Under the pieces are notes generated by a model, which saw only the letters and a list, made by a program, of their open reading frames with translations, was not told where the DNA came from and searched no databases. 64,000 nucleotides of DNA. It comes from Peptococcaceae bacterium CEB3. GTDB taxonomy: Bacteria > Bacillota > Desulfitobacteriia > Desulfitobacteriales > Desulfitobacteriaceae. Within the stretch, counting starts at the first letter, position 1, and each line of letters opens with the position of its first letter. Shown here piece by piece: positions 1-64,000 of the stretch. The stretch is taken from NCBI GenBank assembly GCA_001029295.1, contig LDXJ01000057.1, positions 62,001 to 126,000 of the forward strand, given 5' to 3'. Made by a program: the position numbers and the translations under genes.

Positions 1-174
1 GCCTTAGGCTCTGAGCGGGAGCGGAGTCCGTTGGTTCGGGATTTGCTCAGCGGGGAAATCCTGAGCCCACTGCCGAAGCGGGTCAGTGTAGGTCCGCTAT
101 CCGCGCGGGTCTTGGTCAGGGTCGACGCCAAGGAGGTCAACCACCCCATGCCTAGAGGGTCTTTAGGTGTCTAA
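1..174 (+). CDS. C-terminal end of an unidentified protein (5' truncated by window)
   Basis: Frame 1 is open from the first base to a TAA at 172-174, 57 codons. The peptide is rich in Leu, Val, Arg and Pro with a GC-rich third position like the other genes here, so it may be the tail of a gene entering from the left. No family motif is recognisable and there is no start inside the window. It could also be chance open frame in GC-rich DNA. Confidence 0.3.
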   Translation, partial: ALGSERERSPLVRDLLSGEILSPLPKRVSVGPLSARVLVRVDAKEVNHPMPRGSLGV

Positions 175-247
175 AGTCGGAGACCTCTGCGCGAAGTCTT
201 CGGTGATCAACCGTCCTTCACACGATGGAAAGAAAGGAATGATTTGA

Positions 248-814
248 ATGTCAGCCAATGTTAAAATCCTTGGTTTTACCGGCAGCCTGCGCCGTAAGTC
301 GTACAATATGGCCGCTCTGCGGGCTGCGAAAGACCTCTTGCCTGAGGGCGCCAGTCTGGAAATTGCGGACCTTGCCCCGATCCCGTTCTTCAATGAGGAT
401 GTGGAAGCGGTGGGAGTTCCTGAGGAGGTGGTCCGGTTCAAACAGAAAATAGCCGCGGCGGACGCGCTCCTCATTGCCACTCCGGAGTACAACTATTCTA
501 TCCCGCCAGTTTTGAAAAATGCCCTGGATTGGGCTTCCCGGGGTACGGACCTCCCGCTCTACGGCAAACACTTGGCGATCCTCAGCGCCTCCACGGGGAT
601 GTTCGGCGGAGCGCGGGCCCAGTATCACTTGCGCCAGGTGTGCGTGGGACTCAATCTTCTGCCCCTGAACAAGCCGGAAGTATTTATTATGCGCGCCAAT
701 ACGAAATTCGACGAGGTTGGGAACCTGACAGATGAATTCACCCGCCAAGCCATTTCCCGGTTGTTGCAGGCACTGGTTGATTCGTTACATCCGATCAAGC
801 GGGGCGAAGACTGA
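248..814 (+). CDS. NADPH-dependent FMN reductase family protein
   Basis: A 188-aa flavodoxin-like NAD(P)H:FMN/quinone oxidoreductase (azobenzene/chromate reductase family), normal length. Seen: an N-terminal beta strand and phosphate-binding loop FTGSLRRKSYN (residues 10-20) and the family motif TPEYNYSIPPVLKNALDW at about 78-95, which contacts FMN. It is expected to be a soluble cytoplasmic homodimer reducing quinones, azo dyes or metal oxyanions; the physiological substrate cannot be read from sequence. ATG at 248 follows an AAAGGAAT ribosome site. It stands alone, with no co-directional partner. Confidence 0.9.
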   Translation: MSANVKILGFTGSLRRKSYNMAALRAAKDLLPEGASLEIADLAPIPFFNEDVEAVGVPEEVVRFKQKIAAADALLIATPEYNYSIPPVLKNALDWASRGTDLPLYGKHLAILSASTGMFGGARAQYHLRQVCVGLNLLPLNKPEVFIMRANTKFDEVGNLTDEFTRQAISRLLQALVDSLHPIKRGED

Positions 815-840
815 GAGAGCTTGGGCGCCGCGCTCCCCCC

Positions 841-953
841 TGAGGCTAAAGTAGGCTGAAGTAAGTAGACATGGGATAAGAGAGGCTGAAGCAGGCTGAA
901 GCACGCTAAAGTGGGCTGAAGTGAGCGGAAGCAAGCTAAAGTCGGCTGAAGCC
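841..953 (+). repeat. 10-bp tandem repeat, GYAGGCTGAA
   Basis: Eleven consecutive 10-bp units keep exact phase from 841 to 953. Most read GYRGGCTGAA or GCRAGCTAAA; units 3-4 (861-880) are degenerate. The array lies between the convergent reductase and lipoprotein genes, with no reading frame of interest. Confidence 0.85.
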
Positions 954-1011
954 GGGGGTTGCCGCGCGGCGACCTGTGGCATATTTGGTTTTCTGTGCGG
1001 GAGCGGCTGGG

Positions 1012-1866
1012 CTAAAACGGTATTTTTTGCTGCGAAAAGGTGTTTTGAAAGATCCAAGGTGCCAGATTCTGTACGTCTTGGCCGGACGCAGCATACTTTT
1101 CACTCAAAAACGCGGCTAGACCTTGAGTAATCGGCAAATAGTAGGCAAAGCCTGCCAGCTGTTTGTTATTTTGCTCCTCATACGCGAAAGTAATAAGCTG
1201 CGAATTGACAGTTACCATTTTTACCGGTAAATCCTGAAAATACGGGCCGGGAGGCCCCCCATAGTCCACGGCATCTTTGCGCGCGGACGTGAAATACATG
1301 GCGGCCGAGTCAACCGCACAGCCCTGGCACGCTCCCGCGGACGATAGGTAGAGTTCGGCTCCGTCCTGATTTTTCAAAGATACTTTGTAGGACCCATCTT
1401 GACCGACATCGGCTTTCCCTTTCATACCGTTGGGTGCCACAATATAAAAGGAACGAATGTGGCCCAGGGGAAAGTAGTAGGCAGTTAATTTTGAGGCAAG
1501 ACTTGGCGGAAGTGACATTTTCACTTCTGAGGGTAACGAAGGAACTTTTGGAGCTGTAGAAGAGTAGGTGGGGTGAAGGATAGAAACGGGTATCGCTGTC
1601 TGATATTTTTGGTGTTCGATGGTGGGAACCGGGGCGGGTGCCACCGGGTTGCCCCCTGTTAACGTTTCGCCTGCTGATAAACCATGGCTGCCGGAACCGC
1701 TGTCGGAGGCGGTCGTTTTTTTCTGATGGGTTCCGCTAGAACTTGCACCCGGTGTTGAATGGCCGGTGTTCGGCGTTGGATTTGGCGCTCCCCGGCCACA
1801 GGCACTCACGCCGAGGAGAAGGACTGCGGCTATCACAGCGGTTGGCAGAATGCGGGGGGATTTCAT
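1012..1866 (-). CDS. Secreted lipoprotein of unknown function
   Basis: A 284-aa protein with a type II signal peptide: basic start, hydrophobic stretch and lipobox LGVSAC, giving lipidated Cys at about residue 23. A Gly/Ser/Thr/Pro-rich linker (about 25-90) tethers a globular domain (about 95-284) with a CQGC pair near residue 180 that could be redox-active or metal-binding. It is expected on the outer face of the membrane. I do not recognise the family. The minus-strand ATG at 1866 follows GGAGG. It is monocistronic, with 12-bp iterated repeats just upstream. Confidence 0.8.
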   Translation of the reverse strand: MKSPRILPTAVIAAVLLLGVSACGRGAPNPTPNTGHSTPGASSSGTHQKKTTASDSGSGSHGLSAGETLTGGNPVAPAPVPTIEHQKYQTAIPVSILHPTYSSTAPKVPSLPSEVKMSLPPSLASKLTAYYFPLGHIRSFYIVAPNGMKGKADVGQDGSYKVSLKNQDGAELYLSSAGACQGCAVDSAAMYFTSARKDAVDYGGPPGPYFQDLPVKMVTVNSQLITFAYEEQNNKQLAGFAYYLPITQGLAAFLSEKYAASGQDVQNLAPWIFQNTFSQQKIPF

Positions 1867-1911
1867 GTCGAACCTCCATTTGCTTAAGTTCGGGTTTCTT
1901 GTCGCTTAATT

Positions 1912-1966
1912 ATCAAGGTTGATCATGAAGTTAGCTATCAAGTTAGTTATCAAGTTAATCATGTAT
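1912..1966 (-). repeat. Four 12-bp iterons (AACTTGATAnnT) upstream of the lipoprotein gene
   Basis: On the minus strand, four units of about 12 bp follow each other: ATTAACTTGATA, ACTAACTTGATA, GCTAACTTCATG and ATCAACCTTGATA. They end about 45 bp upstream of the lipoprotein start, where a regulator could bind repeatedly along one DNA face (12 bp is close to one helical turn). The function is inferred. Confidence 0.6.
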
Positions 1967-2061
1967 CTGCGTACAGTTTAACACAGAATATTCCGAAACG
2001 TAAAGCAGATTCGAGTGGGCGATTTTAGAAAACCTGCCCGACGACGTTTTGCGGCGGAAGC

Positions 2062-2089
2062 AAGCAAAGAAGCAAAGAAGCAAAGAAGC
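2062..2089 (+). repeat. 8-bp tandem repeat AAGCAAAG, 3.5 copies
   Basis: AAGCAAAG is repeated three times in perfect register plus a half unit. It sits just upstream of the GntR operon promoter, in the otherwise featureless stretch 1967-2110. Confidence 0.85.
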
Positions 2090-2110
2090 GAGTGATAGGA
2101 GTAGAGACCC

Positions 2111-2160
2111 TTGACAAAAGGGTCAATCAGGGTTACAGTACATTATAGCACTAATGCACT
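2111..2160 (+). promoter_or_regulatory. Promoter and YtrA-type operator of the GntR/ABC operon
   Basis: A -35 TTGACA (2111-2116) and -10 TACAGT (2134-2139) are 17 bp apart. Overlapping the -10 is an inverted repeat, AGTACATTA (2137-2145), 6-bp spacer, TAATGCACT (2152-2160), with one mismatch between the 9-bp arms. Its outer AGTRYA/TRYACT halves resemble operators known for the YtrA subfamily of GntR regulators. Autorepression by the adjacent gene is the natural reading. Confidence 0.7.
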
Positions 2161-2207
2161 AGAGTCCTGAGACGCGGCACATCCGCCGGGGTCCGGAGGT
2201 GGCTTCT

Positions 2208-2630
2208 TTGATTTTGAATCCTGCGAGTATGAAACCCATCTATGTCCAAATCTCCGAATGGCTGGAGGCAGAGATCCTCAACGGACATCTCCCGGGGGAT
2301 GAGCGTGTTTATTCCCAGTATCAACTCGCGGAGATGTTCAATGTCAATCCGGCGACCGCCGCTAAAGGGCTGAATTTGCTGGCGGATGAAGAGATTGTCT
2401 ACAAACAGCGGGGGCTTGGGATGTATGTCGCCCCTGAGGCCCAAGACAGGATTTTGGCCAAGCGCAAGGAACGGTTCGTGAACGGGTTGCTGCGGGAAGT
2501 TGTCTCGGAGGCCGGACGTTTAGGCATAGGAAAGGAAGAACTCATAAGCTTGATCAGGGAGATCGCAAGAGAGGGTTCGGGAGAGAGGACCCGGGAGGAA
2601 GAAAGGGGAAAGGAAAAAGGCACAGAATAA
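2208..2630 (+). CDS. GntR family (YtrA subfamily) transcriptional regulator
   Basis: About 140 aa, a winged-helix DNA-binding domain (about 5-75) with the GntR pattern PIYVQISEWLEAEI followed by YQLAEMFNVNPATAAKGLNLL. A short effector-free C-terminal tail is typical of YtrA regulators of ABC efflux operons. I prefer TTG at 2208, because GGAGGTGG at 2195-2202 is then well spaced; the GTG at 2199 lies inside that site. The last 25 residues are low-complexity Arg/Glu/Lys and run into a purine-only DNA tract. It probably represses the three downstream membrane genes through the operator at 2137-2160. Confidence 0.88.
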   Translation: MILNPASMKPIYVQISEWLEAEILNGHLPGDERVYSQYQLAEMFNVNPATAAKGLNLLADEEIVYKQRGLGMYVAPEAQDRILAKRKERFVNGLLREVVSEAGRLGIGKEELISLIREIAREGSGERTREEERGKEKGTE

Positions 2631-2850
2631 GGAAGAAGGCAAAGAATAAGGAAGAAGGCACAGAAAAGGAAAAAGGATCGGAAAAGAACAAGGGCTCAGA
2701 AAGGGAGAGAGGAGCGGAAAATGAGTGAGGATCGAGAAGGGGAAAAGGATCAGGACGAGAGAGAGAGGATCGGGGAGAGAGGATCAGGACGAGCGAAAGG
2801 ATCAGGAAGAGAGGCTCAGGACGAGAGAGAGGATCAGGAAGGAACATAGG
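2560..2850 (+). other. Near-pure purine tract (GA-rich) with a possible 42-aa ORF
   Basis: About 290 bp are almost entirely A and G on the plus strand, built from degenerate GGATCAGGA, GAAGAAGGC and GAGAGAGGA units. The tract covers the 3' end of the GntR gene and most of the gap to the ABC gene. Inside it an ATG at 2721 after AGGAG opens a frame to TAG at 2849 (42 aa, nearly all Glu, Arg, Asp, Gly, Gln, Lys). This may be a real small charged peptide or a by-product of composition. Such homopurine DNA can form triplex (H-DNA). Confidence 0.6.
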
Positions 2851-2927
2851 CTATCATGACGACCGCGAAAGACGTGCTTATCCTTGCGAGAAAGAGAGTT
2901 TGAAAAAGGAAGAAGGGATGAGAACCG

Positions 2928-3839
2928 ATGATAGTCGTGGAAGCCAAGAAGCTGGGCAAAAACTATGGGCGAGTCAAAGGCGGGGTTCAGGCGATCCGGG
3001 GGCTGTCCTTTATCATGGAAGAAAACAAAATCATAGGTTTGATTGGCCGCAATGGGGCGGGCAAGACAACTTTGCTCAAAATGATCGCCGGTTATCTGCG
3101 CCCGACCGGGGGGATGCTGCGGGTTTTTGAGCGCGAACCCTTTAATGACCTGACCGTTTCGGCCAAGACGCTTTTTGTGGACGACAGCATGACATTTCCG
3201 CTTTCCTTCACTTTGGCGGATATTCTGCGGGAGGCCGCCCGCTTTTTCCCGGGTTTCGACGCCAAACTGGCGGAAGCACTGGCGGAGTACTTTTCTTTGA
3301 ACTTGAAGAAGAGCCATCACCACCTTTCCAAGGGAACGAAGAGCACGTTCAACGCGATCATCGGGATTGCCTCTCACTGTCCGCTGACGCTTTTCGATGA
3401 GCCGACCAGCGGTATGGATTCGTCTGTGCGCAAAGATTTCTACCGGGCCCTGCTCAAAGACTACATCCAGCACCCGCGCACGATTATCCTCTCCAGCCAT
3501 CTTCTGAGCGAGGTGGAGGAATTGCTGGAGGATATCCTCCTCATTCATGCCGGAGCCGAGTGCCTGCATCTGCCGGTTGCGGATTTGAAAGAGTATGCCA
3601 TTGGCCTCAGAGGCCCGGCCCGGAACGTAGGGGAACTGGCTCAAGGCCGGGAAATCCTGCACAGGGAGGAATTCGGGCAAGGGAACATCTATCTGGTCGT
3701 GAAAAAGAATTTTTCCCCGGAACGCTTGGAGGAAGCGAGAACGCGTGGGGTTGAAACGGTCCCGATCGCTACCGACGACCTGTGCAACTACCTTACCGGG
3801 AGCAAAGGGGGGATTGACGATGTTTTCCGCAGAAACTGA
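2928..3839 (+). CDS. ABC transporter ATP-binding protein (YtrB-like)
   Basis: A 303-aa ATPase subunit. Walker A GRNGAGKTT is at about residues 39-47, a signature-like LSKGTKST at about 134-141 (atypical; the usual LSGGQ is lost), and Walker B LTLFDEPTSGMD at about 155-166. The degenerate signature fits the YtrB/BcrA-type branch paired with GntR regulators. It should energise export through the permease encoded next, whose ATG lies 20 bp inside this gene. The ATG at 2928 follows AAGGG. The substrate is unknown; cell-envelope-active peptides are typical for this branch. Confidence 0.9.
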   Translation: MIVVEAKKLGKNYGRVKGGVQAIRGLSFIMEENKIIGLIGRNGAGKTTLLKMIAGYLRPTGGMLRVFEREPFNDLTVSAKTLFVDDSMTFPLSFTLADILREAARFFPGFDAKLAEALAEYFSLNLKKSHHHLSKGTKSTFNAIIGIASHCPLTLFDEPTSGMDSSVRKDFYRALLKDYIQHPRTIILSSHLLSEVEELLEDILLIHAGAECLHLPVADLKEYAIGLRGPARNVGELAQGREILHREEFGQGNIYLVVKKNFSPERLEEARTRGVETVPIATDDLCNYLTGSKGGIDDVFRRN

Positions 3840-4548
3840 CCTATGGGCCGTCGCTGCCAAGCAATACCTTTATAAGCTCAAATCCCACTCGGGCTTCGCC
3901 TTGGGCTTTGTCGCCACTCAGATCATCGCTTTATTCTCGGGAGGGATCGGAGGCTTTAGTTCCTCAGGGAGCAACGTCATGGTTACGGTCACGCGCTATA
4001 CTTCCGCTGTGCCCTTCATTTACACCTCCATCTGGATATTTGTCCTGGCTCTGACTCTGACCGGCCGGAGCGACGAAAAAAAGGATTTCAGTCTGGTGGC
4101 CAATCGAACATCCAATCATTTGGCTAATATTGGAGTATTGCTGAGTGCCTGGCTCTACGGAGGGGTGGGCACCACGCTTCTCATGGGGTTGCAGAGATGG
4201 TATCTCTACTTCAGCTCGGAGCAAGGGGAAGTCATAGCCAATGGGTTTTATCTGACAGGAAGAAGTTTAGCCCTGGCCTTGGCCGCGATCCTTCTCTACC
4301 TGCTTTTGCTCACGGCTGCCAGTTATCTCATCGGAGTTCTGATTAGGATCAGCTACCTTTTCACCGTGCTCCTGCCGGCTGTCTTATTCGCTTGGGCCCG
4401 GCTGAACGGAAACGCCCTGCAACGGATTGGAACGTTCTTCCTGAGAGAACCCTCCCTATCTCTGTTCGCCCTCAAGGTTCTGACGGCAGCCCTGGTGTTG
4501 TTTGGCTTTAGTGTGCTTATTTCCAGCCGCTTGGAGGTGAATGGATAA
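3820..4548 (+). CDS. ABC transporter permease (ABC-2-like membrane protein)
   Basis: 242 aa with about six hydrophobic segments and short loops, starting at the ATG at 3820 after AAGGGGGG. It overlaps the end of the ATPase gene by 20 bp, a sign of translational coupling. It lacks recognisable motifs beyond the membrane topology. The assignment as the permease partner comes from its place in the GntR-ATPase-membrane protein operon. It is followed immediately (TAA then ATG) by another membrane-anchored protein. Confidence 0.8.
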   Translation: MFSAETDLWAVAAKQYLYKLKSHSGFALGFVATQIIALFSGGIGGFSSSGSNVMVTVTRYTSAVPFIYTSIWIFVLALTLTGRSDEKKDFSLVANRTSNHLANIGVLLSAWLYGGVGTTLLMGLQRWYLYFSSEQGEVIANGFYLTGRSLALALAAILLYLLLLTAASYLIGVLIRISYLFTVLLPAVLFAWARLNGNALQRIGTFFLREPSLSLFALKVLTAALVLFGFSVLISSRLEVNG

Positions 4549-5268
4549 ATGGTGAGCCTTATTCTTCTCGTGCTGATCATCTTTCTGGTTTTACTGAGTG
4601 CGAAGGCGGCCATTTTCAGGGTGAAGTTGACATCGTGGAAGACCGGCGCGGTGCTCGCGGGGGTATATCTGGTTATTTTGCTCCTTTCGGTTCTCTTTTT
4701 ACCTTTGCTCCCGTCGGGAAAGTTGGCTGAGCCGGCAGTACACAGCGCCCAACTCACAAGCTCTCCGGATCCCAAGGTGCTTTTCCGGTTGGCCGCAGAG
4801 GAAAGTCCGGGTCTGGGAACGAAGGCCTATCCCGCTGGGATTTATCAAAACAGCGGACAGGAGTTTACTCTGGAAGGCGCTACTTTGCACTTGAAAATCC
4901 CGAATAACGGCAACTACATTGTTTTGGTTGAGAAAAGTGACAAGCTGGCCGGGAAAATCAAAGCGGCCACTTTCGTCTCGACTTACGAGAGCGCCGGAAT
5001 TGATTTCACAGCGCGAATCGCTCCTCCTTTCATCTCCCTGCAAAACAACACCTTGACGGTTGAGCCGGGCCTGCCGCAGAGATTCACTTTCAAGGTGGCG
5101 GAAAATTCCCCGTTTGGAAGTCAATTTAAAGGGGGGAAGACGGGTAGGGCGATGGAAGAATTAGGGTATTCGAACTTCTCCAGCACGATGGGGTGGCAAG
5201 CGATTTGTCTGGTTGTGCCCAAGGATCTCAAAATCGATAAGGGAAACTCCTTTGTAATCGTACAATAG
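4549..5268 (+). CDS. Membrane-anchored extracytoplasmic protein of the ABC operon
   Basis: A 239-aa protein with two N-terminal hydrophobic helices (about 3-22 and 32-55) and then a soluble beta-rich domain of about 180 residues that should lie outside the cell. Translation starts directly after the permease stop codon, with TTGGAGGTGA as ribosome site. I do not recognise the domain. Its place as last gene of the YtrA-type operon suggests an accessory part of the same exporter. Confidence 0.75.
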   Translation: MVSLILLVLIIFLVLLSAKAAIFRVKLTSWKTGAVLAGVYLVILLLSVLFLPLLPSGKLAEPAVHSAQLTSSPDPKVLFRLAAEESPGLGTKAYPAGIYQNSGQEFTLEGATLHLKIPNNGNYIVLVEKSDKLAGKIKAATFVSTYESAGIDFTARIAPPFISLQNNTLTVEPGLPQRFTFKVAENSPFGSQFKGGKTGRAMEELGYSNFSSTMGWQAICLVVPKDLKIDKGNSFVIVQ

Positions 5269-5296
5269 CCCATGGCAACTCCTGCCGTCAGGGTGA

Positions 5297-5318
5297 GGCA
5301 GGTATGCAAGAAGACGAA
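5297..5318 (+). repeat. 22-bp direct repeat, copy 1 (copy 2 at 5777-5798)
   Basis: A perfect 22-bp sequence beginning GGCAGGTATGCAAGAAGA occurs here and at 5777-5798. Similarity continues more weakly for about 25 bp to a shared AAAGCGC. The copies bracket the small hydrophobic ORF at 5529. Copy 2 carries the -35 element of a minus-strand promoter; copy 1 has no matching -10. Confidence 0.85.
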
Positions 5319-5387
5319 ACCCCAGAAGTCAGCAGTTTGAAAGCGCGTTTGTTAATGTTCTTCCAAAGAGTCGAACAAAGGTAAAGA

Positions 5388-5426
5388 GAAACGGTCTCCA
5401 GCGTAAAATCGTAAGGAGACCGTTTC
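5388..5426. terminator. Perfect 12-bp hairpin upstream of the small toxin-like gene
   Basis: Arms GAAACGGTCTCC (5388-5399) and GGAGACCGTTTC (5415-5426) pair perfectly around a 15-base loop. On the minus strand it is followed by TTTCTCTTTACC, so it may end leftward transcripts (the candidate antisense RNA). On the plus strand it could end the ABC operon. Confidence 0.6.
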
Positions 5427-5453
5427 TTAGTAGGAAAAGAAACAGGAATATAG

Positions 5454-5528
5454 TATAATGTGGACAAGTACAGCGAAATAGGGCGCTGGGTGGGTGGCCA
5501 AGATCTCCCCAAAAGGGGGTGAGGCCGG
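5454..5528 (+). promoter_or_regulatory. Promoter -10 and structured leader of the small toxin-like gene
   Basis: A consensus TATAAT lies at 5454-5459 with a weak -35. The leader of about 60 nt holds a hairpin CTCCCC-AAAA-GGGGG (5505-5519) whose right arm is the start of the GGGGGTGAGG ribosome site, so the site is partly sequestered. TGGACAAGTAC occurs at 5460 and again over the start codon at 5530. Such leader control is common for type I toxins. Confidence 0.5.
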
Positions 5529-5624
5529 ATGGACAAGTACCAAAGAGGATTAGGGTTTGCCATTTCTATGGCAACGTTAGTTGCCGCGGTGCTGAAATTC
5601 GTCCTTGAGATACTGAAAAAGTAA
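5529..5624 (+). CDS. 31-aa hydrophobic peptide, candidate type I (holin-like) toxin
   Basis: ATG at 5529 after a strong GGGGGTGAGG site opens a 31-codon frame. The peptide has a short polar start (MDKYQRG), one hydrophobic helix of about 20 residues (residues 8-28) and a LKK tail. It resembles the Firmicutes holin-like toxin pattern (Tyr near the start, F-A-x-x-M-A-T-L-V, Lys-Lys end), the group that includes TxpA and BsrG. A perfect terminator hairpin overlaps its last codons and a minus-strand promoter faces it from 5760-5789. If real, it is an inner-membrane peptide silenced by antisense RNA. The family match is from memory and not tested. Confidence 0.55.
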   Translation: MDKYQRGLGFAISMATLVAAVLKFVLEILKK

Positions 5625-5658
5625 CCCCACCCTCACACGGAAAAGGTTACTTTTTCAG
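5613..5658. terminator. 14-bp perfect terminator hairpin, usable in both directions
   Basis: CTGAAAAAGTAACC (5613-5626) pairs with GGTTACTTTTTCAG (5645-5658). A-rich and T-rich arm ends make it look like a bidirectional intrinsic terminator. The left arm includes the stop codon of the small hydrophobic ORF. Confidence 0.8.
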
Positions 5659-5753
5659 AGTCACTTTTTCTCGTCCTATCCCATTGTGGCCGCACACCTG
5701 CGGGTCGTTGTACCGGGGGACGGGAGATATTTACCGTATCTCACGTTCCCTTT
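5613..5753 (-). ncRNA. Candidate antisense RNA to the small toxin mRNA
   Basis: A minus-strand promoter has -35 TTGCAT (5784-5789), an 18-bp spacer and -10 TATAAT (5760-5765), predicting transcription from about 5753 leftward to the hairpin at 5613-5658 or on to the one at 5388-5426. Such an RNA would pair with the 3' part of the small toxin-like mRNA. No expression evidence is available here. Confidence 0.4.
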
Positions 5754-5944
5754 ATTTGTATTATACCGCAGAATGGGGCAGGTATGCAAGAAGACGAAGC
5801 CATGGAGCAGTGGCAATTTTAAAGCGCAGTGACTGTTCAGGCATGGATCCCCATGGCTTCCTGCTATGGTCATAAGGCCAATTAAGACAAATTGCGATTG
5901 TCACTCGATGGCAATTGTGATATGGTATATATTAGGAAGTCTAC

Positions 5945-6277
5945 ATGGCGGAGGCGTTGAGCGTGGATATCTCCCCATATGTCGCCGGAAATCGAGCAAA
6001 AATTGAAGCGGAGGAACAACACCGATTAAATCACTATGCGGAAGCCCGCGAAAAGGCGAAGAAGGTTGCTTTGGCGCTAAGCAGCGCATTTCCCGGCGTG
6101 GAAATTTACTTATTCGGTTCGCTCACCACCGATTTGTTTGAAGAGGAGTCAGATATTGATATTGCCGTAAAAGGCCCTCATTCAGGGATGTCTTGTGTCG
6201 CACTGAGCAAAAGAGTACCAATCGCAGACGGTATGCCAGAGGGTGTCCCGTCTGGTCTGGGGAAATTTTCAAAGTAA
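5945..6277 (+). pseudogene. Truncated MNT-type nucleotidyltransferase
   Basis: The 110-aa frame carries the minimal nucleotidyltransferase motif: GSLTTDLFEEESDIDIAV at about residues 59-76 (G-S then D-x-D). Homology stops right after DIDIAVKG, and the final 32 residues are unlike the family, so the C-terminal half seems lost by a frameshift or junction. MNT proteins usually pair with a HEPN partner, and none is present here; a complete MNT-HEPN pair lies at 21.3-22.0 kb. The start follows AGGAAG. Confidence 0.65.
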
Positions 6278-6328
6278 TCTCGTTCAACAGAAGCTGAACA
6301 TCGAGTCTTCGGTGGGGGAGTCTATCCC

Positions 6329-7780
6329 CTAATTTTCTTTGGCCCTTTGCCGCAGGTGCTCAAAAATGGCGGCAAAAGCCGAGGGCAGAGGATATTCGTC
6401 AAGAACCTCGGGGACCACCCAGGAACCGGTAGGGCTAGGGAGTGATTTTGGCGTCGGCGAAGGGGGTGGAGTTTCACGGAGCAGGAAAGGCGAGGAGGAA
6501 AAACCCGGCCGCGTGGGAAGGGAAGGTTTTCGGTGTGAGAGGGTGGAACTCCCCACGGGCGAACGGAGGCACGGGTCCCGAAACGGACCGGCGGATGCCC
6601 CGGGGAGGTGGAGTGCGAGGGGTTCGCCGGATGCGCTTCCGACGTTGACGATGACCCAATAGAGTTCCCAGCGCAGGTGGCTGAAGGTGTGGCCGGCCGG
6701 ACCGTAAAGCGGGAAGTCCCCTTGGAAGAAACGCTCGGCCGCGCGGTCGAAGGTTCGCTCGGCAACGGCTTCCCGATAGAAGGCCAGCCACTCGGCCTGG
6801 GTAAAGACCAGATGCCCATGGGTGAGGGCATCCGGGTTCGGCGCCGGCAGCGAGGGACCGTCGCCCGGTCTTCCCGGCGGGTTCGATGTGGCGGCAGAGC
6901 CGGTCGGGAGCCGGCGGGCGGAACGAGACCCGGAAGAAATAGGGAGAAAGGCGGAGGGAACACCGGAGAAGGGGAGTTCCAAGCCGGGAAATTCCCAGAG
7001 ATCGGCCAAGAGGCCGCCAGTGGGACGCTTTTGCAAGTACATAGCTCCGTCGTGGAGAAGGACGAAGGTAAGCCGGAGCATTGTCTCCGGTCTCTTGGTC
7101 TTGGGCGTATGTACGGGGTAAGCCAAATTGCCTGAAGCGAAGGCCTGGCAAAAGGAGGCGAGCGGACAATCCGGGCAATGGGGAGTGCCCGGGAGGCAAA
7201 CGGTGGCCCCGAGTTCCATCAAGGCTTGATTGAAATCACCCGGGCGGGTGGCGGGCTGCCAGTTCCCGAGCTGCTCGCGAAAACGGCGTAAGGTTGCGGC
7301 TTTGGTGACGGGATCCGGCCAGGCCAAAAGGCGGGCCATGACCCTGCGCACGTTTCCGTCCAACGCCGGAACCTTTTGCCCAAAAGCGATGCTGGCGATA
7401 GCCCCGGCCGTGTATTCCCCCACTCCGGGAATCTGCAGCAAGGTATCATAATCTGGGGGGATCCGGCCGTCCCGGACGGAGAGAACATGACGTGCTCCCT
7501 CCCACAAATGCCGAGCTCTGGCATAATAACCGAGTCCGCGCCAAGCAGCGAGGACGTCGTTCAAATCCGCGCGGGCCAAATCTTCCAGGGTAGGAAAGCG
7601 CCGCAAGAATTCCTTATAATAAGGAAGGACGGTTTTGACCTGGGTCTGTTGGAGCATAACTTCAGAGACCCAGATGCAGTAGGGGTCCGCGGTCCGGCGC
7701 CAGGGCAGGTCACGCTTTTCGACTGTGAACCAGGCCAGGAGCCGGTCGGCAAACGAACCATCTGCTATCTCTTTTTCCAC
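6329..7780 (-). CDS. mutY: A/G-specific adenine glycosylase MutY, with long insertions
   Basis: Removes adenine mispaired with 8-oxoguanine. With GTG at 7780 (after AGGAAGGTGA) it has 483 aa, against about 350 usually. Seen: SEVMLQQTQV with catalytic Glu40, helix-hairpin-helix IPGVGEYTAG (117-126), ALDGNVRRV with catalytic Asp141, and 4Fe-4S cysteines C195-x6-C-x2-C-x5-C211. The C-terminal Nudix-like 8-oxoG recognition domain starts near 235 (LQKRPTGGLLADLWEFPG) but is interrupted by Pro/Ser/Arg-rich insertions at about 280-320 and 390-450. It is monocistronic. An upstream TTG at 7843 is possible but has no ribosome site. Confidence 0.93.
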   Translation of the reverse strand: MEKEIADGSFADRLLAWFTVEKRDLPWRRTADPYCIWVSEVMLQQTQVKTVLPYYKEFLRRFPTLEDLARADLNDVLAAWRGLGYYARARHLWEGARHVLSVRDGRIPPDYDTLLQIPGVGEYTAGAIASIAFGQKVPALDGNVRRVMARLLAWPDPVTKAATLRRFREQLGNWQPATRPGDFNQALMELGATVCLPGTPHCPDCPLASFCQAFASGNLAYPVHTPKTKRPETMLRLTFVLLHDGAMYLQKRPTGGLLADLWEFPGLELPFSGVPSAFLPISSGSRSARRLPTGSAATSNPPGRPGDGPSLPAPNPDALTHGHLVFTQAEWLAFYREAVAERTFDRAAERFFQGDFPLYGPAGHTFSHLRWELYWVIVNVGSASGEPLALHLPGASAGPFRDPCLRSPVGSSTLSHRKPSLPTRPGFSSSPFLLRETPPPSPTPKSLPSPTGSWVVPEVLDEYPLPSAFAAIFEHLRQRAKEN

Positions 7781-8112
7781 TTTCTCGTTCACCTTCCTGT
7801 CATTGCATCTTTGGCGGGGCATTGCCGTTTGCGAGGACCGCAAGACGCTCGTCTACAATCGTTTTAGACAAAGAAAAAAGGCCTATTCTGGGAGAACGTT
7901 TGAAAAGACCTTTAGCGTGAAAAGACCTTTGGCAATAAGTTACACAGTTGGCGGTTCGCGTCGCTGTATTCTGAGTGCGGGATAACCTTTTCGGCAATAT
8001 TAAGTATACTGCCAAGAATGACGGATAGGCAACACGCACGCGCTGCTCTCAGTGAGAGCAGACAAGAAAGCGCGAAAGCGTTCCGGACAGAAAACATTTT
8101 TCCTAAAAACAC

Positions 8113-8143
8113 TTGACCCTTACCTTGGGTAAGCCTTTATTAT
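8113..8143 (+). promoter_or_regulatory. MerR-type promoter with 19-bp spacer and palindromic operator
   Basis: -35 TTGACC (8113-8118) and -10 TATTAT (8138-8143) are separated by 19 bp, the overlong spacing typical of MerR-activated promoters. Centred in the spacer is CTTACC-TTG-GGTAAG (8119-8133). The start site would fall almost at the ribosome site of the regulator gene, indicating autoactivation. The rest of the gap 7781-8112 shows no gene. Confidence 0.85.
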
Positions 8144-8162
8144 TCTTTTGAGGTGAGAAATA

Positions 8163-8909
8163 ATGCTATACTCGGTGAATGAGGTTTCAAAGCTAACGGG
8201 AGTAACCGTAAAAGCCCTGTATCATTATCACAAAATCGGGCTATTGGAGCCTTATAAGATTAGCGATGCAGGCTACCGTCTCTATAGCATGAATGAATTG
8301 GAACGGTTGCAAGAAATTCTATTCTACCGTGAGCTTGATTTCTCCCTCAAAGACATTAAAAAGGCACTTGAGGACGAATCGGGCCGTCTATTGTGTTTAA
8401 CAAATCAGCATGAGCTGTTGGTAGCGCGCAAACAGCGACTTTGCTGCATGTTAAAAACTCTGGAAGAATCGATAAGCCTCGCCAAGAAAGGAGAAAGCAT
8501 GGATAAAGACACTATGTTTAGAGGCCTTAACCGGGAGGAGTGGGAAAATGCACTCTCGGAGCAAAACGACTATCTCAAAAATCAATACGGGGTCGATTTA
8601 TTGGCTAAGGAGGAGATTCCGGTTGACGATCTGAACATCAAGGCAAAGGAGGCTCAGGGCTTCCTGCAGAGTATGTCGGATGCATTAAGGAACCATTGGG
8701 CAGTGACAGACAGGAGATTGCACACCCTGGTTGACGAGCATCTAAAGTTTCTCAATAGTCATGGGACTCCTGTTACCGCAAAATCATTGGTCGCTCAGAC
8801 GAGATTTTTTTGTCATGACGAGTTTCATAGAAATATGCTTGAAAACCACCAACTCGGACTTTGTTACTATCTGTGTATTGCGGCGGAAGAGTTCGCTGCT
8901 TCGGAATAG
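8163..8909 (+). CDS. MerR family regulator with TipAS-like effector domain
   Basis: 248 aa. N-terminal MerR winged helix (1-70) with YSVNEVSKLTGVTVKALYHYHKIGLL, a dimerisation helix (about 75-110), then a helical domain (about 130-248) typical of TipA/Mta-like regulators that bind hydrophobic antibiotics. ATG at 8163 follows GAGGTGAG. Its own promoter shows the 19-bp spacer and palindrome recognised by such activators. No transporter gene follows directly, so its other targets lie elsewhere. Confidence 0.88.
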   Translation: MLYSVNEVSKLTGVTVKALYHYHKIGLLEPYKISDAGYRLYSMNELERLQEILFYRELDFSLKDIKKALEDESGRLLCLTNQHELLVARKQRLCCMLKTLEESISLAKKGESMDKDTMFRGLNREEWENALSEQNDYLKNQYGVDLLAKEEIPVDDLNIKAKEAQGFLQSMSDALRNHWAVTDRRLHTLVDEHLKFLNSHGTPVTAKSLVAQTRFFCHDEFHRNMLENHQLGLCYYLCIAAEEFAASE

Positions 8910-8978
8910 CCTTTCTCCAGCACCGCTTTCAAATGGACTGGTACTAACCGGCTATCCCACTCACTTAATATGACCTGC

Positions 8979-9015
8979 GACTCATCCCCCGTCCTCTCCT
9001 GGCGGGGGGTGAGTC
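8979..9015 (+). terminator. Hairpin after the MerR-type gene
   Basis: GACTCATCCCCCG (8979-8991) pairs with CGGGGGGTGAGTC (9003-9015), 13 bp with one G-T pair. No strong T run follows. Confidence 0.55.
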
Positions 9016-9059
9016 GTCATTAGAGTCGCCTGACCCGACGGTAACAAACCTTCTGCGTG

Positions 9060-9364
<305 letters not shown>

Positions 9365-9493
9365 CAGTTTCATCTCCTTCTAAGAGCATCGACGGTGGCA
9401 AAATAGGAGTGTCCAATACCGCACTGCGACTCGGTAATCAAGCGATTCCGGCTCGGAAGGACCGTAAGGAGGAAAGCTGCCCCATACTTCCGC

Positions 9494-10852
9494 TTAAGCC
9501 GGAGTATGGGGTAAGTTAGACTTAACCAGAGGGGTCTTGCCGGACGCGGCCTGCGGAATGGAGGGCACTCGTTGAACCTCAACCTTTGGCATGACCGCAC
9601 CTTGTTTTGTCAGCGCCTTTTTGACAGCTGCCAAGAGCTCGTCTTCATTCAAAGCATCGTGAACGCCGCTCAAAAGCAGATGCAAACCATCGGCTTCTTG
9701 GACTACCTGGTACGCATTTACCGGCAGCGTATCCATGATATTCTCAAAGACTATCGGATGGACCTTCACGCTTCCGCCGGTCACGGTGGGAAAGGTCAGA
9801 ATTTCCCGAACCCGTCCCTGAATGTCCTTAACCAGCCGGAAGGGACGTCCGCAAGGGCAGTGTACGGACGAGAGGCGTAGGCTGTCATCGAGTTCGTAGC
9901 GAATCAGTGGCTGCGCGCGTTTCCAAAGGACAGTGACGAGGAGCTTCTCCCCGTAATCACCAGCCGGCACGGGGCGGTTGTTCCTGTCAACCACCTCGAT
10001 GATCGCGAGGTCTTCCTGCAAATGCATCCCGCGGTGTTCTTTACATTCAGCGCCGATTCCGCCGCAGTCGGTTGTCCCGTACATGTCGAAAAGCACATTG
10101 CCCCAGGCTTGGACGGCTCGACGCCGTGTTTCGGGGGTTAAGACCTCAGAACCGCTGATGACGGTACTTGGCGCTATTTGGAGGCGGCCGGAGAGCTGCT
10201 CATAAGCCAAGATACGTATGATCGAAGCATAGCCAAGGAGCAATTGCGGTTGCCAGGAATTCAATTTCTCCACCATGCTTTGTATCGGTTCGGCAGCTGT
10301 CAGCAACAAAATCGGTACCCCCATATTTCCCATGCTGGATGCCCCTCCGCTGGACATATGGCTGGGGTTTGTGGACGTGATCTGGGCCATTTTAACAGGG
10401 TGATTAGGGTCCATTTTGACGCCGGCTTCCTCAAATCCGCGGAAAGAAGAGGCTAAGGCGGTCAGCCATTCTTCAGAATCCATGAGAAATAATCCGGGAT
10501 TGCCGGTGCTGCCTGAAGTGCTATGAACCACGTAACGATCGAGGTAAAGCTCATCTCCTTGATTGTTGGCGGCGAATGTCCTGACATCCCTGAGATGAAT
10601 AGCCCGATCCGTAACCAAATCGTCAAAGTGGTCCATCAGGGTTGACTTTGTCAGTACCGGAAGGTCTTCTAATGGAGCATCGAAGAGCCCCTTATGAAAT
10701 TCCCGGTAAAAAGGCGAATGAGCATAGGTATACTCGCGAAGACGTTGCAATTCCTGTACCTGGTAGGCTTGAAGCTGTTGGCGGCTTACGTGTTCTTGTT
10801 TGCGTAAAGTCTCGTACTTAGACAGTAAATTCTTCATCATTGGGGTATCCAT
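9494..10852 (-). CDS. PaaK-like acyl-CoA ligase / AMP-forming adenylate synthetase
   Basis: 452 aa, an adenylate-forming enzyme of the phenylacetate-CoA ligase family. Seen: the phosphate-binding loop STSGSTGNPG (about residues 115-124), the A5-like motif DMYGTTDCGG (about 265-274) and RYELDDSLRL before a CxCGRPF segment. It should activate a carboxylic acid as acyl-AMP and pass it to CoA; the acid is unknown. ATG at 10852 follows AGGAGG. It lies 39 bp after the tetR gene at 10892-11566, same strand, so it is likely the main target of that regulator. It is clearly diverged from the paaK at 19.1 kb. Confidence 0.85.
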   Translation of the reverse strand: MDTPMMKNLLSKYETLRKQEHVSRQQLQAYQVQELQRLREYTYAHSPFYREFHKGLFDAPLEDLPVLTKSTLMDHFDDLVTDRAIHLRDVRTFAANNQGDELYLDRYVVHSTSGSTGNPGLFLMDSEEWLTALASSFRGFEEAGVKMDPNHPVKMAQITSTNPSHMSSGGASSMGNMGVPILLLTAAEPIQSMVEKLNSWQPQLLLGYASIIRILAYEQLSGRLQIAPSTVISGSEVLTPETRRRAVQAWGNVLFDMYGTTDCGGIGAECKEHRGMHLQEDLAIIEVVDRNNRPVPAGDYGEKLLVTVLWKRAQPLIRYELDDSLRLSSVHCPCGRPFRLVKDIQGRVREILTFPTVTGGSVKVHPIVFENIMDTLPVNAYQVVQEADGLHLLLSGVHDALNEDELLAAVKKALTKQGAVMPKVEVQRVPSIPQAASGKTPLVKSNLPHTPA

Positions 10853-10891
10853 GGTATCCCTCCTCACAAGATTGTTGGGTCGTCTCTTCGT

Positions 10892-11566
10892 CTACTCCGG
10901 TGTGGTTATCATCCCCGCCACGATGAAATTCACAAGATGCTCCCGAGCTTGCGCCAAGGACTCGCTTGCGGCAGGATCCTCATCCGGGAGCAGCATCTGA
11001 TACAAGGGAAGGTAGGCCAGATAGACGTGGCATATCTGCATAACTAAGGAAAATTGAATCTTGGGAGCATAGTTGGAACGAAGCAGGCCGGTTTTCCATG
11101 CCCTGTGAAAGAATGCCTCGAATCGCTCACTATTCTCGGTTGGGAATTGGGAGGCTGTTTTCGCCAGCATCTCCCAGCCCCCAGCCATTTCCCAGGTCAA
11201 AATGCGCACCAGGAGCGGATGTTCGAGCAAGTAGTCAAAAAAGGTCACAACCATCGTTTTGAGAAAGCCCCTAAAATGATCGGCATCTGAAGCCACAGCT
11301 TCATCCGCAAACAAGGGAGTGAATGCATGCGCCAATAGTTCGCTCACTTCAGAGTCGGAGCGCTTCAGTACTTCGCCGTAAAGGCCGAGCTTATCGCCAA
11401 AGTACCTGAAGATCAGGCCGGTATTGTAGCCCGAGGTTTTGGCGATGGTCTCAATTCGCGCGCCGGCAAATCCGTTGTGGGCAAAAACCTCTTCAGCCGC
11501 GTCCAAAATGGCTGCCCGTGACTTTTGCGAATCCCGGGCTCTTTTTTCGGAAAATCTTGCCTCCAT
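10892..11566 (-). CDS. TetR/AcrR family regulator of the acyl-CoA ligase operon
   Basis: About 224 aa. The N-terminal HTH shows AAEEVFAHNGFAGARIETIA then YNTGLIFRYFGDK, the classic TetR helix-turn-helix with aromatic anchor; the rest is a helical ligand-binding domain. I prefer ATG at 11566, preceded by GGTGGAAAG, over GTG at 11590, which has no ribosome site. It sits first in an operon with the ligase. A palindrome directly downstream of its own consensus promoter indicates autorepression. Confidence 0.88.
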   Translation of the reverse strand: MEARFSEKRARDSQKSRAAILDAAEEVFAHNGFAGARIETIAKTSGYNTGLIFRYFGDKLGLYGEVLKRSDSEVSELLAHAFTPLFADEAVASDADHFRGFLKTMVVTFFDYLLEHPLLVRILTWEMAGGWEMLAKTASQFPTENSERFEAFFHRAWKTGLLRSNYAPKIQFSLVMQICHVYLAYLPLYQMLLPDEDPAASESLAQAREHLVNFIVAGMITTPE

Positions 11567-11591
11567 GGTCTCTTTCCACCAAGCCTTCACA

Positions 11592-11638
11592 TAAGTAACT
11601 GGTTACTTACATTATACCCCGTTGTGACATACTGTCAA
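11592..11638 (-). promoter_or_regulatory. Consensus promoter and TetR operator
   Basis: Minus strand: TTGACA (11633-11638), 16-bp spacer, TATAAT (11611-11616). Just downstream lies TAAGTAAC-TG-GTTACTTA (11592-11609), 8-bp perfect arms, at the expected start site. This is a strong promoter blocked by a TetR dimer. Confidence 0.85.
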
Positions 11639-11645
11639 GAAGAAA

Positions 11646-11780
11646 GCCTCAATTATCCTTTCGGGCTATTTGCCGAGCCACGGAGCGCATTGTTCGCCTT
11701 CACGCCTTGGCGGGGATGACGGGCAGGCCGACGGTGGTGGGGTATACGGAAAACGACATCAAGCTCTGGTCGGGGATTGA
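11646..11780 (+). pseudogene. 135-bp remnant of paaK
   Basis: The sequence matches paaK codons around its ATP loop (compare 15828-15960 and 19244-19376) at about 90% identity, without start or stop. It is followed at about 11790-11815 by a 26-bp piece found also inside the PaaK-like gene at 9836-9862. This is debris of recombination among ligase genes. Confidence 0.85.
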
Positions 11781-11885
11781 TCCTCATTCAGCCGGAAGGG
11801 ACGTCCGCAAGGGCACTGCTGAATGGGATAGAAACCTGGCTGAGCGAACTCGGGCCCGGGGGCCCGGCCCGCCCGACCGAACGAT

Positions 11886-12233
11886 TCACCAAATATAAGG
11901 TATAAGGCGGTAACGGACTGTCTCCGTGTATTTTGCGTAACCAGGCAGGCCATCCTTCAAGAGCCTTTCCTCGTCATGGATCATCCGGACCATGGCGGGA
12001 ATCATCAAGGCGAAGAGTATCAATCCCCACCATGAGCCGAGCGCCAGAGGTATGCCGAGGACCAGCACCAGGTCACCGACATAGCTGGGATGCCGTACAA
12101 CCGCATAAGGCCCGGTTGTCATAAAGATCAATACTCCAAGCGCGGCCGCGCCGAGAAAGAACTTCATAAATATCGAAAAGATGAGGCTCGTCATGCCCTT
12201 GCTTTTTGCCAGTGGTTTGGATCGTTGTTCCAT
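11886..12233 (-). CDS. Isoprenylcysteine carboxyl methyltransferase family protein, shortened
   Basis: 115 aa; the family (ICMT/PEMT-like membrane methyltransferases) is usually about 190-200 aa. The conserved C-terminal core is present: [16 protein letters not shown], then [13 protein letters not shown] and [10 protein letters not shown]. The N-terminal part keeps only one membrane helix, joined abruptly to GPYAVVRHP, so the segment between them looks deleted. Activity is doubtful. It is the third gene after tetR and the Rph-like gene, 45 bp downstream. Pieces of a longer version of its start recur at 16.4 and 22.2 kb. Confidence 0.75.
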
Positions 12234-12278
12234 ACGGCAGCGGTTCCTCCATTTCCTTCCGATTTTATAAACCGACGA

Positions 12279-14921
12279 CTACTCCAGGATCTCCACATAG
12301 CCTTTCGTTCCGTTGACCCGAATCCTCTGCCCGTCTTTAATGAGACTTGTCACGTTTTCCACGCTCACGACAGCGGGCAGACCGTACTCCCTGGCGACGA
12401 CCGCGCCGTGGGTCATCATTCCGCCGACCTCGGAAACCAGGCCTTTGATCGAAACGAACAGTGGCGTCCAGCTGGGATCCGTAAAGGCGGTGACCAGAAT
12501 GTCGCCCTCTTCAATTTGGGCCTCCTCCAGCTTCAAGATGATCCGCGCCCGTCCCTCGATAACGCCCGTGGAAACAGGGACCCCTATTAAAGCACCCTTC
12601 GGGATATCGCCAGTGTCGTACTCGCCGGTGATGATCTCGCCGTCGGAGGTCATGACGCGGGGCGGAGTCAATTTCTCAAAGATCTCGCAGTCCGCCTTCC
12701 GTCTCGTGATGATGTCGTAGTCCAGCTGGTTTGTGTCGCACACTTTTCGTAGCTCCTCATAGGTCAAATAGTAAATATCCTCCGGTTCCCGGATCAGGCC
12801 TTCCTGCACCAACCGCGCCGCTTCTTTCTTGAGGGCCTGTTTATAAACATAAAAGCGCTGCATCATTGCATACTTGGGGTATTCCCGGAAGCCGACGAAA
12901 TTGCGCATAACGCTGATCTTTTTCTTCGTCCTTTCCGCCTTTTTTCTGCCGCCGGGCAGCTTCTCGAGTCTGCCGATAAGTTCTTGCGCCCTTTGTTCTG
13001 CCTCCAGCCGCTTCTGCTCAAAGATTATCTCATGGGAGCCCGGCGCGAAATTCTTGATATCATTAAGAATCAGGGGGATCAGCATTGTCGGTTTTTCAGC
13101 CCAGCGGGGCCGCGTAATGTCAATCTCTCCTGGGCAGCGCGCCCCGTATTTTTTCAGATAATTGCCCATGGAATCGCCAACGGCTTTGCCGCCCTCAAGC
13201 TTTTCCAGATCCTTAAAAAAGGTCGCGTCGTCGGCATGCCGGAAATATTCAAGTACGGCCGGATACTGCCGGACGACGTCCGCCACATCCAGAAGCTCGA
13301 GCCCCATATTCGAGGTGACATTGTTGCTGAGCGACTGAGAAAGGATATTGGTGACGTCCTTTTCACCCAACCACTTTTTCAGGTGTCTTTTAAGCCAGCC
13401 TGAGGCAAGGATGCCAACAGTGGCCACGCCGTAGTTGTCTAAGACGATGGACTTGAAAGCCTCATCCATATCCCGCAGAATAAAGTCGATCAGGCCGGCT
13501 CCTGACTTGTCGCTGATCCTCTGCTCCATGTCCGGCACCAGCGCGTCCTGCCTCGCAATAATTTTCCGGATGAGCCCGGCGTCGTTTTCCCGGCTGATCT
13601 TTCTCGCCTGATTAAGTCCTGAGATCATATCTCCCATCGAGCCGCCGCTTAGGCCCAGCGTCGTCTTTCCCCGGGCCAGTGTCTTGATATAATCTTTTCT
13701 TTTCAGGACATTGATGAGGGCTTTTTGTATCAAAATATCAGCCGAACCGAGACCAGTTTTCACGAAAATCTTTGCTGCTATGGGCGAAGCCAGTTCATAA
13801 GAGACGTCCACATACATCCGCCCTCCGGCAGCGACCAGAGGATCGTTGGAAATCTTCTTGAGCCAAACCGGGAAAAAAGACAAGCCAAACGGCTTCATGA
13901 CATCAGTCATCATCTGCTGGTGAGCGAGTGACATATAGACATGATTTTTCCCGTCCTCCACGTCCGGCACCGGATACAAGGTAGTGATGGGGCGGCTTTG
14001 CACGACATAAAACTGACCGTCGTAAAGACACCATTCGATGTCCTGGGGGCGGCCGAAATACGCCTCGATCCTTCGGCCTGTTTTCTCAAGCTGCAGGACC
14101 TGCGCATCCGTCAGTGTCTGTACACTCTGTTTGTCGGGTTCCAGCAGCACTTGCCTGGTGCCGCCTTCTTTGATCCCATAAATGGCCAGTTTTTTCGTCG
14201 ATATCTTCTTGCTGACGATCTTGCCTTCCCGCACCTTATAAATGTCGGCGTCCACCAGGCCGGAAACAAGCGCTTCGCCGAGCCCGAAGCTGGCGTCGAC
14301 GGACAAAACTTTCCGGTTCGCCGTGATCGGGTCCGCCGTGAACATAATTCCCGCCGCCTCCGGGAATACCATCTTTTGGATGACAACCGACAGATGGACC
14401 TTGTTGTGGTCGAAGTTGTTCTGCAGGCGGTAGATGACTGCCCTGTCCGTGAAGAGCGAGGCCCAGCATTTGCTGATGTGCTTAAGGATGGCTTCCTTAC
14501 CGACGATGTTCAGATACGTGTCCTGTTGGCCGGCAAAGGAGGCCGTCGGCAGATCCTCCGCCGTGGCGCTGGACCGCACGGCATAGGCGTGTTGGTCTCC
14601 CAGCACCATCAGATAGCGTGTCACCGCCTCTTCAATTTCCTGTGCAATTGGTGTCTCTTCGATGGCGCCGCGGATTTTTCCGCTGATTTCGCTGATCTTT
14701 TCCCTGTCGTCCGCCTTTACATGTAAAAGCGGCTCCAGGAGGGCATGAAAGCCCGGCGTTTGTCCAATTGTCTTCTTGTAGGCTTCGGTCGTGACGCAGA
14801 AGCCCTCCGGTACTCTGATACCCTCAATCCGGGATAACTCACCGAGGTTGGCGCCTTTGCCGCCGACGACGGGCAGCTTTGTTTTGTCAATCTCAGGAAA
14901 ACCAAGCACATAAGTGTTCAT
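12279..14921 (-). CDS. Rph-like PEP-utilising phosphotransferase (rifampin phosphotransferase/PEP synthase family)
   Basis: 880 aa. N-terminal ATP-grasp domain (about 1-315) with VGGKGANLGELSRI, YAVRSSATAEDLPTASFAGQ and QKMV-type motifs; a long middle helical domain (about 320-760); and a C-terminal swivelling domain with [17 protein letters not shown] carrying the catalytic His, ending 40 residues later. The absence of the PEP-binding TIM barrel, the total length and the domain order match rifampin phosphotransferases rather than true PEP synthase. It would move the beta-phosphate of ATP to a small molecule; rifamycins are the known substrate, untested here. It follows its tetR by 45 bp. Confidence 0.85.
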   Translation of the reverse strand: MNTYVLGFPEIDKTKLPVVGGKGANLGELSRIEGIRVPEGFCVTTEAYKKTIGQTPGFHALLEPLLHVKADDREKISEISGKIRGAIEETPIAQEIEEAVTRYLMVLGDQHAYAVRSSATAEDLPTASFAGQQDTYLNIVGKEAILKHISKCWASLFTDRAVIYRLQNNFDHNKVHLSVVIQKMVFPEAAGIMFTADPITANRKVLSVDASFGLGEALVSGLVDADIYKVREGKIVSKKISTKKLAIYGIKEGGTRQVLLEPDKQSVQTLTDAQVLQLEKTGRRIEAYFGRPQDIEWCLYDGQFYVVQSRPITTLYPVPDVEDGKNHVYMSLAHQQMMTDVMKPFGLSFFPVWLKKISNDPLVAAGGRMYVDVSYELASPIAAKIFVKTGLGSADILIQKALINVLKRKDYIKTLARGKTTLGLSGGSMGDMISGLNQARKISRENDAGLIRKIIARQDALVPDMEQRISDKSGAGLIDFILRDMDEAFKSIVLDNYGVATVGILASGWLKRHLKKWLGEKDVTNILSQSLSNNVTSNMGLELLDVADVVRQYPAVLEYFRHADDATFFKDLEKLEGGKAVGDSMGNYLKKYGARCPGEIDITRPRWAEKPTMLIPLILNDIKNFAPGSHEIIFEQKRLEAEQRAQELIGRLEKLPGGRKKAERTKKKISVMRNFVGFREYPKYAMMQRFYVYKQALKKEAARLVQEGLIREPEDIYYLTYEELRKVCDTNQLDYDIITRRKADCEIFEKLTPPRVMTSDGEIITGEYDTGDIPKGALIGVPVSTGVIEGRARIILKLEEAQIEEGDILVTAFTDPSWTPLFVSIKGLVSEVGGMMTHGAVVAREYGLPAVVSVENVTSLIKDGQRIRVNGTKGYVEILE

Positions 14922-14966
14922 ACGAACACCCCCTAATTTTTTCTGCCAAAAACGGATTAACCCGGG

Positions 14967-15578
14967 CTAGACAAATTCTTCCTTGTACAGACTGTTTTTA
15001 AGCAATTCGAAGCAAGCATTCATGTCCTGGGCCAATACGTCATAATCAATGTCCGGCTGATGGGCCGACTGGGCGGCATACCCCTCACCGATCCAGTAAA
15101 TCATTTTCATGACAAGCGTTATATCAATATTGTCCTTGAACTTTGATGTATCTATCCCGTCAAAGGCAACCTTATTTCTTAAGCTGCCGCCTTTCGCCAA
15201 GATTGCCTCAATGTCCCCTTGGACATCCTTATCGCGTTCGAAATAGATGCTGGTCAGAAAAGAGAGGATTGCCGGGTGCTTTTTCATCAACGATATCTTT
15301 ACACCGGATATCATCTTCAGCCTGTCAAAGAAATCGTTTACCGCGCCCAGCTTTTCGTTGAATTCCGCTTCAAGCGTCGCGCCGCAAAACTCAATCAAAT
15401 AGAGATAGAGCGTCTTTTTTGAGCCAAAGTAGTGAAAGACCATCGCTTTGGAAATCCCCGCGGCACGAGCGATGTCGCTTGCGGAGGCTTTTTTATATCC
15501 GTTTGTGCCGAAGGCCGTCAAAGCCGCATCGATAATTTTGTTTTGTTTTTCTTTAGGCAAACTGAGAAATTTATCCAT
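14967..15578 (-). CDS. TetR family regulator of the Rph-like operon
   Basis: 203 aa. HTH at about 10-50: DAALTAFGTNGYKKASASDIA, then GISKAMVFHYFGSKK. Helical C-terminal domain of usual size. ATG at 15578 follows GAGGTGAT. It is the first gene of tetR-rph-ICMT on the minus strand. Two identical palindromes flank its promoter, so it should repress the whole operon until a ligand, perhaps the substrate of the phosphotransferase, binds. Confidence 0.88.
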   Translation of the reverse strand: MDKFLSLPKEKQNKIIDAALTAFGTNGYKKASASDIARAAGISKAMVFHYFGSKKTLYLYLIEFCGATLEAEFNEKLGAVNDFFDRLKMISGVKISLMKKHPAILSFLTSIYFERDKDVQGDIEAILAKGGSLRNKVAFDGIDTSKFKDNIDITLVMKMIYWIGEGYAAQSAHQPDIDYDVLAQDMNACFELLKNSLYKEEFV

Positions 15579-15600
15579 AAAATATCACCTCAACTGATGG

Positions 15601-15649
15601 ACCGATTCGGTTCATGATATCAATATAGCACTGAAAACCGATTCGGTCA
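15601..15649 (-). promoter_or_regulatory. Promoter with two identical TetR operators
   Basis: ACCGATTCGGT occurs at 15601-15611 and again at 15637-15647 (arms ACCGA/TCGGT). Between them on the minus strand is a promoter TTGACC-17 bp-TATATT, whose -35 overlaps the distal operator. The operator centres are 36 bp apart. Confidence 0.85.
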
Positions 15650-15774
15650 ATAGCATGATAAAAATGTGCGAGCGGTTTCTTGTCAAAGTCCGGCCTAAAA
15701 GTTATGCTGGGGCAAATGTGATCTGTACTAGATCAGAATAGGAATAGCGAGAATTGTTTTGAACAAAGGAGAGG

Positions 15775-16412
15775 ATGGGAGCGGATGATTTTCAACGTCT
15801 TCCTTTAACGAGTAAAGAGGATCTGCGCCTCAATTATCCCTTCGGGCTATTTGCCGAGCCGTCGGAGCGCATTGTTCGCCTTCATGCCTCGTCGGGGACG
15901 ACGGGCAAGCCGACGGTGGTGGGATACACGGAGAACGACATCAAGCTCTGGTCCGGGATCGTGGCTGAGTCCTTGGGACGGGTCGGGATCGGCAAAGGGG
16001 ACGTGATCCAGGTTGCCTACGGTTACGGCTTGTTTACAGGGGGGATGGGGCTGCACTACGGCTCGGAGAAACTGGGAGCCATGACCGTACCGATTTCCGG
16101 CGGCAATACCAGGCGTCAGCTGATGTTGATGCGGGACTTCGGCACGACTGTTCTGGCCTGTACGCCTTCCTATGCGCTCTACTTGGGCGAAAGCCTCGTG
16201 GAAGCGGGTATTTCGCGCAGCGAATTGCGTTTGAAAAAGGGAGTCTTGGGGGCGGAGCTCTGGACCGAGGGCATGAGGGAGGAAATCGAAGCCCGGCTGG
16301 GGATCGATGCTTATGATATTTACGGTCTGAGTGAAATCATGGGTCCCGGGGTGGCGATGGAATGCCCGTTGCACCGGGGTTTGCACGTGGATCAAGAGCC
16401 CAGTGCGATAGC
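15775..16412 (+). pseudogene. Internally deleted, 3'-truncated paaK copy
   Basis: From about 15690 the DNA repeats the promoter and leader of the intact paaK (18976-19070), then jumps from the start codon to codon 46 (126 bp deleted) and continues at about 98% identity to the middle of the gene (HRGLHVD). There it is cut and joined to an ICMT fragment. The open frame of 236 aa keeps the SSGTTGKP loop but lacks the C-terminal lid domain, so no activity is expected. Confidence 0.92.
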
Positions 16413-16487
16413 GCCAAGGAGGAATTTCATGAAGGAGGCGGTGCTTCGTCTGACATTTGATGTTTCCGCATCGACGAGGCATTGAGC
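16392..16487 (+). repeat. Duplicated junction fragment (ICMT start plus 50 bp), copy at 22224-22323
   Basis: About 95 bp are shared with 22224-22323. The first part, on the minus strand, encodes the beginning of an ICMT-like membrane helix (MKFLLG...); the second part ends in ATCGACGAGGCATTGAGC. At both places it joins a fragment of another duplicated gene. Confidence 0.8.
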
Positions 16488-16509
16488 AAAATATAAATAA
16501 TAAATACGC

Positions 16510-16538
16510 TTGACATAATGAAATAAACGCACTATCAT
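16510..16538 (+). promoter_or_regulatory. Promoter of the tetR/ABC operon
   Basis: TTGACA (16510-16515), 17-bp spacer, TATCAT (16533-16538), 57 bp upstream of the tetR start. No obvious palindrome overlaps it. Confidence 0.75.
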
Positions 16539-16594
16539 AGTAAGCAGTGAATACAAATTAATATCATTCACATATACACTAAAGGAGAAAAGCT

Positions 16595-17236
16595 ATGCCG
16601 AAAGGATTCAACGAGAAAGAAAAGCAGGAAATCAAACAAGCTCTTGTCGAAAAGGGGAAAATCCTTTTCAGTATGTACGGATTGAAGAAAACAAGCGTAG
16701 AGGATATCACCAAAGCTGTCGGAATAGCCCAAGGCTCGTTTTACAGTTTTTATGGTTCAAAGGAAGAACTGTATTTTACGATCATTGAATCCGAAGAGAA
16801 TCTTCTGCGCGAGCAGTTGGTCACGGAGATGGACAAGAGACCGGAAAATCCAAAAGAGGCAATCAAAATGCTTTTACTTCGTTCCTTTGAGCTGATCGAA
16901 AAAAGTCCGATCATTAAACGCCTCTATGCTGAAAACGAAATGGAAACGCTTATACGGAAACTACCGGAGAATGTGATTAGAGCTCATCTGAACAAAGACT
17001 CCTCTGCGATCGCGTCCGTACTCCAAAAGTGGCAGGACGCAGGCCTTTTGCAGGACTGGAATCCGGAGGTGCTAATGGGTGTATTCCGCGCTCTGTTCTT
17101 TATGACGCTTCATAAAAATGAGATCGGCGAATCGGTTTTTGATGAAGCCTTGCTTTTTCTCATTGACGCGACCGCCAAAAAACTTGTAGAAAAAAACGAT
17201 ATGCGAAAGCGAGGCCCTTATGAGACCCATTATTGA
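16595..17236 (+). CDS. TetR family regulator
   Basis: 213 aa. HTH at about 18-58 (FSMYGLKKTSVEDITKAVGIAQGSFYSFYGSKEEL). ATG at 16595 after AAAGGAGA. The following ABC ATPase gene begins inside its last codons, the usual layout of TetR-controlled two-gene drug exporters. That exporter is broken here, so the regulator may now control nothing nearby but the SRPBCC gene. Confidence 0.88.
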   Translation: MPKGFNEKEKQEIKQALVEKGKILFSMYGLKKTSVEDITKAVGIAQGSFYSFYGSKEELYFTIIESEENLLREQLVTEMDKRPENPKEAIKMLLLRSFELIEKSPIIKRLYAENEMETLIRKLPENVIRAHLNKDSSAIASVLQKWQDAGLLQDWNPEVLMGVFRALFFMTLHKNEIGESVFDEALLFLIDATAKKLVEKNDMRKRGPYETHY

Positions 17237-17429
17237 AACGAAAAGCCTATCAAAACGTTACGGCTCCGCAAACGTCGTGAAGGGTGTTTCACTCAACGTA
17301 AACAAAGGTGAAATTTACGGCTTTTTGGGGCTTAACGGAGCAGGAAAGACAACAACGATTCGTATGCTGCTCAGAATGATCAAACCGACTATGGGTCTGG
17401 CCTTTTTAAATGGGCCATCAATCTGTTAA
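17220..17429 (+). pseudogene. 5' fragment of an ABC transporter ATPase gene
   Basis: 69 codons only: the first two strands and Walker A (GLNGAGKTTTIRMLLRM). The reading stops after residue 60, where homology is lost; the rest of the ATPase and the permease are absent. The ATG at 17220 overlaps the tetR stop by 17 bp, showing original coupling. The junction leads at once to the ribosome site of the SRPBCC gene. Confidence 0.88.
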
Positions 17430-17443
17430 AGGAGGAATACTTT

Positions 17444-17911
17444 ATGAACGGAAAACTGCAATGGAAAGCTTCCAGTGTTATAAATGCTTCACTGGAAGAT
17501 GTATGGGAGGCAACACAGGATATTTCCCTAATTCCAGGGTTTCACCCGGTCGTAGCCAATGTGGAGTTTTTGTCAGGGCAAAAGAAACGGGCTCCCGGAG
17601 TTGAGTATCAATGCATTGTTGCCGAGGGCCCACAGAAAGGGAGCTGCGTTGAGAAGGTGATTGAGAATATTCCTTACGAAAAGACTTCAACTTTATCAGT
17701 CAGTGATACTTGGGGATTGAGCAAAATGCTGAAGGATTTTGTTACGGAAACGACTTTCGAGAAAATTAGTGAAGATAGAACGGTTCTTATCTTTACTGGT
17801 TATTATGAACCGAAATCGAAAATATTAAATGCACTGATTTTGAGAAGAAAGATGAAAAAGAGAGGAATGGATGTCATTTTGGGTATTAAAAAAATGCTGG
17901 AAAACAAATAG
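17444..17911 (+). CDS. SRPBCC superfamily protein (polyketide cyclase/START-like)
   Basis: 155 aa, one helix-grip domain: WKASSVINASLEDVWEATQDISLIPGFHP at the start, alternating strands and a long C-terminal helix from about 128. Such proteins bind hydrophobic ligands in a cavity; the role is unknown. AAAGGAGGAATACTTT precedes the ATG. It now lies downstream of tetR through a deletion, which may place it under that promoter. A 120-bp copy of its codons 29-68 recurs at 22324. Confidence 0.8.
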   Translation: MNGKLQWKASSVINASLEDVWEATQDISLIPGFHPVVANVEFLSGQKKRAPGVEYQCIVAEGPQKGSCVEKVIENIPYEKTSTLSVSDTWGLSKMLKDFVTETTFEKISEDRTVLIFTGYYEPKSKILNALILRRKMKKRGMDVILGIKKMLENK

Positions 17912-18130
17912 AACCGCGCTTACAACACGGTCGGAAGGAATGAAGAAGAGATCAAGAAGTACATCCGGGATCAGGTTGAAGCGGATCGGATAGAAGGGGG
18001 TTAAACCTGCAGTCGCGAAACCCCTTTAGGGGTTGCAAGTAACAGTGGCTTGCGAAACCACGCCTTTAGGCGTTGCCGGCAAAATGCCCTTACAGGGCTA
18101 AAATCAAGCCACCCCTTGAAGGGGTGGTCC
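17912..18130 (+). mobile_element. IS200/IS605 right-end relic with TnpA tail
   Basis: Codons 17912-18004 read like the end of an IS200/IS605 TnpA Y1 transposase (AYNTVGRNEEEIKKYIRDQV, then a stop). They are followed by hairpins AACCCC-TTTA-GGGGTT (18019-18034), ACGCCT-TT-AGGCGT (18060-18073) and CCACCCCTTGAAGGGGTGG (18109-18127), which fit the subterminal structures of such elements. The catalytic HUH and Tyr parts are missing. It begins directly after the SRPBCC stop codon. Confidence 0.65.
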
Positions 18131-18142
18131 GTGACTAGTTCT

Positions 18143-18538
18143 TTAAACTGCTTTGCAGGCATTCGCTATAATCGACTCCACTTGCTGAAAGCTGTACTGA
18201 TGTTCCACCATTGCGACAGTGAAATCTTCCGCCTCCTTAGGCGGCATCGTGAACCGGTAACCGTTATACCGCAAAAACACTACCATCGCAGTGAAAGCTG
18301 TTCGCTTGTTTGCGTTGTAAAAGGGATGATTTTGTCCGATAGATGCAAACAACGCTGCTGCCTCAGCAAAGACAGTGGGATAAGCATCTTTTGCCAAGAC
18401 AGATTGTTGAGGGCGATAGACGGCCGATTCTAAAAGCGGGAAACTTCTTACGCCGAACAGCCCGTTCGGAGAGTACTTTCGGGTCACCATGGCGTTAATT
18501 GTGATGACTTCCGGAATCGTCAGATAGCGGGTACCCAT
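18143..18538 (-). CDS. doc: Doc family (Fic-fold) toxin
   Basis: 131 aa. The Fic/Doc motif is HPFYNANKRTAF at about residues 70-81 (consensus HxFx[D/N]xNKR), with the short Doc-like fold. Doc enzymes phosphorylate elongation factor EF-Tu and stop translation. The ATG overlaps the antitoxin stop by one base (TAATG), so the two are translated together. Here the partner is AbrB/MazE-like rather than Phd, a known mix. Confidence 0.9.
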   Translation of the reverse strand: MGTRYLTIPEVITINAMVTRKYSPNGLFGVRSFPLLESAVYRPQQSVLAKDAYPTVFAEAAALFASIGQNHPFYNANKRTAFTAMVVFLRYNGYRFTMPPKEAEDFTVAMVEHQYSFQQVESIIANACKAV

Positions 18539-18792
18539 TAGCGATCCTTAAGGCCTTGCAGTGTTTCATGGTATTGGTCCATCACAGAGTTCAAGACATC
18601 AAAAAAGTCGGGGCCTATACCCTCTGGCAGTGGAACATATTGGCTCTTTCTGATGACAATTTCGTCGTCTCGGACATCGACAGTTACAGTATCCCCATTC
18701 TTGAGGCCGAGTTGTTTCAAAGCATCCGTCATCGTCACGCCTAGGCTGTTCCCGATTTTTGTTACTTTACGTTCCATTGCTACCCTTCCCAT
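18538..18792 (-). CDS. AbrB/MazE-type antitoxin
   Basis: 84 aa. Swapped-hairpin AbrB DNA-binding domain: KVTKIGNSLGVTMTDAL then NGDTVTVDVRDDEIVIRK (about 8-50), with a C-terminal helical tail expected to wrap the toxin. AAAGGAG stands 10 bases before the ATG at 18792; an internal ATG at 18777 with AAGGG is also possible. It likely represses its own promoter together with Doc. Confidence 0.88.
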   Translation of the reverse strand: MGRVAMERKVTKIGNSLGVTMTDALKQLGLKNGDTVTVDVRDDEIVIRKSQYVPLPEGIGPDFFDVLNSVMDQYHETLQGLKDR

Positions 18793-18825
18793 CAGCGTTG
18801 CTCTCCTTTCTCCAGTCTGTTCTAA

Positions 18826-18863
18826 CGTTATAACGATTATACACTAAGTGCCAAGAAAGTAAA
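18826..18863 (-). promoter_or_regulatory. Promoter and operator of the antitoxin-doc pair
   Basis: Minus strand TTTACT (18858-18863), 16-bp spacer, TATAAT (18836-18841). The palindrome CGTTATAACG (18826-18835) abuts the -10 on its downstream side, a fitting place for the AbrB-type antitoxin. Confidence 0.7.
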
Positions 18864-18962
18864 GCCCGATTTTTTCCCCGTCACACGTTACCAACGATAT
18901 AACCACTCAGGAGCAGCTCCCCATGCCCAAAAGGTGTACTGCCCAAGCGGTCTCAAAATTGC

Positions 18963-19018
18963 TTGACAAAGGCTGGCCTAAAAGTTATGCTGGGGCAAAT
19001 GTGATCTGTACTAGATCA
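18963..19018 (+). promoter_or_regulatory. paaK promoter and palindrome
   Basis: TTGACA (18963-18968), 17-bp spacer, TATGCT (18986-18991), then TGATCT-GTACT-AGATCA (19002-19018) near the start site. The same segment, with TTGTCA as -35, stands before the truncated paaK copy. Confidence 0.75.
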
Positions 19019-19067
19019 GAATAGGAATAGAGAGAATTGTTTTGAACAAAGGAGAGGATGGAAGCGG

Positions 19068-20327
19068 ATGTCCAAGGATGAAGAATGGCTGTTGGCCGGT
19101 CTCCGAAAAACGGTAGAACGGGTTTTGCGCATTCCTTATTATCAAGAGAGTCTGGGGCGGGTAGGGATCAAGCAAGCGAGTGAGATCCGGACCCTGAAAG
19201 ATTTTCAACGTCTTCCTTTAACAAGTAAAGAGGATCTGCGCCTCAATTATCCGTTCGGGCTATTTGCCGAGCCGTCGGAGCGCATTGTTCGCCTTCATGC
19301 CTCGTCGGGGACGACGGGCAAGCCGACGGTGGTGGGGTACACGGAGAACGACATCAAGCTCTGGTCCGGGATCGTGGCTGAGTCCTTGGGACGGGCCGGG
19401 ATCGGCAAAGGGGACGTGATCCAAGTTGCCTACGGTTACGGCTTGTTTACAGGGGGGATGGGGCTGCACTACGGCTCGGAGAAACTGGGAGCCATGACCG
19501 TACCGATTTCCGGCGGCAACACCAGGCGTCAGCTGATGTTGATGCGGGACTTCGGCACGACTGTTCTGGCCTGTACGCCTTCCTATGCGCTCTACTTGGG
19601 CGAAAGCCTCGTGGAAGCGGGTATTTCGCGCAGCGAATTGAGGTTGAAAAAGGGAGTCTTGGGGGCGGAGCCCTGGACCGAGGGCATGAGGGAGGAAATC
19701 GAAGCCCGGTTGGGGATCGATGCTTATGATATTTACGGTCTGAGTGAAATCATGGGTCCCGGGGTGGCGATGGAATGCCCGTTGCACCGGGGTTTGCACG
19801 TGGATAGGCATTTTTATCCGGAGATCCTGGATGCGCGGGGGGAGCCGGTGCCCGAGGGCGTGTCGGGGGAACTGGTCTTTACGAGTATCGATAAGGAAGC
19901 TTTCCCGGTCCTGCGCTACCGGACCAAAGACTTGACGGCCCTGCATTACGGGGATTGCGGCTGCGGGCATACCGGCTGGACGATGGGGCGGGTTACGGCC
20001 CGAGTGGACGATATGCTGATCATCCGGGGAGTGAATGTGTTCCCGAGTCAGATAGAAGAGGGCCTTCTGGCCGTGGGCGGGTTGGAACCACACTACCTCC
20101 TGATCGTGGAGCGCACGGGCACACTCGACCAGTTGGAGGTTCAGGTCGAGGTCAACGCTGCCAACTTCATCGATGAAGTCCGCGAGCTGGAAGGTTTGCA
20201 AAAGCGCGTGCAGCAGCGGATCGAAGAAATCATCGGTATTTCGGTCAGGGTTCGTTTGGTCGAGCCCAAGAGTATCCCTCGCAGTGAAGGAAAAGCCAAA
20301 AGGGTCGTTGACAAGCGCAAGGGTTAA
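19068..20327 (+). CDS. paaK: Phenylacetate-CoA ligase
   Basis: 419 aa, near full family length. ATP loop HASSGTTGKP (77-86), central YGLSEIMGPGVAMEC (about 221-235), RYRTKDLT and the C-terminal lid with GRVTARVDDMLIIRGVNVFPSQIE. It makes aryl-CoA from arylacetates (phenylacetate, indoleacetate) with ATP. In anaerobes it often works with indolepyruvate ferredoxin oxidoreductase in aromatic amino acid use. An ACT-domain gene follows, a frequent partner. ATG at 19068 after GGAGAGG. A deleted copy and a remnant of this gene lie upstream at 15.8 and 11.6 kb. Confidence 0.93.
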   Translation: MSKDEEWLLAGLRKTVERVLRIPYYQESLGRVGIKQASEIRTLKDFQRLPLTSKEDLRLNYPFGLFAEPSERIVRLHASSGTTGKPTVVGYTENDIKLWSGIVAESLGRAGIGKGDVIQVAYGYGLFTGGMGLHYGSEKLGAMTVPISGGNTRRQLMLMRDFGTTVLACTPSYALYLGESLVEAGISRSELRLKKGVLGAEPWTEGMREEIEARLGIDAYDIYGLSEIMGPGVAMECPLHRGLHVDRHFYPEILDARGEPVPEGVSGELVFTSIDKEAFPVLRYRTKDLTALHYGDCGCGHTGWTMGRVTARVDDMLIIRGVNVFPSQIEEGLLAVGGLEPHYLLIVERTGTLDQLEVQVEVNAANFIDEVRELEGLQKRVQQRIEEIIGISVRVRLVEPKSIPRSEGKAKRVVDKRKG

Positions 20328-20613
20328 CCCAGTGCAGCGAGCGCGATGCCTGGTTTGTTCATGTCAGGACGGGAGAGAAGACATCTGGGGAAGAACTCTC
20401 TTGTGGAAAGCGAACCCGAAACAAGAATTTGAATGGACACAATTTAAGGACTCTGTTTTGGGTAGCAACCCGCAGTCATCCCGGACTTTAGAAGTCGGGG
20501 TCTTCTGCGGAATGTTGATGAAAGCGCAAAGAGAAAGTACGGGAGTACAGAGGTTCAACGGCAGATACGGCGAAGGGAGCCGTTTGAGTGTTGATAAAGG
20601 GGTGAACGCTGCG
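20328..20613 (+). other. Spacer between paaK and the ACT gene
   Basis: 286 bp without a convincing gene. An imperfect hairpin around 20480-20500 (GGACTT-TAG-AAGTC core) may attenuate or end the paaK message. The paaK-overlapping frame continues through it without conserved features. Confidence 0.4.
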
Positions 20614-21024
20614 ATGTTACAGCTATCTATCTTTCTCGAAAATACAAAAGGCCGGTTGGCCGAGGTTTTGAATCTGCTGGCCGAACTCGGCGTCAATGTG
20701 CGGGCTCTGTCGTTAGCGGATACTAAGGATTATGGCGTCCTGCGCCTCATGGTCGCATCCCCGGAGAAGGTGGCCGCAGAGCTTCGGCAAAAAAATTGTG
20801 TCGTCAGCCTGACCCCTGTGTTCGTCCTTGAGGTCCCGGACGAGGCGGGGGGACTGGCTGGGGTCTTGAACCGTCTGGTTCCGGAAGGTGTTGAGGTGGA
20901 GTATATGTATGCCTTTGTGGAAAAGGCTCGGGAGAAGGCCCAAGTGGTCATCCGGGTTCAGGATAATCAATTGATGGAGAGGGCCATGAAAAAGTTGGGT
21001 CTGGCTCAATCCCCACAGGCATGA
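20614..21024 (+). CDS. ACT domain protein
   Basis: 136 aa made of two ACT modules: LSIFLENTKGRLAEVLNLLA (about 4-23) and FVLEVPDEAGGLAGVLNRL (about 71-89). These are small-molecule sensors, often for amino acids. ATG at 20614 with AAAGGGGTGA upstream is preferred over a longer frame with no ribosome site. Encoded after paaK as in many anaerobes; it probably senses aromatic amino acids or tunes the pathway. Confidence 0.88.
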   Translation: MLQLSIFLENTKGRLAEVLNLLAELGVNVRALSLADTKDYGVLRLMVASPEKVAAELRQKNCVVSLTPVFVLEVPDEAGGLAGVLNRLVPEGVEVEYMYAFVEKAREKAQVVIRVQDNQLMERAMKKLGLAQSPQA

Positions 21025-21268
21025 CATCCGAAATCAGAGTCGGCGGACGCACCTTCACCGCGGAGTGCGGAGGAACCAGAGCTCATCCGGGGCGTTATCT
21101 GGAATTATAAAAAGCAAGAGTTTTTGTCAAAAGAAACGGACAGCAGAGAAAACGGTAGATGGGTCATCCTCAACGACGAATAAAAAAGTAGCAATCCCAA
21201 TTTATCGGGACGTATGATATACTGTGATTGAAAATACTATTCTTTCGGCAAGGAATGGAGGCGCCGAT

Positions 21269-21592
21269 ATGGAGAAAAGAATTCAGGATGAGTTGAATAC
21301 CCTCAAGAAGGTTATTTTAGACACGGTTCCTGTTGAGCAGATCTATCTCTTTGGCTCCTATGCGGAAGGAACGCCTCACGCCGACTCCGATTTGGACGTT
21401 TATGTTGTCATGCCGGCCGATGCTGGTATCCGCGAAATTGATGCCATGATTATGATCCGCAAGGCCCTCCGCAACATAAAGACTATGCCTCTGGATATTG
21501 TGGTCGGCAAAGCGGATAAATTCGATCAGCTCCGCGCTGCACCGACAATTGAGCAGGAGATTGCCCAAGAAGGTGTGAAACTGTATGAATAA
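21269..21592 (+). CDS. MNT-type nucleotidyltransferase (antitoxin of HEPN-MNT pair)
   Basis: 107 aa. Catalytic motif GSYAEGTPHADSDLDVYV at about 30-47 (GSx10DxD). In MntA-HepT systems this protein adds AMP to the HEPN toxin and neutralises it. ATG at 21269 follows TGGAGG; the upstream ATG at 21254 and TTG codons lack spacing. Its stop overlaps the HEPN start by 8 bp. Confidence 0.85.
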   Translation: MEKRIQDELNTLKKVILDTVPVEQIYLFGSYAEGTPHADSDLDVYVVMPADAGIREIDAMIMIRKALRNIKTMPLDIVVGKADKFDQLRAAPTIEQEIAQEGVKLYE

Positions 21593-22022
21593 TTTGTCAT
21601 GCGCCCAAGAGTGGCGGAGTTTCGCTGAGATGGACTTGTCTTCAGCCGAATACCTTCTGGGAATGCGTCCAATGTCTATCGAGATTATCTGCTACCATTG
21701 CCAGCAGGCTGCCGAAAAGATTCTGAAAGGTTATCTCGCACTGAAGGGCGAGAAAATACCTAAGATACACGACCTCGACGATCTGCGCATGAGTTGCCTG
21801 AAATATTCCGAATCGTTCGAGGCCATCGCTGATCCTTGTACTAACCTAACGGCATACGGAGTGCAGGCACGATATCCTTTCAACTCTTCGCTTGATGAGC
21901 AGGATATGCATTGGGCTTTAAAAGATGCAAAGGATATTCAGAATACTGTGCTTACCATGGTGCCTGAGATGAAAAGTTCAGAAGCACAGGACACGCAAAC
22001 AAAGAACGGCCCGACTTTATAA
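21585..22022 (+). CDS. HEPN domain protein (toxin of HEPN-MNT pair)
   Basis: 145 aa, four-helix HEPN fold: SFAEMDLSSAEYLL, CYHCQQAAEKILKGYLALKG and IHDLDDL, then YGVQARYPF, the conserved region of this HEPN branch. Such proteins are RNases or minimal binding partners. The last 20 residues are polar and may be foreign sequence. Translationally coupled to the MNT gene. Confidence 0.82.
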   Translation: MNNLSCAQEWRSFAEMDLSSAEYLLGMRPMSIEIICYHCQQAAEKILKGYLALKGEKIPKIHDLDDLRMSCLKYSESFEAIADPCTNLTAYGVQARYPFNSSLDEQDMHWALKDAKDIQNTVLTMVPEMKSSEAQDTQTKNGPTL

Positions 22023-22034
22023 TTATCCCTGATA

Positions 22035-22083
22035 GTGAACCTCTCCCGCCTACGCTTTAAGCTAAGAGACGGGGGAGGTTCAC
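22035..22083 (+). terminator. Terminator-like hairpin after the HEPN gene
   Basis: GTGAACCTCTCCC (22035-22047) pairs with GGGGGAGGTTCAC (22071-22083), with a loop that can form an inner CTTTAAG stem. It is followed by TTCTC. Confidence 0.65.
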
Positions 22084-22189
22084 TTCTCGAGCGTGAAGTT
22101 TGTGCCGCTCCATGAGTGCTGGGTCCTCTACGGAAAAGTATATACTGTACAGGGTCAATAGCACCGTACATACCATGATGAAGCTCTAG

Positions 22190-22266
22190 GCCTGCCAGTA
22201 GCTTAGCGTCCAGGCCATCAGAAAGATCAAGAGTCCAAGTGCGATAGCGCCAAGGAGGAATTTCAT
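22190..22266 (-). pseudogene. N-terminal fragment of an ICMT-like gene
   Basis: Minus strand from 22264: MKFLLGAIALGLLIF, then MAWTLSYWQA and a stop, the first helices of an isoprenylcysteine methyltransferase-like protein. It resembles residues 23-37 of the ICMT protein at 12.2 kb and keeps the WTLSYWQAW-type segment deleted there. It is joined to a 50-bp piece shared with 16438-16487. Confidence 0.7.
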
Positions 22267-22323
22267 GGACGAGGCAGTGCTTCGTCTGACATTTGAGGCT
22301 TTCGGATCGACGAGGCATTGAGC

Positions 22324-22443
22324 CTAATTCCAGGGTTTCACCCGGTCGCAGCCAATGTGGAGTTTTTGTCAGGGCAAAAGAAACGGGCTCCCGGAGTTGA
22401 GTATCAATGTATTGTTGCCGGGGGCCCACAGAAAGGGAGCTGC
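22324..22443 (+). pseudogene. Fragment of the SRPBCC gene
   Basis: 120 bp match 17529-17648 (codons 29-68 of the SRPBCC protein) with only about three differences, no start or stop. The recent divergence shows a recent duplication. Confidence 0.92.
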
Positions 22444-22537
22444 GCTAGCTTGAGGCATCGCTGATTGTTCCGGTTTTTGCAGGAACTTGCAATAACAGCG
22501 TCGAATGCTTGGGGGTACGGTTTTCGCGGGAGGGGAG

Positions 22538-22705
22538 ATGAACACGATGAAAGGCACGGCTCTAAAGGCTTATCTTAAGGAGCGTAATATTCATCCGGCG
22601 TCGTTAGCCAAGTCATGCCGTCTCAGCGAGAGCTATATGAGCAGGATTCTCAATGCCCAGCGCTTAAATCCCCGCATCGGTGTGCTTGATTCTGCTCGTA
22701 GCTAA
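22538..22705 (+). CDS. Short HTH (XRE-like) protein, probably truncated
   Basis: 55 codons. LKAYLKERNIHPASLAKSCRLSESYMSRIL fits the first helices and recognition helix of an XRE/Cro HTH, ending soon after. GGGAGGGGAG precedes two possible ATGs (22538 and 22547). Likely the broken start of a longer regulator. Confidence 0.5.
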   Translation: MNTMKGTALKAYLKERNIHPASLAKSCRLSESYMSRILNAQRLNPRIGVLDSARS

Positions 22706-22854
22706 ACGCTTAAATGTGTTCGGGCGGCAGTTCCCGACAGAAGGGTGATATAGTCAAGCCAGTCCTTTTGCCAATCAACGAATTATGGTAATTTGAATAA
22801 CACACTGATTGAATATCCGTGATTTAAGGTTGCTAGAAGGAAGGTGAATATCTA

Positions 22855-23024
22855 TTGAGCAATGAGAATAGTAAAAGTAGAAAGATCTTAAGGATGTTGA
22901 AGCTTGTTTTCGTTGTGGTTCAAAAGAACACAATGGCTGGGTTTGGTCGGAGAAAAATGGAGACAACTGGTATTATACAGAAAAGATTTTAGATAATTGG
23001 TATTACTACAAAGCAGGGTTTTAA
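22855..23024 (+). pseudogene. Frameshifted small zinc-ribbon-like gene
   Basis: A TTG at 22855 after GGAAGG opens a frame; near 22895 the likely coding frame shifts to one reading DVEACFRCGSKEHNGWVW, then WYYTEKILDNWYYYKAGF and a stop at 23022. The aromatic repeats and CxxC suggest a real former gene. The region is AT-rich, unlike its surroundings. Confidence 0.35.
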
Positions 23025-23099
23025 AGATTACATAAAGATTACACTAAGATGTAGGAAATGTTCCTGCTTGACCATTGGGTTGGAAGGAGTAAATAAATC

Positions 23100-23585
23100 T
23101 TGGACAGGTTTTTATTATGGCTTTTTATGTTAATTGCAGGAACGGGAATAACTTTGTTAATTTTATCAGGTAACACGAGACTGTGGATAAAAGAAAGAAT
23201 GTCTATGCCAGAAGAACATAAAATTCCTGTAATAATCAAACGTGGCCTAATGGGAATTACTATAGTTATAAGTCTTGTGATCCTAATAATTGGATTTCGT
23301 GTAATTCAAATTTCTAGCACAGAAAAAGACCCTGGTGATATACTGAATGCTATTATGAAGATAGAGCTTAATAAAATAGATGTAGTAAAACTAAATGACT
23401 CTTCATACTTGACCAGGGCGGATTCAAAATATATTAAATCGTTCTTAAAAAAGAATGGCTGGCAGTTTGAGGAGCAGTTGGGGGCTGGATATTCATTCAT
23501 AAATTTAAAGGGGGAAAGAATATTATATATTAGTAGATATGTATTTGGTACACGGTATGAAATATGGGATAAAGACCCAACTTAG
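23100..23585 (+). CDS. Hypothetical membrane protein
   Basis: 161 aa with two N-terminal membrane helices (about 4-22 and 48-68) and a soluble C-terminal part of about 90 residues. The TTG start follows GGAAGGAG at a long spacing. AT-rich codon use differs from the core genes and hints at transfer. No family recognised; it may belong with the damaged small gene just upstream. Confidence 0.6.
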   Translation: MDRFLLWLFMLIAGTGITLLILSGNTRLWIKERMSMPEEHKIPVIIKRGLMGITIVISLVILIIGFRVIQISSTEKDPGDILNAIMKIELNKIDVVKLNDSSYLTRADSKYIKSFLKKNGWQFEEQLGAGYSFINLKGERILYISRYVFGTRYEIWDKDPT

Positions 23586-23697
23586 CGCAATAATATGGTG
23601 CAAGTAGCGAAAAAATGGCTCAAATTGTAAGCATCCCCAGCTTGGTAAAGGCCAAAGTTACCGTCAGATAGCGCGATTAGTAAACTCGCAAGTCTTG

Positions 23698-24003
23698 CTA
23701 AAACTGGCTTTTTGAATATCGTATAGTTACAACAAGAACCCGCTTCTTCGCTTCTTCAACACGGCACAAAACGGTAAATTCACCAACAAAAAGCTGGCGA
23801 TATCCTTTCTTGGCCCAGACCCCCGTTTTTCTTAACGCTCCACGTTTGGGCATGCTCTCCAAACTGAAAATGGCTTCCTCTAACGAGTCAACCAATTTTG
23901 CAGCTATACCGGGCTCCATCAGCGTTTCGGCGATATATTCGTATATGCCGTCCAAATCGCGGTATGCACGAGGCAGTAAGTTTACGGCATGTTTAGTTTC
24001 CAA
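23698..24003 (-). CDS. RelE/ParE family toxin
   Basis: 101 aa. LLPRAYRDLDGIYEYIAE, LEEAIFSLESMP and YRQLFVGEFTVLCRVEEA are the ParE/RelE core. ParE-type toxins hit gyrase, RelE-type cut mRNA; sequence alone does not decide. TTG start at 24003 with GAGGAAG, overlapping the antitoxin by 11 bp. Confidence 0.88.
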   Translation of the reverse strand: METKHAVNLLPRAYRDLDGIYEYIAETLMEPGIAAKLVDSLEEAIFSLESMPKRGALRKTGVWAKKGYRQLFVGEFTVLCRVEEAKKRVLVVTIRYSKSQF

Positions 24004-24274
24004 AATGCTTCCTCTTTAAACTCGACAGAGCTTCCCTTGCATCTAAAAGCTGGTCATCGGAAGTATACTCGGCTTCGGCCTCAGCGATAGCCGCATCGAG
24101 TTCACGATCCTCCAGCATGGAATCAAAGGTTTCAATGCTCATAACAACTAGGTCGCCATAGCCATTTTTGGTTATGAATATTGGTTCTTTCTTGGCATGG
24201 CACAGCTCGGAGATTTCATTGGTGTTTCTTAAGTCTGTGATTGGTCTTATCTGGGGTATGATTGTCGCCTCCAT
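23993..24274 (-). CDS. Phd/YefM family antitoxin
   Basis: 93 aa. N-terminal Phd/YefM DNA-binding domain: RPITDLRNTNEISELCH then PIFITKNGYGDLVVMSIETFD (about 9-52), acidic C-terminal tail that would bind the toxin. The ATG lies only about 12 bases after the -10 box, so the message may be nearly leaderless. Confidence 0.88.
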   Translation of the reverse strand: MEATIIPQIRPITDLRNTNEISELCHAKKEPIFITKNGYGDLVVMSIETFDSMLEDRELDAAIAEAEAEYTSDDQLLDAREALSSLKRKHFGN

Positions 24275-24277
24275 TCG

Positions 24278-24314
24278 TGTACACCATTATAGTATTATTA
24301 TGTACATTTAACAA
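24278..24314 (-). promoter_or_regulatory. Promoter of the Phd-ParE pair with TGTACA sites
   Basis: Minus strand TTGTTA (24309-24314), 17-bp spacer, TATAAT (24286-24291). The palindrome TGTACA occurs on both sides of the -10 (24278-24283 and 24301-24306), 23 bp apart, as likely antitoxin contacts. Confidence 0.7.
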
Positions 24315-24401
24315 GAGGTTCGTGCGGTTAAAATTAGCAATCCAAACGTTAAAAAAAGCCCTACCGGTAAAATAAAGCACGGCGGAACGCCGTACAGAAG
24401 A

Positions 24402-24533
24402 GAACTTCATCTCTCGATGAAGTTCGAGAATGAAAATAATCAGGAAACCCTATCGCTTTCGCCTGTAATCAGCGGGACGAAGTACGAGATCTCAACGATG
24501 TTTCCGGTGCTCTTCAAGCGCATCCGGGAATGA
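24402..24533 (+). other. Hairpin and possible 38-aa ORF
   Basis: GAACTTCAT (24402-24410) and ATGAAGTTC (24417-24425) form a perfect hairpin with a 6-base loop. The right arm begins an ATG frame of 38 codons to TGA at 24533, with plausible codons but no ribosome site. It may be a gene fragment. The neighbourhood 24315-24560 holds nothing else clear. Confidence 0.3.
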
Positions 24534-24560
24534 AACAACGGACTGAAAACAGCGCTTCGC

Positions 24561-24767
24561 CTACATTAGCAGGAGCGGATGGCGGTGGAGGCCGAAATCC
24601 GGCTGGATTGCTGTTCGCGGCCCGGCAGCAGTTGCCGCATTTACCGCCCGGAATCTCAGTTGCCCGTTGTCTTCTCCACCATGCGCTTTTAATATATGGT
24701 TTTTCATTGCCGTCTTGCCAAGCTCGGCGCCACAGATGTAGCAGTTACCTTTTGAACCTGAAGCCAT
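24561..24767 (-). pseudogene. N-terminal remnant of a zinc-finger protein
   Basis: The first 34 codons (from 24767) read GSKGNCYICGAELGKTAMK and NHILKAHGG, a C-x2-C ... H-x5-H zinc-finger start known from longer conserved proteins. After NGQ the sequence is unrelated, so the rest has been lost. Confidence 0.6.
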
Positions 24768-24811
24768 AGTAATCCTTCTTCCTGCAATAGTTATCTTTAT
24801 CTCGTTGCCCC

Positions 24812-25218
24812 GTTACAATAATAGAAATAAATGGTAATAAGATTGGAAGATTAACAAAGCAAGGAGATTTAGCAGAGCTTAGCCTACCTTTAAAAAATCA
24901 TATCCCTCGTTCGTTACTTTAGGTTCTGATGGCGCACTTTGGTTTACTGAAAACCAAAACAATAAAAGTGGAAGAATAACTGCAAGCGGTGAAGTTACAG
25001 AATTCGAAATTCCAACAGAAAATTCTTGTCCGGTAGGAATTACGTATGGTCCTGATAATGCTATATGGTTTGTTGAAATAATGGGCAATAAGATCGGAAG
25101 GATTGCAACCTCTGGGGAAATAAGCGAATTTGAAATACCTTCTCAGAATTCCCGCCCGCATGCAATAGCAAGTCGAAAGGGAGATGCTCTATGGTTACCG
25201 AATGGGGCAGTAACCTAA
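24812..25218 (+). pseudogene. Frameshifted virginiamycin B lyase-like beta-propeller fragment
   Basis: Two frames joined by a +1 shift near 24905 read propeller blades: [18 protein letters not shown], then [55 protein letters not shown] and [19 protein letters not shown], stop at 25218. The W-F-T-E and GRI-x-G-x-xxEF repeats are those of streptogramin B lyase (Vgb) relatives. Only about three of seven blades remain. Confidence 0.75.
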
Positions 25219-25310
25219 TAGCTCGGATTACAATTAAAGGAAATATTACGGAGTCTTTGATACCAACATTCAATGTTGAGCCATCGTTGTCATTCACCCC
25301 ATCCGTAGTC

Positions 25311-26360
25311 TTATCTCTCACAATAATATTTTGCGACGGCTGCAAATGACTCTTTAGGCTCCCATGTCATGTCCGGATATGTTGTACCATGCCCACCGCC
25401 CTCATAGAACTTCACTAAACTATAGCTGGCCATGTCGAGGTCGTGTAGAGGATTTTCGTTATATGGAGTAAGTGGGGCCACAAATGTGCAGACAAATGCA
25501 CTATCAACACCCACACTATCAAACACATTGAGTGATTCGATGATTTCGTGTGCTTGCAGCTCTTCATCGCGTACATACCGCCCATTTAGACAAGGCTTCA
25601 CAAATCTACCTAACAATGGAATCTGGTGCATAATTGTTGATTTTATATCCATAATGTTAGATGCTTGTGCAGTGTCGCGCTCGGCGCCTTGGTACGAACA
25701 ACAACCAAACTCCATGACAGCAACTGGTTTACCTTGGGCTATGAGTAGTTCCAGCATATCAGCATATTTATCATTGATGTGCTTAGCTCGATAATGGTCT
25801 ATGCCGATAAAATCGAATGGCTCCCAGTCGACTCGCTCAAAGGGCAATGAGGCGTACGTAATAGGGCCGTCATATACCTGACGTACAGCTTTAACAACAT
25901 TGGATAGATAGTCATTGAGTGGTTTGTTGTGTTTCCCGTATTTTACAATGTTACCCCGTAACACATTGCGTATTCGAGAGCGGAAGGACCTACCTTCGAT
26001 GATACCCTTCATGAAAAGCGTAAGTTCTGTACCAACACTCATGACAATCTGATTGGGGTATCGCTTTCGTAACTGCTCCGCCACCTCAGCTGCTTTCGCC
26101 GTATAGTCGAGAGTGTCCTCGGGACTTTTGTTCCATAACTCGGGCGAAAACCAAACTTCGAGATCTTGTCGCAGTGCATCTTCAGAGGCTTCTGTCAAAC
26201 GCCTAATATCCCTACCACAAATTCTCACTGCATTGCAATGCAGGTCATTTTTGATTATTTCCAGTTCTCGGTGAATCGTTTGGAGATTATAGTCCTTGCG
26301 CCAGTCAACAGAAAAATGACGGCCTACATCGTAGCACACGCCTTTACGTTCCATTATCAT
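25311..26360 (-). CDS. TIM-barrel glycoside-hydrolase-like protein (often labelled abortive infection protein)
   Basis: 349 aa. Begins ERKGVCYDVGR; then HRELEIIKNDLHCNAVRICG, SVGTELTLFMKG with a likely acid/base Glu (about 130), FDFIGIDHYRA, and VAVMEFGCCSYQGAE with a likely nucleophile Glu (about 236). The end is DLDMASYSLVKFYEGG...PDMTWEPKESF. Two glutamates at barrel strands 4 and 7 fit clan-A retaining hydrolases. I recall relatives carrying the label abortive infection protein, with no proven phage role. ATG at 26360 after AAAGGGG. A lone gene in AT-richer DNA. Confidence 0.75.
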   Translation of the reverse strand: MIMERKGVCYDVGRHFSVDWRKDYNLQTIHRELEIIKNDLHCNAVRICGRDIRRLTEASEDALRQDLEVWFSPELWNKSPEDTLDYTAKAAEVAEQLRKRYPNQIVMSVGTELTLFMKGIIEGRSFRSRIRNVLRGNIVKYGKHNKPLNDYLSNVVKAVRQVYDGPITYASLPFERVDWEPFDFIGIDHYRAKHINDKYADMLELLIAQGKPVAVMEFGCCSYQGAERDTAQASNIMDIKSTIMHQIPLLGRFVKPCLNGRYVRDEELQAHEIIESLNVFDSVGVDSAFVCTFVAPLTPYNENPLHDLDMASYSLVKFYEGGGHGTTYPDMTWEPKESFAAVAKYYCER

Positions 26361-26517
26361 TGACCCCTTTACTTGGCTCTTACTTGTTTAGTTAAAGCAG
26401 TTTCAATTCATTTTAATAACGCCTAAATCGTATCCAATCATAATAATGGTCGGGACTTAAAACCCACATTTTGCAGAGGGAGCTGTAACATGCAAGAGAA
26501 CGCAAAAAGGTTCCGTG

Positions 26518-26573
26518 CCGGTCACTGCTCGGAAATTTAGCTCTTGGGGGGGATTTTGTGGCCACAGACCACA
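26518..26573 (+). repeat. Dispersed repeat R1, copy 1 (copy 2 at 36593-36645)
   Basis: Shared core CACTGCTCGGAAA, then TTGGGGGGGATTTTGTGGCCA. A short CACATCGCCAAT tract also recurs about 60-80 bp downstream of both. No terminal repeats or transposase visible. Confidence 0.75.
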
Positions 26574-26770
26574 TTCATCATCCCCTCGAAGAGATAAGTT
26601 TGCTCGACGGGAGTCGGTCCACATCGCCAATGTTAACGCCGGGTTTAAGCGGGCATCACTTTTCCTATTCTCAGAGATGTTTAAACACCCGCCGCAGAGC
26701 CTGGGACGTGTGGAGGATCCCAGGGCGCCTCCCATTGTTATTTCAGCAGGCATACTGGATTCGCTCAAGC

Positions 26771-26797
26771 CAACGGGTACCAAAATGGTACCCGTTG
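26771..26797. other. Perfect 12-bp palindromic hairpin
   Basis: CAACGGGTACCA (26771-26782), loop AAA, TGGTACCCGTTG (26786-26797). It could be a protein site or RNA hairpin. The surrounding stretch 26361-26975 has no intact gene. Confidence 0.6.
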
Positions 26798-26812
26798 CTC
26801 ACTCCAATTGAT

Positions 26813-26835
26813 ACCACGAAAGTGGTCGTTTTTCC
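26813..26835 (+). terminator. Short intrinsic terminator-like hairpin
   Basis: ACCAC-GAAA-GTGGT (26813-26826) followed by CGTTTTTCC. Confidence 0.55.
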
Positions 26836-26975
26836 TTTGCGCTGATAAAAGGAGCCACTGTAACTGTTAGCAATCTCTTTAATCCAGACTGGCATAAGCT
26901 AATTTAATTGGACTACGTCAGTCACACACGATCCTTCGATGAACCCGGATCCTGTTTGGCAGAGCCCATCCAGAT

Positions 26976-27096
26976 ATACTTGAGACGAAGTGCAGTGGAG
27001 TTGTAAATTCCCGCGCTCCTGCGTATGACGTACAAGTAGCACCGTTGAATATGTTACCCTTGAATACCTTAAATACGCAGTGAAGCCGCTGAGGCG
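26976..27096 (-). repeat. Dispersed repeat R2, copy A (copy B at 37673-37792)
   Basis: About 120 bp align with copy B at roughly 82% identity. Read on the minus strand in one frame, both give VFKxFKGNIFNGxTxTSYAG then EFTTPLxF, and some differences are synonymous (ATA/ATC, CTG/TTA), suggesting a former coding sequence. A further piece of the same unit (ITMGGA-type) lies at 26726-26760, out of order. Confidence 0.75.
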
Positions 27097-27671
27097 ATGG
27101 AGCTTGACCCCCATGCCCACCCATAGCTGCAGGCGGCGAGGGCCATACCCACCGCCATGAGAAACGAGCTGATTGCCATGCCGCCCTCATTGAGAAAGCT
27201 TCCTCCGTTAAAGCCGGCACCGGTCAGTCCTACCCAGGCGACGATGGCTGTGAGGATTAGACCTCGGGCGCGAATGCGGATCGCCCATACGATCAACAGG
27301 AGGGACAGTAGCCATAGAACGATACCGACTGTTATATGCAGTTGCAAGAAGAAGTTCTCATGCAGGAGCGCCCAAACGATTCCCTGGACCAGCCCAGCGA
27401 AATAATTCACTGGATGCGCGCCGGGGTGAGAGGAGGGGATGACCACCCGGAAGGTTCTTGTAGATTCTAACGCGGTCTTAAACGTCTGCCCATAAACTCC
27501 CTGATCGACCCGGTGCACCGCTACAGGAACGCCACCGCCGATAACCATCAGGACGAACATGAGCAGGAACAGGACCGGGGCCAGAAGCGTCGCTACAAAA
27601 GCCAGGGGTTCGGCCGCATTGAGGGTCAAGTCATGACGTGCTACAGCCCATACCGTACGAAAGAAGCTCAA
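27069..27671 (-). pseudogene. Chimeric ABC-2 permease / other membrane protein
   Basis: The 200-aa frame starts like an ABC-2 permease (VARHDLTLNAAEPLAFVATLLAP to about residue 75), coupled to the ATPase by a TTGA overlap. From about residue 85 it continues as a different four-helix protein (FLQLHITVGIVLWLLSLLL, GAGFNGGSFLNEGG). The stop lies inside repeat R2. A full permease needs about 370 aa, so the exporter is probably inactive unless another permease serves. Confidence 0.7.
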
Positions 27672-28678
27672 TCGCGTAACCCCCTTCCCGTGAGGGCGAG
27701 AAATACCTCGTCCAAGGAAGCCTCCCGCAGGTTGAGACGGCGGGTCCGGACTCCGGCTTGTGCTACCCGGTCGAGGATGCCGGGCAGCGCCGCGGCGGCT
27801 TCGTGGCGGTCACTGCCCGGCGAAACAGGCCTCCCGCTCCCCTCTTCGTGCGGACCGATGTCCGCGATTCTCAAGCCCACTTTGACCTGGGCTCCGTCTG
27901 CCTGCACGTCTGCCACCCCCGGAAGGGCACTCAAAAAACCTATGAGTGACTTAGGGGCCGGAGTGTCCAATTCCAGTTCTACTACGGTGCTGCCATAGGA
28001 TGCTTTGAGAGTTGCCGGCGCATCGAGGGCCATGAGCCGGCCGTGGTCGATGATGGCTAAGCGGTCGCAGAGTTGCTCGGCTTCTTCTAGATAGTTAGTG
28101 GTAACCAAAACTGTGCGACCCTGGGATTTCATTTCCCGGATGTAGTTCCAGATGACGTGGCGAGCCTGAACGTCGACACCAAGCGTAGGCTCGTCCAGGT
28201 AGACGAGGGCGGGGTCGTGCAAGAGGGCACGGGCTATGGCCAGACGCCGTTTCATTCCCCCGGAAAAAGTACTGACGCGGTCTTTCGCCCGGTCGGTCAA
28301 TTGAGCCAGTTCCAACATGGCGGCGATGCGGCGCGGGCGCTCGCCGGCGGGCACGCCAAAGAGCTCAGCATGGAATGATAAGTTGCGCCAGGCGCTCAAT
28401 TCCTCGTAGAGCGCCGTTTCCTGCGGCACTACTCCGAGCATGCGGCGCACGGCGGTGGCTTGCCTGCGCGGATCAAGTCCGAAAATACTCACGGCTCCGC
28501 CGCTGGGCTCGGACAGGCCGCTGATGAGGTTGATGGTTGTAGTCTTGCCGGACCCGTTCGGGCCCAGCAAGCCGAAGATTTCACCGCGGGCTACGGAAAA
28601 GGATAGCTGGTCAACGGCAGTGAAAACGCCGAAGCGCTTCACCAGTGCATCAACGGAGATCGCGGGGCTATCGACCAA
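27668..28678 (-). CDS. ABC transporter ATP-binding protein (drug-export type)
   Basis: 336 aa. Walker A GPNGSGKTTT (about residues 37-46), signature FSGGMKRRLAIARAL (about 133-147), Walker B ALVYLDEPTLGVD (about 151-163), H-loop replaced by VTTNYLEEAEQLC. The C-terminal 80 residues form the extra domain of DrrA/CcmA-type exporters. TTG at 28678 with AAAGGAG upstream is preferred over TTG at 28696. A TetR-type operator lies 80 bp upstream. Confidence 0.9.
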   Translation of the reverse strand: MVDSPAISVDALVKRFGVFTAVDQLSFSVARGEIFGLLGPNGSGKTTTINLISGLSEPSGGAVSIFGLDPRRQATAVRRMLGVVPQETALYEELSAWRNLSFHAELFGVPAGERPRRIAAMLELAQLTDRAKDRVSTFSGGMKRRLAIARALLHDPALVYLDEPTLGVDVQARHVIWNYIREMKSQGRTVLVTTNYLEEAEQLCDRLAIIDHGRLMALDAPATLKASYGSTVVELELDTPAPKSLIGFLSALPGVADVQADGAQVKVGLRIADIGPHEEGSGRPVSPGSDRHEAAAALPGILDRVAQAGVRTRRLNLREASLDEVFLALTGRGLRD

Positions 28679-28759
28679 CGGAATCACTCCTTTCAATGGT
28701 AGGTATACGCAATTCTAGGGGTTGGCGTATCCAATGAAACTATTCCCTCCTTAACATGG

Positions 28760-28771
28760 CTAACCAGTTAG
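28760..28771. promoter_or_regulatory. TetR-type operator before the ABC gene
   Basis: CTAAC-CA-GTTAG resembles sites at 33108-33119 (CTAAACGGTTAG) and 33985-33996 (CTAACCGGTTAA). A minus-strand TATAAT lies just upstream (28774-28779), so a local promoter may be blocked by the same regulator. Confidence 0.6.
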
Positions 28772-28819
28772 TCAATTATACGTCCATGTCTGTCATATCG
28801 CGCAGTTGTACCCGGCCGC

Positions 28820-30616
28820 TCAATCGTTCGCGGAGGCCGAGGAAGGAGACGCTTCAACCCTCTCTCCGCCCCGGAGGAAATCTTGGCCCCGTACAATCAC
28901 CTTATCCCCGGAAGAGAGCCCGCCCGTCACAATATAATCGGCCCGGCCTTCCCACTTCAGATTAAGGAGATTCCCCAATTGGACGGTTTGCAAGCGCGCC
29001 ACTCCGTCTCGGACCAGGAAAACACTGCCCTTATTCCCATTCACATTGACAGCACTGTTAGCCGGAATCAGAGTGACCTGGCGGCCAGGATCAACCGCAT
29101 ACGCTTCCACTTCCATCCCTGAGAGCAATCCCTGAGGGGATCCCGTAATTTCAATGTCAACCGGATAATTCAGGCCGGCGCCCCGGCTGGCCACGTTATC
29201 AGAAACGGGAGAACGGTGGATAGCCGACAGCGTTCCCGCATAAGTTTGGCCGGTAGCCTGGACGGCAACTGCCATGGGCATGCCAACCCGGAGGCAGGAC
29301 ACTTGGCTGTCCGGCACATTGACGGTGGCGATCAGTGGGCTTACAGAAGAGAGAACGATGAATCCGCCTTGCGGCCCCACGGCTTGCCCCATTTGGGCAT
29401 TGACTGCCACGACGTAGCCATTGAGCGGAGCCAGGATTTGCCCTTGATCGATACTTGCCTGGATGACCCGCAGGGATGCCTGGGCGGAGGCAATCTGGGC
29501 AGCGTTAACGACCAGGCCGGGATTTTTGAGCGCTGTCTGATAAGCCGCCTGGGCTTGACCCACCTGAGCGTCGGCAGATTTCACCGTGCTCGCCGCGCCG
29601 GCCTGGGCCGCGTCCAGTCCCTGCTGCGCCTGGTTTACGGTCGCCTGGGCCACTTGAACATCCTTGCCGCTCTGAGCCGCCGCCAGGGCGCTCTGGGCAG
29701 TCTTCACCTGACTCAGGGCCGCCTGCAGTGCGCTCTGGGCCTGGTTGTACGCCGCTTGCGCCACACTGACACTCTTGTCGGACTGTGCCGCCCGCAGAGT
29801 GCCCAGCGCCGTCTGGTAGCCGATTGCCGCTTGATCGTAGGCAGCCTGCGCCGCCAGCAGACCGGGGTCAGTCGAGGAGTGGGCCACCTGTTGAGCGTGT
29901 TGCAAGGCACTTTCGGCCGTATTCATCGCGTCTTGCGCCTTCGTTGCGTTTTCCTGGGCGGTTTGCAAATCGGATGCCGTCCGGCTCTGGGCAGCCGTCA
30001 CTTGGGCCTGAGCGGCCGCCGCGGCACTTTGGGCCTGGTTCACCCCGGCTTGAGCCTGAGCCAACCCGTTTTGAGCCTGAGTCACAGCGTTTTGCGCACC
30101 CGTCTGGACTTCGCTTAACTTAGCCTCAGCCGCAGCCAGGGCTTTTTGGGCGGCCCCCACTTGATTTTGCCCCTGGGTCTGCGCGCTGTTAAGGCCCGCT
30201 TGGGCCGTCTTCAGGGCCGCCTCCGCGTTCCGGACCGTGAGACCCGTCTGCTCCCCTGCAGCCTGTTTCTGAGCCTGAGCCACCTCAATGCCTGTCGCGG
30301 CTTGATTCGCCTGGGCTTGGAGCTGGTCGGTGTTCAGAGTCGCCAAAACCTGCCCCTCTGTGATTTTATCGCCCGGCCGGACCTTGACCGTTTGCAGGAT
30401 CCCGGAAATGGCGGGCGCAATACTCGTCTGTACAAATGGGGTAACGGTACCGGGAAAAGCAGCCCCCACGGGCAAATCCACCTTGGCTGCCGGCCGGACC
30501 TTAACCGCCACAGGTAAGGAAGCTGAGGAGGCAACCGTACCGCAGCCGACAAGGGTGCCTGTCAAGAGAAAAACCATGAGTACGCCGGTCAGTTTAAAAC
30601 GCATTTTTTTCGTCAT
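28820..30616 (-). CDS. Efflux periplasmic-adaptor-like lipoprotein with very long coiled coil
   Basis: 598 aa. Type II signal with lipobox LVGCG; biotinyl-lipoyl half motif ISGILQTVKVRPGDKITEGQVLATL (about 70-94); then about 240 residues of Ala/Gln-rich heptads (repeated AAYDQA, NQAQ, AALKTAQ) forming a long helical hairpin; second lipoyl half ILAPLNGYVVAVNAQMGQ (about 395-412); beta-barrel end. It should link the drug pump to the envelope outside the membrane. Its hairpin is two to three times the usual length. Follows emrB by 151 bp on the same strand. Confidence 0.88.
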   Translation of the reverse strand: MTKKMRFKLTGVLMVFLLTGTLVGCGTVASSASLPVAVKVRPAAKVDLPVGAAFPGTVTPFVQTSIAPAISGILQTVKVRPGDKITEGQVLATLNTDQLQAQANQAATGIEVAQAQKQAAGEQTGLTVRNAEAALKTAQAGLNSAQTQGQNQVGAAQKALAAAEAKLSEVQTGAQNAVTQAQNGLAQAQAGVNQAQSAAAAAQAQVTAAQSRTASDLQTAQENATKAQDAMNTAESALQHAQQVAHSSTDPGLLAAQAAYDQAAIGYQTALGTLRAAQSDKSVSVAQAAYNQAQSALQAALSQVKTAQSALAAAQSGKDVQVAQATVNQAQQGLDAAQAGAASTVKSADAQVGQAQAAYQTALKNPGLVVNAAQIASAQASLRVIQASIDQGQILAPLNGYVVAVNAQMGQAVGPQGGFIVLSSVSPLIATVNVPDSQVSCLRVGMPMAVAVQATGQTYAGTLSAIHRSPVSDNVASRGAGLNYPVDIEITGSPQGLLSGMEVEAYAVDPGRQVTLIPANSAVNVNGNKGSVFLVRDGVARLQTVQLGNLLNLKWEGRADYIVTGGLSSGDKVIVRGQDFLRGGERVEASPSSASAND

Positions 30617-30767
30617 AGGTGTAGCCCCCTCTTTTGTCCTAAAGTGGTTTCTTCAATTTGTTCCACCTTGTCTGCTTCAATTTGTTGCACCTCGTTTGTC
30701 CACATCTTCGCTAAAGCTTGTTCAGGCAGCGATTCCACCTCCCCTATCCGGGTCACCTTTCCCTGCC

Positions 30768-32318
30768 TTACTCCGGCATGGGCGGTGCAGCCTCACCCTC
30801 CCTGCGCTCACTTCCCTTAAGCAGAAGGGTGGGCAGAATAATCATTATTGTGATAGCCGTAATCACCAGCATGGTGTCATTGAGGGCCTGCATCGTCGCC
30901 TGCTTAACCACCGCGCTGTAGAGGAGGCTTACCGCCCCAGTCTTGGCACCGGCAGCCGACGTTCCATTCTGAAGAAACAGCCCCTGCAACATTTTGAAAA
31001 GGTCCACGCTGTTCGGATTAAAGGTATTTACCTGCCCCGCTAAATTGGCATAATCTAAGGTGCTTCTTTGCTGCATGACACTGGTGATCAAGGTAATGCC
31101 AACGGCCGATCCGATTTGCTTCACCGTACTCAACAAGGCGGACGCGTCGGCCGTCATCTCCTTCGGCACGGCATTGAGCCCGACAAGCTGAACCGGAGCC
31201 ATCAAAAATCCGACGCCCAGCCCCCTGACCATCAGCAGCAAGGTTATAGTTGCAGTGGAAGTCTCGAGGGTCACTCTGGACATGCTGTAGCTGTTGAAAG
31301 CCAGAAAAACCAGAGCCGCAACGGCAAAGATCCTCGCCCCCAGCCTATCCGTAAGTTTGCTCGCTATGACCAGGGAAATTGCCGTCGTAATGGCTTCCGG
31401 AAACAGTACCATCCCGGTTTGCTGCGGATTCAGCCCTTCAAGCTGCTGGAGGAAGATAGGCACCAGAAATACCCCGGCAAATAGGACCAAAACCGCAACA
31501 TTCAAGATAATATTGCTCATGCAATAGGTGTAATTTTTCAAAAGGCGCAGGTTCAGCATCGGCTCAGGCAGCATCAATTCATTGACGATAAACATGAGAA
31601 GACTGAAACTGCCGATAATCATTAAAATCACGTTGTTAAAGTCTCCCCAGTCTACATTCCCCTTGCCGAGCACATAAAGCAAACAGCCGATGCTCACGCT
31701 CGAGGTCAGGAACCCCAACAGATCAAAGCCCCGGGAAAGTTTGTGTTCTGTCTCCCGCAAAACAGTAAGTGCCAGAATTGTACCGATCACTCCAATGGGA
31801 ATATTGATAAAGAACACCAGCCTCCAGGCGAGATTTTGAATGATGTAGCCGCCCAGGGTCGGCCCAACGGCCGGAGCCACCATATTGGCGATACCGAATA
31901 CCCCGAGGGCCGTACCTCTTTCCCCCTTGTCAAACGTATCCATCAACAAGGTCATGGCCAGGGGGATGATCAGTCCTCCGCCCAAGCCCTGGATAATCCG
32001 GAAAACAATGATCGAGGCTGTATTCCAGGATATTCCACAAAGGAACGAGCCCAAGGTGAACATGGCCAGGGAAATGCCGAAGATCTTCTTGGTGCCGAAT
32101 CGGTCATTCAGATATCCTGTGACTGGTACGGTGATCCCTAAAGCCAGAGTGTAGGCACTCAAAACCCACTGGATTTGATCGAGGTTAGAGTTAAAAGCCT
32201 GCATCATTTTGGAAATAGCCAAGTTGACAATGCTCATATCCAGGCTGACCATGAAAGTCCCAAACAAAACGACTAGCAGAATGGTCCATTGATAGACAGT
32301 ATCTCTAGTCTTTTCCAT
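30768..32318 (-). CDS. MFS drug transporter, DHA2 (EmrB/QacA) family
   Basis: About 516 aa with 14 membrane helices. Motif A: GYLNDRFGTKKIFG (about 64-77); motif C region: MVAPAVGPTLGGYI. It exports hydrophobic drugs by proton antiport. ATG at 32318 after AGGTGAG; the GTG at 32327 is within that site. Starts 9 bp after the EmrA-like stop, so cotranscribed. Confidence 0.92.
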   Translation of the reverse strand: MEKTRDTVYQWTILLVVLFGTFMVSLDMSIVNLAISKMMQAFNSNLDQIQWVLSAYTLALGITVPVTGYLNDRFGTKKIFGISLAMFTLGSFLCGISWNTASIIVFRIIQGLGGGLIIPLAMTLLMDTFDKGERGTALGVFGIANMVAPAVGPTLGGYIIQNLAWRLVFFINIPIGVIGTILALTVLRETEHKLSRGFDLLGFLTSSVSIGCLLYVLGKGNVDWGDFNNVILMIIGSFSLLMFIVNELMLPEPMLNLRLLKNYTYCMSNIILNVAVLVLFAGVFLVPIFLQQLEGLNPQQTGMVLFPEAITTAISLVIASKLTDRLGARIFAVAALVFLAFNSYSMSRVTLETSTATITLLLMVRGLGVGFLMAPVQLVGLNAVPKEMTADASALLSTVKQIGSAVGITLITSVMQQRSTLDYANLAGQVNTFNPNSVDLFKMLQGLFLQNGTSAAGAKTGAVSLLYSAVVKQATMQALNDTMLVITAITIMIILPTLLLKGSERREGEAAPPMPE

Positions 32319-32327
32319 GAATCTCAC

Positions 32328-32975
32328 CTACTTTACACGGATCTTCACAACCGCGCTCGTGCCCGGGCGGAGTGGGAGGCCCGTCTTTTCCAAGGCTATT
32401 TTCACCGGCACCGTTTGCACTACCTTAGTGAATGTTCCGCCTGAATAGGAAGGCAAGAGAGAGAAGGCCGAATTGGCCGCTTCTCCGAGTGATTCCACCT
32501 GGCCCCGTAAAGTCAGACCGCCAAACTCATCAATGTTCACATCAACCGGCTGCCCGGGTTTTACCTTGGCCAGCTTAGTTTCTTCAATATTGGCGGTCAC
32601 ATAAAGCCGGGAAGGATTCATCACCAAGGCCAATGGCGACCCTGCCGGCTCAAATTCCCCCACATTTCCCTCTGTCTTCACAATCAGGCCATTGATCGGC
32701 GCCCGCAGGAGCGCATCGTCCAGGCCGGAGGTGCCTGTGGCAGCCATACGCCCGATGACCTCATTTTTTACCACGCGGTCTCCTTCGTGGGCATTCAATT
32801 GAACCAGTTTTCCCGATATTTGCGGGGTAATTGTGACAAAATCAGCGCTGACCTGGGCATTGTCGGTGGAAACATAATACGTGTTGTTGTACCAGTAATA
32901 CAGCCCGACTCCTCCCAGCGTCAGAAGCATGGCCATAAAGATCAGGACAATCACCATTTTGCGCTTTTTCTTCAT
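32328..32975 (-). CDS. HlyD/EmrA-type membrane fusion protein
   Basis: 215 aa. N-terminal membrane helix (7-27), YYVSTDNAQVSADFVTITPQISG lipoyl start, second half LLRAPINGLIVKTEGNVGE, beta-barrel end. It lacks the coiled-coil hairpin of EmrA, so the long adaptor encoded third in the operon may supply that part. First gene of the efflux operon, upstream of the MFS pump. Confidence 0.9.
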   Translation of the reverse strand: MKKKRKMVIVLIFMAMLLTLGGVGLYYWYNNTYYVSTDNAQVSADFVTITPQISGKLVQLNAHEGDRVVKNEVIGRMAATGTSGLDDALLRAPINGLIVKTEGNVGEFEPAGSPLALVMNPSRLYVTANIEETKLAKVKPGQPVDVNIDEFGGLTLRGQVESLGEAANSAFSLLPSYSGGTFTKVVQTVPVKIALEKTGLPLRPGTSAVVKIRVK

Positions 32976-33084
32976 TGTCTCACCCTCCCTTAAACTCTTG
33001 CGGTCGCTCAGCGTGCTCCGTTGGCGAAATCCCTGTCCGAATAGGGCGACCTAAAGAGCGCACCGTCGACTTACCTAAAATAAC

Positions 33085-33170
33085 TACGTTAGTTACTGGT
33101 AGATTAGCTAAACGGTTAGTCAAAGAAGTCAGTCATATTTGGCTTAATTAGATAGTTAGTTAATGACGCC
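33085..33170 (-). promoter_or_regulatory. Control region of the efflux operon
   Basis: The 316-bp gap before the EmrA-like gene holds several copies of the same half-sites: GTTAGTTAC (33088-33096), CTAAACGGTTAG (33108-33119) and AGTTAGTTAA (33153-33162). They match the operator of the tetR next door. A minus-strand TTGACT overlaps the middle site; the -10 is unclear. Confidence 0.55.
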
Positions 33171-33291
33171 CGGATCCTAGCCGACCGGCTAGTAAGGTGC
33201 TCTCATGGTCAAAAACAGTGTTCATCCTAGGGCTAAGGCGCATATCTGCGGTTAGGCCTTTGTGGTTGGAGTCAGGGCGATACTCCGGTAA

Positions 33292-33960
33292 TCAGCGCAT
33301 TTTTAGAATTTCCCCCAGAAAGTACTCGTAATAAACTTGATTAAGAACTTGGGCAAATTTTTTCTCGGTTGAGCTGTAGTCTTTATGGTTGTATTCCGCC
33401 CATTTTTGGCCGAACGTGATGAAGGTGATCATGGGAATTAAGGCAAAAAAGGCGGTTGAAATGGTGAGCGCATCCACATCTATGGGTACATCATACGTCT
33501 CTATCATCCTCTTGCTGGAATCCTCGAGCATCATCTGAATCATTCTAAACAAATAGTTCTTTTCCGGGCCTTCTTTTAATGCTTCCGTTGTAACGATATT
33601 TAAGATATCTCTCTTGTCTTTAAAGAACGCCAAAAATCGATTTAAAACGATTTCAAGCTTACCGCCCATGGAGGTCAAGGCGATATTGAGATCTCCGGGA
33701 TAGTCGAGACCTTCATTCCTAAACAAATTCTTCTTAAAATCCACTGTTTCATGAACGAGCCATTCCATCAACTCCTCAAGAATCTGTTCCTTGCTTTCAA
33801 AATAATAATAGATTAGAGCCTTATTCACTTGAGCCCGCTTAGCGATCTCATCAACCCGGGCGCCGTCGAAGCCTTTTTCGGCAAATATTTCCCGAGCAGC
33901 ATCCATTATTTTCTGCTTAGCTGGATAACTTTTGTCCCCTTTGTCATCTGCGTCACCCAT
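33292..33960 (-). CDS. TetR family regulator of the efflux cluster
   Basis: 222 aa. HTH at about 17-60: AAREIFAEKGFDGARVDEIA, then QVNKALIYYYFESKE. Ligand domain of usual length. ATG at 33960 after AGTGAGGG. It lies directly upstream of the efflux operon on the same strand, and its CTAACCGGTTAA operator recurs before emrA and before the ABC gene, defining a small regulon. Confidence 0.9.
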   Translation of the reverse strand: MGDADDKGDKSYPAKQKIMDAAREIFAEKGFDGARVDEIAKRAQVNKALIYYYFESKEQILEELMEWLVHETVDFKKNLFRNEGLDYPGDLNIALTSMGGKLEIVLNRFLAFFKDKRDILNIVTTEALKEGPEKNYLFRMIQMMLEDSSKRMIETYDVPIDVDALTISTAFFALIPMITFITFGQKWAEYNHKDYSSTEKKFAQVLNQVYYEYFLGEILKMR

Positions 33961-33984
33961 AGTTGTCCCTCACTTTCACATTAA

Positions 33985-34033
33985 CTAACCGGTTAACTAG
34001 ACCTATTATAGCTTACTCTTTTTTCTTTGTAAA
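33985..34033 (-). promoter_or_regulatory. tetR promoter with operator
   Basis: Minus strand TTTACA (34028-34033), 17-bp spacer, TATAAT (34005-34010), then CTAACCGGTTAA (33985-33996) over the start region. Autorepression is expected. Confidence 0.8.
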
Positions 34034-34155
34034 GGGTAATTTTGTCGGCACGCAATGAAATATGGGCAAGATAACCAATCTCCCAGTGGTAGCTTGCCCA
34101 TATCTATCTAAAAACCGACTTAGAACGAACCTATTTTTTGACCATTTCCACACGT

Positions 34156-34542
34156 CTACGGTAGTACATCGCTTATACCCAGTGTTGAATGAAGTCCCTG
34201 GGCTATAAGTCGCCGATTCCAGGAGGCCATTTGTTGGGGGGAATACTTCATACCGTTTTCCAGCCACCAGGTCAGCACGCTTACAAGCCAACTGGCAAAC
34301 CATGAACTGATGACCTCGGGTGGTATATCAAGCTTTTTTGAAGACATGAGTTGCGGTATCAGCAGCGACTCTTGCGCACGTTTTTTATAAAGTTCCGACA
34401 TCGAGTTGTTCATGTGTGCGGAAAACCAGTTGCTGCCCCGGCTGCCAAGCATGGCCCGGTATAGGCGAGCATACCTGGCAAAGTGCTCGAATAGCTTTGT
34501 CCAGCCAGATTCAAAAGTGCTGTCCAGCTTAATAAATGTCAC
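34156..34542 (-). pseudogene. TetR regulator lacking its HTH domain
   Basis: 128 codons match the ligand-binding half of a TetR protein (LFEHFARYARLYRAMLGSRG, then WFASWLVSVLTWWLENGM). The DNA-binding N terminus is missing: the frame begins at a junction where an oppositely oriented, also truncated methyltransferase starts. Confidence 0.75.
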
Positions 34543-35201
34543 AACGCCACATCACACAAGTCTTGGAGATTGCCGCCGGCCTTTCACCCCGTGGTCTTGC
34601 CATGGCTGAAAATCCTGACGTTGTTTATGTAGCCACTGATTTGCCTCAGATTTTAGCACAGATAAAGACACTTGCCGAGGTAATACTGGCAAAATTGCAT
34701 ATCCAACGCCCGAATCTCTATTTCCGGGTTGTCAATGCCCTTGATCTGGATGAGCTATTGCATGCAGTCTCGCCTTTTCAGTCTGGCAGGCCCATTGCTA
34801 TTATCACCGAGGGCTTGCTTTCGTACCTTACTCGGGCGGAGAAAGAAACTCTGGCGGCTAATATCCATGATCTGCTTAAACAATATGGCGGCATATGGAT
34901 TACCCCGGATGTGGGCACCAAACAGTCTTGGAAGCGCATTGCCCAAGGCGACAAGAACTACGTGCAGCAACGGATCGGGAACATATCCGGTGCGACTGGC
35001 AGTGACATTGAAAAAAATATTTTTGTGGACGAAGATGATATGCGGCAGTTTTTCATCAAGGCAGGATTTACAATAGAAGAATATCCCCACGCAAGTGTTA
35101 TCGATGAGCTGTCTTCTATAGATTCTCTCAACCTCAGCCGCGAAACAGTGCTTGAGGTATTGCGAGTGCCAAAAACATTGATTTTAACCGCCCGAAACTA
35201 A
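34536..35201 (+). pseudogene. Leucine carboxyl methyltransferase-like gene lacking its 5' part
   Basis: The 221-aa frame holds SAM-binding motif I (VLEIAAGLSPRGLAM), VVYVATDLP and PIAIITEGLLSYL of class I methyltransferases of the Ppm/LCM type (bacterial natural-product O-methyltransferases). About 60-80 N-terminal residues are missing. No ribosome site precedes the first ATG. It overlaps the truncated tetR head to head by 7 bp, which marks a breakpoint. Confidence 0.7.
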
Positions 35202-35280
35202 CAAGCAAATTTGCCCCCTTCATGTGCATCAGTACTTTCCCCCTTCGTGGTCTCGGTGTTGGATCTATGCCGGCGTTATC

Positions 35281-35574
35281 GGTAACGGGAATTTAGCGGC
35301 TCGACGCAATAACGCAGACCCCTCACATTTGGGGCTTTTCAACAACTGGTCTTTTGCTTGGCCCGCCAACATCCGCATTCTCTACAACCGAGCATCCTGT
35401 GATCTCGACGGGCAGCCGGTAGATCCGGAACGCAAACTCGTTTGGTGGGACGGCACGAAGAGTCTCTGGGTGGGGAATGATGGTCCGGCTATATCGGAAT
35501 GCGTTGGATGTTTCCAGAAAACTGAAACCGGAGATCCCCCTCAGAGGGGATTTCGGTTTGCCTATCCGTCATGA
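35281..35574 (+). pseudogene. Formate dehydrogenase alpha-subunit fragment
   Basis: About 75 codons (35281-35505) read AARRNNADPSHLGLFNNW, WPANIRILYNRASCDLDGQP and LVWWDGTKSLWVGNDGP, a well-conserved C-terminal segment of molybdenum FdhA/FdnG. Neither the Mo-binding (Cys/Sec) region nor the end is present. It shows a complete gene once lay here or nearby. Confidence 0.82.
35524..35560 (+). terminator. Terminator-like hairpin
   Basis: GAAACCGGAGATCCCC pairs with GGGGATTTCGGTTT around a short loop, followed by GCC rather than a T run. Confidence 0.55.
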
Positions 35575-35685
35575 AGTTGAATTCGAACGCTTAGTAAAGG
35601 TGCCGTCTAATTAACAGTTTTCCGAACGATTTCTCTGTAGTTTCCGGGTCAGCCTTATAGTATAATAATGACAGGAAGGCAGGTG

Positions 35686-36543
35686 ATGATCCTGGAAACC
35701 CAGATCAGCGGACACAACAACGACATCATCATGAAAGCCGCAGCGGAGATGTTCAAGGATAAGACCTTAGAAGTCCTGGGACTTAAGACTGCTAAAATAA
35801 AAGATGTCATGCCCACCGTCCTGCCGGTCGTAGAAGCCCAGGAAAAACGCATGGATTTCGTCTTTCTGTTGGAAGACGAGACCCTATTGCATCTAGAGTT
35901 TCAAACAACGGTGCCGGAAGACTTGTTGAGACGGGTCGCCTTCTATGGAAGCCGAATCGTCGCTAGACACGATCGGGAAGTTAACACAGCTGTTATTTAT
36001 TCAGGACGGATTGAGAGTGCCCCCGATCTTCTGCGGAGAGGATCTTTGACCTATCAAGTCACCAATGTCTACATGAAGGGTATGGATGGTGACAAGGAAT
36101 ACCAGCGAATCAAGAGCAAGCTCGAACGAGGCGAAGCTTTGGACGAAGCAGACCTGTTGAAGCTGATCTTCTTGCCTCTCATGAAAAGTAAGCAGAGCGA
36201 AGCGGAAATGACACTGCAGGCTGCCGAACTGGCCAAAGCAGTCAATAGCCCCTATGTCAGTTTTATCATAGGAGCTCTGATAGCTATCACCGACAAGTTT
36301 CTGCCGGAAGAGTATAAGAAACGATTATTGGAGGTGTTACGTATGACCCAAATTGAACAATGGCTGAGAGAAGAAGGCAGAGAAGAAGGCAGAGAAGAAG
36401 GCAGAGAAGAAGGCAGGCAAGAGGGCAAGTTGGAGACGGCCCGAAATGCCCTGAAAAAGGGACTTTCATTGGCAGACGTAGCAGAGATAACGGGTCTGCC
36501 CCTGGAAACAGTGCGGAAGCTGAAAGCGAATTTGCTGATCTGA
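35686..36543 (+). CDS. Rpn family recombination-promoting nuclease/putative transposase
   Basis: 285 aa. PD-(D/E)xK core RMDFVFLLEDETLLHLEFQTT at about 60-80 (D ... E-x-Q). The C terminus has the EEGREEGREEGR ladder typical of Rpn proteins and then a small HTH-like end (LSLADVAEITGLPLETVRKL). Such proteins cut DNA and promote RecA-independent recombination; some act in phage defence. ATG at 35686 with AGGAAGG; TATAAT at 35658-35663 is the likely -10. Confidence 0.85.
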   Translation: MILETQISGHNNDIIMKAAAEMFKDKTLEVLGLKTAKIKDVMPTVLPVVEAQEKRMDFVFLLEDETLLHLEFQTTVPEDLLRRVAFYGSRIVARHDREVNTAVIYSGRIESAPDLLRRGSLTYQVTNVYMKGMDGDKEYQRIKSKLERGEALDEADLLKLIFLPLMKSKQSEAEMTLQAAELAKAVNSPYVSFIIGALIAITDKFLPEEYKKRLLEVLRMTQIEQWLREEGREEGREEGREEGRQEGKLETARNALKKGLSLADVAEITGLPLETVRKLKANLLI

Positions 36544-36592
36544 GTCTGACATCTATTTTCCCAATTGCGGCTTGCTTAAGGGCCTATCTATC

Positions 36593-36645
36593 GGCCACTG
36601 CTCGGAAACTCCCCTTTTGGGGGGGATTTTGTGGCCAAGGATGTG
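36593..36645 (+). repeat. Dispersed repeat R1, copy 2
   Basis: CACTGCTCGGAAA and TTGGGGGGGATTTTGTGGCC as at 26518-26573. The 510-bp gap 36544-37053 contains no other gene; around 36920-36955 AAGAAAGA and TCTTTCTT arms form a possible hairpin. Confidence 0.7.
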
Positions 36646-37053
36646 GTGATGGACACACCAATCAAAACGTAAAGCAAATCCGAACACATCGCCAATCTCT
36701 GGCAATTCCGGTATCTTGCCTGGTGTTTTTCGGATGATTACGCGGAAAGATATGCTTCTGTATTTCAGTTTTTTAAATCAAATCCCGCTCATGGTATAGT
36801 GAGCAGTCACATTATCTTTATCAAAAAATATTCCCCTTTGCAAAATGTTGACCAGTTCTTATTTTACTTTCTAATTCTTTTAGTAACCTCGAAGAATATA
36901 ACAATGGTAATTACACAAGAAAGACCAGACGAACTGATCTTTCTTGCTTCCGTAGTTCACAGCCAGAACGGCTATGCTAGGGCCGTGGACAGCGCCTGCT
37001 TGGGGAAACGCCCTTTGGGGCCCGTGAAGGGTAACCATATTCTGTCCTGTAAC

Positions 37054-37455
37054 TCATGAGGAAATTGCATCAATGAAAGCAATATAAAAAGGGTAAATAA
37101 GGAGAATCGCGATCATCAATAGCCCTTCGACCGGTGCGGGAAGATCAGCATGATTTGTAAAAGGAAATAGCCTAAAGAAGATCCAGTAAAAAGCTCCGTA
37201 ATAAGGTATCCAAAGAATCATTAGCAAAAATTTCAGTTTTCCTTTATTAAAATGCTTTCTCGTTATGAAGAAAAACGCAATAGTTGAAACTATGAATAGA
37301 GCAAGCTGGAAAATTCCGCTTAACACAATGATTGTGTGAATATCGCAATTGGTTATTCGACTAATCCTATCTACGTTAAGCCCAGCTTGAAACTCAATAA
37401 GTAAAACAAAAGCATATAGTATGGCAATGCCATTTAATTTGATTAGGTTTTTCAT
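37054..37455 (-). CDS. Hypothetical membrane protein
   Basis: 133 aa with four hydrophobic helices (about 7-22, 42-64, 75-95, 108-128) and a central RKHFNKGK loop. ATG at 37455 after GAGGTTAGC. AT-rich and without recognisable motif; no partner gene. Alone in a stretch of relics. Confidence 0.65.
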   Translation of the reverse strand: MKNLIKLNGIAILYAFVLLIEFQAGLNVDRISRITNCDIHTIIVLSGIFQLALFIVSTIAFFFITRKHFNKGKLKFLLMILWIPYYGAFYWIFFRLFPFTNHADLPAPVEGLLMIAILLIYPFYIAFIDAISS

Positions 37456-37672
37456 GCTAACCTCAATTCCGCCGCTGTCGGTGGCGGCACGTCACACAAA
37501 GCGTGGGGCTTAATATTGCTCAGTATTCATTATAGCCTTGTGTCATAGCTGCTTCCCAACTCCTTAACTAATTTACTTGTAGCTACGAACACATCATATA
37601 TCCTTCGTTGTCTGGGAGTCTTCAGGAACTTGTGTGCCAAAGATAGCACCTCCCATTGCTATTTTAGCAGAC

Positions 37673-37792
37673 ATACTTGAGGCGAACTGTAATGGAGTTG
37701 TAAATTCTGGCCCTCCTGCGTATGACGTGCGAGTAGTACCGTTGAAGATGTTACCCTTGAATAGCTTAAATACGCGGTGAAGCCGCCGAGGT
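37673..37792 (-). repeat. Dispersed repeat R2, copy B
   Basis: Counterpart of 26976-27096. On the minus strand the shared frame runs to a stop at 37594 through FASSMSAKIAMGGAIFG. The adjoining 37646-37672 matches 26728-26756, so copy B keeps the original order of pieces that are separated in copy A. Confidence 0.75.
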
Positions 37793-37901
37793 GCTGCAGC
37801 CGAATAAGAACCGCTGAGCCCACTCCGCAGACCTGAAATCTCTTGCCATACCTGCTATAATTATAAATAAAGATATTTGACAGAACAAGGAGTGTTGGCA
37901 A

Positions 37902-38813
37902 TTGAGGTTCACCGGGTTGGAGGTTCTTCTGGAAAGGGCCCAAAGCCTGGGCCGGGCCCGGGTGGTCGTGGCGGCGGCCGCTGATAGACAGGTGCTGGAA
38001 GCGGTTAAGATGGCCCGGCAAGCGGGGCTGATCGATCCAATCCTGGTCGGGCAAGGAGCGGGGATTGAGGATTTGTCCCGGCAAATCGGGCTGGATTTGG
38101 GGGGAGCGGAACTTATTGATGAGCCGGATCCGGTGGCGGCAGCCCATAGGGCCGTGGATGCCGTGGCCGCGGGCAGGGCTCATTTTCTCATGAAAGGGCT
38201 TGTGAATACGGCTGATTTTCTGCGGGCGGTTTTGCGGGCGGAAGACGGACTGAGAAGCGGAAGGCTGCTGTCCCATCTGGCGGCTATTTCGGTTCCTGGT
38301 TTTAACAGACTTCTTTTTCTCACGGATGGAGGAATCAACATTTCTCCTACGCTGGAGCAAAAAAGGGAAATTATGGACAATGCCCTGGATTGTATGCACC
38401 GTATCGGCATGGAGGAAGTGAAAGTTGTCGCTTTATCTGCCAACGAAGTCCCGAGCGCGAAGATGGTCTCCTCCACAGATGCCGCCGCCTTGGCGGAAAT
38501 GGGCGCGCGGGGTGAGTTCCCGGGGGCGGTCGTCGACGGTCCCCTGGCTTTGGACGGGGCCATCAGCGCGGCCGCGCTTAAGCATAAAGGCATCAAAAGC
38601 AGGGTAAACGGGGATGCCGATCTTTTCCTGGTGCCGACGATAGAGGTTGGCAATGCCGTGATCAAGTCCATGCTTTATTTTGCCGGGGCCACGTTTGCGG
38701 GGATTATCTTGGGGGCGAAGACTCCTATAGTCATGACCTCGCGCAACGACTCACCGCGCAGCAAGCTGATGTCTATCGCCTTTGCGGCAGTCAGTCGCGA
38801 AGCGGGTTTGTAA
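37902..38813 (+). CDS. ptb: Phosphate butyryltransferase/acetyltransferase family protein
   Basis: 303 aa, phosphotransacylase family, moving an acyl group between CoA and phosphate. Seen: FLMKGLVNTADFLRAVL (about 94-110), LLFLTDGGINISPTLEQK, VDGPLALDGAISAAA and LVPTIEVGNAVIKSMLYFAGA near the end. Length and motifs favour Ptb over Pta. TTG start at 37902 after AAGGAGTG. No kinase gene (buk) follows, so the usual energy-yielding partner lies elsewhere. First core gene after the accessory region. Confidence 0.85.
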   Translation: MRFTGLEVLLERAQSLGRARVVVAAAADRQVLEAVKMARQAGLIDPILVGQGAGIEDLSRQIGLDLGGAELIDEPDPVAAAHRAVDAVAAGRAHFLMKGLVNTADFLRAVLRAEDGLRSGRLLSHLAAISVPGFNRLLFLTDGGINISPTLEQKREIMDNALDCMHRIGMEEVKVVALSANEVPSAKMVSSTDAAALAEMGARGEFPGAVVDGPLALDGAISAAALKHKGIKSRVNGDADLFLVPTIEVGNAVIKSMLYFAGATFAGIILGAKTPIVMTSRNDSPRSKLMSIAFAAVSREAGL

Positions 38814-39183
38814 AAGAGATTTATTAAGTAGGGTCATGGATTCCGGTTTGTGGGTTGTGAGTGTCCCCGCCGGAAGTTTGTAAGACGGATTTGCCAGGGC
38901 TATGGTCCGGATGCTTTCTCATCCGGGCCTATTCGGTTCGTGCCTCGTCATGCCTGGGTGGTTATTCAGTGGTTGAAAATTACCCTTCTGCTGCCTGGCA
39001 ACTATTTTCATGCTCCGTCGGTGACACTTTTGCGGTATGGGGATCTGCGTCTGAATAGTTACGTGTCGCGGCTATCCGGTCCGTGACCATAAGGCTTAGC
39101 CGCATGCCCCTGGCTTCAGCCGGCTTTAGCCATGGGGAGATTCAGTCCGTGGCGCGGATGTGGTTGTAGCCGGACAAAACTGC
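38814..39183 (+). other. Gene-free spacer before priA
   Basis: 370 bp without coding signal on either strand that I can support; no repeats or terminator of note. Confidence 0.5.
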
Positions 39184-39274
39184 TATAATAGGGTTGAATC
39201 GCCGTGAGCCTCCCGGTTGCAGCCGGTTAGGGCCGCGGGGTTAAGCAAGTATTTTGGAAGGATTTAGTCCTTCC
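39184..39274 (+). promoter_or_regulatory. priA -10 box and leader hairpin
   Basis: TATAAT at 39184-39189, with a poor -35 (TGGTTG at 17 bp). The leader of about 160 nt contains GGAAGGA-TTTAG-TCCTTCC (39256-39274), a stable hairpin without a T run. A role in controlling priA is possible but unproven. Confidence 0.5.
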
Positions 39275-39356
39275 GTTCCCAATAGGGTCCATCTAAGACA
39301 AAGGTTTAAAGAAATGTTTATCCGCACTAAGGATTCAGTTTAGGAGGCGCTGTTTT

Positions 39357-41669
39357 TTGACGCGGTACGCGGAAGTCATGCCGGACGTCGCCAACCGGCG
39401 TCTCGATCGAACTTACCATTATATTGTTCCTGATAATATGAAAGTCGCCGCCGGGATGCGGGTCTTGGTTCCTTTGCAGGGCCGGCAGATACAGGGGCTG
39501 ATCGTTCAGGTCGCGGACAGCCTGCCCAAGGAAGCGGGGGGCAAGGAATTGCGCCCGATCTTGGAGATTTTGGCGGGGGAAGCGGTGCCTGCCGAGATGA
39601 TCGAGCTGGCGCGCTGGCTGGCTGAAACGACCCTATGTTCCGTGGCCCAAAGCCTGCGCACGGTTTGGCCTCTGCTCAAAGGCAAGGTGGAAGATTGGGT
39701 GATACCTCTGGCGGGCCGGGAAGATCCGGATGTCGAAGCTTTGCGCTGGCTCGATCCGGGAACTTATGCCTGCCTGGAGGTACTTGGCCGTTCCCGGCGC
39801 CAGGGTTTGCCCCTGAAGACGTTTCTGCAGAGAGCGAAGGTCAGTGGGGACTTTTTGAAAGAGCTCATTGGGCAGGGATGGGTGAAGACAGAAACCCGCT
39901 TCTGTTCCGCTTGGAAAACCGGTACTCGTACGGGAAGGACCCCTGATAATCGTGAAAAAAGGGAGTATGAGACCGGGGAGCGGACGGGACCCCAAGTGAG
40001 CGCTTTGTTCCGGGCACCTGGGGAAGAGCGGATTCTCAGCCGCGAACAGAAAGCGGCGGTGACAGAGATTATTGCCGCCCTGGGGAAAGAAGCCGCGCAG
40101 ACCCTCCTCTTACACGGGGTGACGGGAAGCGGCAAGACGGAAGTGTACCGGCGGGTGATTCATTATCTTCTCACCCAGGGCGGGGACGCCATCCTGCTGG
40201 TGCCGGAGATTTCCTTGACAGCCCAGCTGGCCCGCTACTTTCAGGCAGACTTTGGCTCGCAAATGCTGGTGCTCCATTCGGGACTCAAACCCGGGGAAAA
40301 AGCCCGGGCTTGGGAGAAGATGCTTGAGGGGAATGTCCGTCTGGTTATCGGGGCCCGTTCGGCGGTTTTTGCCCCTCTGCCGGCCCTGAGATTGATCATT
40401 TTGGACGAAGAGCATGATCAGGCGTATAAGCAAGATGAGAACCCTAAGTATCACGCTCGGGATGTTGCCCGCAAGCGGATGGAATATCGCAAAGGAGTGG
40501 TCCTCTTGGGGAGCGCGACACCGTCGCTGGAGGCTTACGCGGCGGCCCGGAGCGGCAAAGCCGCCCTGCTCACTATGAGGGAACGCATAGGATCCTGCAT
40601 CCTGCCGCCCGTGGAAGTCGTGGATATGCGGGAGGACTTGGCTAAGGGAAACCGCAGTCTGTTTTCACTCAGTCTCCAGAGCAAGTTGCGAGAACGGCTG
40701 GAGCGGGGTGAGCAAAGCATGCTGTTTTTGAATCGCCGGGGCTACGCGACTTTTGTCGTCTGCCGGGAATGCGGGTACGTGGTGCGCTGTCCCGACTGCG
40801 ATGTGGCGCTCACCTATCATACTCAGGACGAAGTGATGCGCTGCCATTATTGTAATCACACGGAGGCGACTCCCCACCGTTGTCCCGAGTGCGGGAGCCG
40901 GTATATCCGTTTTTTCGGTCTGGGGACGCAAAGAGTTGAGGAAGAATTGCGGGGCCTATGGCCTGAGGCACGGGTTTTGCGGCTGGACTGGGACGCGGTG
41001 CACGAGCATGGCCATGAGGAGATCTTGGCGGCTTTCAGGCGGCAGGAGGCTCAGGTTCTGGTGGGGACGCAGATGATGGCCAAAGGCTTGGATTTTCCCA
41101 ATGTGACCTTGGTTGGGATCGTGGCGGCAGACCAAACCCTGCAGATGCCGGATTTCAGGGCCAGGGAGAGGACGTTTCAACTCCTGACGCAAGTTGCCGG
41201 ACGTGCCGGACGGAGCGAAAAACCGGGGGAAGTGGTGATCCAAACCTATACCCCGGCGGACCGCGCCATCCAACACGCATCCGTTCATGATTTTGAGGGC
41301 TTTTTCTGGGAGGAAATCCGCTACAGGAAGGAACGCCGGTATCCCCCCTTTACGCACGTCATCCGGGTGCTCGTCCAGGGGGAGGCGGAGGAACGGGTGA
41401 TCAAAGGGGCGCATGAACTGGCCGCGGCCTTGCTCCGGCGAATGCCGGAAGACGGAAATGGGAATACTGACTTGTTGAATGTGCTGGGTCCGGCACCCGC
41501 CGTCCTGCCCCGCCTGAAAAAGCAATTCCGCTGGCAGGTGTTGGTTAAGGGGAAAAATATTGAGGTTTTAAGGGCTTTTCTCCATAGTGGGATCGAAAAG
41601 TTTTTTCAAAGCTCGGTGGCTCGTGGCATAATACTAAATATCGAGGTGGATCCTATGGCTACCGCGTGA
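39357..41669 (+). CDS. priA: Primosomal replication-restart helicase PriA
   Basis: 770 aa. N-terminal 3'-OH binding domain (1-105), winged helix, then helicase: Walker A HGVTGSGKTEVY (about 259-270), DEEH box LDEEHDQAYKQ (about 349-359), zinc cysteines CRECGYVVRCPDCD ... CHYCN ... CPEC (about 467-520) and helicase motifs QMMAKGLDFPNV, VAGRAGR. It reloads replication at stalled forks. TTG at 39357 after AGGAGG. A polar insertion of about 25 residues (TGRTPDNREKREYETG) lies at about 195-215, before the ATPase domain. Confidence 0.96.
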   Translation: MTRYAEVMPDVANRRLDRTYHYIVPDNMKVAAGMRVLVPLQGRQIQGLIVQVADSLPKEAGGKELRPILEILAGEAVPAEMIELARWLAETTLCSVAQSLRTVWPLLKGKVEDWVIPLAGREDPDVEALRWLDPGTYACLEVLGRSRRQGLPLKTFLQRAKVSGDFLKELIGQGWVKTETRFCSAWKTGTRTGRTPDNREKREYETGERTGPQVSALFRAPGEERILSREQKAAVTEIIAALGKEAAQTLLLHGVTGSGKTEVYRRVIHYLLTQGGDAILLVPEISLTAQLARYFQADFGSQMLVLHSGLKPGEKARAWEKMLEGNVRLVIGARSAVFAPLPALRLIILDEEHDQAYKQDENPKYHARDVARKRMEYRKGVVLLGSATPSLEAYAAARSGKAALLTMRERIGSCILPPVEVVDMREDLAKGNRSLFSLSLQSKLRERLERGEQSMLFLNRRGYATFVVCRECGYVVRCPDCDVALTYHTQDEVMRCHYCNHTEATPHRCPECGSRYIRFFGLGTQRVEEELRGLWPEARVLRLDWDAVHEHGHEEILAAFRRQEAQVLVGTQMMAKGLDFPNVTLVGIVAADQTLQMPDFRARERTFQLLTQVAGRAGRSEKPGEVVIQTYTPADRAIQHASVHDFEGFFWEEIRYRKERRYPPFTHVIRVLVQGEAEERVIKGAHELAAALLRRMPEDGNGNTDLLNVLGPAPAVLPRLKKQFRWQVLVKGKNIEVLRAFLHSGIEKFFQSSVARGIILNIEVDPMATA

Positions 41670-41751
41670 GCTGGATATCGATGAACTGACCGCGTAAAGC
41701 AGCCGAAAGGATTTGGGTAGGGCTTTTCAGGAAAGAAGGAGGACGTCTCGG

Positions 41752-42210
41752 ATGGCAGTGTATCAAATTGTTGAAGTTGGGGCGGACGTTTTACGGGAGC
41801 AAGCAAAAGAGATTCCTGAGGTCAATAAAACGATCGAGAAGCTCCTGGATAACTTGGCGGAAACGATGTATGCCGCGGGTAACGGGATCGGCCTGGCGGC
41901 GCCGCAAATCGGGGTTTCCAAACGCGCCATCGTGGTGGACGTGGGGGAGGGTTTGATAGAGCTAGTCAATCCGGTGGTCATCGAGAGTTCCGGGGTATCG
42001 GTGGAAACAGAAGGCTGTCTCAGCGTTCCCGGTGTCAACGGAGACGTGGTGCGGCCGGCCCAGGTACGGGTTCAGGGTTTGGATCGGAAGGGAGAGCCAG
42101 TGGATATTACGACCGACGGATTGCTCGCCCGGGCTTTGCAGCACGAGATAGATCACTTGGAGGGTATTCTTTTTATCGACAAGGCCAAGAAGATTTTCCG
42201 CAGCAAGTAA
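41752..42210 (+). CDS. def: Peptide deformylase
   Basis: 152 aa. Motifs [10 protein letters not shown] (45-54), EGCLSVPG (metal Cys) and HEIDHLEG (metal His pair and catalytic Glu). Removes the formyl group from nascent N-terminal Met. ATG at 41752 with AAGGAGG. Followed by fmt, which makes the formylated initiator tRNA, the usual pair. Confidence 0.97.
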
Positions 42211-42392
42211 GGGGCGATTCCCGCCTCAGCGCGCTGTCGAGCGGTGGTGAGATAAGAACCCCGCAAGAACGCGTGAAGGCATGGTGGGAACAGGGTACGG
42301 GCTTGTGACGCCGGACAAGAGAGTGAAAGGCCGGGAGGAACGAAGGAAGTCTGTTCGACAGTAGATCCCGGAAAGAAAGGGGGGAAAGCCTG

Positions 42393-42428
42393 GTTTCTCG
42401 GAGAGGCCGAGTTTCTCGGAGAAGCCGG
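42393..42428 (+). repeat. 18-bp tandem duplication before fmt
   Basis: GTTTCTCGGAGAGGCCGA is followed directly by GTTTCTCGGAGAAGCCGG, 16 of 18 identical. The GGAGAAG in the second copy is the only ribosome-site candidate for fmt. Confidence 0.8.
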
Positions 42429-42434
42429 GTTGCC

Positions 42435-43487
42435 ATGCGTTTGGTGTTTATGGGGACTCCGGATTTCGCGGTCCCCTCCCTTGAGGCATTGGTGGGGGCC
42501 GGGCATGAGGTCGTCGGGGTATTTACTCAGCCGGACCGCCCGGCGGGCCGGGGACGACAGATGAAAGCCAGTGCGGTGAAAACGGCGGCTCTGGCGTTGG
42601 GGTTGCCGGTCTTTCAGCCGGAACGGGTGAAGACCCCCGAGGCGGTGGCCCAACTTGGCCGCTTAGCGCCGGAGTGCATCGTGGTGGTGGCTTACGGCCA
42701 GATTCTCTCACCCGAGATCCTGGCCTTGCCGCCCAGGGGCTGTGTCAATGTCCACGCCTCTCTTCTGCCGGATTACCGCGGTGCGGCGCCGATTCAATGG
42801 GCGGTGATTCGGGGGGAAAGAGTGACCGGGATTACCACGATGCTGATGAACGAAGGCCTGGATACGGGAGACACGCTCCTGCGGGCAGAATATCCGCTTT
42901 CCGCGGAGACGACCGGTGGTGAGGCCCACGAGGCGCTTGCCCGTTTGGGTGCCAGATTGCTTCTGAAGACGTTGACCAGTTTGGAGGCGGGCACGCTTCA
43001 GCCGGTTCCCCAAAGCGGGCAGGGCAGTTACGCACCCCTTCTCACCCGGAAGGATGAGAAGATCGATTGGGAAGCCGGGTCGTGGGCGATTCACAACCTG
43101 ATCAGAGGCCTTAATCCCTGGCCCGGTGCTTATACCACTTTCCGGGGAGAGGGTCTCAAAGTCTGGCGAAGCTCTCCTCCGCCAGGAGAGAGGTTCCCAG
43201 GAAAAAATTACACAGGGGTCGGGGACAAGCAAAGAGGGAGCGGTCAGCGGGTCGCCGGCTCCGGAAACAGTGACCTAACCTTGACCGAGGTCGCGGGCGG
43301 TGCCGACGGGAGCCTGGGGCATTCGGCGGGCGAGGTTCTGAGAATTGAAGGAGACGGCTTGGCAGTGCGGACGGGTGACGGGTGGCTGAAAATCAGAGAA
43401 GTACAGCCGGCGGGAAAACGCCGGATGCCGGCCCGGGATTTTTGCCTGGGCAGGCATGGGGAAGCGGGAGAGAGGTTGGGTTTGTAA
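42435..43487 (+). CDS. fmt: Methionyl-tRNA formyltransferase
   Basis: 350 aa against about 310-320 usually. MRLVFMGTPDFAVPSLEAL, then SLLPDYRGAAPIQWAVIRGE (catalytic Asn-His-Asp region; HASLLP) and GLDTGDTL. The C-terminal tRNA-binding domain carries a Gly/Ser/Lys-rich insertion (about 254-300) between KVWRSSPP and GEVLRIEGDGLAVRT. Adds formyl to Met-tRNA. Start ATG at 42435 with a rather distant GGAGAAG. Confidence 0.95.
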   Translation: MRLVFMGTPDFAVPSLEALVGAGHEVVGVFTQPDRPAGRGRQMKASAVKTAALALGLPVFQPERVKTPEAVAQLGRLAPECIVVVAYGQILSPEILALPPRGCVNVHASLLPDYRGAAPIQWAVIRGERVTGITTMLMNEGLDTGDTLLRAEYPLSAETTGGEAHEALARLGARLLLKTLTSLEAGTLQPVPQSGQGSYAPLLTRKDEKIDWEAGSWAIHNLIRGLNPWPGAYTTFRGEGLKVWRSSPPPGERFPGKNYTGVGDKQRGSGQRVAGSGNSDLTLTEVAGGADGSLGHSAGEVLRIEGDGLAVRTGDGWLKIREVQPAGKRRMPARDFCLGRHGEAGERLGL

Positions 43488-43517
43488 TTTGTCCTGAGAG
43501 GGAGGATGGATGAGACT

Positions 43518-44207
43518 ATGTTTTTCTACGATCCGACGATGGTTCTGTTGATTCCTGCTATCCTGCTGTCTATCTATGCTCAAGCGAAGATCTCTTCCGC
43601 CTATGGCAAGTACTCGGAAATCCGAGCCCGGAGCGGTCTCAGCGGTGCCCAGGTGGCGCGGGCCATTCTCGGCGGCAACGGCTTGTACGATGTGCGGGTG
43701 GAAGCGGTAGCCGGCCGTTTGTCAGACCATTATGATCCCAGGACGAAGGTTGTGAGTTTGAGTCAGGATGTGTATTCCAGTAACTCCTTGGCGGCGGTGG
43801 CTGTCGCCGCCCATGAGACCGGACACGCTCTCCAGCACGCCCGCGGCTATTTCCCGCTGCAGCTGCGTTCGACTTTTGTTCCGGTGGCCAATTTCGGCAG
43901 CAGTTTGGGGCCGATTCTCATCCTGGTCGGCTTGTTTATGCCGTCTTTCGGCCTCCTGTTGAACGTCGGGATCCTGTTTTTCGCCTTCGCGGTTTTGTTT
44001 CAGCTGATCACTTTGCCGGTGGAGTTTAATGCCAGCCACAGGGCTTTGGCTATGTTGAGCCAGGAAAATCTGGTGGCGGACGACGAAATAAGAGGTGCCC
44101 GTTCGGTCTTGAGCGCGGCGGCTTTGACTTATGTGGCGGCCGCCTTGGCCGCGGTCTTGCAGCTGGCCCGTTTTCTGTTGATCGCGCAGGGGCGCCGGCG
44201 CGACTGA
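43518..44207 (+). CDS. Zinc metallopeptidase (YugP-like)
   Basis: 229 aa from ATG at 43518; an ATG at 43506 abuts GGAGG directly, so is less likely. HEXXH motif AHETGHALQH at about 108-117, N-terminal helix and three C-terminal membrane helices. DUF-type membrane metallopeptidase conserved next to fmt and rsmB in Clostridia; substrate unknown. Confidence 0.9.
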   Translation: MFFYDPTMVLLIPAILLSIYAQAKISSAYGKYSEIRARSGLSGAQVARAILGGNGLYDVRVEAVAGRLSDHYDPRTKVVSLSQDVYSSNSLAAVAVAAHETGHALQHARGYFPLQLRSTFVPVANFGSSLGPILILVGLFMPSFGLLLNVGILFFAFAVLFQLITLPVEFNASHRALAMLSQENLVADDEIRGARSVLSAAALTYVAAALAAVLQLARFLLIAQGRRRD

Positions 44208-44238
44208 GGGTCAAAAGTCTAAGGACAGTGAGGGTTTC

Positions 44239-45630
44239 ATGAGCAAAGGACAAGAGCCGGACGGAGGGCCGGTGAAGCAGAGCCCGCGTTTTCTGGCGGT
44301 GGAGATCCTTTCCCGGGTGGAAGGTGGTGCTTCCTATGCCAATATTCTCCTTCAGCACAATTTGGGAGTTTTAAGTGAGGGCAGGGAGCGCTCCCTGGCG
44401 ACGGTACTCGTCAACGGGTGTCTGAAGCAGCGGCTCACTCTGGATTATGCCCTGCGCCAGCATCTGCGCAAGCCCATGTCAAGTTTGCCGGTGCGGGTTC
44501 GCCAGATCCTGCGCACCGGGGCCTTCCAGCTCCTTTATTTGGACAAAATACCGGGGGCCGTGGCGGTAAGCGAGAGCGTGGAAGTGGCCAAGGCCTTGGA
44601 GCCAAAATTCTCGGCTCTGGTGAACGGTGTTCTGCGCCGGGTTATGGAGACGGGCCGGGACTTGCCGTGGCCGGATGCCATGAGGGAACCGGTGCGCTAT
44701 TTGTCAGTGCGCTATTCGCATCCCGACTGGCTGGTGCGCCGTTGGTGGAAACGCTGGGGGTTCGCGGAAACGGAGGAGCTTCTGCGCCTGGATAACGAGC
44801 CTGCTCCGGTCTGGATCCGGGCTAATCTTTTGCGAACCGGCCGGGAAGGGTTGCGGGAACGGTTGCTTTCGGAAGGAGTGGCAGCTGAGCCGGGGGAGCG
44901 GGTTCCTGAAAGCCTGCGCATTTCCGGCTTCGGGGCTTTGGCTGAGTTGGCTGCGTTTCGGGAAGGGCTTTTCACGGTTCAGGATGAGAGTTCGCAGATG
45001 GTGGCCCATGTGTTGCGGCCGGAGAGCGGGGATGCCGTTCTCGACGCCTGCAGTGCGCCGGGCGGGAAAACGACCCATCTGGCGGAATTCATGCGCAATA
45101 CCGGTTCCATCCTGGCTTTTGATCGGCATGAAGGCAAACTCCGCCTGGTGGAGGAGCTGGCAGGGCGCCTGGGCATCTCCATCATTCACACCTGTCCGGG
45201 GGATGCACGCGAACTGAATGGCGTGGAGGATCGATCTCAGGACAGGGTACTGGTGGACGCGCCCTGTTCCGGCTTGGGAATCCTCAGGCGCAAGGCCGAT
45301 TTGCGCTGGCGCAAGGAGGAGAAGGACATAGAAGCTTTGCCGCAGCTTCAGCTCGCCATCCTGGAGAGAGCCGCGGCCAAAGTGAAGCGTGGGGGGACAT
45401 TGGTCTACTCGACTTGTACCGTGGAGCCCGAGGAAAATTTTGAGGTGGTCAAGGCGTTTCGATCCACTCACGCCGAGTTCGTTCCCGCCGATTTGGCGGA
45501 ACGGCTGCCCTTTTCGTTGCCGGACCCGCGGGATCGGCGCCAGGCGGAGAAGGGCATGCTGCAGCTGCTGCCGCAGAGACACGGGACGGACGGATTTTTC
45601 CTGGCGCAATTTACCAGGCGTGAAGTTTAG
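44239..45630 (+). CDS. rsmB: 16S rRNA m5C967 methyltransferase RsmB
   Basis: 463 aa. N-terminal NusB-like RNA-binding domain (about 14-140), then methyltransferase: DACSAPGGKTTHLAE (SAM loop, about 271-285), DAPCSGLG with one active Cys and STCTVEPEEN with the other. Methylates C967 of 16S rRNA. ATG after GTGAGGG. Member of the fmt-rsmB-rlmN cluster. Confidence 0.95.
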   Translation: MSKGQEPDGGPVKQSPRFLAVEILSRVEGGASYANILLQHNLGVLSEGRERSLATVLVNGCLKQRLTLDYALRQHLRKPMSSLPVRVRQILRTGAFQLLYLDKIPGAVAVSESVEVAKALEPKFSALVNGVLRRVMETGRDLPWPDAMREPVRYLSVRYSHPDWLVRRWWKRWGFAETEELLRLDNEPAPVWIRANLLRTGREGLRERLLSEGVAAEPGERVPESLRISGFGALAELAAFREGLFTVQDESSQMVAHVLRPESGDAVLDACSAPGGKTTHLAEFMRNTGSILAFDRHEGKLRLVEELAGRLGISIIHTCPGDARELNGVEDRSQDRVLVDAPCSGLGILRRKADLRWRKEEKDIEALPQLQLAILERAAAKVKRGGTLVYSTCTVEPEENFEVVKAFRSTHAEFVPADLAERLPFSLPDPRDRRQAEKGMLQLLPQRHGTDGFFLAQFTRREV

Positions 45631-45657
45631 AACGCCGGCGATTGGGTGAATAATACT

Positions 45658-46749
45658 ATGGAACGACATGAACCTCATAGCTGCAACAATGCCGCGGAAG
45701 GACGAGAACTGCGGGGCTGTAAAGAAGAAGAACTGGGCGAAATTTGCCTGGCCAACGATCTGGCGCGTTTCCGGGGCAGTCAGGTCTTCCGCTGGGTCCA
45801 GGAACGTGCTGTGCGAACTTGGGCGGAAATGACGAACATCAGGGAAGCGGACAGAAAACTTTTAAGCGCAGCCCTGGCTCTGCAGCCCTTGGAGCTGCGC
45901 AGGGAGCAGAGGTCGCAAGACGGGACCCGCAAGTATCTTTTCGGTTTGGCGGACGGGGAGAGCATTGAATGCGTGCTTATGGATTATGAGCGCCGGCGGG
46001 CGCGGAACAGGCAGACGGTTTGTGTTTCTACCCAAGTGGGGTGCCCGGTGGGCTGCGCTTTTTGCGCCACCGGTCTCGGCGGTTTCCGCCGCAATCTGAC
46101 GGCGGGGGAGATCACGGGCCAGGTTCTGGAGCTGACCCGTTTGCTGCGGCGGGAGGATGAGGGTTTTCAAGTGACCAATGTGGTCTTCATGGGGATGGGG
46201 GAGCCTTTCCTGAATTATGAGGCGGTGTTAAAGGCTATCGAGATTCTGAACAGTCCTCAGGGGCAGAATATAGGCATGAGGAGGATGACGATCTCGACGA
46301 GCGGGGTGGTGCCTGGGATCCGGCGCTTGGCCAGGGACAACGCCCAGGTCGGCTTGGCTGTCTCTCTGCACGCGGGGACTGATGTCATGAGGGATGTCCT
46401 GGTGCCGATGAACCGGCGTTATCCTTTGGCGGAGCTGCTCGGGGCTTGTCGGGAGTACAGCGAAACGAGCGGCCGCCGGGTTACTTTCGAGGTGGCTTTG
46501 ACGGAGAAAACGGCCAATAAACAGGAGGCGTCTGCGGTGGCCAAACTTTTGCGAGGAATGTTGGCTCATGTTAACCTGATTCCGGTGAACCCGGTGGCGG
46601 AAACAGGGATGAAACGGCCGACGGAGGAGCGAATAACGGAGTTCGCCGGAGTCTTGACCAAGGCGGGAATCCCGGTCAGCGTCCGGGAGGAACGCGGGAC
46701 AGATATTGAAGCGGCCTGTGGTCAACTGAGGCGGCGTTATGGGGAGTGA
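45658..46749 (+). CDS. rlmN: Dual-specificity rRNA/tRNA A2503/A37 methyltransferase RlmN
   Basis: 363 aa radical-SAM enzyme. Cluster motif CPVGCAFCATG (about 122-132), GMGEPFLNYEAV, and a late catalytic Cys in IEAACGQLRR. Makes m2A in 23S rRNA and tRNA. ATG at 45658 with GGGTGA; a GTG at 45646 is possible. Its end overlaps possible earlier starts of the FHA gene. Confidence 0.95.
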   Translation: MERHEPHSCNNAAEGRELRGCKEEELGEICLANDLARFRGSQVFRWVQERAVRTWAEMTNIREADRKLLSAALALQPLELRREQRSQDGTRKYLFGLADGESIECVLMDYERRRARNRQTVCVSTQVGCPVGCAFCATGLGGFRRNLTAGEITGQVLELTRLLRREDEGFQVTNVVFMGMGEPFLNYEAVLKAIEILNSPQGQNIGMRRMTISTSGVVPGIRRLARDNAQVGLAVSLHAGTDVMRDVLVPMNRRYPLAELLGACREYSETSGRRVTFEVALTEKTANKQEASAVAKLLRGMLAHVNLIPVNPVAETGMKRPTEERITEFAGVLTKAGIPVSVREERGTDIEAACGQLRRRYGE

Positions 46750-46756
46750 AACGGAA

Positions 46757-47536
46757 ATGAGTCTTTTGGCTCGTTTTGAAGCGGTGGCGGAGAAGCTGTT
46801 TACCGGAGCGTTCAAGAAGAACTCCGCCCGCTTGCAGCCGGTCGAGATCGCCAAAGAACTGGTCAAAGTGATGTTGAAGCACAAACAGGTCAGCGTTTCA
46901 GCCGTATATGTGCCCAATGTCTACCGGGTTTTTCTCCATTCCGGCGACTGGAGCCCTTTAGCGACTTTTGGCGACGCACTTTTACTGGAACTCTCGAAAT
47001 ATCTGTACCAGGAAGGGGAGAGGTATGGTTGTACCTTTCTGACGAAGCCTGCCATTGAATTGCATGAGGATGATACGGTGAACCCCAGGGAAATGTTTAT
47101 TGAGGCTGACTTTGATGATTCAATTGTCGTAGATTGGGGAGATGAGGCACCTGAGGCGGACGAGGAAGAAGACTGGCGCGAACAAACAAGTATTTTCCGG
47201 GAAGAAGTCAAGACAAACTTGCCTTCAGCCTCTCAATCCGGCAGGAATCCGGCTTATTATCTCGAAGTAATTGAAGGACCGGATGCCACCCATATTTTTC
47301 CTGTGCCCCAAGAGGTGTTTTATCTGGGGCGCCATTCGCAGTGCCAAATCGTCCTCCATGACGCGGAGGTTTCCAGGAGGCACCTGAAGGTGACGGAGGA
47401 GGAGCAAGGCTGGCTGTTGGATGATCTGGGCAGTACGAATGGGACTTGGGTGAACGACGAAAGGATCACGCGGCGGCTGGTTACACCTGGGGAAAAGATT
47501 CGTCTCGGGCAAACGGTTGTCGTGATTCATCGCTAG
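46757..47536 (+). CDS. FhaA-like protein: DUF3662 plus FHA domain
   Basis: 259 aa. N-terminal DUF3662 domain (about 1-110), acidic linker (DEAPEADEEEDW), C-terminal FHA domain YLGRHSQCQIVLHDAEVSRRHL ... LGSTNGTWVNDERI (about 190-245), which binds phosphothreonine. ATG at 46757 with GGGGAGTGA. A likely reader of PrkC phosphorylation; in the FhaA-FhaB-phosphatase-FtsW-PBP-kinase cluster known from Gram-positives for growth and division control. Confidence 0.93.
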   Translation: MSLLARFEAVAEKLFTGAFKKNSARLQPVEIAKELVKVMLKHKQVSVSAVYVPNVYRVFLHSGDWSPLATFGDALLLELSKYLYQEGERYGCTFLTKPAIELHEDDTVNPREMFIEADFDDSIVVDWGDEAPEADEEEDWREQTSIFREEVKTNLPSASQSGRNPAYYLEVIEGPDATHIFPVPQEVFYLGRHSQCQIVLHDAEVSRRHLKVTEEEQGWLLDDLGSTNGTWVNDERITRRLVTPGEKIRLGQTVVVIHR

Positions 47537-47564
47537 GTGGTCAAAGAATTCCCGGAGGTAGGAT

Positions 47565-48017
47565 ATGCAAGCCATTCTTATCATTGGGCGGCTCCTGTTT
47601 GTGGCCCTGATTTACCTTTTTCTTTTCCGCATTTTGACGGTCTTAATTGCCGATTTACAGGTCAAAGGGCTGTTCCGTCCGCGCGAAAAGGAATTTGGGC
47701 AGTTGGAGGTGCTCAACGGCACGGAAACTCTGCCGAAGGGGAGGCGTTTCCGGGTCGACAACCGGGGGTTAAGCGTGGGACGCGGCAAAAACAACGATAT
47801 TATCATGCCGGATCATTTTGTTTCTCTCGACCACGCGGTTTTTCGCCGACAGAAGGGAGTGACGATGCTGGAGGATCTGGGCAGTACGAACGGGACGTGG
47901 GTGAACGGAGAACGTATTAATACCCCCGTGCAGCTCGTTATTGGGGATTATGTGAAAATAGGAAGTATTACGTTCCAATACACGAGGTGGCAAAATGAGA
48001 ATTCTAAGTTGCAGTGA
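47565..48017 (+). CDS. FhaB-like membrane FHA-domain protein
   Basis: 150 aa. One N-terminal membrane helix (about 4-24), then FHA: SVGRGKNNDIIMPDHFVSLDHAVF and LGSTNGTWVNGERI. ATG after GGAGGTAGGAT. The last 23 bp overlap the phosphatase gene. It probably recruits phosphorylated partners to the membrane. Confidence 0.92.
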   Translation: MQAILIIGRLLFVALIYLFLFRILTVLIADLQVKGLFRPREKEFGQLEVLNGTETLPKGRRFRVDNRGLSVGRGKNNDIIMPDHFVSLDHAVFRRQKGVTMLEDLGSTNGTWVNGERINTPVQLVIGDYVKIGSITFQYTRWQNENSKLQ

Positions 48018-48714
48018 AACCGGCCTTGTGCGCAAAAACAATGAAGACGCCTATCTGGTTCTCCAAGACCGCGGCCTTCTGGCCGTGGCGGACGGGATGG
48101 GCGGGCATCTGGCGGGAGAGGTCGCGGCCAGAATGGCTTTGGCCCAGCTGGCCAAGTCAGCCGCCGAGTTGGACACCCTCGAGCGGGATACCCTCGGCGA
48201 TTGGTTGCAGCGGAGTTTAACCCAAGCCAACAGGGTGGTGTACGCGTCTTCCCTGGCCAGTCCGGAGAGAAGAGGAATGGGTACGACCCTGACGGCTCTT
48301 CTCATTCAAAGGCAAGAGGCTCTCATCGCGCATGTGGGAGACAGCCGGGCGTATTTGTGGCGGGGCGGTGAACTCATAGCCTTGACTGATGATCATTCAT
48401 TGGTGGGTGAGCTTTTGCGTCTGGGGCAGATTTCACCGGAGGAGGCGGAGAAGCATCCGAAACGCAATATGATCATGCGGGCCGTGGGAGCGGCCGAAGA
48501 GATCCGGATTGATCTGCGCAAAGTTGATACTCAGGCTCGGGACGTCTTCCTCCTCTGCACGGATGGGTTTTCCGACGTGGTGAAGGAGGAAGAAGTGCGT
48601 GACGAACTGGCGACGGAACGTTCCTGGGAAGGACATTTGGAGGCCTGGCGCCGGCTGGTGCTGGAGCGGGGCGCACCGGACAACTTCACGCTGCTCTGCT
48701 GTGTTTTGGACTAG
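47995..48714 (+). CDS. prpC: PP2C-family Ser/Thr protein phosphatase
   Basis: 239 aa. Metal motifs RKNNEDAYL, VADGMGGHLAGE, GDSRAYLW, CTDGFSDVV and PDNFT are all present and in order. Reverses PrkC-type phosphorylation. ATG inside the fhaB end after GAGGTGG, so coupled. Confidence 0.95.
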   Translation: MRILSCSETGLVRKNNEDAYLVLQDRGLLAVADGMGGHLAGEVAARMALAQLAKSAAELDTLERDTLGDWLQRSLTQANRVVYASSLASPERRGMGTTLTALLIQRQEALIAHVGDSRAYLWRGGELIALTDDHSLVGELLRLGQISPEEAEKHPKRNMIMRAVGAAEEIRIDLRKVDTQARDVFLLCTDGFSDVVKEEEVRDELATERSWEGHLEAWRRLVLERGAPDNFTLLCCVLD

Positions 48715-48729
48715 GGGCGGTTGAGGTTT

Positions 48730-50013
48730 ATGAAAACAAAATTCAGCTTGCGGTTGATCATATTCGCTATATTGTGGCTGGGGCTGGGTGTGCTGCACTT
48801 GGAAGGAAAGCTGGATCCCCGCCTGCTCGCTCCGGCGGGAGCGTTTACTTTGCTGGTGGCGGTGGGGGCCGTTCTGGAACGAGTGACCCGATACCGGGGT
48901 GATCCTTTTATCCTGCCGACGGTGGAGGCCATTGTCAGCGTGGGGGTTGTTTTCTTGGCCCGGATCCGTCCGGACCTGGCTTTGCACCAACTGTGGTGGG
49001 CGATGGCCGGTTTGGTGCTCTACTATCTTTTACTCTGGGGCCTGCGCGATTACCGGCGCCTGGGCAATCTTCAGTACTTCTGGGGTTTGGCGGCCGTGGG
49101 GCTTCTGGTTGTGACACTCTTGTTCGGTGTGACTTCCGGCGGCGCGACCAGCTGGCTGCGCTTGGGTCCGTTTACGGTTGAGCCGGAAGAATTGGTCAAA
49201 GTGGCTCTGCTCCTGTTCCTGGCGTCTTACCTGGGAGAGCATGAGACCCTCTTAAGGGTGGGGACTGTTCAGTTAGGGAGGATTTCCGTCCCGGATGTCC
49301 GGACGCTCGGCCCTTTCCTGCTAATGGCGGCTTTTTCCCTGGGTCTCTTGGCGGCTCAGAAAAGTTTGGGCACGGCCCTGGTGTTTTACGCTCTTTTTGT
49401 CCTGTTGCTCTATGCGGTGACGGATCGGGCTCTCTACCTGGGGGTGTCCATTCCCGTCTTTCTCCTGACCGGTTGGCTCGGGTACACGCTCTTCGGACAT
49501 GTCCGGGTCAGGGTGGAGGCCTGGCTCAATCCCTGGCGGGATATCGCGGGAGGCGGGTACCAGATCGCGCAATCCCTATTCGCCATAGCCGGGGGCGGGG
49601 TACTGGGGACGGGGCTGGGGAACGGGATCGCGGCTTTTCAGGTTCCGGCGGTCAGCACGGATTTCATTTTCGCGGCGATTGCCGAGGAGTTGGGATTTGT
49701 GGGAGCCATGGCCGTCATCTGTCTGTTTTTAATCGTGGTCCTCAGGGCTTTTTCGATCAGCATGAAGGCTTCGGACCACTTTGGTCAGATTTTGGCGGCG
49801 GGGATCGGGATCCTCATCGGCACGGAATCCCTGGTGATTTTGACCGGGGTGACGAAGCTCTTGCCGTTGACCGGGATTCCGCTGCCCTGGATTAGCTACG
49901 GAGGGAGCTCCATGCTCGTGCATTTTCTGCTGCTCGGGTTGTTGAGCCGTATTTCGCAGGCGGAAAGCAAAAACTCCCTGGCCGAGGCCAAAGGGAGGGA
50001 GTATGCCACATGA
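48730..50013 (+). CDS. ftsW: FtsW/RodA/SpoVE family peptidoglycan polymerase
   Basis: 427 aa, about ten membrane helices. Conserved end WISYGGSSMLVHFLLLGLL and GTGLGNG, AEELGFVG motifs of SEDS glycosyltransferases. Polymerises lipid II together with the class B PBP encoded next (start overlaps its stop by 4 bp). Whether it serves division, elongation or sporulation cannot be told; the symbol is a family name. ATG at 48730. Confidence 0.92.
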   Translation: MKTKFSLRLIIFAILWLGLGVLHLEGKLDPRLLAPAGAFTLLVAVGAVLERVTRYRGDPFILPTVEAIVSVGVVFLARIRPDLALHQLWWAMAGLVLYYLLLWGLRDYRRLGNLQYFWGLAAVGLLVVTLLFGVTSGGATSWLRLGPFTVEPEELVKVALLLFLASYLGEHETLLRVGTVQLGRISVPDVRTLGPFLLMAAFSLGLLAAQKSLGTALVFYALFVLLLYAVTDRALYLGVSIPVFLLTGWLGYTLFGHVRVRVEAWLNPWRDIAGGGYQIAQSLFAIAGGGVLGTGLGNGIAAFQVPAVSTDFIFAAIAEELGFVGAMAVICLFLIVVLRAFSISMKASDHFGQILAAGIGILIGTESLVILTGVTKLLPLTGIPLPWISYGGSSMLVHFLLLGLLSRISQAESKNSLAEAKGREYAT

Positions 50014-51416
50014 TGCACGGTCTGCGGCGAGTGGCTTTGGGTTTGACTTTCAGTTTTTTAATCCTCGGCTTGGGGCTGGTTTATTGGCAGGTGGTCCGCG
50101 CTCAGGTTTTGTTGGAGAATCCGGCCAACCGGCGTTTTATCGTTTTGGAGCAGAGGATTGAACGGGGAGGAATTTTCGACCGGAACGGCGAAATATTAGC
50201 GCAGAGTGTGCTTAAGGCAGGGAAGAAGGTGCGGGTTTATCCCAAAGGCGCAGAGTTTGAGCCTGCGGTAGGTTATGCCACCCTTTTGCATGGGTCAGCC
50301 GGCCTGGAAGGCGCTTTGGCTGATTGGCTCCTGGGGATGAGCAACGAGACCCTGACCCAGCAGGTTCGGCGGACATTTCAACTGCCCCGCCAGGGAGACG
50401 ATGTGGTTCTGACCTTGGACGGCAAGTTGCAGCAGATTGCTTATGACGGCTTGCAAGGGAAAGCCGGGGCGGCGGTGGCGATTGATCCGCGCACCGGGGA
50501 GGTTCTGGCTTTGGCCAGTCAGCCCAGTTTTGATCCGAATGATCTGGACCGCAATTGGCCGGCGATTGTCTCGGAGAGCGGCAGCCCTTTGAGCAATCAC
50601 GCCTTTTCCCTGTTTCCGCCGGGTTCCACTTTCAAGGTTGTGACGTCTCTGGATCTGTTCAGGGCCGGCCTGAATACATCCCAACTCTACGACTGCACCG
50701 GCCAAACGATTGTTGACGGGCAATATATCCCGGAGCAAAATCATGAGGCCCACGGCTGGGTGAATTACAATCTGGCTTTGGCCGATTCCTGCAATACTTA
50801 TTTTGCGACTTTTGCCAATCAGGCCGGTCCGGCCAACTTTTTGGCCGCGGCTAAAGCTTTTGGTTTCGGACAACAGATACCTCTCGAATTGGATGTGCCC
50901 ATGAGCAGACTGACCAAGCAGGCGGCCCTGCCGGCGAAGCTGCCGGAGTCCCTGCTCCCGTCCAGTGCCTTCGGCCAGGGTCAGGTCATGGTGAGTCCAT
51001 TTCAGATGGCACTGATTACCGCTTGCATCGCCGACCATGGGGTGATGATGAAGCCCCACCTGGTGGACCGGGTTTTAGCTCCGGGGGGACAGGTTGTTTA
51101 TACGGTACCCACGGAACCTTGGTTACATGTCATGAGCAAAGAAGAGGCGGACAAGATCACCAGCGCGATGATCACGGCCGTCAACGAGGGCACGGCCGCT
51201 CCCGGGGCTTTGCCCGGCGTCCAAGTGGCGGCGAAGACCGGTTCGGCCGAACCGGGGGGGAATGTTCCCACCCACGCCTGGTATATTGCCTTTGCCCCCG
51301 CGGATAAACCGACCATTGCGGTTGCGGTTCTGGTCCAGAACGGTGGGACGGGGGGAGGGGCCGCAGCCCCGATAGCCCGCAGGATTATTAAAGCCGCATT
51401 AAGCGAAAGCAGGTGA
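50010..51416 (+). CDS. pbpA: Class B penicillin-binding protein (PbpA-like transpeptidase)
   Basis: 468 aa. Membrane anchor (about 8-28), dimerisation region with QRIERGGIFDRNGEILAQS, transpeptidase with PPGSTFK (active Ser, about 205-211), SCN triad and AKTGSAEP (KTG). Crosslinks peptidoglycan with the SEDS partner upstream. Smaller than most class B PBPs (no long N-terminal module). Confidence 0.93.
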   Translation: MMHGLRRVALGLTFSFLILGLGLVYWQVVRAQVLLENPANRRFIVLEQRIERGGIFDRNGEILAQSVLKAGKKVRVYPKGAEFEPAVGYATLLHGSAGLEGALADWLLGMSNETLTQQVRRTFQLPRQGDDVVLTLDGKLQQIAYDGLQGKAGAAVAIDPRTGEVLALASQPSFDPNDLDRNWPAIVSESGSPLSNHAFSLFPPGSTFKVVTSLDLFRAGLNTSQLYDCTGQTIVDGQYIPEQNHEAHGWVNYNLALADSCNTYFATFANQAGPANFLAAAKAFGFGQQIPLELDVPMSRLTKQAALPAKLPESLLPSSAFGQGQVMVSPFQMALITACIADHGVMMKPHLVDRVLAPGGQVVYTVPTEPWLHVMSKEEADKITSAMITAVNEGTAAPGALPGVQVAAKTGSAEPGGNVPTHAWYIAFAPADKPTIAVAVLVQNGGTGGGAAAPIARRIIKAALSESR

Positions 51417-51421
51417 AGAAT

Positions 51422-53119
51422 GTGAGTAAAGTCTTCGGCGGGCGATATGAAGTGATTGAACGCATCGGCGCGGGGGGTATGGCGATTGTCTATAAAGCCA
51501 AGGACCTGCTCCTGAACCGGATCGTCACCGTCAAGGTGCTGCGCGAGCAATTCCTCTCGGATGAGGATTTTGTCAAGCGTTTCCGCCGCGAGGCCCAGTC
51601 CGCGGCCAGCTTGTCTCATCCGAACATTGTTTCCATTTATGATGTCGGCAAGGACGGGAATATCGAATACATCGTTATGGAATATGTGGAGGGCCGTGAT
51701 CTCAAGGAGATCATCCGTGAATTCGCGCCTTTATCCCCGGAGCAGGCCATTAACCTGACTTGCCAGATCGGTGAGGCTATCCGGCATGCGCATCAGCATC
51801 ACATTATTCATCGGGACATTAAACCGCACAACATCCTGGTAACGGCGGAAGGGCGGGCCAAAGTCACGGATTTCGGTATTGCCCGGGCCGTGTCTGCCGC
51901 CACAGTTACCCACACCGGGGATATTGTCGGTTCTGTCCATTACCTTTCACCTGAGCAGGCCAAAGGGCTGCCCAGTGATGAACGGTCAGACCTCTATTCT
52001 CTCGGGATCATCCTGTATGAGCTGTTGACGGGAAAAGTGCCGTATGACGGGGAGACTCCCATTGCCATAGCTTTGAAACACCTGCAAGAGGTTCCGACCC
52101 GGCCCAGCCAGCTCAATCCGCGGGTGGGGCCGGACCTGGAAAATGTCATTATGCGGGCGATTGCCAAGTCGGCGGAACAAAGGTATGCCACAGCCGGGGA
52201 TTTTCTGGCCGATCTGGAGAAAGTGCGGTCGGGGAAGCCGGTGCCCAAACCGGAAGAACCGCTGGATCTGGATGCGACCCAAGTCCATCGGGGGGTGATG
52301 CCCCTGACGGAAACGGCGGGCGGGATGAATTCGAACCCGGCGGAAGAACGGCCGCGGGAGAGTGCCGGGCCGGGAACGCAGCGGAAGAAACGCCGACGCT
52401 GGCCTTGGGTGGTGACGGCGGTTGTCGTTCTGGTTTTGCTTGGTGCCGGGCTTTGGCTGCGCAGCTATTTGACGGTGGGAGTAACCGTGGTCCCGTCGCT
52501 GGAAGGGAAGACCTTAAAGCAGGCAGAAGTTCTCCTTAAACAGTACAAGCTGGCTCTTGGCCCTAATAATTCCGTGGACTACAGTGATACCGTGCCGAAA
52601 AACGAGATCATCAGCCAGGTGCCTGCCGCCAACTCTTCCGTGAAGGTCGGACATGAGGTGACGGTAGTCGTGAGCAAGGGGGCGCAGTTGATGAAGTTTC
52701 CCAATCTGATCAATCCGCCTTTGAGCAAAGAAAATGCCCTCATCGCCATCGGCAATGACGGATTTACCGCGACCCCTTCCATCACCGAGGCCCCCAGTTC
52801 AACCGTGCCGGCGGGAAGCGTGGCCGCCCAGGACCCTCAGCCTGATAGGCTGTGGACCAAGGACGGGAACATTCATCTGACAATTAGCACGGGTCCCCAG
52901 GTGCAAGTCATTCCCATGCCGGATGTGGTGGGAAAATCGGCGACTGAGGCGGCTAAGATTCTCCAGGCGCAGAATCTCATCCCAGTGACAGACACCCAGG
53001 ATTCCACCCAATACCCCAAAGGGATGGTGATCAAAACTGACCCGGCTGCCAATTCTTCGGTTCAACAGGGATCGAACGTCAAAATCACGGTCTCGCGCGG
53101 TCCCGGGCCGATAGGGTAG
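51422..53119 (+). CDS. prkC: PASTA-domain Ser/Thr protein kinase (PrkC/StkP)
   Basis: 565 aa. Kinase domain (1-265): IGAGGMAIVYKAKD, VKVL Lys, HRDIKPHNILV, DFGIARA, HYLSPEQA. Membrane helix at about 325-345, then three PASTA repeats outside (about 350-565) that sense muropeptides or lipid II. GTG at 51422 with AGGTGA is preferred over GTG at 51413. Governs growth, wall synthesis and spore germination in relatives. Encoded with its phosphatase and FHA readers. Confidence 0.95.
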   Translation: MSKVFGGRYEVIERIGAGGMAIVYKAKDLLLNRIVTVKVLREQFLSDEDFVKRFRREAQSAASLSHPNIVSIYDVGKDGNIEYIVMEYVEGRDLKEIIREFAPLSPEQAINLTCQIGEAIRHAHQHHIIHRDIKPHNILVTAEGRAKVTDFGIARAVSAATVTHTGDIVGSVHYLSPEQAKGLPSDERSDLYSLGIILYELLTGKVPYDGETPIAIALKHLQEVPTRPSQLNPRVGPDLENVIMRAIAKSAEQRYATAGDFLADLEKVRSGKPVPKPEEPLDLDATQVHRGVMPLTETAGGMNSNPAEERPRESAGPGTQRKKRRRWPWVVTAVVVLVLLGAGLWLRSYLTVGVTVVPSLEGKTLKQAEVLLKQYKLALGPNNSVDYSDTVPKNEIISQVPAANSSVKVGHEVTVVVSKGAQLMKFPNLINPPLSKENALIAIGNDGFTATPSITEAPSSTVPAGSVAAQDPQPDRLWTKDGNIHLTISTGPQVQVIPMPDVVGKSATEAAKILQAQNLIPVTDTQDSTQYPKGMVIKTDPAANSSVQQGSNVKITVSRGPGPIG

Positions 53120-53128
53120 GGAGTTGAT

Positions 53129-54001
53129 ATGATTGAGGGTGTTTTGCTCAAGGGATATGGGGGTTTTTATTATGTGCGGGCGGAAGACCGGGTGTGGGAG
53201 TGTTCCTTGCGCGGTCGTTTCCGTGTCCGGGACCAGGATTTTTTTCCGGGTGACAGGGTGGCGATTTTGCCCGGCAGAAAAGGGGCGACGATTGAAAAAG
53301 TCGAGCCGCGGAGGAATGTCCTGGTTCGCCCCAGTGTGGCCAACGTGGATCAGGCTTTACTCGTCTTTGCCATGACCTCGCCGCGGCCGGATCTGAATCT
53401 TTTGGACCGCTTGCTCATTCAGGTGAGCGGGGCGGGAATCAAACCTTTTCTGATCCTGACGAAGTTCGACCTTTGGACGCCGGCTCGGGAAGAGGAGGCA
53501 GTCTGGCAGGGCTATGAAAGGCTGGGTTATCTGCTGGCCCGGATTTCCAACAAGACTGGGGAGGGGCTGGAAAAAGTGCGGCCGGTTTTGCGGGGCCGAA
53601 TTAGTGTTTTGGCCGGACCGTCCGGTGCGGGAAAATCCAGTCTGACGAATCTCCTGGTACCGGGCATGGAATTGAAAACCGGGGATGTGAGCCGCAAACT
53701 CAAACGCGGGCGACACACGACGCGTCATGTGGAACTTTTTGAGTGTGAGGGCGGATTGGTGGCAGACACTCCGGGATTTTCTTCGCTGGATCTGCCGGCC
53801 ATGAAGAGAGAGGAACTGGTCGATTTTTTCCCCGAGATGGACCCTTACCGGGGATTGTGCCGGTTCAAAAGCTGTTTGCATGACCAGGAACCGGAGTGTG
53901 CGGTGAAACGGGCGGTTGCGCGGGGGGAAATCCTGCCCCAGCGCTATGAGCATTACCGGCAGTTCCTGCAGGAAGTAATCGCCGCGGAAAGGCGCTATTG
54001 A
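53129..54001 (+). CDS. rsgA: Ribosome small-subunit GTPase RsgA
   Basis: 290 aa. OB-fold (1-70), circularly permuted GTPase with TKFD before GPSGAGKSSLTN (about 166-177) and DTPGFSS, then zinc knuckle C-x4-C-x-H-x5-C (CRFKSCLHDQEPEC). Acts in late 30S assembly. ATG after GGAGTTGAT. Confidence 0.96.
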   Translation: MIEGVLLKGYGGFYYVRAEDRVWECSLRGRFRVRDQDFFPGDRVAILPGRKGATIEKVEPRRNVLVRPSVANVDQALLVFAMTSPRPDLNLLDRLLIQVSGAGIKPFLILTKFDLWTPAREEEAVWQGYERLGYLLARISNKTGEGLEKVRPVLRGRISVLAGPSGAGKSSLTNLLVPGMELKTGDVSRKLKRGRHTTRHVELFECEGGLVADTPGFSSLDLPAMKREELVDFFPEMDPYRGLCRFKSCLHDQEPECAVKRAVARGEILPQRYEHYRQFLQEVIAAERRY

Positions 54002-54024
54002 ATAAGACAGAAAGGAATTTGCAT

Positions 54025-54705
54025 ATGATACAAATTGCTCCTTCCATACCTTCCATACTGTCCGCGGATTTTGCCCGCTTGGCCGCGGAGGTTAAGAGGG
54101 TGGAGGATGCCGGCGCGGATTGGCTGCATATTGATGTGATGGACGGGCACTTTGTGCCCAATTTGACGCTGGGGCCGGCTCTGGTGCAGTCGCTCCGAAA
54201 ACAGGTCCGGATTCCCTTCGATGTTCACTTGATGATCGAATCCCCGGAGCGGTTTGTGCCGGAGTTCGTGAAGGCGGGCGCCGACTTGGTGACAATTCAT
54301 TGGGAGGCGACGCCCCATGTGCACCGGGTGATCCAGTTGATTAAAAGCCTGGGAGTCCGGGCGGGGGTGGCGCTCAACCCCGCCACTTGCTGGGAAGAGC
54401 TGATCTACGTCCTCGACGATTTGGATGTGGTGTTGGTGATGACCGTCAACCCGGGTTTCGGCGGGCAAAAGTTTATCCCGGCGGTCGTACCCAAGATCCG
54501 GGGCCTGCAGCGGGAATTGGCGCGGCGAGGCTCGTCCTGCCTGATCGAAGTGGACGGGGGTATCAACAGCGAAACGGCGCCGGTTGTGGCGGAAGCGGGG
54601 GCCGGCATATTGGTCGCCGGAGCGGCGATCTTTGCCGCCGGGGATCCCGGGCAGGCCTTGCGAGCCCTGCGCCGGGCGGGAGAGGGGACGGGCCGGCCGA
54701 TCTGA
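54025..54705 (+). CDS. rpe: Ribulose-phosphate 3-epimerase
   Basis: 226 aa TIM barrel. IAPSIPSILSADFARL, HIDVMDGHFVPN (metal His, Asp), DVHLMI, MTVNPGFGGQKF and EVDGGIN are the family motifs. Interconverts ribulose-5-P and xylulose-5-P. ATG at 54025 after GAAAGGAA is preferred over TTG at 53998. Confidence 0.95.
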   Translation: MIQIAPSIPSILSADFARLAAEVKRVEDAGADWLHIDVMDGHFVPNLTLGPALVQSLRKQVRIPFDVHLMIESPERFVPEFVKAGADLVTIHWEATPHVHRVIQLIKSLGVRAGVALNPATCWEELIYVLDDLDVVLVMTVNPGFGGQKFIPAVVPKIRGLQRELARRGSSCLIEVDGGINSETAPVVAEAGAGILVAGAAIFAAGDPGQALRALRRAGEGTGRPI

Positions 54706-54813
54706 CCGGCGAAAATACATCAAGGGGGAAGCGGCCTTTCTTCTCCGGGCTGTAGGCTGAGACTGGAGTGTCCGGTCTGGTCAGAAGTCGGAGTTTCCGG
54801 GCCATTAAGGGTT

Positions 54814-55509
54814 ATGAGGGTATCTGTATTGGCCAATGGAATCTGGGACGCGGACTGGGGCAGGGATGAACTGGCAAATGTGGCTTACCTTGTCTGTGCC
54901 GACGGAGGAGCCAACTCGGCTTTCAACAGCGGTCATTATCCCCAAGCCGTCGTCGGGGATCTGGATTCGATCACGCCGGAAAATCTCAGGCGCTGCCGGG
55001 AACGGCGGGTCGAAATTCGGTCTTACCCGCGAGAGAAGGATGAAACAGATCTTGAACTGGCCTTGGCTTTCGCCGATGGGCAAGCTCTGCCGGGGGAGGA
55101 GATAACTCTTTACGGGGCGACAGGCGGACGCCCGGACCATTTTCTGGGCAATCTGGCCCTTTTAATGGCTTATGCTCGCCGCGGGCGTAAGATCCGCATG
55201 AAAGACCCGCGGCAGGAGATGTGGATTATCCAAGGACGAGAAGTATTGAAGGGCCGGGCGGAACAAGAGCTGTCCCTGATTGTCCTTTCAGAGACAGCTC
55301 TCGTAACGATAACCGGGGTGCGGTATCCCCTGGACAAGGCGGTCTTGCGCCAGGATTCTCCTCGCGGCCTGAGCAATGTTTTTGTGGGCGGGGAAGCGAC
55401 AGTGGAGGTCTACAGGGGTCAGGTCCTGGTAATCCTCCTCAACGACGGGGAAGAGCGGACGGGAACGCAAGAGCGGACTCCATCACGCGAAAGCCCCGAG
55501 CAGGACTGA
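54814..55509 (+). CDS. thiN: Thiamine pyrophosphokinase
   Basis: 231 aa. CADGGANS, GDLDSI, KDETDLELAL and GATGGRPDHFLGN are the catalytic and thiamine-site motifs. Makes thiamine diphosphate from thiamine and ATP. The last 15 residues are a polar tail. ATG after TTAAGGG. The genome cluster rsgA-rpe-thiN is typical. Confidence 0.94.
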   Translation: MRVSVLANGIWDADWGRDELANVAYLVCADGGANSAFNSGHYPQAVVGDLDSITPENLRRCRERRVEIRSYPREKDETDLELALAFADGQALPGEEITLYGATGGRPDHFLGNLALLMAYARRGRKIRMKDPRQEMWIIQGREVLKGRAEQELSLIVLSETALVTITGVRYPLDKAVLRQDSPRGLSNVFVGGEATVEVYRGQVLVILLNDGEERTGTQERTPSRESPEQD

Positions 55510-55512
55510 AGG

Positions 55513-55881
55513 TCAGGAGGGAGCGGCCGAATTCAACAGCTGGGAGACCTGCTCGAGCAGGAGGGCGAGATCGATGGGTTTGGCCAGGATCTTGCTCACT
55601 CCCAAAGATTCATAACGGGGCAAGATTTCTGGGTCCAGATACCCTGAGATGACGATGATGGGTATGCTTTGAATTTGAGGCAAGTGTTCAATGATGGCGT
55701 TGCCGGTCATGTCGGGAAGACGATGGTCAAGGATAAGAAGGTCCGGCCCGAAATCCGGCAGCTGCTTAATGGCTTCGCTCCCGGTGGGGTAATCCTGAAT
55801 CACGGCCTGCATTGGTTCGAGGGCGTACTTATAGAGTTCGCGGATTGCCGGAAAATCTTCAACGATAGCAATACGTGCCAT
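55513..55881 (-). CDS. Stand-alone response regulator receiver domain
   Basis: 122 aa, CheY-like only. IAIVEDFPAIREL (acidic pocket), LLILDHRLPDM with phospho-Asp (about 51), VISGYLD (Thr/Ser), AKPIDLALL (Lys). No output domain. Convergent with thiN, 3 bp between stops. ATG after GGAGGGTG. No kinase nearby, so its partner is unknown. Confidence 0.9.
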   Translation of the reverse strand: MARIAIVEDFPAIRELYKYALEPMQAVIQDYPTGSEAIKQLPDFGPDLLILDHRLPDMTGNAIIEHLPQIQSIPIIVISGYLDPEILPRYESLGVSKILAKPIDLALLLEQVSQLLNSAAPS

Positions 55882-55999
55882 CCCGCTGCACCCTCCCCCT
55901 TGGACAAGCTTAATGTCTTGATGTCTATGTATTCGCCCCGCCGGGACGGAATTCCTGCAATTGAGTAATTTTGTAGATTATGTCGAATAAAGGAATATG

Positions 56000-56024
56000 A
56001 AAAAGACCCGGCCGGGGTCGGGTC
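56000..56024 (-). terminator. Intrinsic terminator of rpmB
   Basis: On the minus strand GACCCG-ACCCCGGC-CGGGTC followed by TTTTTC. Confidence 0.85.
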
Positions 56025-56050
56025 TGCGGCAGGCTGCCGTCACTCTTTCA

Positions 56051-56242
56051 TTAAACTGCACGTTGTACTTTGCCGGAACGCAAGCAACGGGTACAAACGT
56101 TGATCCGGGTGGGAGTACCGTTGACAAGTGCATGAACCTTTTGCAGATTGGGTTTCCAGGTTCTCTTGCTGCGAATATGAGAGTGGCTGACTTGAATTCC
56201 CGTGACAACTCCCTTGCCGCATATCGCACAGACGTTGGCCAT
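56051..56242 (-). CDS. rpmB: 50S ribosomal protein L28
   Basis: 63 aa. CAICGKG and CTRCLRSGKV zinc-ribbon cysteines, HSHIRSKRTWKPNLQ core. ATG at 56242 with a perfect AAAGGAGG. Monocistronic, opposite to asp23-fakA as usual. Confidence 0.97.
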   Translation of the reverse strand: MANVCAICGKGVVTGIQVSHSHIRSKRTWKPNLQKVHALVNGTPTRINVCTRCLRSGKVQRAV

Positions 56243-56369
56243 GCTCAAAACCTCCTTTGCGAAAATGACACTTATACATTCTATCAGAGGTTGGAACGAT
56301 TGGCAAGTTGCGGAACGCACGAGCGCACAAATGCGACAGTCCAAACCGGCAAAAGCCAGAGGGGCACGC

Positions 56370-56445
56370 AAATGGGTATGGATTAAGCAAATGGGTATGG
56401 ATTAAGTAAATGGGTATGGATTAAGTAAACGGGTAAGTAAACAGG
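56370..56445 (+). repeat. 19-bp tandem repeat, three full and two degenerate units
   Basis: AAATGGGTATGGATTAAGY repeats at 56370, 56389 and 56408 in perfect phase, followed by AAACGGGTAAGT and AAACAGGTATAG. It lies between the divergent rpmB and asp23 genes. Confidence 0.9.
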
Positions 56446-56633
56446 TATAGATCGGGTTGCGGCAGGTAAGCGTAGAAGTGGGCGCTTTCAGCTAAAAGCT
56501 TCGCCAACACGCGCGAGCTTCTTGACCGCGATTCAGGATTGGCTTCCCGCCGCTTTGAATCTTGGCGCGGAACCTAGTAAAATGAGGGAGAACCTAGTAG
56601 AATGAGGGTAAATGCCTGCAAGGAGGACCTGGG

Positions 56634-56990
56634 ATGGGTAAGGAAATAAGCAATCGCTTAGGGAAAATCGATATTTCGGAAGAAGTGATCGCCATCATCG
56701 CCGGGGCGGCGGCGGTGGAATGTTACGGCTTGGTGGGCATGTCCTCCCGCAAGATTACGGACGGCTTCGCGGAGATACTCGGCCGGGAGAATTTGGACCG
56801 GGGGGTCGTTGTTTCCATCCAGGATGACCGGGTTTTTATTGACCTGTATATCATCGTAGGGTATGGAGTGCGCATCTCGGAAGTGGCAGCCAATGTCATG
56901 GAAAGAGTGCGCTACACAACGGAAAATCTAACCGGTTTGAATGTGAGCGAAGTCAATGTCAATGTTCAGGGGGTCCGGGTACTGGATTAG
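56634..56990 (+). CDS. Asp23/Gls24 family envelope stress protein
   Basis: 118 aa. ISEEVIAIIAGAAAVECYGLVGM, DLYIIVGYGVRISEVAANV and VNVNVQGVRV are family marks. ATG after AAGGAGG. Conserved upstream of the DAK-type fatty acid kinase gene. Confidence 0.93.
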   Translation: MGKEISNRLGKIDISEEVIAIIAGAAAVECYGLVGMSSRKITDGFAEILGRENLDRGVVVSIQDDRVFIDLYIIVGYGVRISEVAANVMERVRYTTENLTGLNVSEVNVNVQGVRVLD

Positions 56991-57086
56991 AGTTAGGAGC
57001 CATAGCCTGCCGGTCTTTCGGGATGTCCGACGGGTTCCGGCAAGAGGTTTCCGGGAGGTTTGCCAGTTTGTGTGGAGTAGGGGGAA

Positions 57087-58910
57087 ATGAGTTTGAAACC
57101 GGGCACCGACTTGATGAACACGGTTGACGGAGCACAATGGAAAGAAATGATTGTTTCGGGGGCGCGGGCACTGGCAGAGAAAAAAGCGCAAGTGGACGCT
57201 TTGAACGTTTTTCCGGTTCCCGATGGGGATACGGGAACCAATATGCACTTGACTATTCAGAGCGCGGCCGGGGAGGTCGCCAAACTGTCCAATCCGTCGC
57301 TGTCAGAAGCGGCGGCGGCTGTCTCAATGGGATCTCTGATGGGTGCCAGGGGCAATTCGGGAGTGATCCTGTCGCAACTGATGCGCGGGGTGGCCAAAGG
57401 ACTGGACGGCCTCGGTGCCGCCAATGCCGCGCAAGTGGCTCAGGCTTTGCAGACGGGAGTTGAGACGGCCTACAAGGCGGTGATGAAGCCGGTCGAAGGC
57501 ACGATTTTAACCGTGGCCAAAGAGACGGCCCGGGGGGCCTTGGCCAAGGCCAAACAGGGCGGCGACGTCCTGGCTGTCCTCAGGGAGGGTTGTCAAAAGG
57601 GCGAAAAAGCTTTGGCGAGAACCCCCGAACTATTGCCGGTCCTAAGGCAGGCCGGAGTGGTGGATGCCGGGGGGCAGGGTTTCATCCTGATTTTCCGGGG
57701 GTGGATCTCGGCTTTGGAGGGAAATCCGGTTGCGCCGGGGAGCGGGACGGATTACGCGGTAACTTCGGCCGTGACCGAAAGCCCAGCTGAACCCGCGGCG
57801 GGCGGGTTGTTCAGGGTAGAGGATTTGGAGTATCCCTACTGTACGGAATTCCTCCTCAAAGGCAGGGAGATTTCCCTGGAACGCATCAAGGAGGACATGG
57901 CGGGCTGGGGCGACAGTATGCTCGTGGTGGGCACTCCGGAGGTCGCCAAAATACACATCCATACCAAAAACCCGGGGCAAGTGTTGGATTATGCCTTGCG
58001 TTGGGGGGCTTTGCATGAGGTAGCCATACATAACATGCTGGCCCAGAATGAGGCTGCGGCCCACGCCGCCAAGGAGACGGGAGAAATTCGGGGTGAGGAA
58101 AGGTCAGGAGCTGCCGGCGAAGGGTATGGGCACACCGTCGGAGGGCGCAAGGACGACGAGACTTCCCCGGCTCAGTCCGGAGAGAGACGGGGGGATGCGG
58201 GCGCACCCGCGCCGGAGGCGGAAGCCGGGAGCGAGCGGCCAGAGGCACTGAAGGAACAGGGAGTGGTCGCCGTAGCCGCGGGCGAAGGGATCGCCAGGGT
58301 GTTCGCCAGCCTGGGTGCGGATGAGGTGGTGTCCGGGGGCCAGACGATGAATCCGAGTACGGAGGATTTGGCGGCCGCGGTCAGGGGGGTGCGGGCCCGC
58401 TGTGTCTTTATCTTGCCGAACAATCCCAACATTGTCATGGCGGCGGAGCAGGTCCGGGAAGTTGTGCCCGACCGCCGGGTGGAGGTCATCGCCAGCAGGT
58501 CCATTCCGCAAGGAATCGCGGCTCTGGTGAACTTTCAAACCGGGGCGAAAGCGGAGGAAAACGTGCGGGCTATGCGGGAGGCCTTGGAACGGGTTGGATC
58601 GGGTGAAATCACTTATGCCGTGAGAGACTCTCAGTTTGAAGGTTTCGAGATCGGCGAGGGGGATATTTTGGGCCTGGCGGAAGGGGAATTGGTGGCGGTC
58701 GGCAAGGACGTGCTGACGGTTGCGGAAGAAACCCTGGAAAAGATGAACTGGCGCAATTATGACTTGGTTACGGTGTTTTACGGCCAGGAGACCGAAGCCG
58801 AGGAAGCGAAGAAACTGGAGAATTGGCTGCAGGCGCAAAAATCCGAGGTCGAGGTGGAGGTTTATCCGGGAGGGCAGCCGCTGTATTACTATATCTTGGG
58901 CGTTGAATAG
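57087..58910 (+). CDS. fakA: Fatty acid kinase A-like protein (DhaL plus YloV C-terminal domain)
   Basis: 607 aa against about 550 usually. N-terminal DhaL ATP-binding domain (about 10-205) with NVFPVPDGDTGTNM (Asp ligands of Mg) and GARGNSGVILSQ; middle and C-terminal FakA domains with HIHTKNPGQVL and GGQTMNPSTEDL (about 411-422). With a FakB it phosphorylates fatty acids. A Gly/Glu/Arg-rich insertion of about 55 residues (about 330-385) separates middle and C-terminal domains. ATG after GGAGTAGGGGG. Confidence 0.9.
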   Translation: MSLKPGTDLMNTVDGAQWKEMIVSGARALAEKKAQVDALNVFPVPDGDTGTNMHLTIQSAAGEVAKLSNPSLSEAAAAVSMGSLMGARGNSGVILSQLMRGVAKGLDGLGAANAAQVAQALQTGVETAYKAVMKPVEGTILTVAKETARGALAKAKQGGDVLAVLREGCQKGEKALARTPELLPVLRQAGVVDAGGQGFILIFRGWISALEGNPVAPGSGTDYAVTSAVTESPAEPAAGGLFRVEDLEYPYCTEFLLKGREISLERIKEDMAGWGDSMLVVGTPEVAKIHIHTKNPGQVLDYALRWGALHEVAIHNMLAQNEAAAHAAKETGEIRGEERSGAAGEGYGHTVGGRKDDETSPAQSGERRGDAGAPAPEAEAGSERPEALKEQGVVAVAAGEGIARVFASLGADEVVSGGQTMNPSTEDLAAAVRGVRARCVFILPNNPNIVMAAEQVREVVPDRRVEVIASRSIPQGIAALVNFQTGAKAEENVRAMREALERVGSGEITYAVRDSQFEGFEIGEGDILGLAEGELVAVGKDVLTVAEETLEKMNWRNYDLVTVFYGQETEAEEAKKLENWLQAQKSEVEVEVYPGGQPLYYYILGVE

Positions 58911-58933
58911 ATATCCTTTCGGAAGGTGAAGCT

Positions 58934-59605
58934 GTGGCTCGAATTAACGTTTTCGATATTCTGGGGCCGGTCATGGTGGGACCGTCAAGTTCACATACGG
59001 CGGGCGCGGTGCGCCTGGGACTCATGGCGAGGAAGATCCTTGGCGATGAACCGCGGGAAGCTAAGATCATCTTGCACGGTTCCTTTGCGGAAACCGGGAA
59101 AGGGCATGGCACGGATCTGGCTTTGGTGGCCGGGCTGTTAGGGATGCTGCCGGATGATGAGCGTATCCCCCAGGCCATGGATGTGGCGGCGGCTAAAGGC
59201 TTGAAAACCGCTTTCTCTGCCGGGGATTTGGGAGATGTCCATCCGAACAGCGTTCGCTTCGACCTAAAGGGTGCCGCCGGATATGAGGTAACGGTCTTGG
59301 GTTCTTCCATCGGGGGAGGACAGATTGAGATCCGCGGCATTGATGAATTTCCGGTGATGCTCAGGGGAGATTACCCGACTTTGGTCCTTTTGCACCAAGA
59401 TCTTCCCGGCGTGGTGGCGCAGGTGACCGCTATTCTCGCGGCTGCCCAGATTAACATCGCGGAGATGCGGGTTTCCCGGGAGAAGAAAGGCACAGTGGCC
59501 TTAACGGTTGTGGAAATGGACCAAAACATCGATCCGGCGGTCATGGCGCTCTTGGGAAAAATGCCGGTTTTAAAGCGGGCAATGACGGTCGATCCGTTGG
59601 TCTAG
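58934..59605 (+). CDS. sdaAB: L-serine dehydratase, beta subunit
   Basis: 223 aa. VFDILGPVMVGPSSSHTAGAVRLG at the start (serine/phosphate loop), GSSIGGGQIEIRGID, then an ACT domain (about 150-223). Turns L-serine to pyruvate and ammonia with the alpha subunit. GTG at 58934 after GGAAGGTGA. Confidence 0.95.
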   Translation: MARINVFDILGPVMVGPSSSHTAGAVRLGLMARKILGDEPREAKIILHGSFAETGKGHGTDLALVAGLLGMLPDDERIPQAMDVAAAKGLKTAFSAGDLGDVHPNSVRFDLKGAAGYEVTVLGSSIGGGQIEIRGIDEFPVMLRGDYPTLVLLHQDLPGVVAQVTAILAAAQINIAEMRVSREKKGTVALTVVEMDQNIDPAVMALLGKMPVLKRAMTVDPLV

Positions 59606-59614
59606 GAGGTAAAA

Positions 59615-60478
59615 ATGCGGGCATACATGGATTTGGTGCAGGCAGCGAATCAACAAAAGAAGAAAATCGGCCGGGTGGTCCTGCAGGAGCAGGTGAGTGA
59701 GCTGGAAAAGACGGCCGAGGAGCTTTTTGAACGGATGCGGGCCAATTTACGGGTCATGTATCAGGCGGTCGAGACAGGCTTGAAGAAAAAAGAACACTCA
59801 CTTTCCGGCTTGTCCGGCGGGGACGCGGCCAAAGTGGAGCAGAGGCGTTTAGGCGGGCAGAGTCTTGTGGGAGACCGCTTGAGCGGCGCGATTGCCAGGG
59901 CCCTGGCCGTGGCGGAAGTCAACGCCGGGATGGGGAAAATCGTGGCGGCGCCGACCGCCGGCTCATGCGGGGTGTTGCCGGGGGTCTTGCTGACGGTGCA
60001 GGAGAGCGGCAACTATCCGGAAGAAGAGGTGGTACTGGCCTTGTTTACGGCGGCAGGGCTGGGGATGGCTGTGGCCGAGCGGGCGACTCTGGCCGGGGCG
60101 GAGGGCGGCTGCCAGGCGGAGATTGGTTCGGCCGCCGCTATGGCGGCCGCGGCGGCGGTAGAGCTGGCCGGCGGCACCCCCGAAGAGACGGCTCATGCCG
60201 CCGCGATTACGATGAAATCTTTTCTTGGCTTGGTTTGTGACCCGGTGGCGGGGTTGGTGGAGGTCCCTTGTATCAAACGCAACGCTACGGCCGCCGTACT
60301 GGCCCTGACCGGTGCCGAAATGGCCCTGGCGGGGGTGAAAAGCGCGATTCCGCTGGATGAGGTGATCGATACCATGGCACTGATCGGCAGGCAGCTGCCC
60401 TGCTCTTTGCGGGAAACCGCTCAGGGAGGGCTGGCCGCTACCCCGACGGCGCGAAAGATTCAGCTGACCTTGTCATGA
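59615..60478 (+). CDS. sdaAA: L-serine dehydratase, alpha subunit (Fe-S)
   Basis: 287 aa. AAPTAGSCGVLPGVL, EGGCQAEIGSAAAMAAA and CDPVAGLVEVPCIKRN supply the cysteines of the 4Fe-4S cluster, which makes the enzyme oxygen-sensitive. ATG after AGGAGG, 9 bp after sdaAB; its stop overlaps recG. Confidence 0.95.
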   Translation: MRAYMDLVQAANQQKKKIGRVVLQEQVSELEKTAEELFERMRANLRVMYQAVETGLKKKEHSLSGLSGGDAAKVEQRRLGGQSLVGDRLSGAIARALAVAEVNAGMGKIVAAPTAGSCGVLPGVLLTVQESGNYPEEEVVLALFTAAGLGMAVAERATLAGAEGGCQAEIGSAAAMAAAAAVELAGGTPEETAHAAAITMKSFLGLVCDPVAGLVEVPCIKRNATAAVLALTGAEMALAGVKSAIPLDEVIDTMALIGRQLPCSLRETAQGGLAATPTARKIQLTLS

Positions 60479-62994
60479 ATACGCTGGGGCTGGTGCTGGC
60501 GAACTTACGCAAAGCCGCGGTGGCGGAGGAAAGACAAGGATATACCAACACGGGTGCCCTGGGCGGATTCAGTGTCTTCCTCAACGGTATACTCCCCCGG
60601 CTGGAACAGCTTGTGCCCGAACGGAACCTGACTTTGATGAGACAGATCGCCTCCCGTTATGCGCATATGAGTCCGCTGAAGCGGCGGGAGGCTTTTCCCG
60701 CCCTTTTGGCGGAGATAGATGGCCTGACGGGGGAGGCGGGAGGTGAGCGGCTGACGGCGGAGAACCGGAGTGTGCTCGGAGAGAGGCAGCCTGCGGCGGA
60801 GAGCCGGGATGAGAGCGGAAAGGGGAGCGCGAAGGATCCCTTGAGGGGTAAGAAGACTGCGGGTGTGACCGGAGAGAGGCTGCAGGCAGCGGCCGGTGGA
60901 CCGGGGGTCCCAGGCCGGTCCGGTGCGCTCAGCCCCGGAGGACATGGGAAAGGGGATGGAGACGGAGCTTCGGGTCCCCGGGAAAAGGTCAAAGATCCGT
61001 CTTTGCAGTTCCTTAAGGGGGTTGGGCCGGAGCGGATGAAGCAATTGCGAGGCCTGGGTCTGGAAACGGCCCGGGACTTACTGCTTTATTTTCCCAGGCG
61101 CTATGAGGAGCGCCGCCTTAAGAGCTTTGAAGAGTTGCGGGATGGGGAGACGGCGAGCGTTTACGGAACGGTGGTCTACGGCCAGCTTTCTCCCGGCAGG
61201 ATCAAGGTGATCAAACTGGGGCTTGAGCAGGGCCGGCATGTTATCCAGGCCGTATGGTTTAACCGGACTTATGTTCTCAGGCAGTATCCGGTCGGGACAC
61301 GGGTAGTGGTTACGGGCAAGGTTCAGTGTCAAAGACATCTTTGTGAAATTCTGGCCACGGACATTGAAAGTGTGGACGGGGAAGGAAGCGCCCGGGACGA
61401 GATCGTCCCCGTGTACTCGGAAACAGCCCGCCTATCTTCCAAAGTACTGCGGGGGATTGTCCGTCAGGTCAGCGACCGGACGGAGGGCTTGTTTCCCGAG
61501 TTTTTGCGGGCGGAGGCCGGCGAGGAGTGGATGGAGCGCGCGCAGGCTTATCGCGAGATTCATTTTCCCCAGTCCGCGGACAGCCTGGCCCGTGCCAGGG
61601 GACGCCTGGTTTGGGAAGAGGTTCTCTTCCTGCAATTGGCGGTTGGCCTGCTGCGCCGGGGGCCGGCGGAAGCGGCGAGTCCGGCCTTAAACAGGGATAC
61701 CGGGCTGGTGGCCGGATTGCTGGCGGGGTTGCCCTTCGGTTTGACCAAAGCACAGGAGCGGGTGATCGGGGAGATCCTGCGGGACATGGCCGGGACGAAA
61801 GGGATGGCTCGGTTAGTTCAGGGTGATGTGGGTTCAGGCAAGACGGTAGTAGCCATGGCGGCTCTGCTGCGGGCCGTGGAGTCCGGCTATCAGGGGGCGA
61901 TGATGGCTCCGACGGAAATTTTGGCTGAACAGCATTATCAGTCCCTGGAAAAGGCCCTTGCTCCTTTGGGGGTGAAGATTGCTCTTCTCCTGGGCAGTCA
62001 AAGCCGTTCTCTGCGTGACGAGACTCTGAGGCGGCTCGCGCTGGGCGAGGTTCAGGTCGCAGTCGGGACCCATGCTTTGATCCAGGAAAGTGTGAGCTTC
62101 CGGCGCCTGGGCTTGGCGGTTACCGATGAGCAGCACCGCTTCGGTGTGCGGCAACGTTCCTTGCTGCAAGGAAAAGGGGAAAGCCCGCACGTCCTTGTTC
62201 TAACGGCGACCCCGATTCCGCGAACTCTGGCTTTGACGCTCTACGGAGACCTGCAACTTTCCGTGATTGACGAGATGCCCGCCGGACGGAAGCCGGTTCT
62301 GACGCGCCGGCTGAGCGAACGGGGCAGACCGAGCCTGGAAAAGTTTATGGAGGAACAGATGAGCCGGGGACGGCAAATTTACGTCGTCTGCCCTCTGGTG
62401 CAGGAGTCTGAAATGTCGGATTTGGTGTCGGCTGAAGAGAGGGCAGAGGCTTTACAAAAACGTTTTCCCCTGCGGCGAATCGCTCTCCTGCACGGCCGGA
62501 TGAAAGGCGGGGAAAAAGAAGCCGTCATGCATGAGTTTCAGCGGGGCGACATTCACATCCTGGTGGCAACCACTGTGGTGGAAGTTGGGGTGAATGTTCC
62601 GAACGCGTCCGTAATGCTGATCGAAGGGGCGGAAAGGTTCGGATTGGCCCAGCTGCACCAATTGCGCGGACGGGTCGGACGGGGCAGCGAGCAGTCCTAC
62701 TGCATCCTGATGTCGGAGGCTAAATCAAGCCGCCGCTTGGAGGCGCTGTGCCGGACCCAGGACGGCTTTATAATCGCGGAAGAGGATCTGCGTCTGCGCG
62801 GGCCGGGAGAACTTATGGGGACCCGGCAGCACGGACTTCCGGAGCTGCGCCTAACAGACTTGTCCCGGGACGGTCTTCTGGTCGAAAAGGCCCATCTCTT
62901 TGCCCAGAAGGTTTTGGCGGAGCCGGGCAGGTATCAAGCCGTGTTTGAGGCGGTATCCGGCCTTTATGATCTCAGTAAAACGGGAATCCACTGA
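60475..62994 (+). CDS. recG: ATP-dependent DNA helicase RecG, N-terminally extended
   Basis: 839 aa against about 690 usually. Residues 1-90 form a helical N-terminal domain; about 90-170 is a Gly/Glu/Arg/Ser-rich low-complexity insertion; wedge/OB domain from about 172 (FLKGVGPERMKQLRGLGLETARDLL). Helicase: GDVGSGKTVVAMAAL (about 449-463), DEQHRFG, TATPIPRTLALTLYGDL, and GRVGRGSEQSYC. Remodels stalled forks. ATG overlaps the sdaAA stop (ATGA). Confidence 0.95.
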   Translation: MNTLGLVLANLRKAAVAEERQGYTNTGALGGFSVFLNGILPRLEQLVPERNLTLMRQIASRYAHMSPLKRREAFPALLAEIDGLTGEAGGERLTAENRSVLGERQPAAESRDESGKGSAKDPLRGKKTAGVTGERLQAAAGGPGVPGRSGALSPGGHGKGDGDGASGPREKVKDPSLQFLKGVGPERMKQLRGLGLETARDLLLYFPRRYEERRLKSFEELRDGETASVYGTVVYGQLSPGRIKVIKLGLEQGRHVIQAVWFNRTYVLRQYPVGTRVVVTGKVQCQRHLCEILATDIESVDGEGSARDEIVPVYSETARLSSKVLRGIVRQVSDRTEGLFPEFLRAEAGEEWMERAQAYREIHFPQSADSLARARGRLVWEEVLFLQLAVGLLRRGPAEAASPALNRDTGLVAGLLAGLPFGLTKAQERVIGEILRDMAGTKGMARLVQGDVGSGKTVVAMAALLRAVESGYQGAMMAPTEILAEQHYQSLEKALAPLGVKIALLLGSQSRSLRDETLRRLALGEVQVAVGTHALIQESVSFRRLGLAVTDEQHRFGVRQRSLLQGKGESPHVLVLTATPIPRTLALTLYGDLQLSVIDEMPAGRKPVLTRRLSERGRPSLEKFMEEQMSRGRQIYVVCPLVQESEMSDLVSAEERAEALQKRFPLRRIALLHGRMKGGEKEAVMHEFQRGDIHILVATTVVEVGVNVPNASVMLIEGAERFGLAQLHQLRGRVGRGSEQSYCILMSEAKSSRRLEALCRTQDGFIIAEEDLRLRGPGELMGTRQHGLPELRLTDLSRDGLLVEKAHLFAQKVLAEPGRYQAVFEAVSGLYDLSKTGIH

Positions 62995-63137
62995 TGACGG
63001 CTTTTTTTACACGATTTTGCCAGGTATGTTTTTTCTCACAGGGCGAATAATAGGGATGGAAGCCGTGAGAAGGGAAAAAACAATGGCGGCAGCGAAGCAG
63101 GTCTGCCGCTCCCATAACAGACAGAGGAGGTGCGCGC

Positions 63138-63266
63138 ATGGCTGACCAAGGGAAAAACGAGATCCGGCTGACTCCCGAAATGGAACAGTTCAAGTACGAG
63201 GTGGCTCAAGAAATTGGCATAGCCAATCGCAAACACAAGCGCTTCCCCAACACCGCCAATAAATAG
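63138..63266 (+). CDS. Short alpha/beta-type small acid-soluble spore protein-like peptide
   Basis: 42 aa. TPEMEQFKYEVAQEIGIA fits the first conserved helix and GPR cleavage region of alpha/beta SASPs (EQLKYEIAxEFGV). The second helix with its DNA-binding residues is missing; the end is NRKHKRFPNTANK. ATG after GAGGAGGTG. It faces gpr, whose product degrades SASPs during germination. It may be a divergent or reduced SASP. Confidence 0.75.
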   Translation: MADQGKNEIRLTPEMEQFKYEVAQEIGIANRKHKRFPNTANK

Positions 63267-63289
63267 GGTCATCGTTAGGATGACAATCA

Positions 63290-63320
63290 GTAAAGGAGCG
63301 GGCCAGGCCCGCTCCTTTAC
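63290..63320. terminator. Long bidirectional terminator hairpin
   Basis: GTAAAGGAGCGGGCC (63290-63304) and GGCCCGCTCCTTTAC (63306-63320), 15 bp perfect around a single base. It serves the convergent SASP and gpr genes. Confidence 0.85.
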
Positions 63321-63390
63321 CTATGCCGCGGAAAGCGCCAAATAACATCCTCCACCGCGACCTGCCACGGTTCCGTGCCGTGGGAGAATT

Positions 63391-64000
63391 TCACTGCAAG
63401 TAATTTTCATAGTCTTCCGGATCGATGCCCGGGTGGAGGCTGAGGCCGAGTGCTCCGGCTATGATCCTGGCGGTAACGTCGATTAAGGAGTCTATTTCTT
63501 TGGGAGTGACCATGAGTGTCCCTTGGTAAGGAGAGAGGACTTTTTCCATGATGTTTTGCATGAATTGGGGATTGAGGCCTTTGTAGATTTTGTATAGGGT
63601 GGGGCTGGTCTTCAACTCATCCAGCAAGACGTCAAGCGTGTTGCCCGAAATGACCGCGGCGTTAACGACGGTGGGCAGGCCGATAGCCAAGACTTTACAG
63701 CCGATGCTTTCCTCGTTAATTCCGGCGCGGTGATTGCCGACCCCGGAGCCCGGGTGGATGCCCGTGTCAGCCAGTTGAATGCTGGTCCCGATGCGTTCCA
63801 AGGATCCGGCGGCCAGGGCATCGACGGCGATAACCAGGTCCGGTTTGACGTGTTCGACAATTCCCCGGATGATCTCGGCGGTTTCAATCCCAGTGAGGCC
63901 GAGAACTCCGGGGGCTATGGCGCTGACCTCGCGGAGCTTGCCCTTCAATTCGTCCGGCGACTGTTTGAACAGATGACGGGTCACCAAGCTTTTGTTGATG
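63391..64000 (-). CDS. gpr: GPR germination endopeptidase (C-terminal part; continues beyond window)
   Basis: About 203 codons to the window edge, still open. LVIAVDALAAGSLERIGTSIQLADTGIHPGSGVGN and INEESIGCKVLAIGLPTVV are hallmark GPR segments. GPR is an aspartic-like protease that degrades SASPs when spores germinate. The N terminus with the propeptide lies to the right of the window. Confidence 0.95.
   Translation of the reverse strand, partial: INKSLVTRHLFKQSPDELKGKLREVSAIAPGVLGLTGIETAEIIRGIVEHVKPDLVIAVDALAAGSLERIGTSIQLADTGIHPGSGVGNHRAGINEESIGCKVLAIGLPTVVNAAVISGNTLDVLLDELKTSPTLYKIYKGLNPQFMQNIMEKVLSPYQGTLMVTPKEIDSLIDVTARIIAGALGLSLHPGIDPEDYENYLQ

Follow-up and report, generated by a model that had tools for sequence, protein, structure and literature searches.

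An RPH-like dikinase gene with a remodelled substrate domain, its own TetR gene and two candidate operators in Peptococcaceae bacterium CEB3

Introduction

The closest described enzyme to the one reported here is LmRPH, the rifampin phosphotransferase (RPH) of Listeria monocytogenes (PDB 5fbs/5fbt/5hv1), with which our Rph has domain order, catalytic residues and predicted fold in common, and from which it differs by a diverged substrate domain, insertions and deletions at the rifampin (RIF) pocket, and the presence of a TetR gene with candidate operators. RphT (Pps) of Bacillus subtilis has the same fold and presumed mechanism (PMC13099321) and, like our Rph, is of the Firmicute type without a rifamycin-associated element (RAE); however, RphT is induced through convergent promoters (PMC12802891), and its B. 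velezensis orthologue falls in a clade without TetR. Also described are YvkC, the B. subtilis flavonoid phosphate synthetase, which is homologous to RPH and uses phenolics as substrates (PMC13099321, PMC11124408), and the phenol kinases HpeHI, PpsAB and CreHI, which use a phospho-His dikinase mechanism with ATP-grasp and swivel domains, as in our Rph, but consist of two polypeptides and have little substrate-domain identity to it (PMC12167813).

The locus lies in a stretch of 64,000 nucleotides of Peptococcaceae bacterium CEB3 (hereafter the window), to which all coordinates refer. An earlier note on this DNA had proposed an inducible operon for an Rph-like phosphotransferase and raised the possibility of an inducer and substrate other than a rifamycin; the word "antibiotic" in the label it gave the operon is an inferred one.

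Results

An RPH-like dikinase outside the validated clade

The two genes, tetR and rph, lie on the same strand (-) with tetR first and 45 bp between them, and a scan of this interval found no terminator-like sites. The features of the region are as follows.

9061-9205, minus strand: copy of the rph 3' end (145 bp, 95%), the remnant of a second rph
11681-11803 and 15787-16485: partial copies of paaK (phenylacetate-CoA ligase), either side of the operon
11886-12233, minus strand: C-terminal remnant of a PEMT/ICMT-type methyltransferase gene, 45 bp after rph
12279-14921, minus strand: rph, RPH-type dikinase gene (880 aa; open reading frame and Pfam), with ATP-grasp domain at residues 1-315, substrate-binding domain at about 327-770 and C-terminal swivel His domain at 803-874
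12408-12410, minus strand: codon of catalytic His838 (LmRPH His825), from alignment and sequence
13854-13865, minus strand: codons of WLKK, a clade-specific four-residue insertion, from alignment to LmRPH
14967-15578, minus strand: tetR, TetR-family repressor gene (203 aa; Pfam TetR_N, 4.6e-14), first in the operon
15586-15591, minus strand: tetR ribosome-binding site GAGGTG, read from the sequence
15601-15611: candidate operator O1, ACCGATTCGGT, perfect palindrome just downstream of the -10 box
15622-15650, minus strand: promoter TTGACC-17-TATATT with extended -10 TG (promoter scan, 10/12 matches)
15637-15647: candidate operator O2, ACCGATTCGGT, perfect palindrome overlapping the -35 box
19068-20327: intact paaK

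Pfam places PPDK_N at residues 18-315 of Rph and the PEP-utilizers swivel domain at 803-874, at the C-terminus, and found no PEP-binding barrel in the 880-aa protein. With its RIF-BD-type middle domain, Rph thus has the architecture of an RPH, as the earlier note had read it from the sequence, and both Pfam and the alignment to LmRPH agree. That note's claim that the enzyme is not a PEP synthase likewise holds: PEP synthase was rejected since the swivel domain is C-terminal rather than central and the TIGR01418 score is 394.8 against a cut-off of 739.75. A two-component phenol kinase was also set aside, the ATP-grasp and swivel domains being encoded in a single open reading frame. Over a full-length alignment, Rph is 54% identical to LmRPH (1041 bits), and it passes the NCBI cut-off for NF041857 RIF_Ptrans_rph (1247.6 vs 999). 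All of the catalytic residues are present (K22, R117, T136, E297, Q336, Q337, T523, R666, E667, K670 and H825 in LmRPH numbering); both half-reactions in LmRPH depend on such residues (PMC4844700), so a two-step swivelling phospho-His mechanism may be assumed. The predicted structure, of modest confidence (14 sequences, pLDDT 61), matched 5hv2 with Z 28.9 and 7.7 A over 555 residues, which we take as confirmation of the fold only.

Two trees were built, of 56 and 31 rows. For the validated RPH types they draw on LmRPH itself and on near relatives of the Bacillus and Streptomyces enzymes; neither YvkC nor several of the other validated RPHs is among the rows. LmRPH, the Bacillus RphT-type enzymes, Streptomyces rph, most copies from related genomes and a copy on contig C9 of the CEB3 genome form one clade (support 100/99), no member of which has a TetR gene beside rph. 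The window Rph falls outside this validated clade in both trees (support 100/99; 100), in a clade of its own with support of 100/100; the wider group around it, supported at only 91/67, consists almost entirely of genes preceded by a TetR gene, those of Propionispora and BRH_c8a being without one. CEB3 has a separate, canonical RPH without TetR, on a contig (C9) of only 5 kb. A canonical-clade RPH was also seen on a conjugative plasmid of the cyanobacterium Aulosira laxa (L056 3001-5619), beside ParB and a gene with a deaminase-reductase domain. By alignment and phylogeny, then, the window Rph is RPH-like and outside the validated clade.

The divergence of Rph is concentrated in the substrate domain. 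Relative to canonical RPHs, its ATP-grasp domain stands at 65.5%, against 65.9% among canonical RPHs, and shows no excess divergence, whereas its substrate domain stands at 47.1% against 64.6%; in comparison with LmRPH alone, the substrate domain is 44% identical and the ATP-grasp domain 63%. The ratio of substrate-domain to ATP-grasp divergence is 1.79 between the window clade and canonical RPHs, 1.08 within canonical RPHs and 0.97-1.08 between the Streptomyces and Listeria enzymes. Inside the window clade it is 1.14, a normal value, which indicates that the substrate domain is under ordinary constraint. Insertions and deletions fixed in the clade occur at LmRPH positions 353, 386, 427, 474 and 480-481, all within the substrate domain, and several adjoin the rifampin contacts 354, 387 and 478/479; the WLKK insertion maps to the LmRPH loop in which the rifampin ring is cradled. 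Of 18 class-specific sites, the substrate domain has 14 and the ATP-grasp domain none. We would like to note that the alignment of rifamycin contacts, which the earlier note had proposed as a check, points both ways: identity to LmRPH at the 12 rifampin contacts is 40% on the window side and 61% in the canonical clade, with both insertions and deletions, but Q336, Q337, V368, L387 and M673 persist in Rph. The Y351F substitution is neutral in LmRPH (PMC4844700). As far as sequence comparison goes, the pattern fits a different substrate that has become fixed, or another ansamycin.

A candidate double operator that travels with the repressor

O1 and O2 are spaced 36 bp apart and flank the tetR promoter. 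The whole 5.3 Mb genome contains ACCGATTCGGT three times, and we estimate from motif length alone that about 2.5 copies per genome would occur by chance; because of this expectation a single copy has no meaning, whereas two within 36 bp at a promoter are meaningful. The third copy was rejected as an additional TetR target, as it lies inside an rpiR-type coding sequence. The positions of the promoter's -35 and -10 boxes are retained in orthologous operons.

In a scan of named genomes, relatives of Rph with 71-81% identity were found in Desulfocucumis, Anaerosolibacter, Alicyclobacillus, Anaerocolumna, Ca. Formimonas, a Clostridiales MAG and a Chloroflexi MAG. Six of these organisms, which belong to several families, have a TetR gene orthologous to that of the window (56-70%) directly upstream of rph and in the same direction; the exception is the Chloroflexi MAG, where the TetR upstream of rph is of another kind. 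In all six carriers the -35 box coincides with ACCGAATCGGT or the mirror of this motif, and a second site, with at most two mismatches, follows 33-36 bp on. When G024 and G007, related genomes that have a similar pair, are counted in, all eight share TTGACCGAATCGGT or the mirror of it at the -35 box, again with a second site of at most two mismatches 33-36 bp on. The DNA flanking these conserved operator-like sites differs between carriers. The sister Rphs on contig C60 of the CEB3 genome and in the second Formimonas copy have an unrelated TetR and a different palindrome, GACC..GGTC, and the window operator motif was not found at either. That motif and repressor travel together is strong evidence, if of a comparative kind, that the palindromes are the operators of this TetR, and the occurrence of the pair with its double site in six other organisms is what we would call a phylogenetic footprint of the putative operators. 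The earlier note's proposal of an own TetR with two operators around the promoter is borne out to this extent, both by the two perfect palindromes and by their conservation with TetR in relatives.

The TetR itself has the features expected of a putative autorepressor, namely TetR_N, an all-helical ligand domain and a palindromic candidate operator at its own promoter. The best match of its predicted model was TM1030 (Z 16.2, 189 residues, 4.6 A), and its structure neighbours TM1030, FadR, DarR and KstR2 did not pinpoint a ligand.

The earlier note had also set the operon apart from rph genes with an RAE. The 19-bp RAE palindrome was not found in the window with up to three mismatches allowed, and the rest of the genome gave two weak sites, fewer than a reversed-pattern control, so RAE control of the operon was rejected; as a control, a 19-bp RAE-type palindrome does stand upstream of a Streptomyces rph. 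The contrast that the earlier note drew carries no weight, however: since the RAE is an actinomycete feature (PMC12802891, PMC10719064), its absence is to be expected of a Firmicute-type rph and says little on its own.

Neighbouring genes and flanking DNA

Downstream of rph, an MFS exporter gene is present in Anaerosolibacter (Pfam) and in the Clostridiales MAG, and ABC-type genes are present in Formimonas, a call made from reading the sequence. Apart from such varying neighbours (MFS, ABC-type or unrelated), the orthologous operons share no catabolic genes. In B. subtilis, yvkC is presumably adjoined by the TetR gene yvkB and the MFS gene yvkA. A phage collection yielded no Rph copies beyond Listeria-type ones and distant homologues.

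The PEMT-like open reading frame after rph in the window was considered as a working third gene of the operon and rejected, only the C-terminal part being left; no PEMT homologue was found after rph in the named relatives. The last 78 aa of this remnant are 49% identical to the PEMT that follows the orthologous TetR in two related genomes, where the same TetR and operator-like promoter precede a PEMT-type methyltransferase gene with no rph adjacent, and where this gene is degraded in one of the two. At locus L136 3081-5909 (G033:C157), where a TetR orthologue has a promoter of the operator-like kind and the PEMT gene is degraded, a 943-aa DUF6603 protein is encoded downstream of the TetR orthologue.

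The rph remnant downstream of the operon covers the last 51 aa of Rph at 88%. A 133-bp piece of paaK is present on both sides of the operon with 91% identity, and the operon hence lies between direct repeats, an arrangement that, judging from these copies, suggests duplication or insertion by recombination.

Dikinases and TetR genes across the genome

Across the CEB3 genome, 11 of the 16 loci with a swivel domain lie no more than 4 kb from a TetR gene, compared with 0.044 expected per locus from the 29 TetR genes in the genome (p = 4e-12), although the 11 include the short rph remnant and slightly fewer are therefore independent. Conversely, 12 of the 29 TetR genes are near a dikinase. In related genomes, the TetR-adjacent fraction of swivel loci was 0/7, 3/5, 1/4, 1/3, 3/8 and 3/8. 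The association in CEB3 indicates that its dikinases form an expanded set, regulated individually, to which the window operon belongs.

Several other members of this genome were seen. Contig C38 (L010 757-1439) carries a paralogous TetR-Rph pair in which the TetR gene is split by a frameshift, owing to which this rph may be constitutive. Contig C64 (L124 4348-11222) carries a split dikinase, with separate ATP-grasp and swivel proteins, and a divergently oriented single-chain dikinase, each with its own TetR gene between them. Three more distant dikinases of the RPH fold (775-878 aa), each adjacent to a TetR gene, are on contigs C35, C22 and C57 (L121, L122 and L123), and none of the three exceeded a curated NCBIfam cut-off.

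Discussion

We consider it probable, with moderate confidence, that the window contains an autoregulated, inducible operon for phosphorylation-based detoxification, and that its inducer and substrate would be a hydroxylated compound other than rifampin. Bound to the two palindromes, over the -35 box and the transcription start, a TetR homodimer would block its own promoter until released by a small hydroxylated compound, probably a hydrophobic one, whereupon tetR-rph would be transcribed. In the enzyme, the ATP-grasp domain would then bind ATP, with the beta-phosphate taken by His838 on the swivel domain; this domain would move to the substrate domain, where Arg679, Glu680 and Lys683 may help the phosphate onto a hydroxyl group, yielding an inactive phospho-compound, AMP and Pi. 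We infer the repression and induction, the co-transcription of tetR and rph, and the identity of substrate and inducer; the natural substrate would by the same token be a hydroxylated natural product or a phenolic other than rifampin.

The most serious alternative is that Rph is a true rifamycin phosphotransferase, with a TetR that senses rifamycins and an altered pocket that merely shifts ansamycin preference. We regard this as unlikely, though far from negligible. It gains from the NF041857 score, from an identity to LmRPH that exceeds the figure of 42% for clade A, the validated one, in Stogios et al. (PMC4844700), and from the prediction by the same authors of RIF activity for homologues in Peptococcaceae and Clostridiaceae (PMC4844700); the rifampin contacts that Rph keeps, and the variation of these contacts within the canonical clade too, also count against a different substrate. 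Yet Rph lies outside the validated clade, its substrate domain is selectively altered with indels at the RIF pocket, and the genome already has a canonical RPH on contig C9. The earlier note's suggestion that inducer and substrate may be a different compound gains independent support from these same three points.

A catabolic phenol kinase that starts aromatic breakdown, like HpeHI, PpsAB or the flavonoid phosphate synthetase YvkC, appears quite improbable to us. Homologous dikinases do phosphorylate phenols and flavonoids (PMC12167813, PMC13099321, PMC11124408), and the genome has both a split dikinase beside a CoA ligase (L125) and the intact paaK of the window, but Rph is a single chain and far nearer to RPH than are the split kinases, whose identity with RPH is about 20% (PMC12167813). 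Moreover, no catabolic genes are common to the orthologous operons, and the paaK pieces around this one are truncated copies. That rifampin-sensing convergent promoters, as upstream of B. subtilis helD and pps, and not TetR, govern the operon is hardly credible. Genes for TetR regulators do belong to those most often encountered behind such promoters (PMC12802891), and one weak opposing promoter-like match is present at 15554-15583(+); this match, however, has only 9/12 positions, shuffled sequence gives such matches too, and its -10 TAAAAT is not retained in orthologues, whereas the operators are.

Beyond the operon for inducible detoxification that we favor here, we put forward a broader reading more tentatively, as one that falls somewhat short of probable: RPH-fold dikinases may constitute a modular detoxification arsenal, in which gene copies with a remodelled substrate domain, provided with a TetR and an operator of their own, would each answer to a different hydroxylated compound, and the window operon would be one module, spread between distant bacteria, for a so far undescribed class of substrate. 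Automatic annotation widely labels RPH homologues as rifampin resistance genes or PEP synthases, and, given the clade's own repressor and changed substrate domain, the RPH annotation may be wrong for the whole of it. The repressors offer handles here: a compound that releases each TetR would point to the substrate of the paired kinase, which makes the substrate question of a large dikinase superfamily directly testable.
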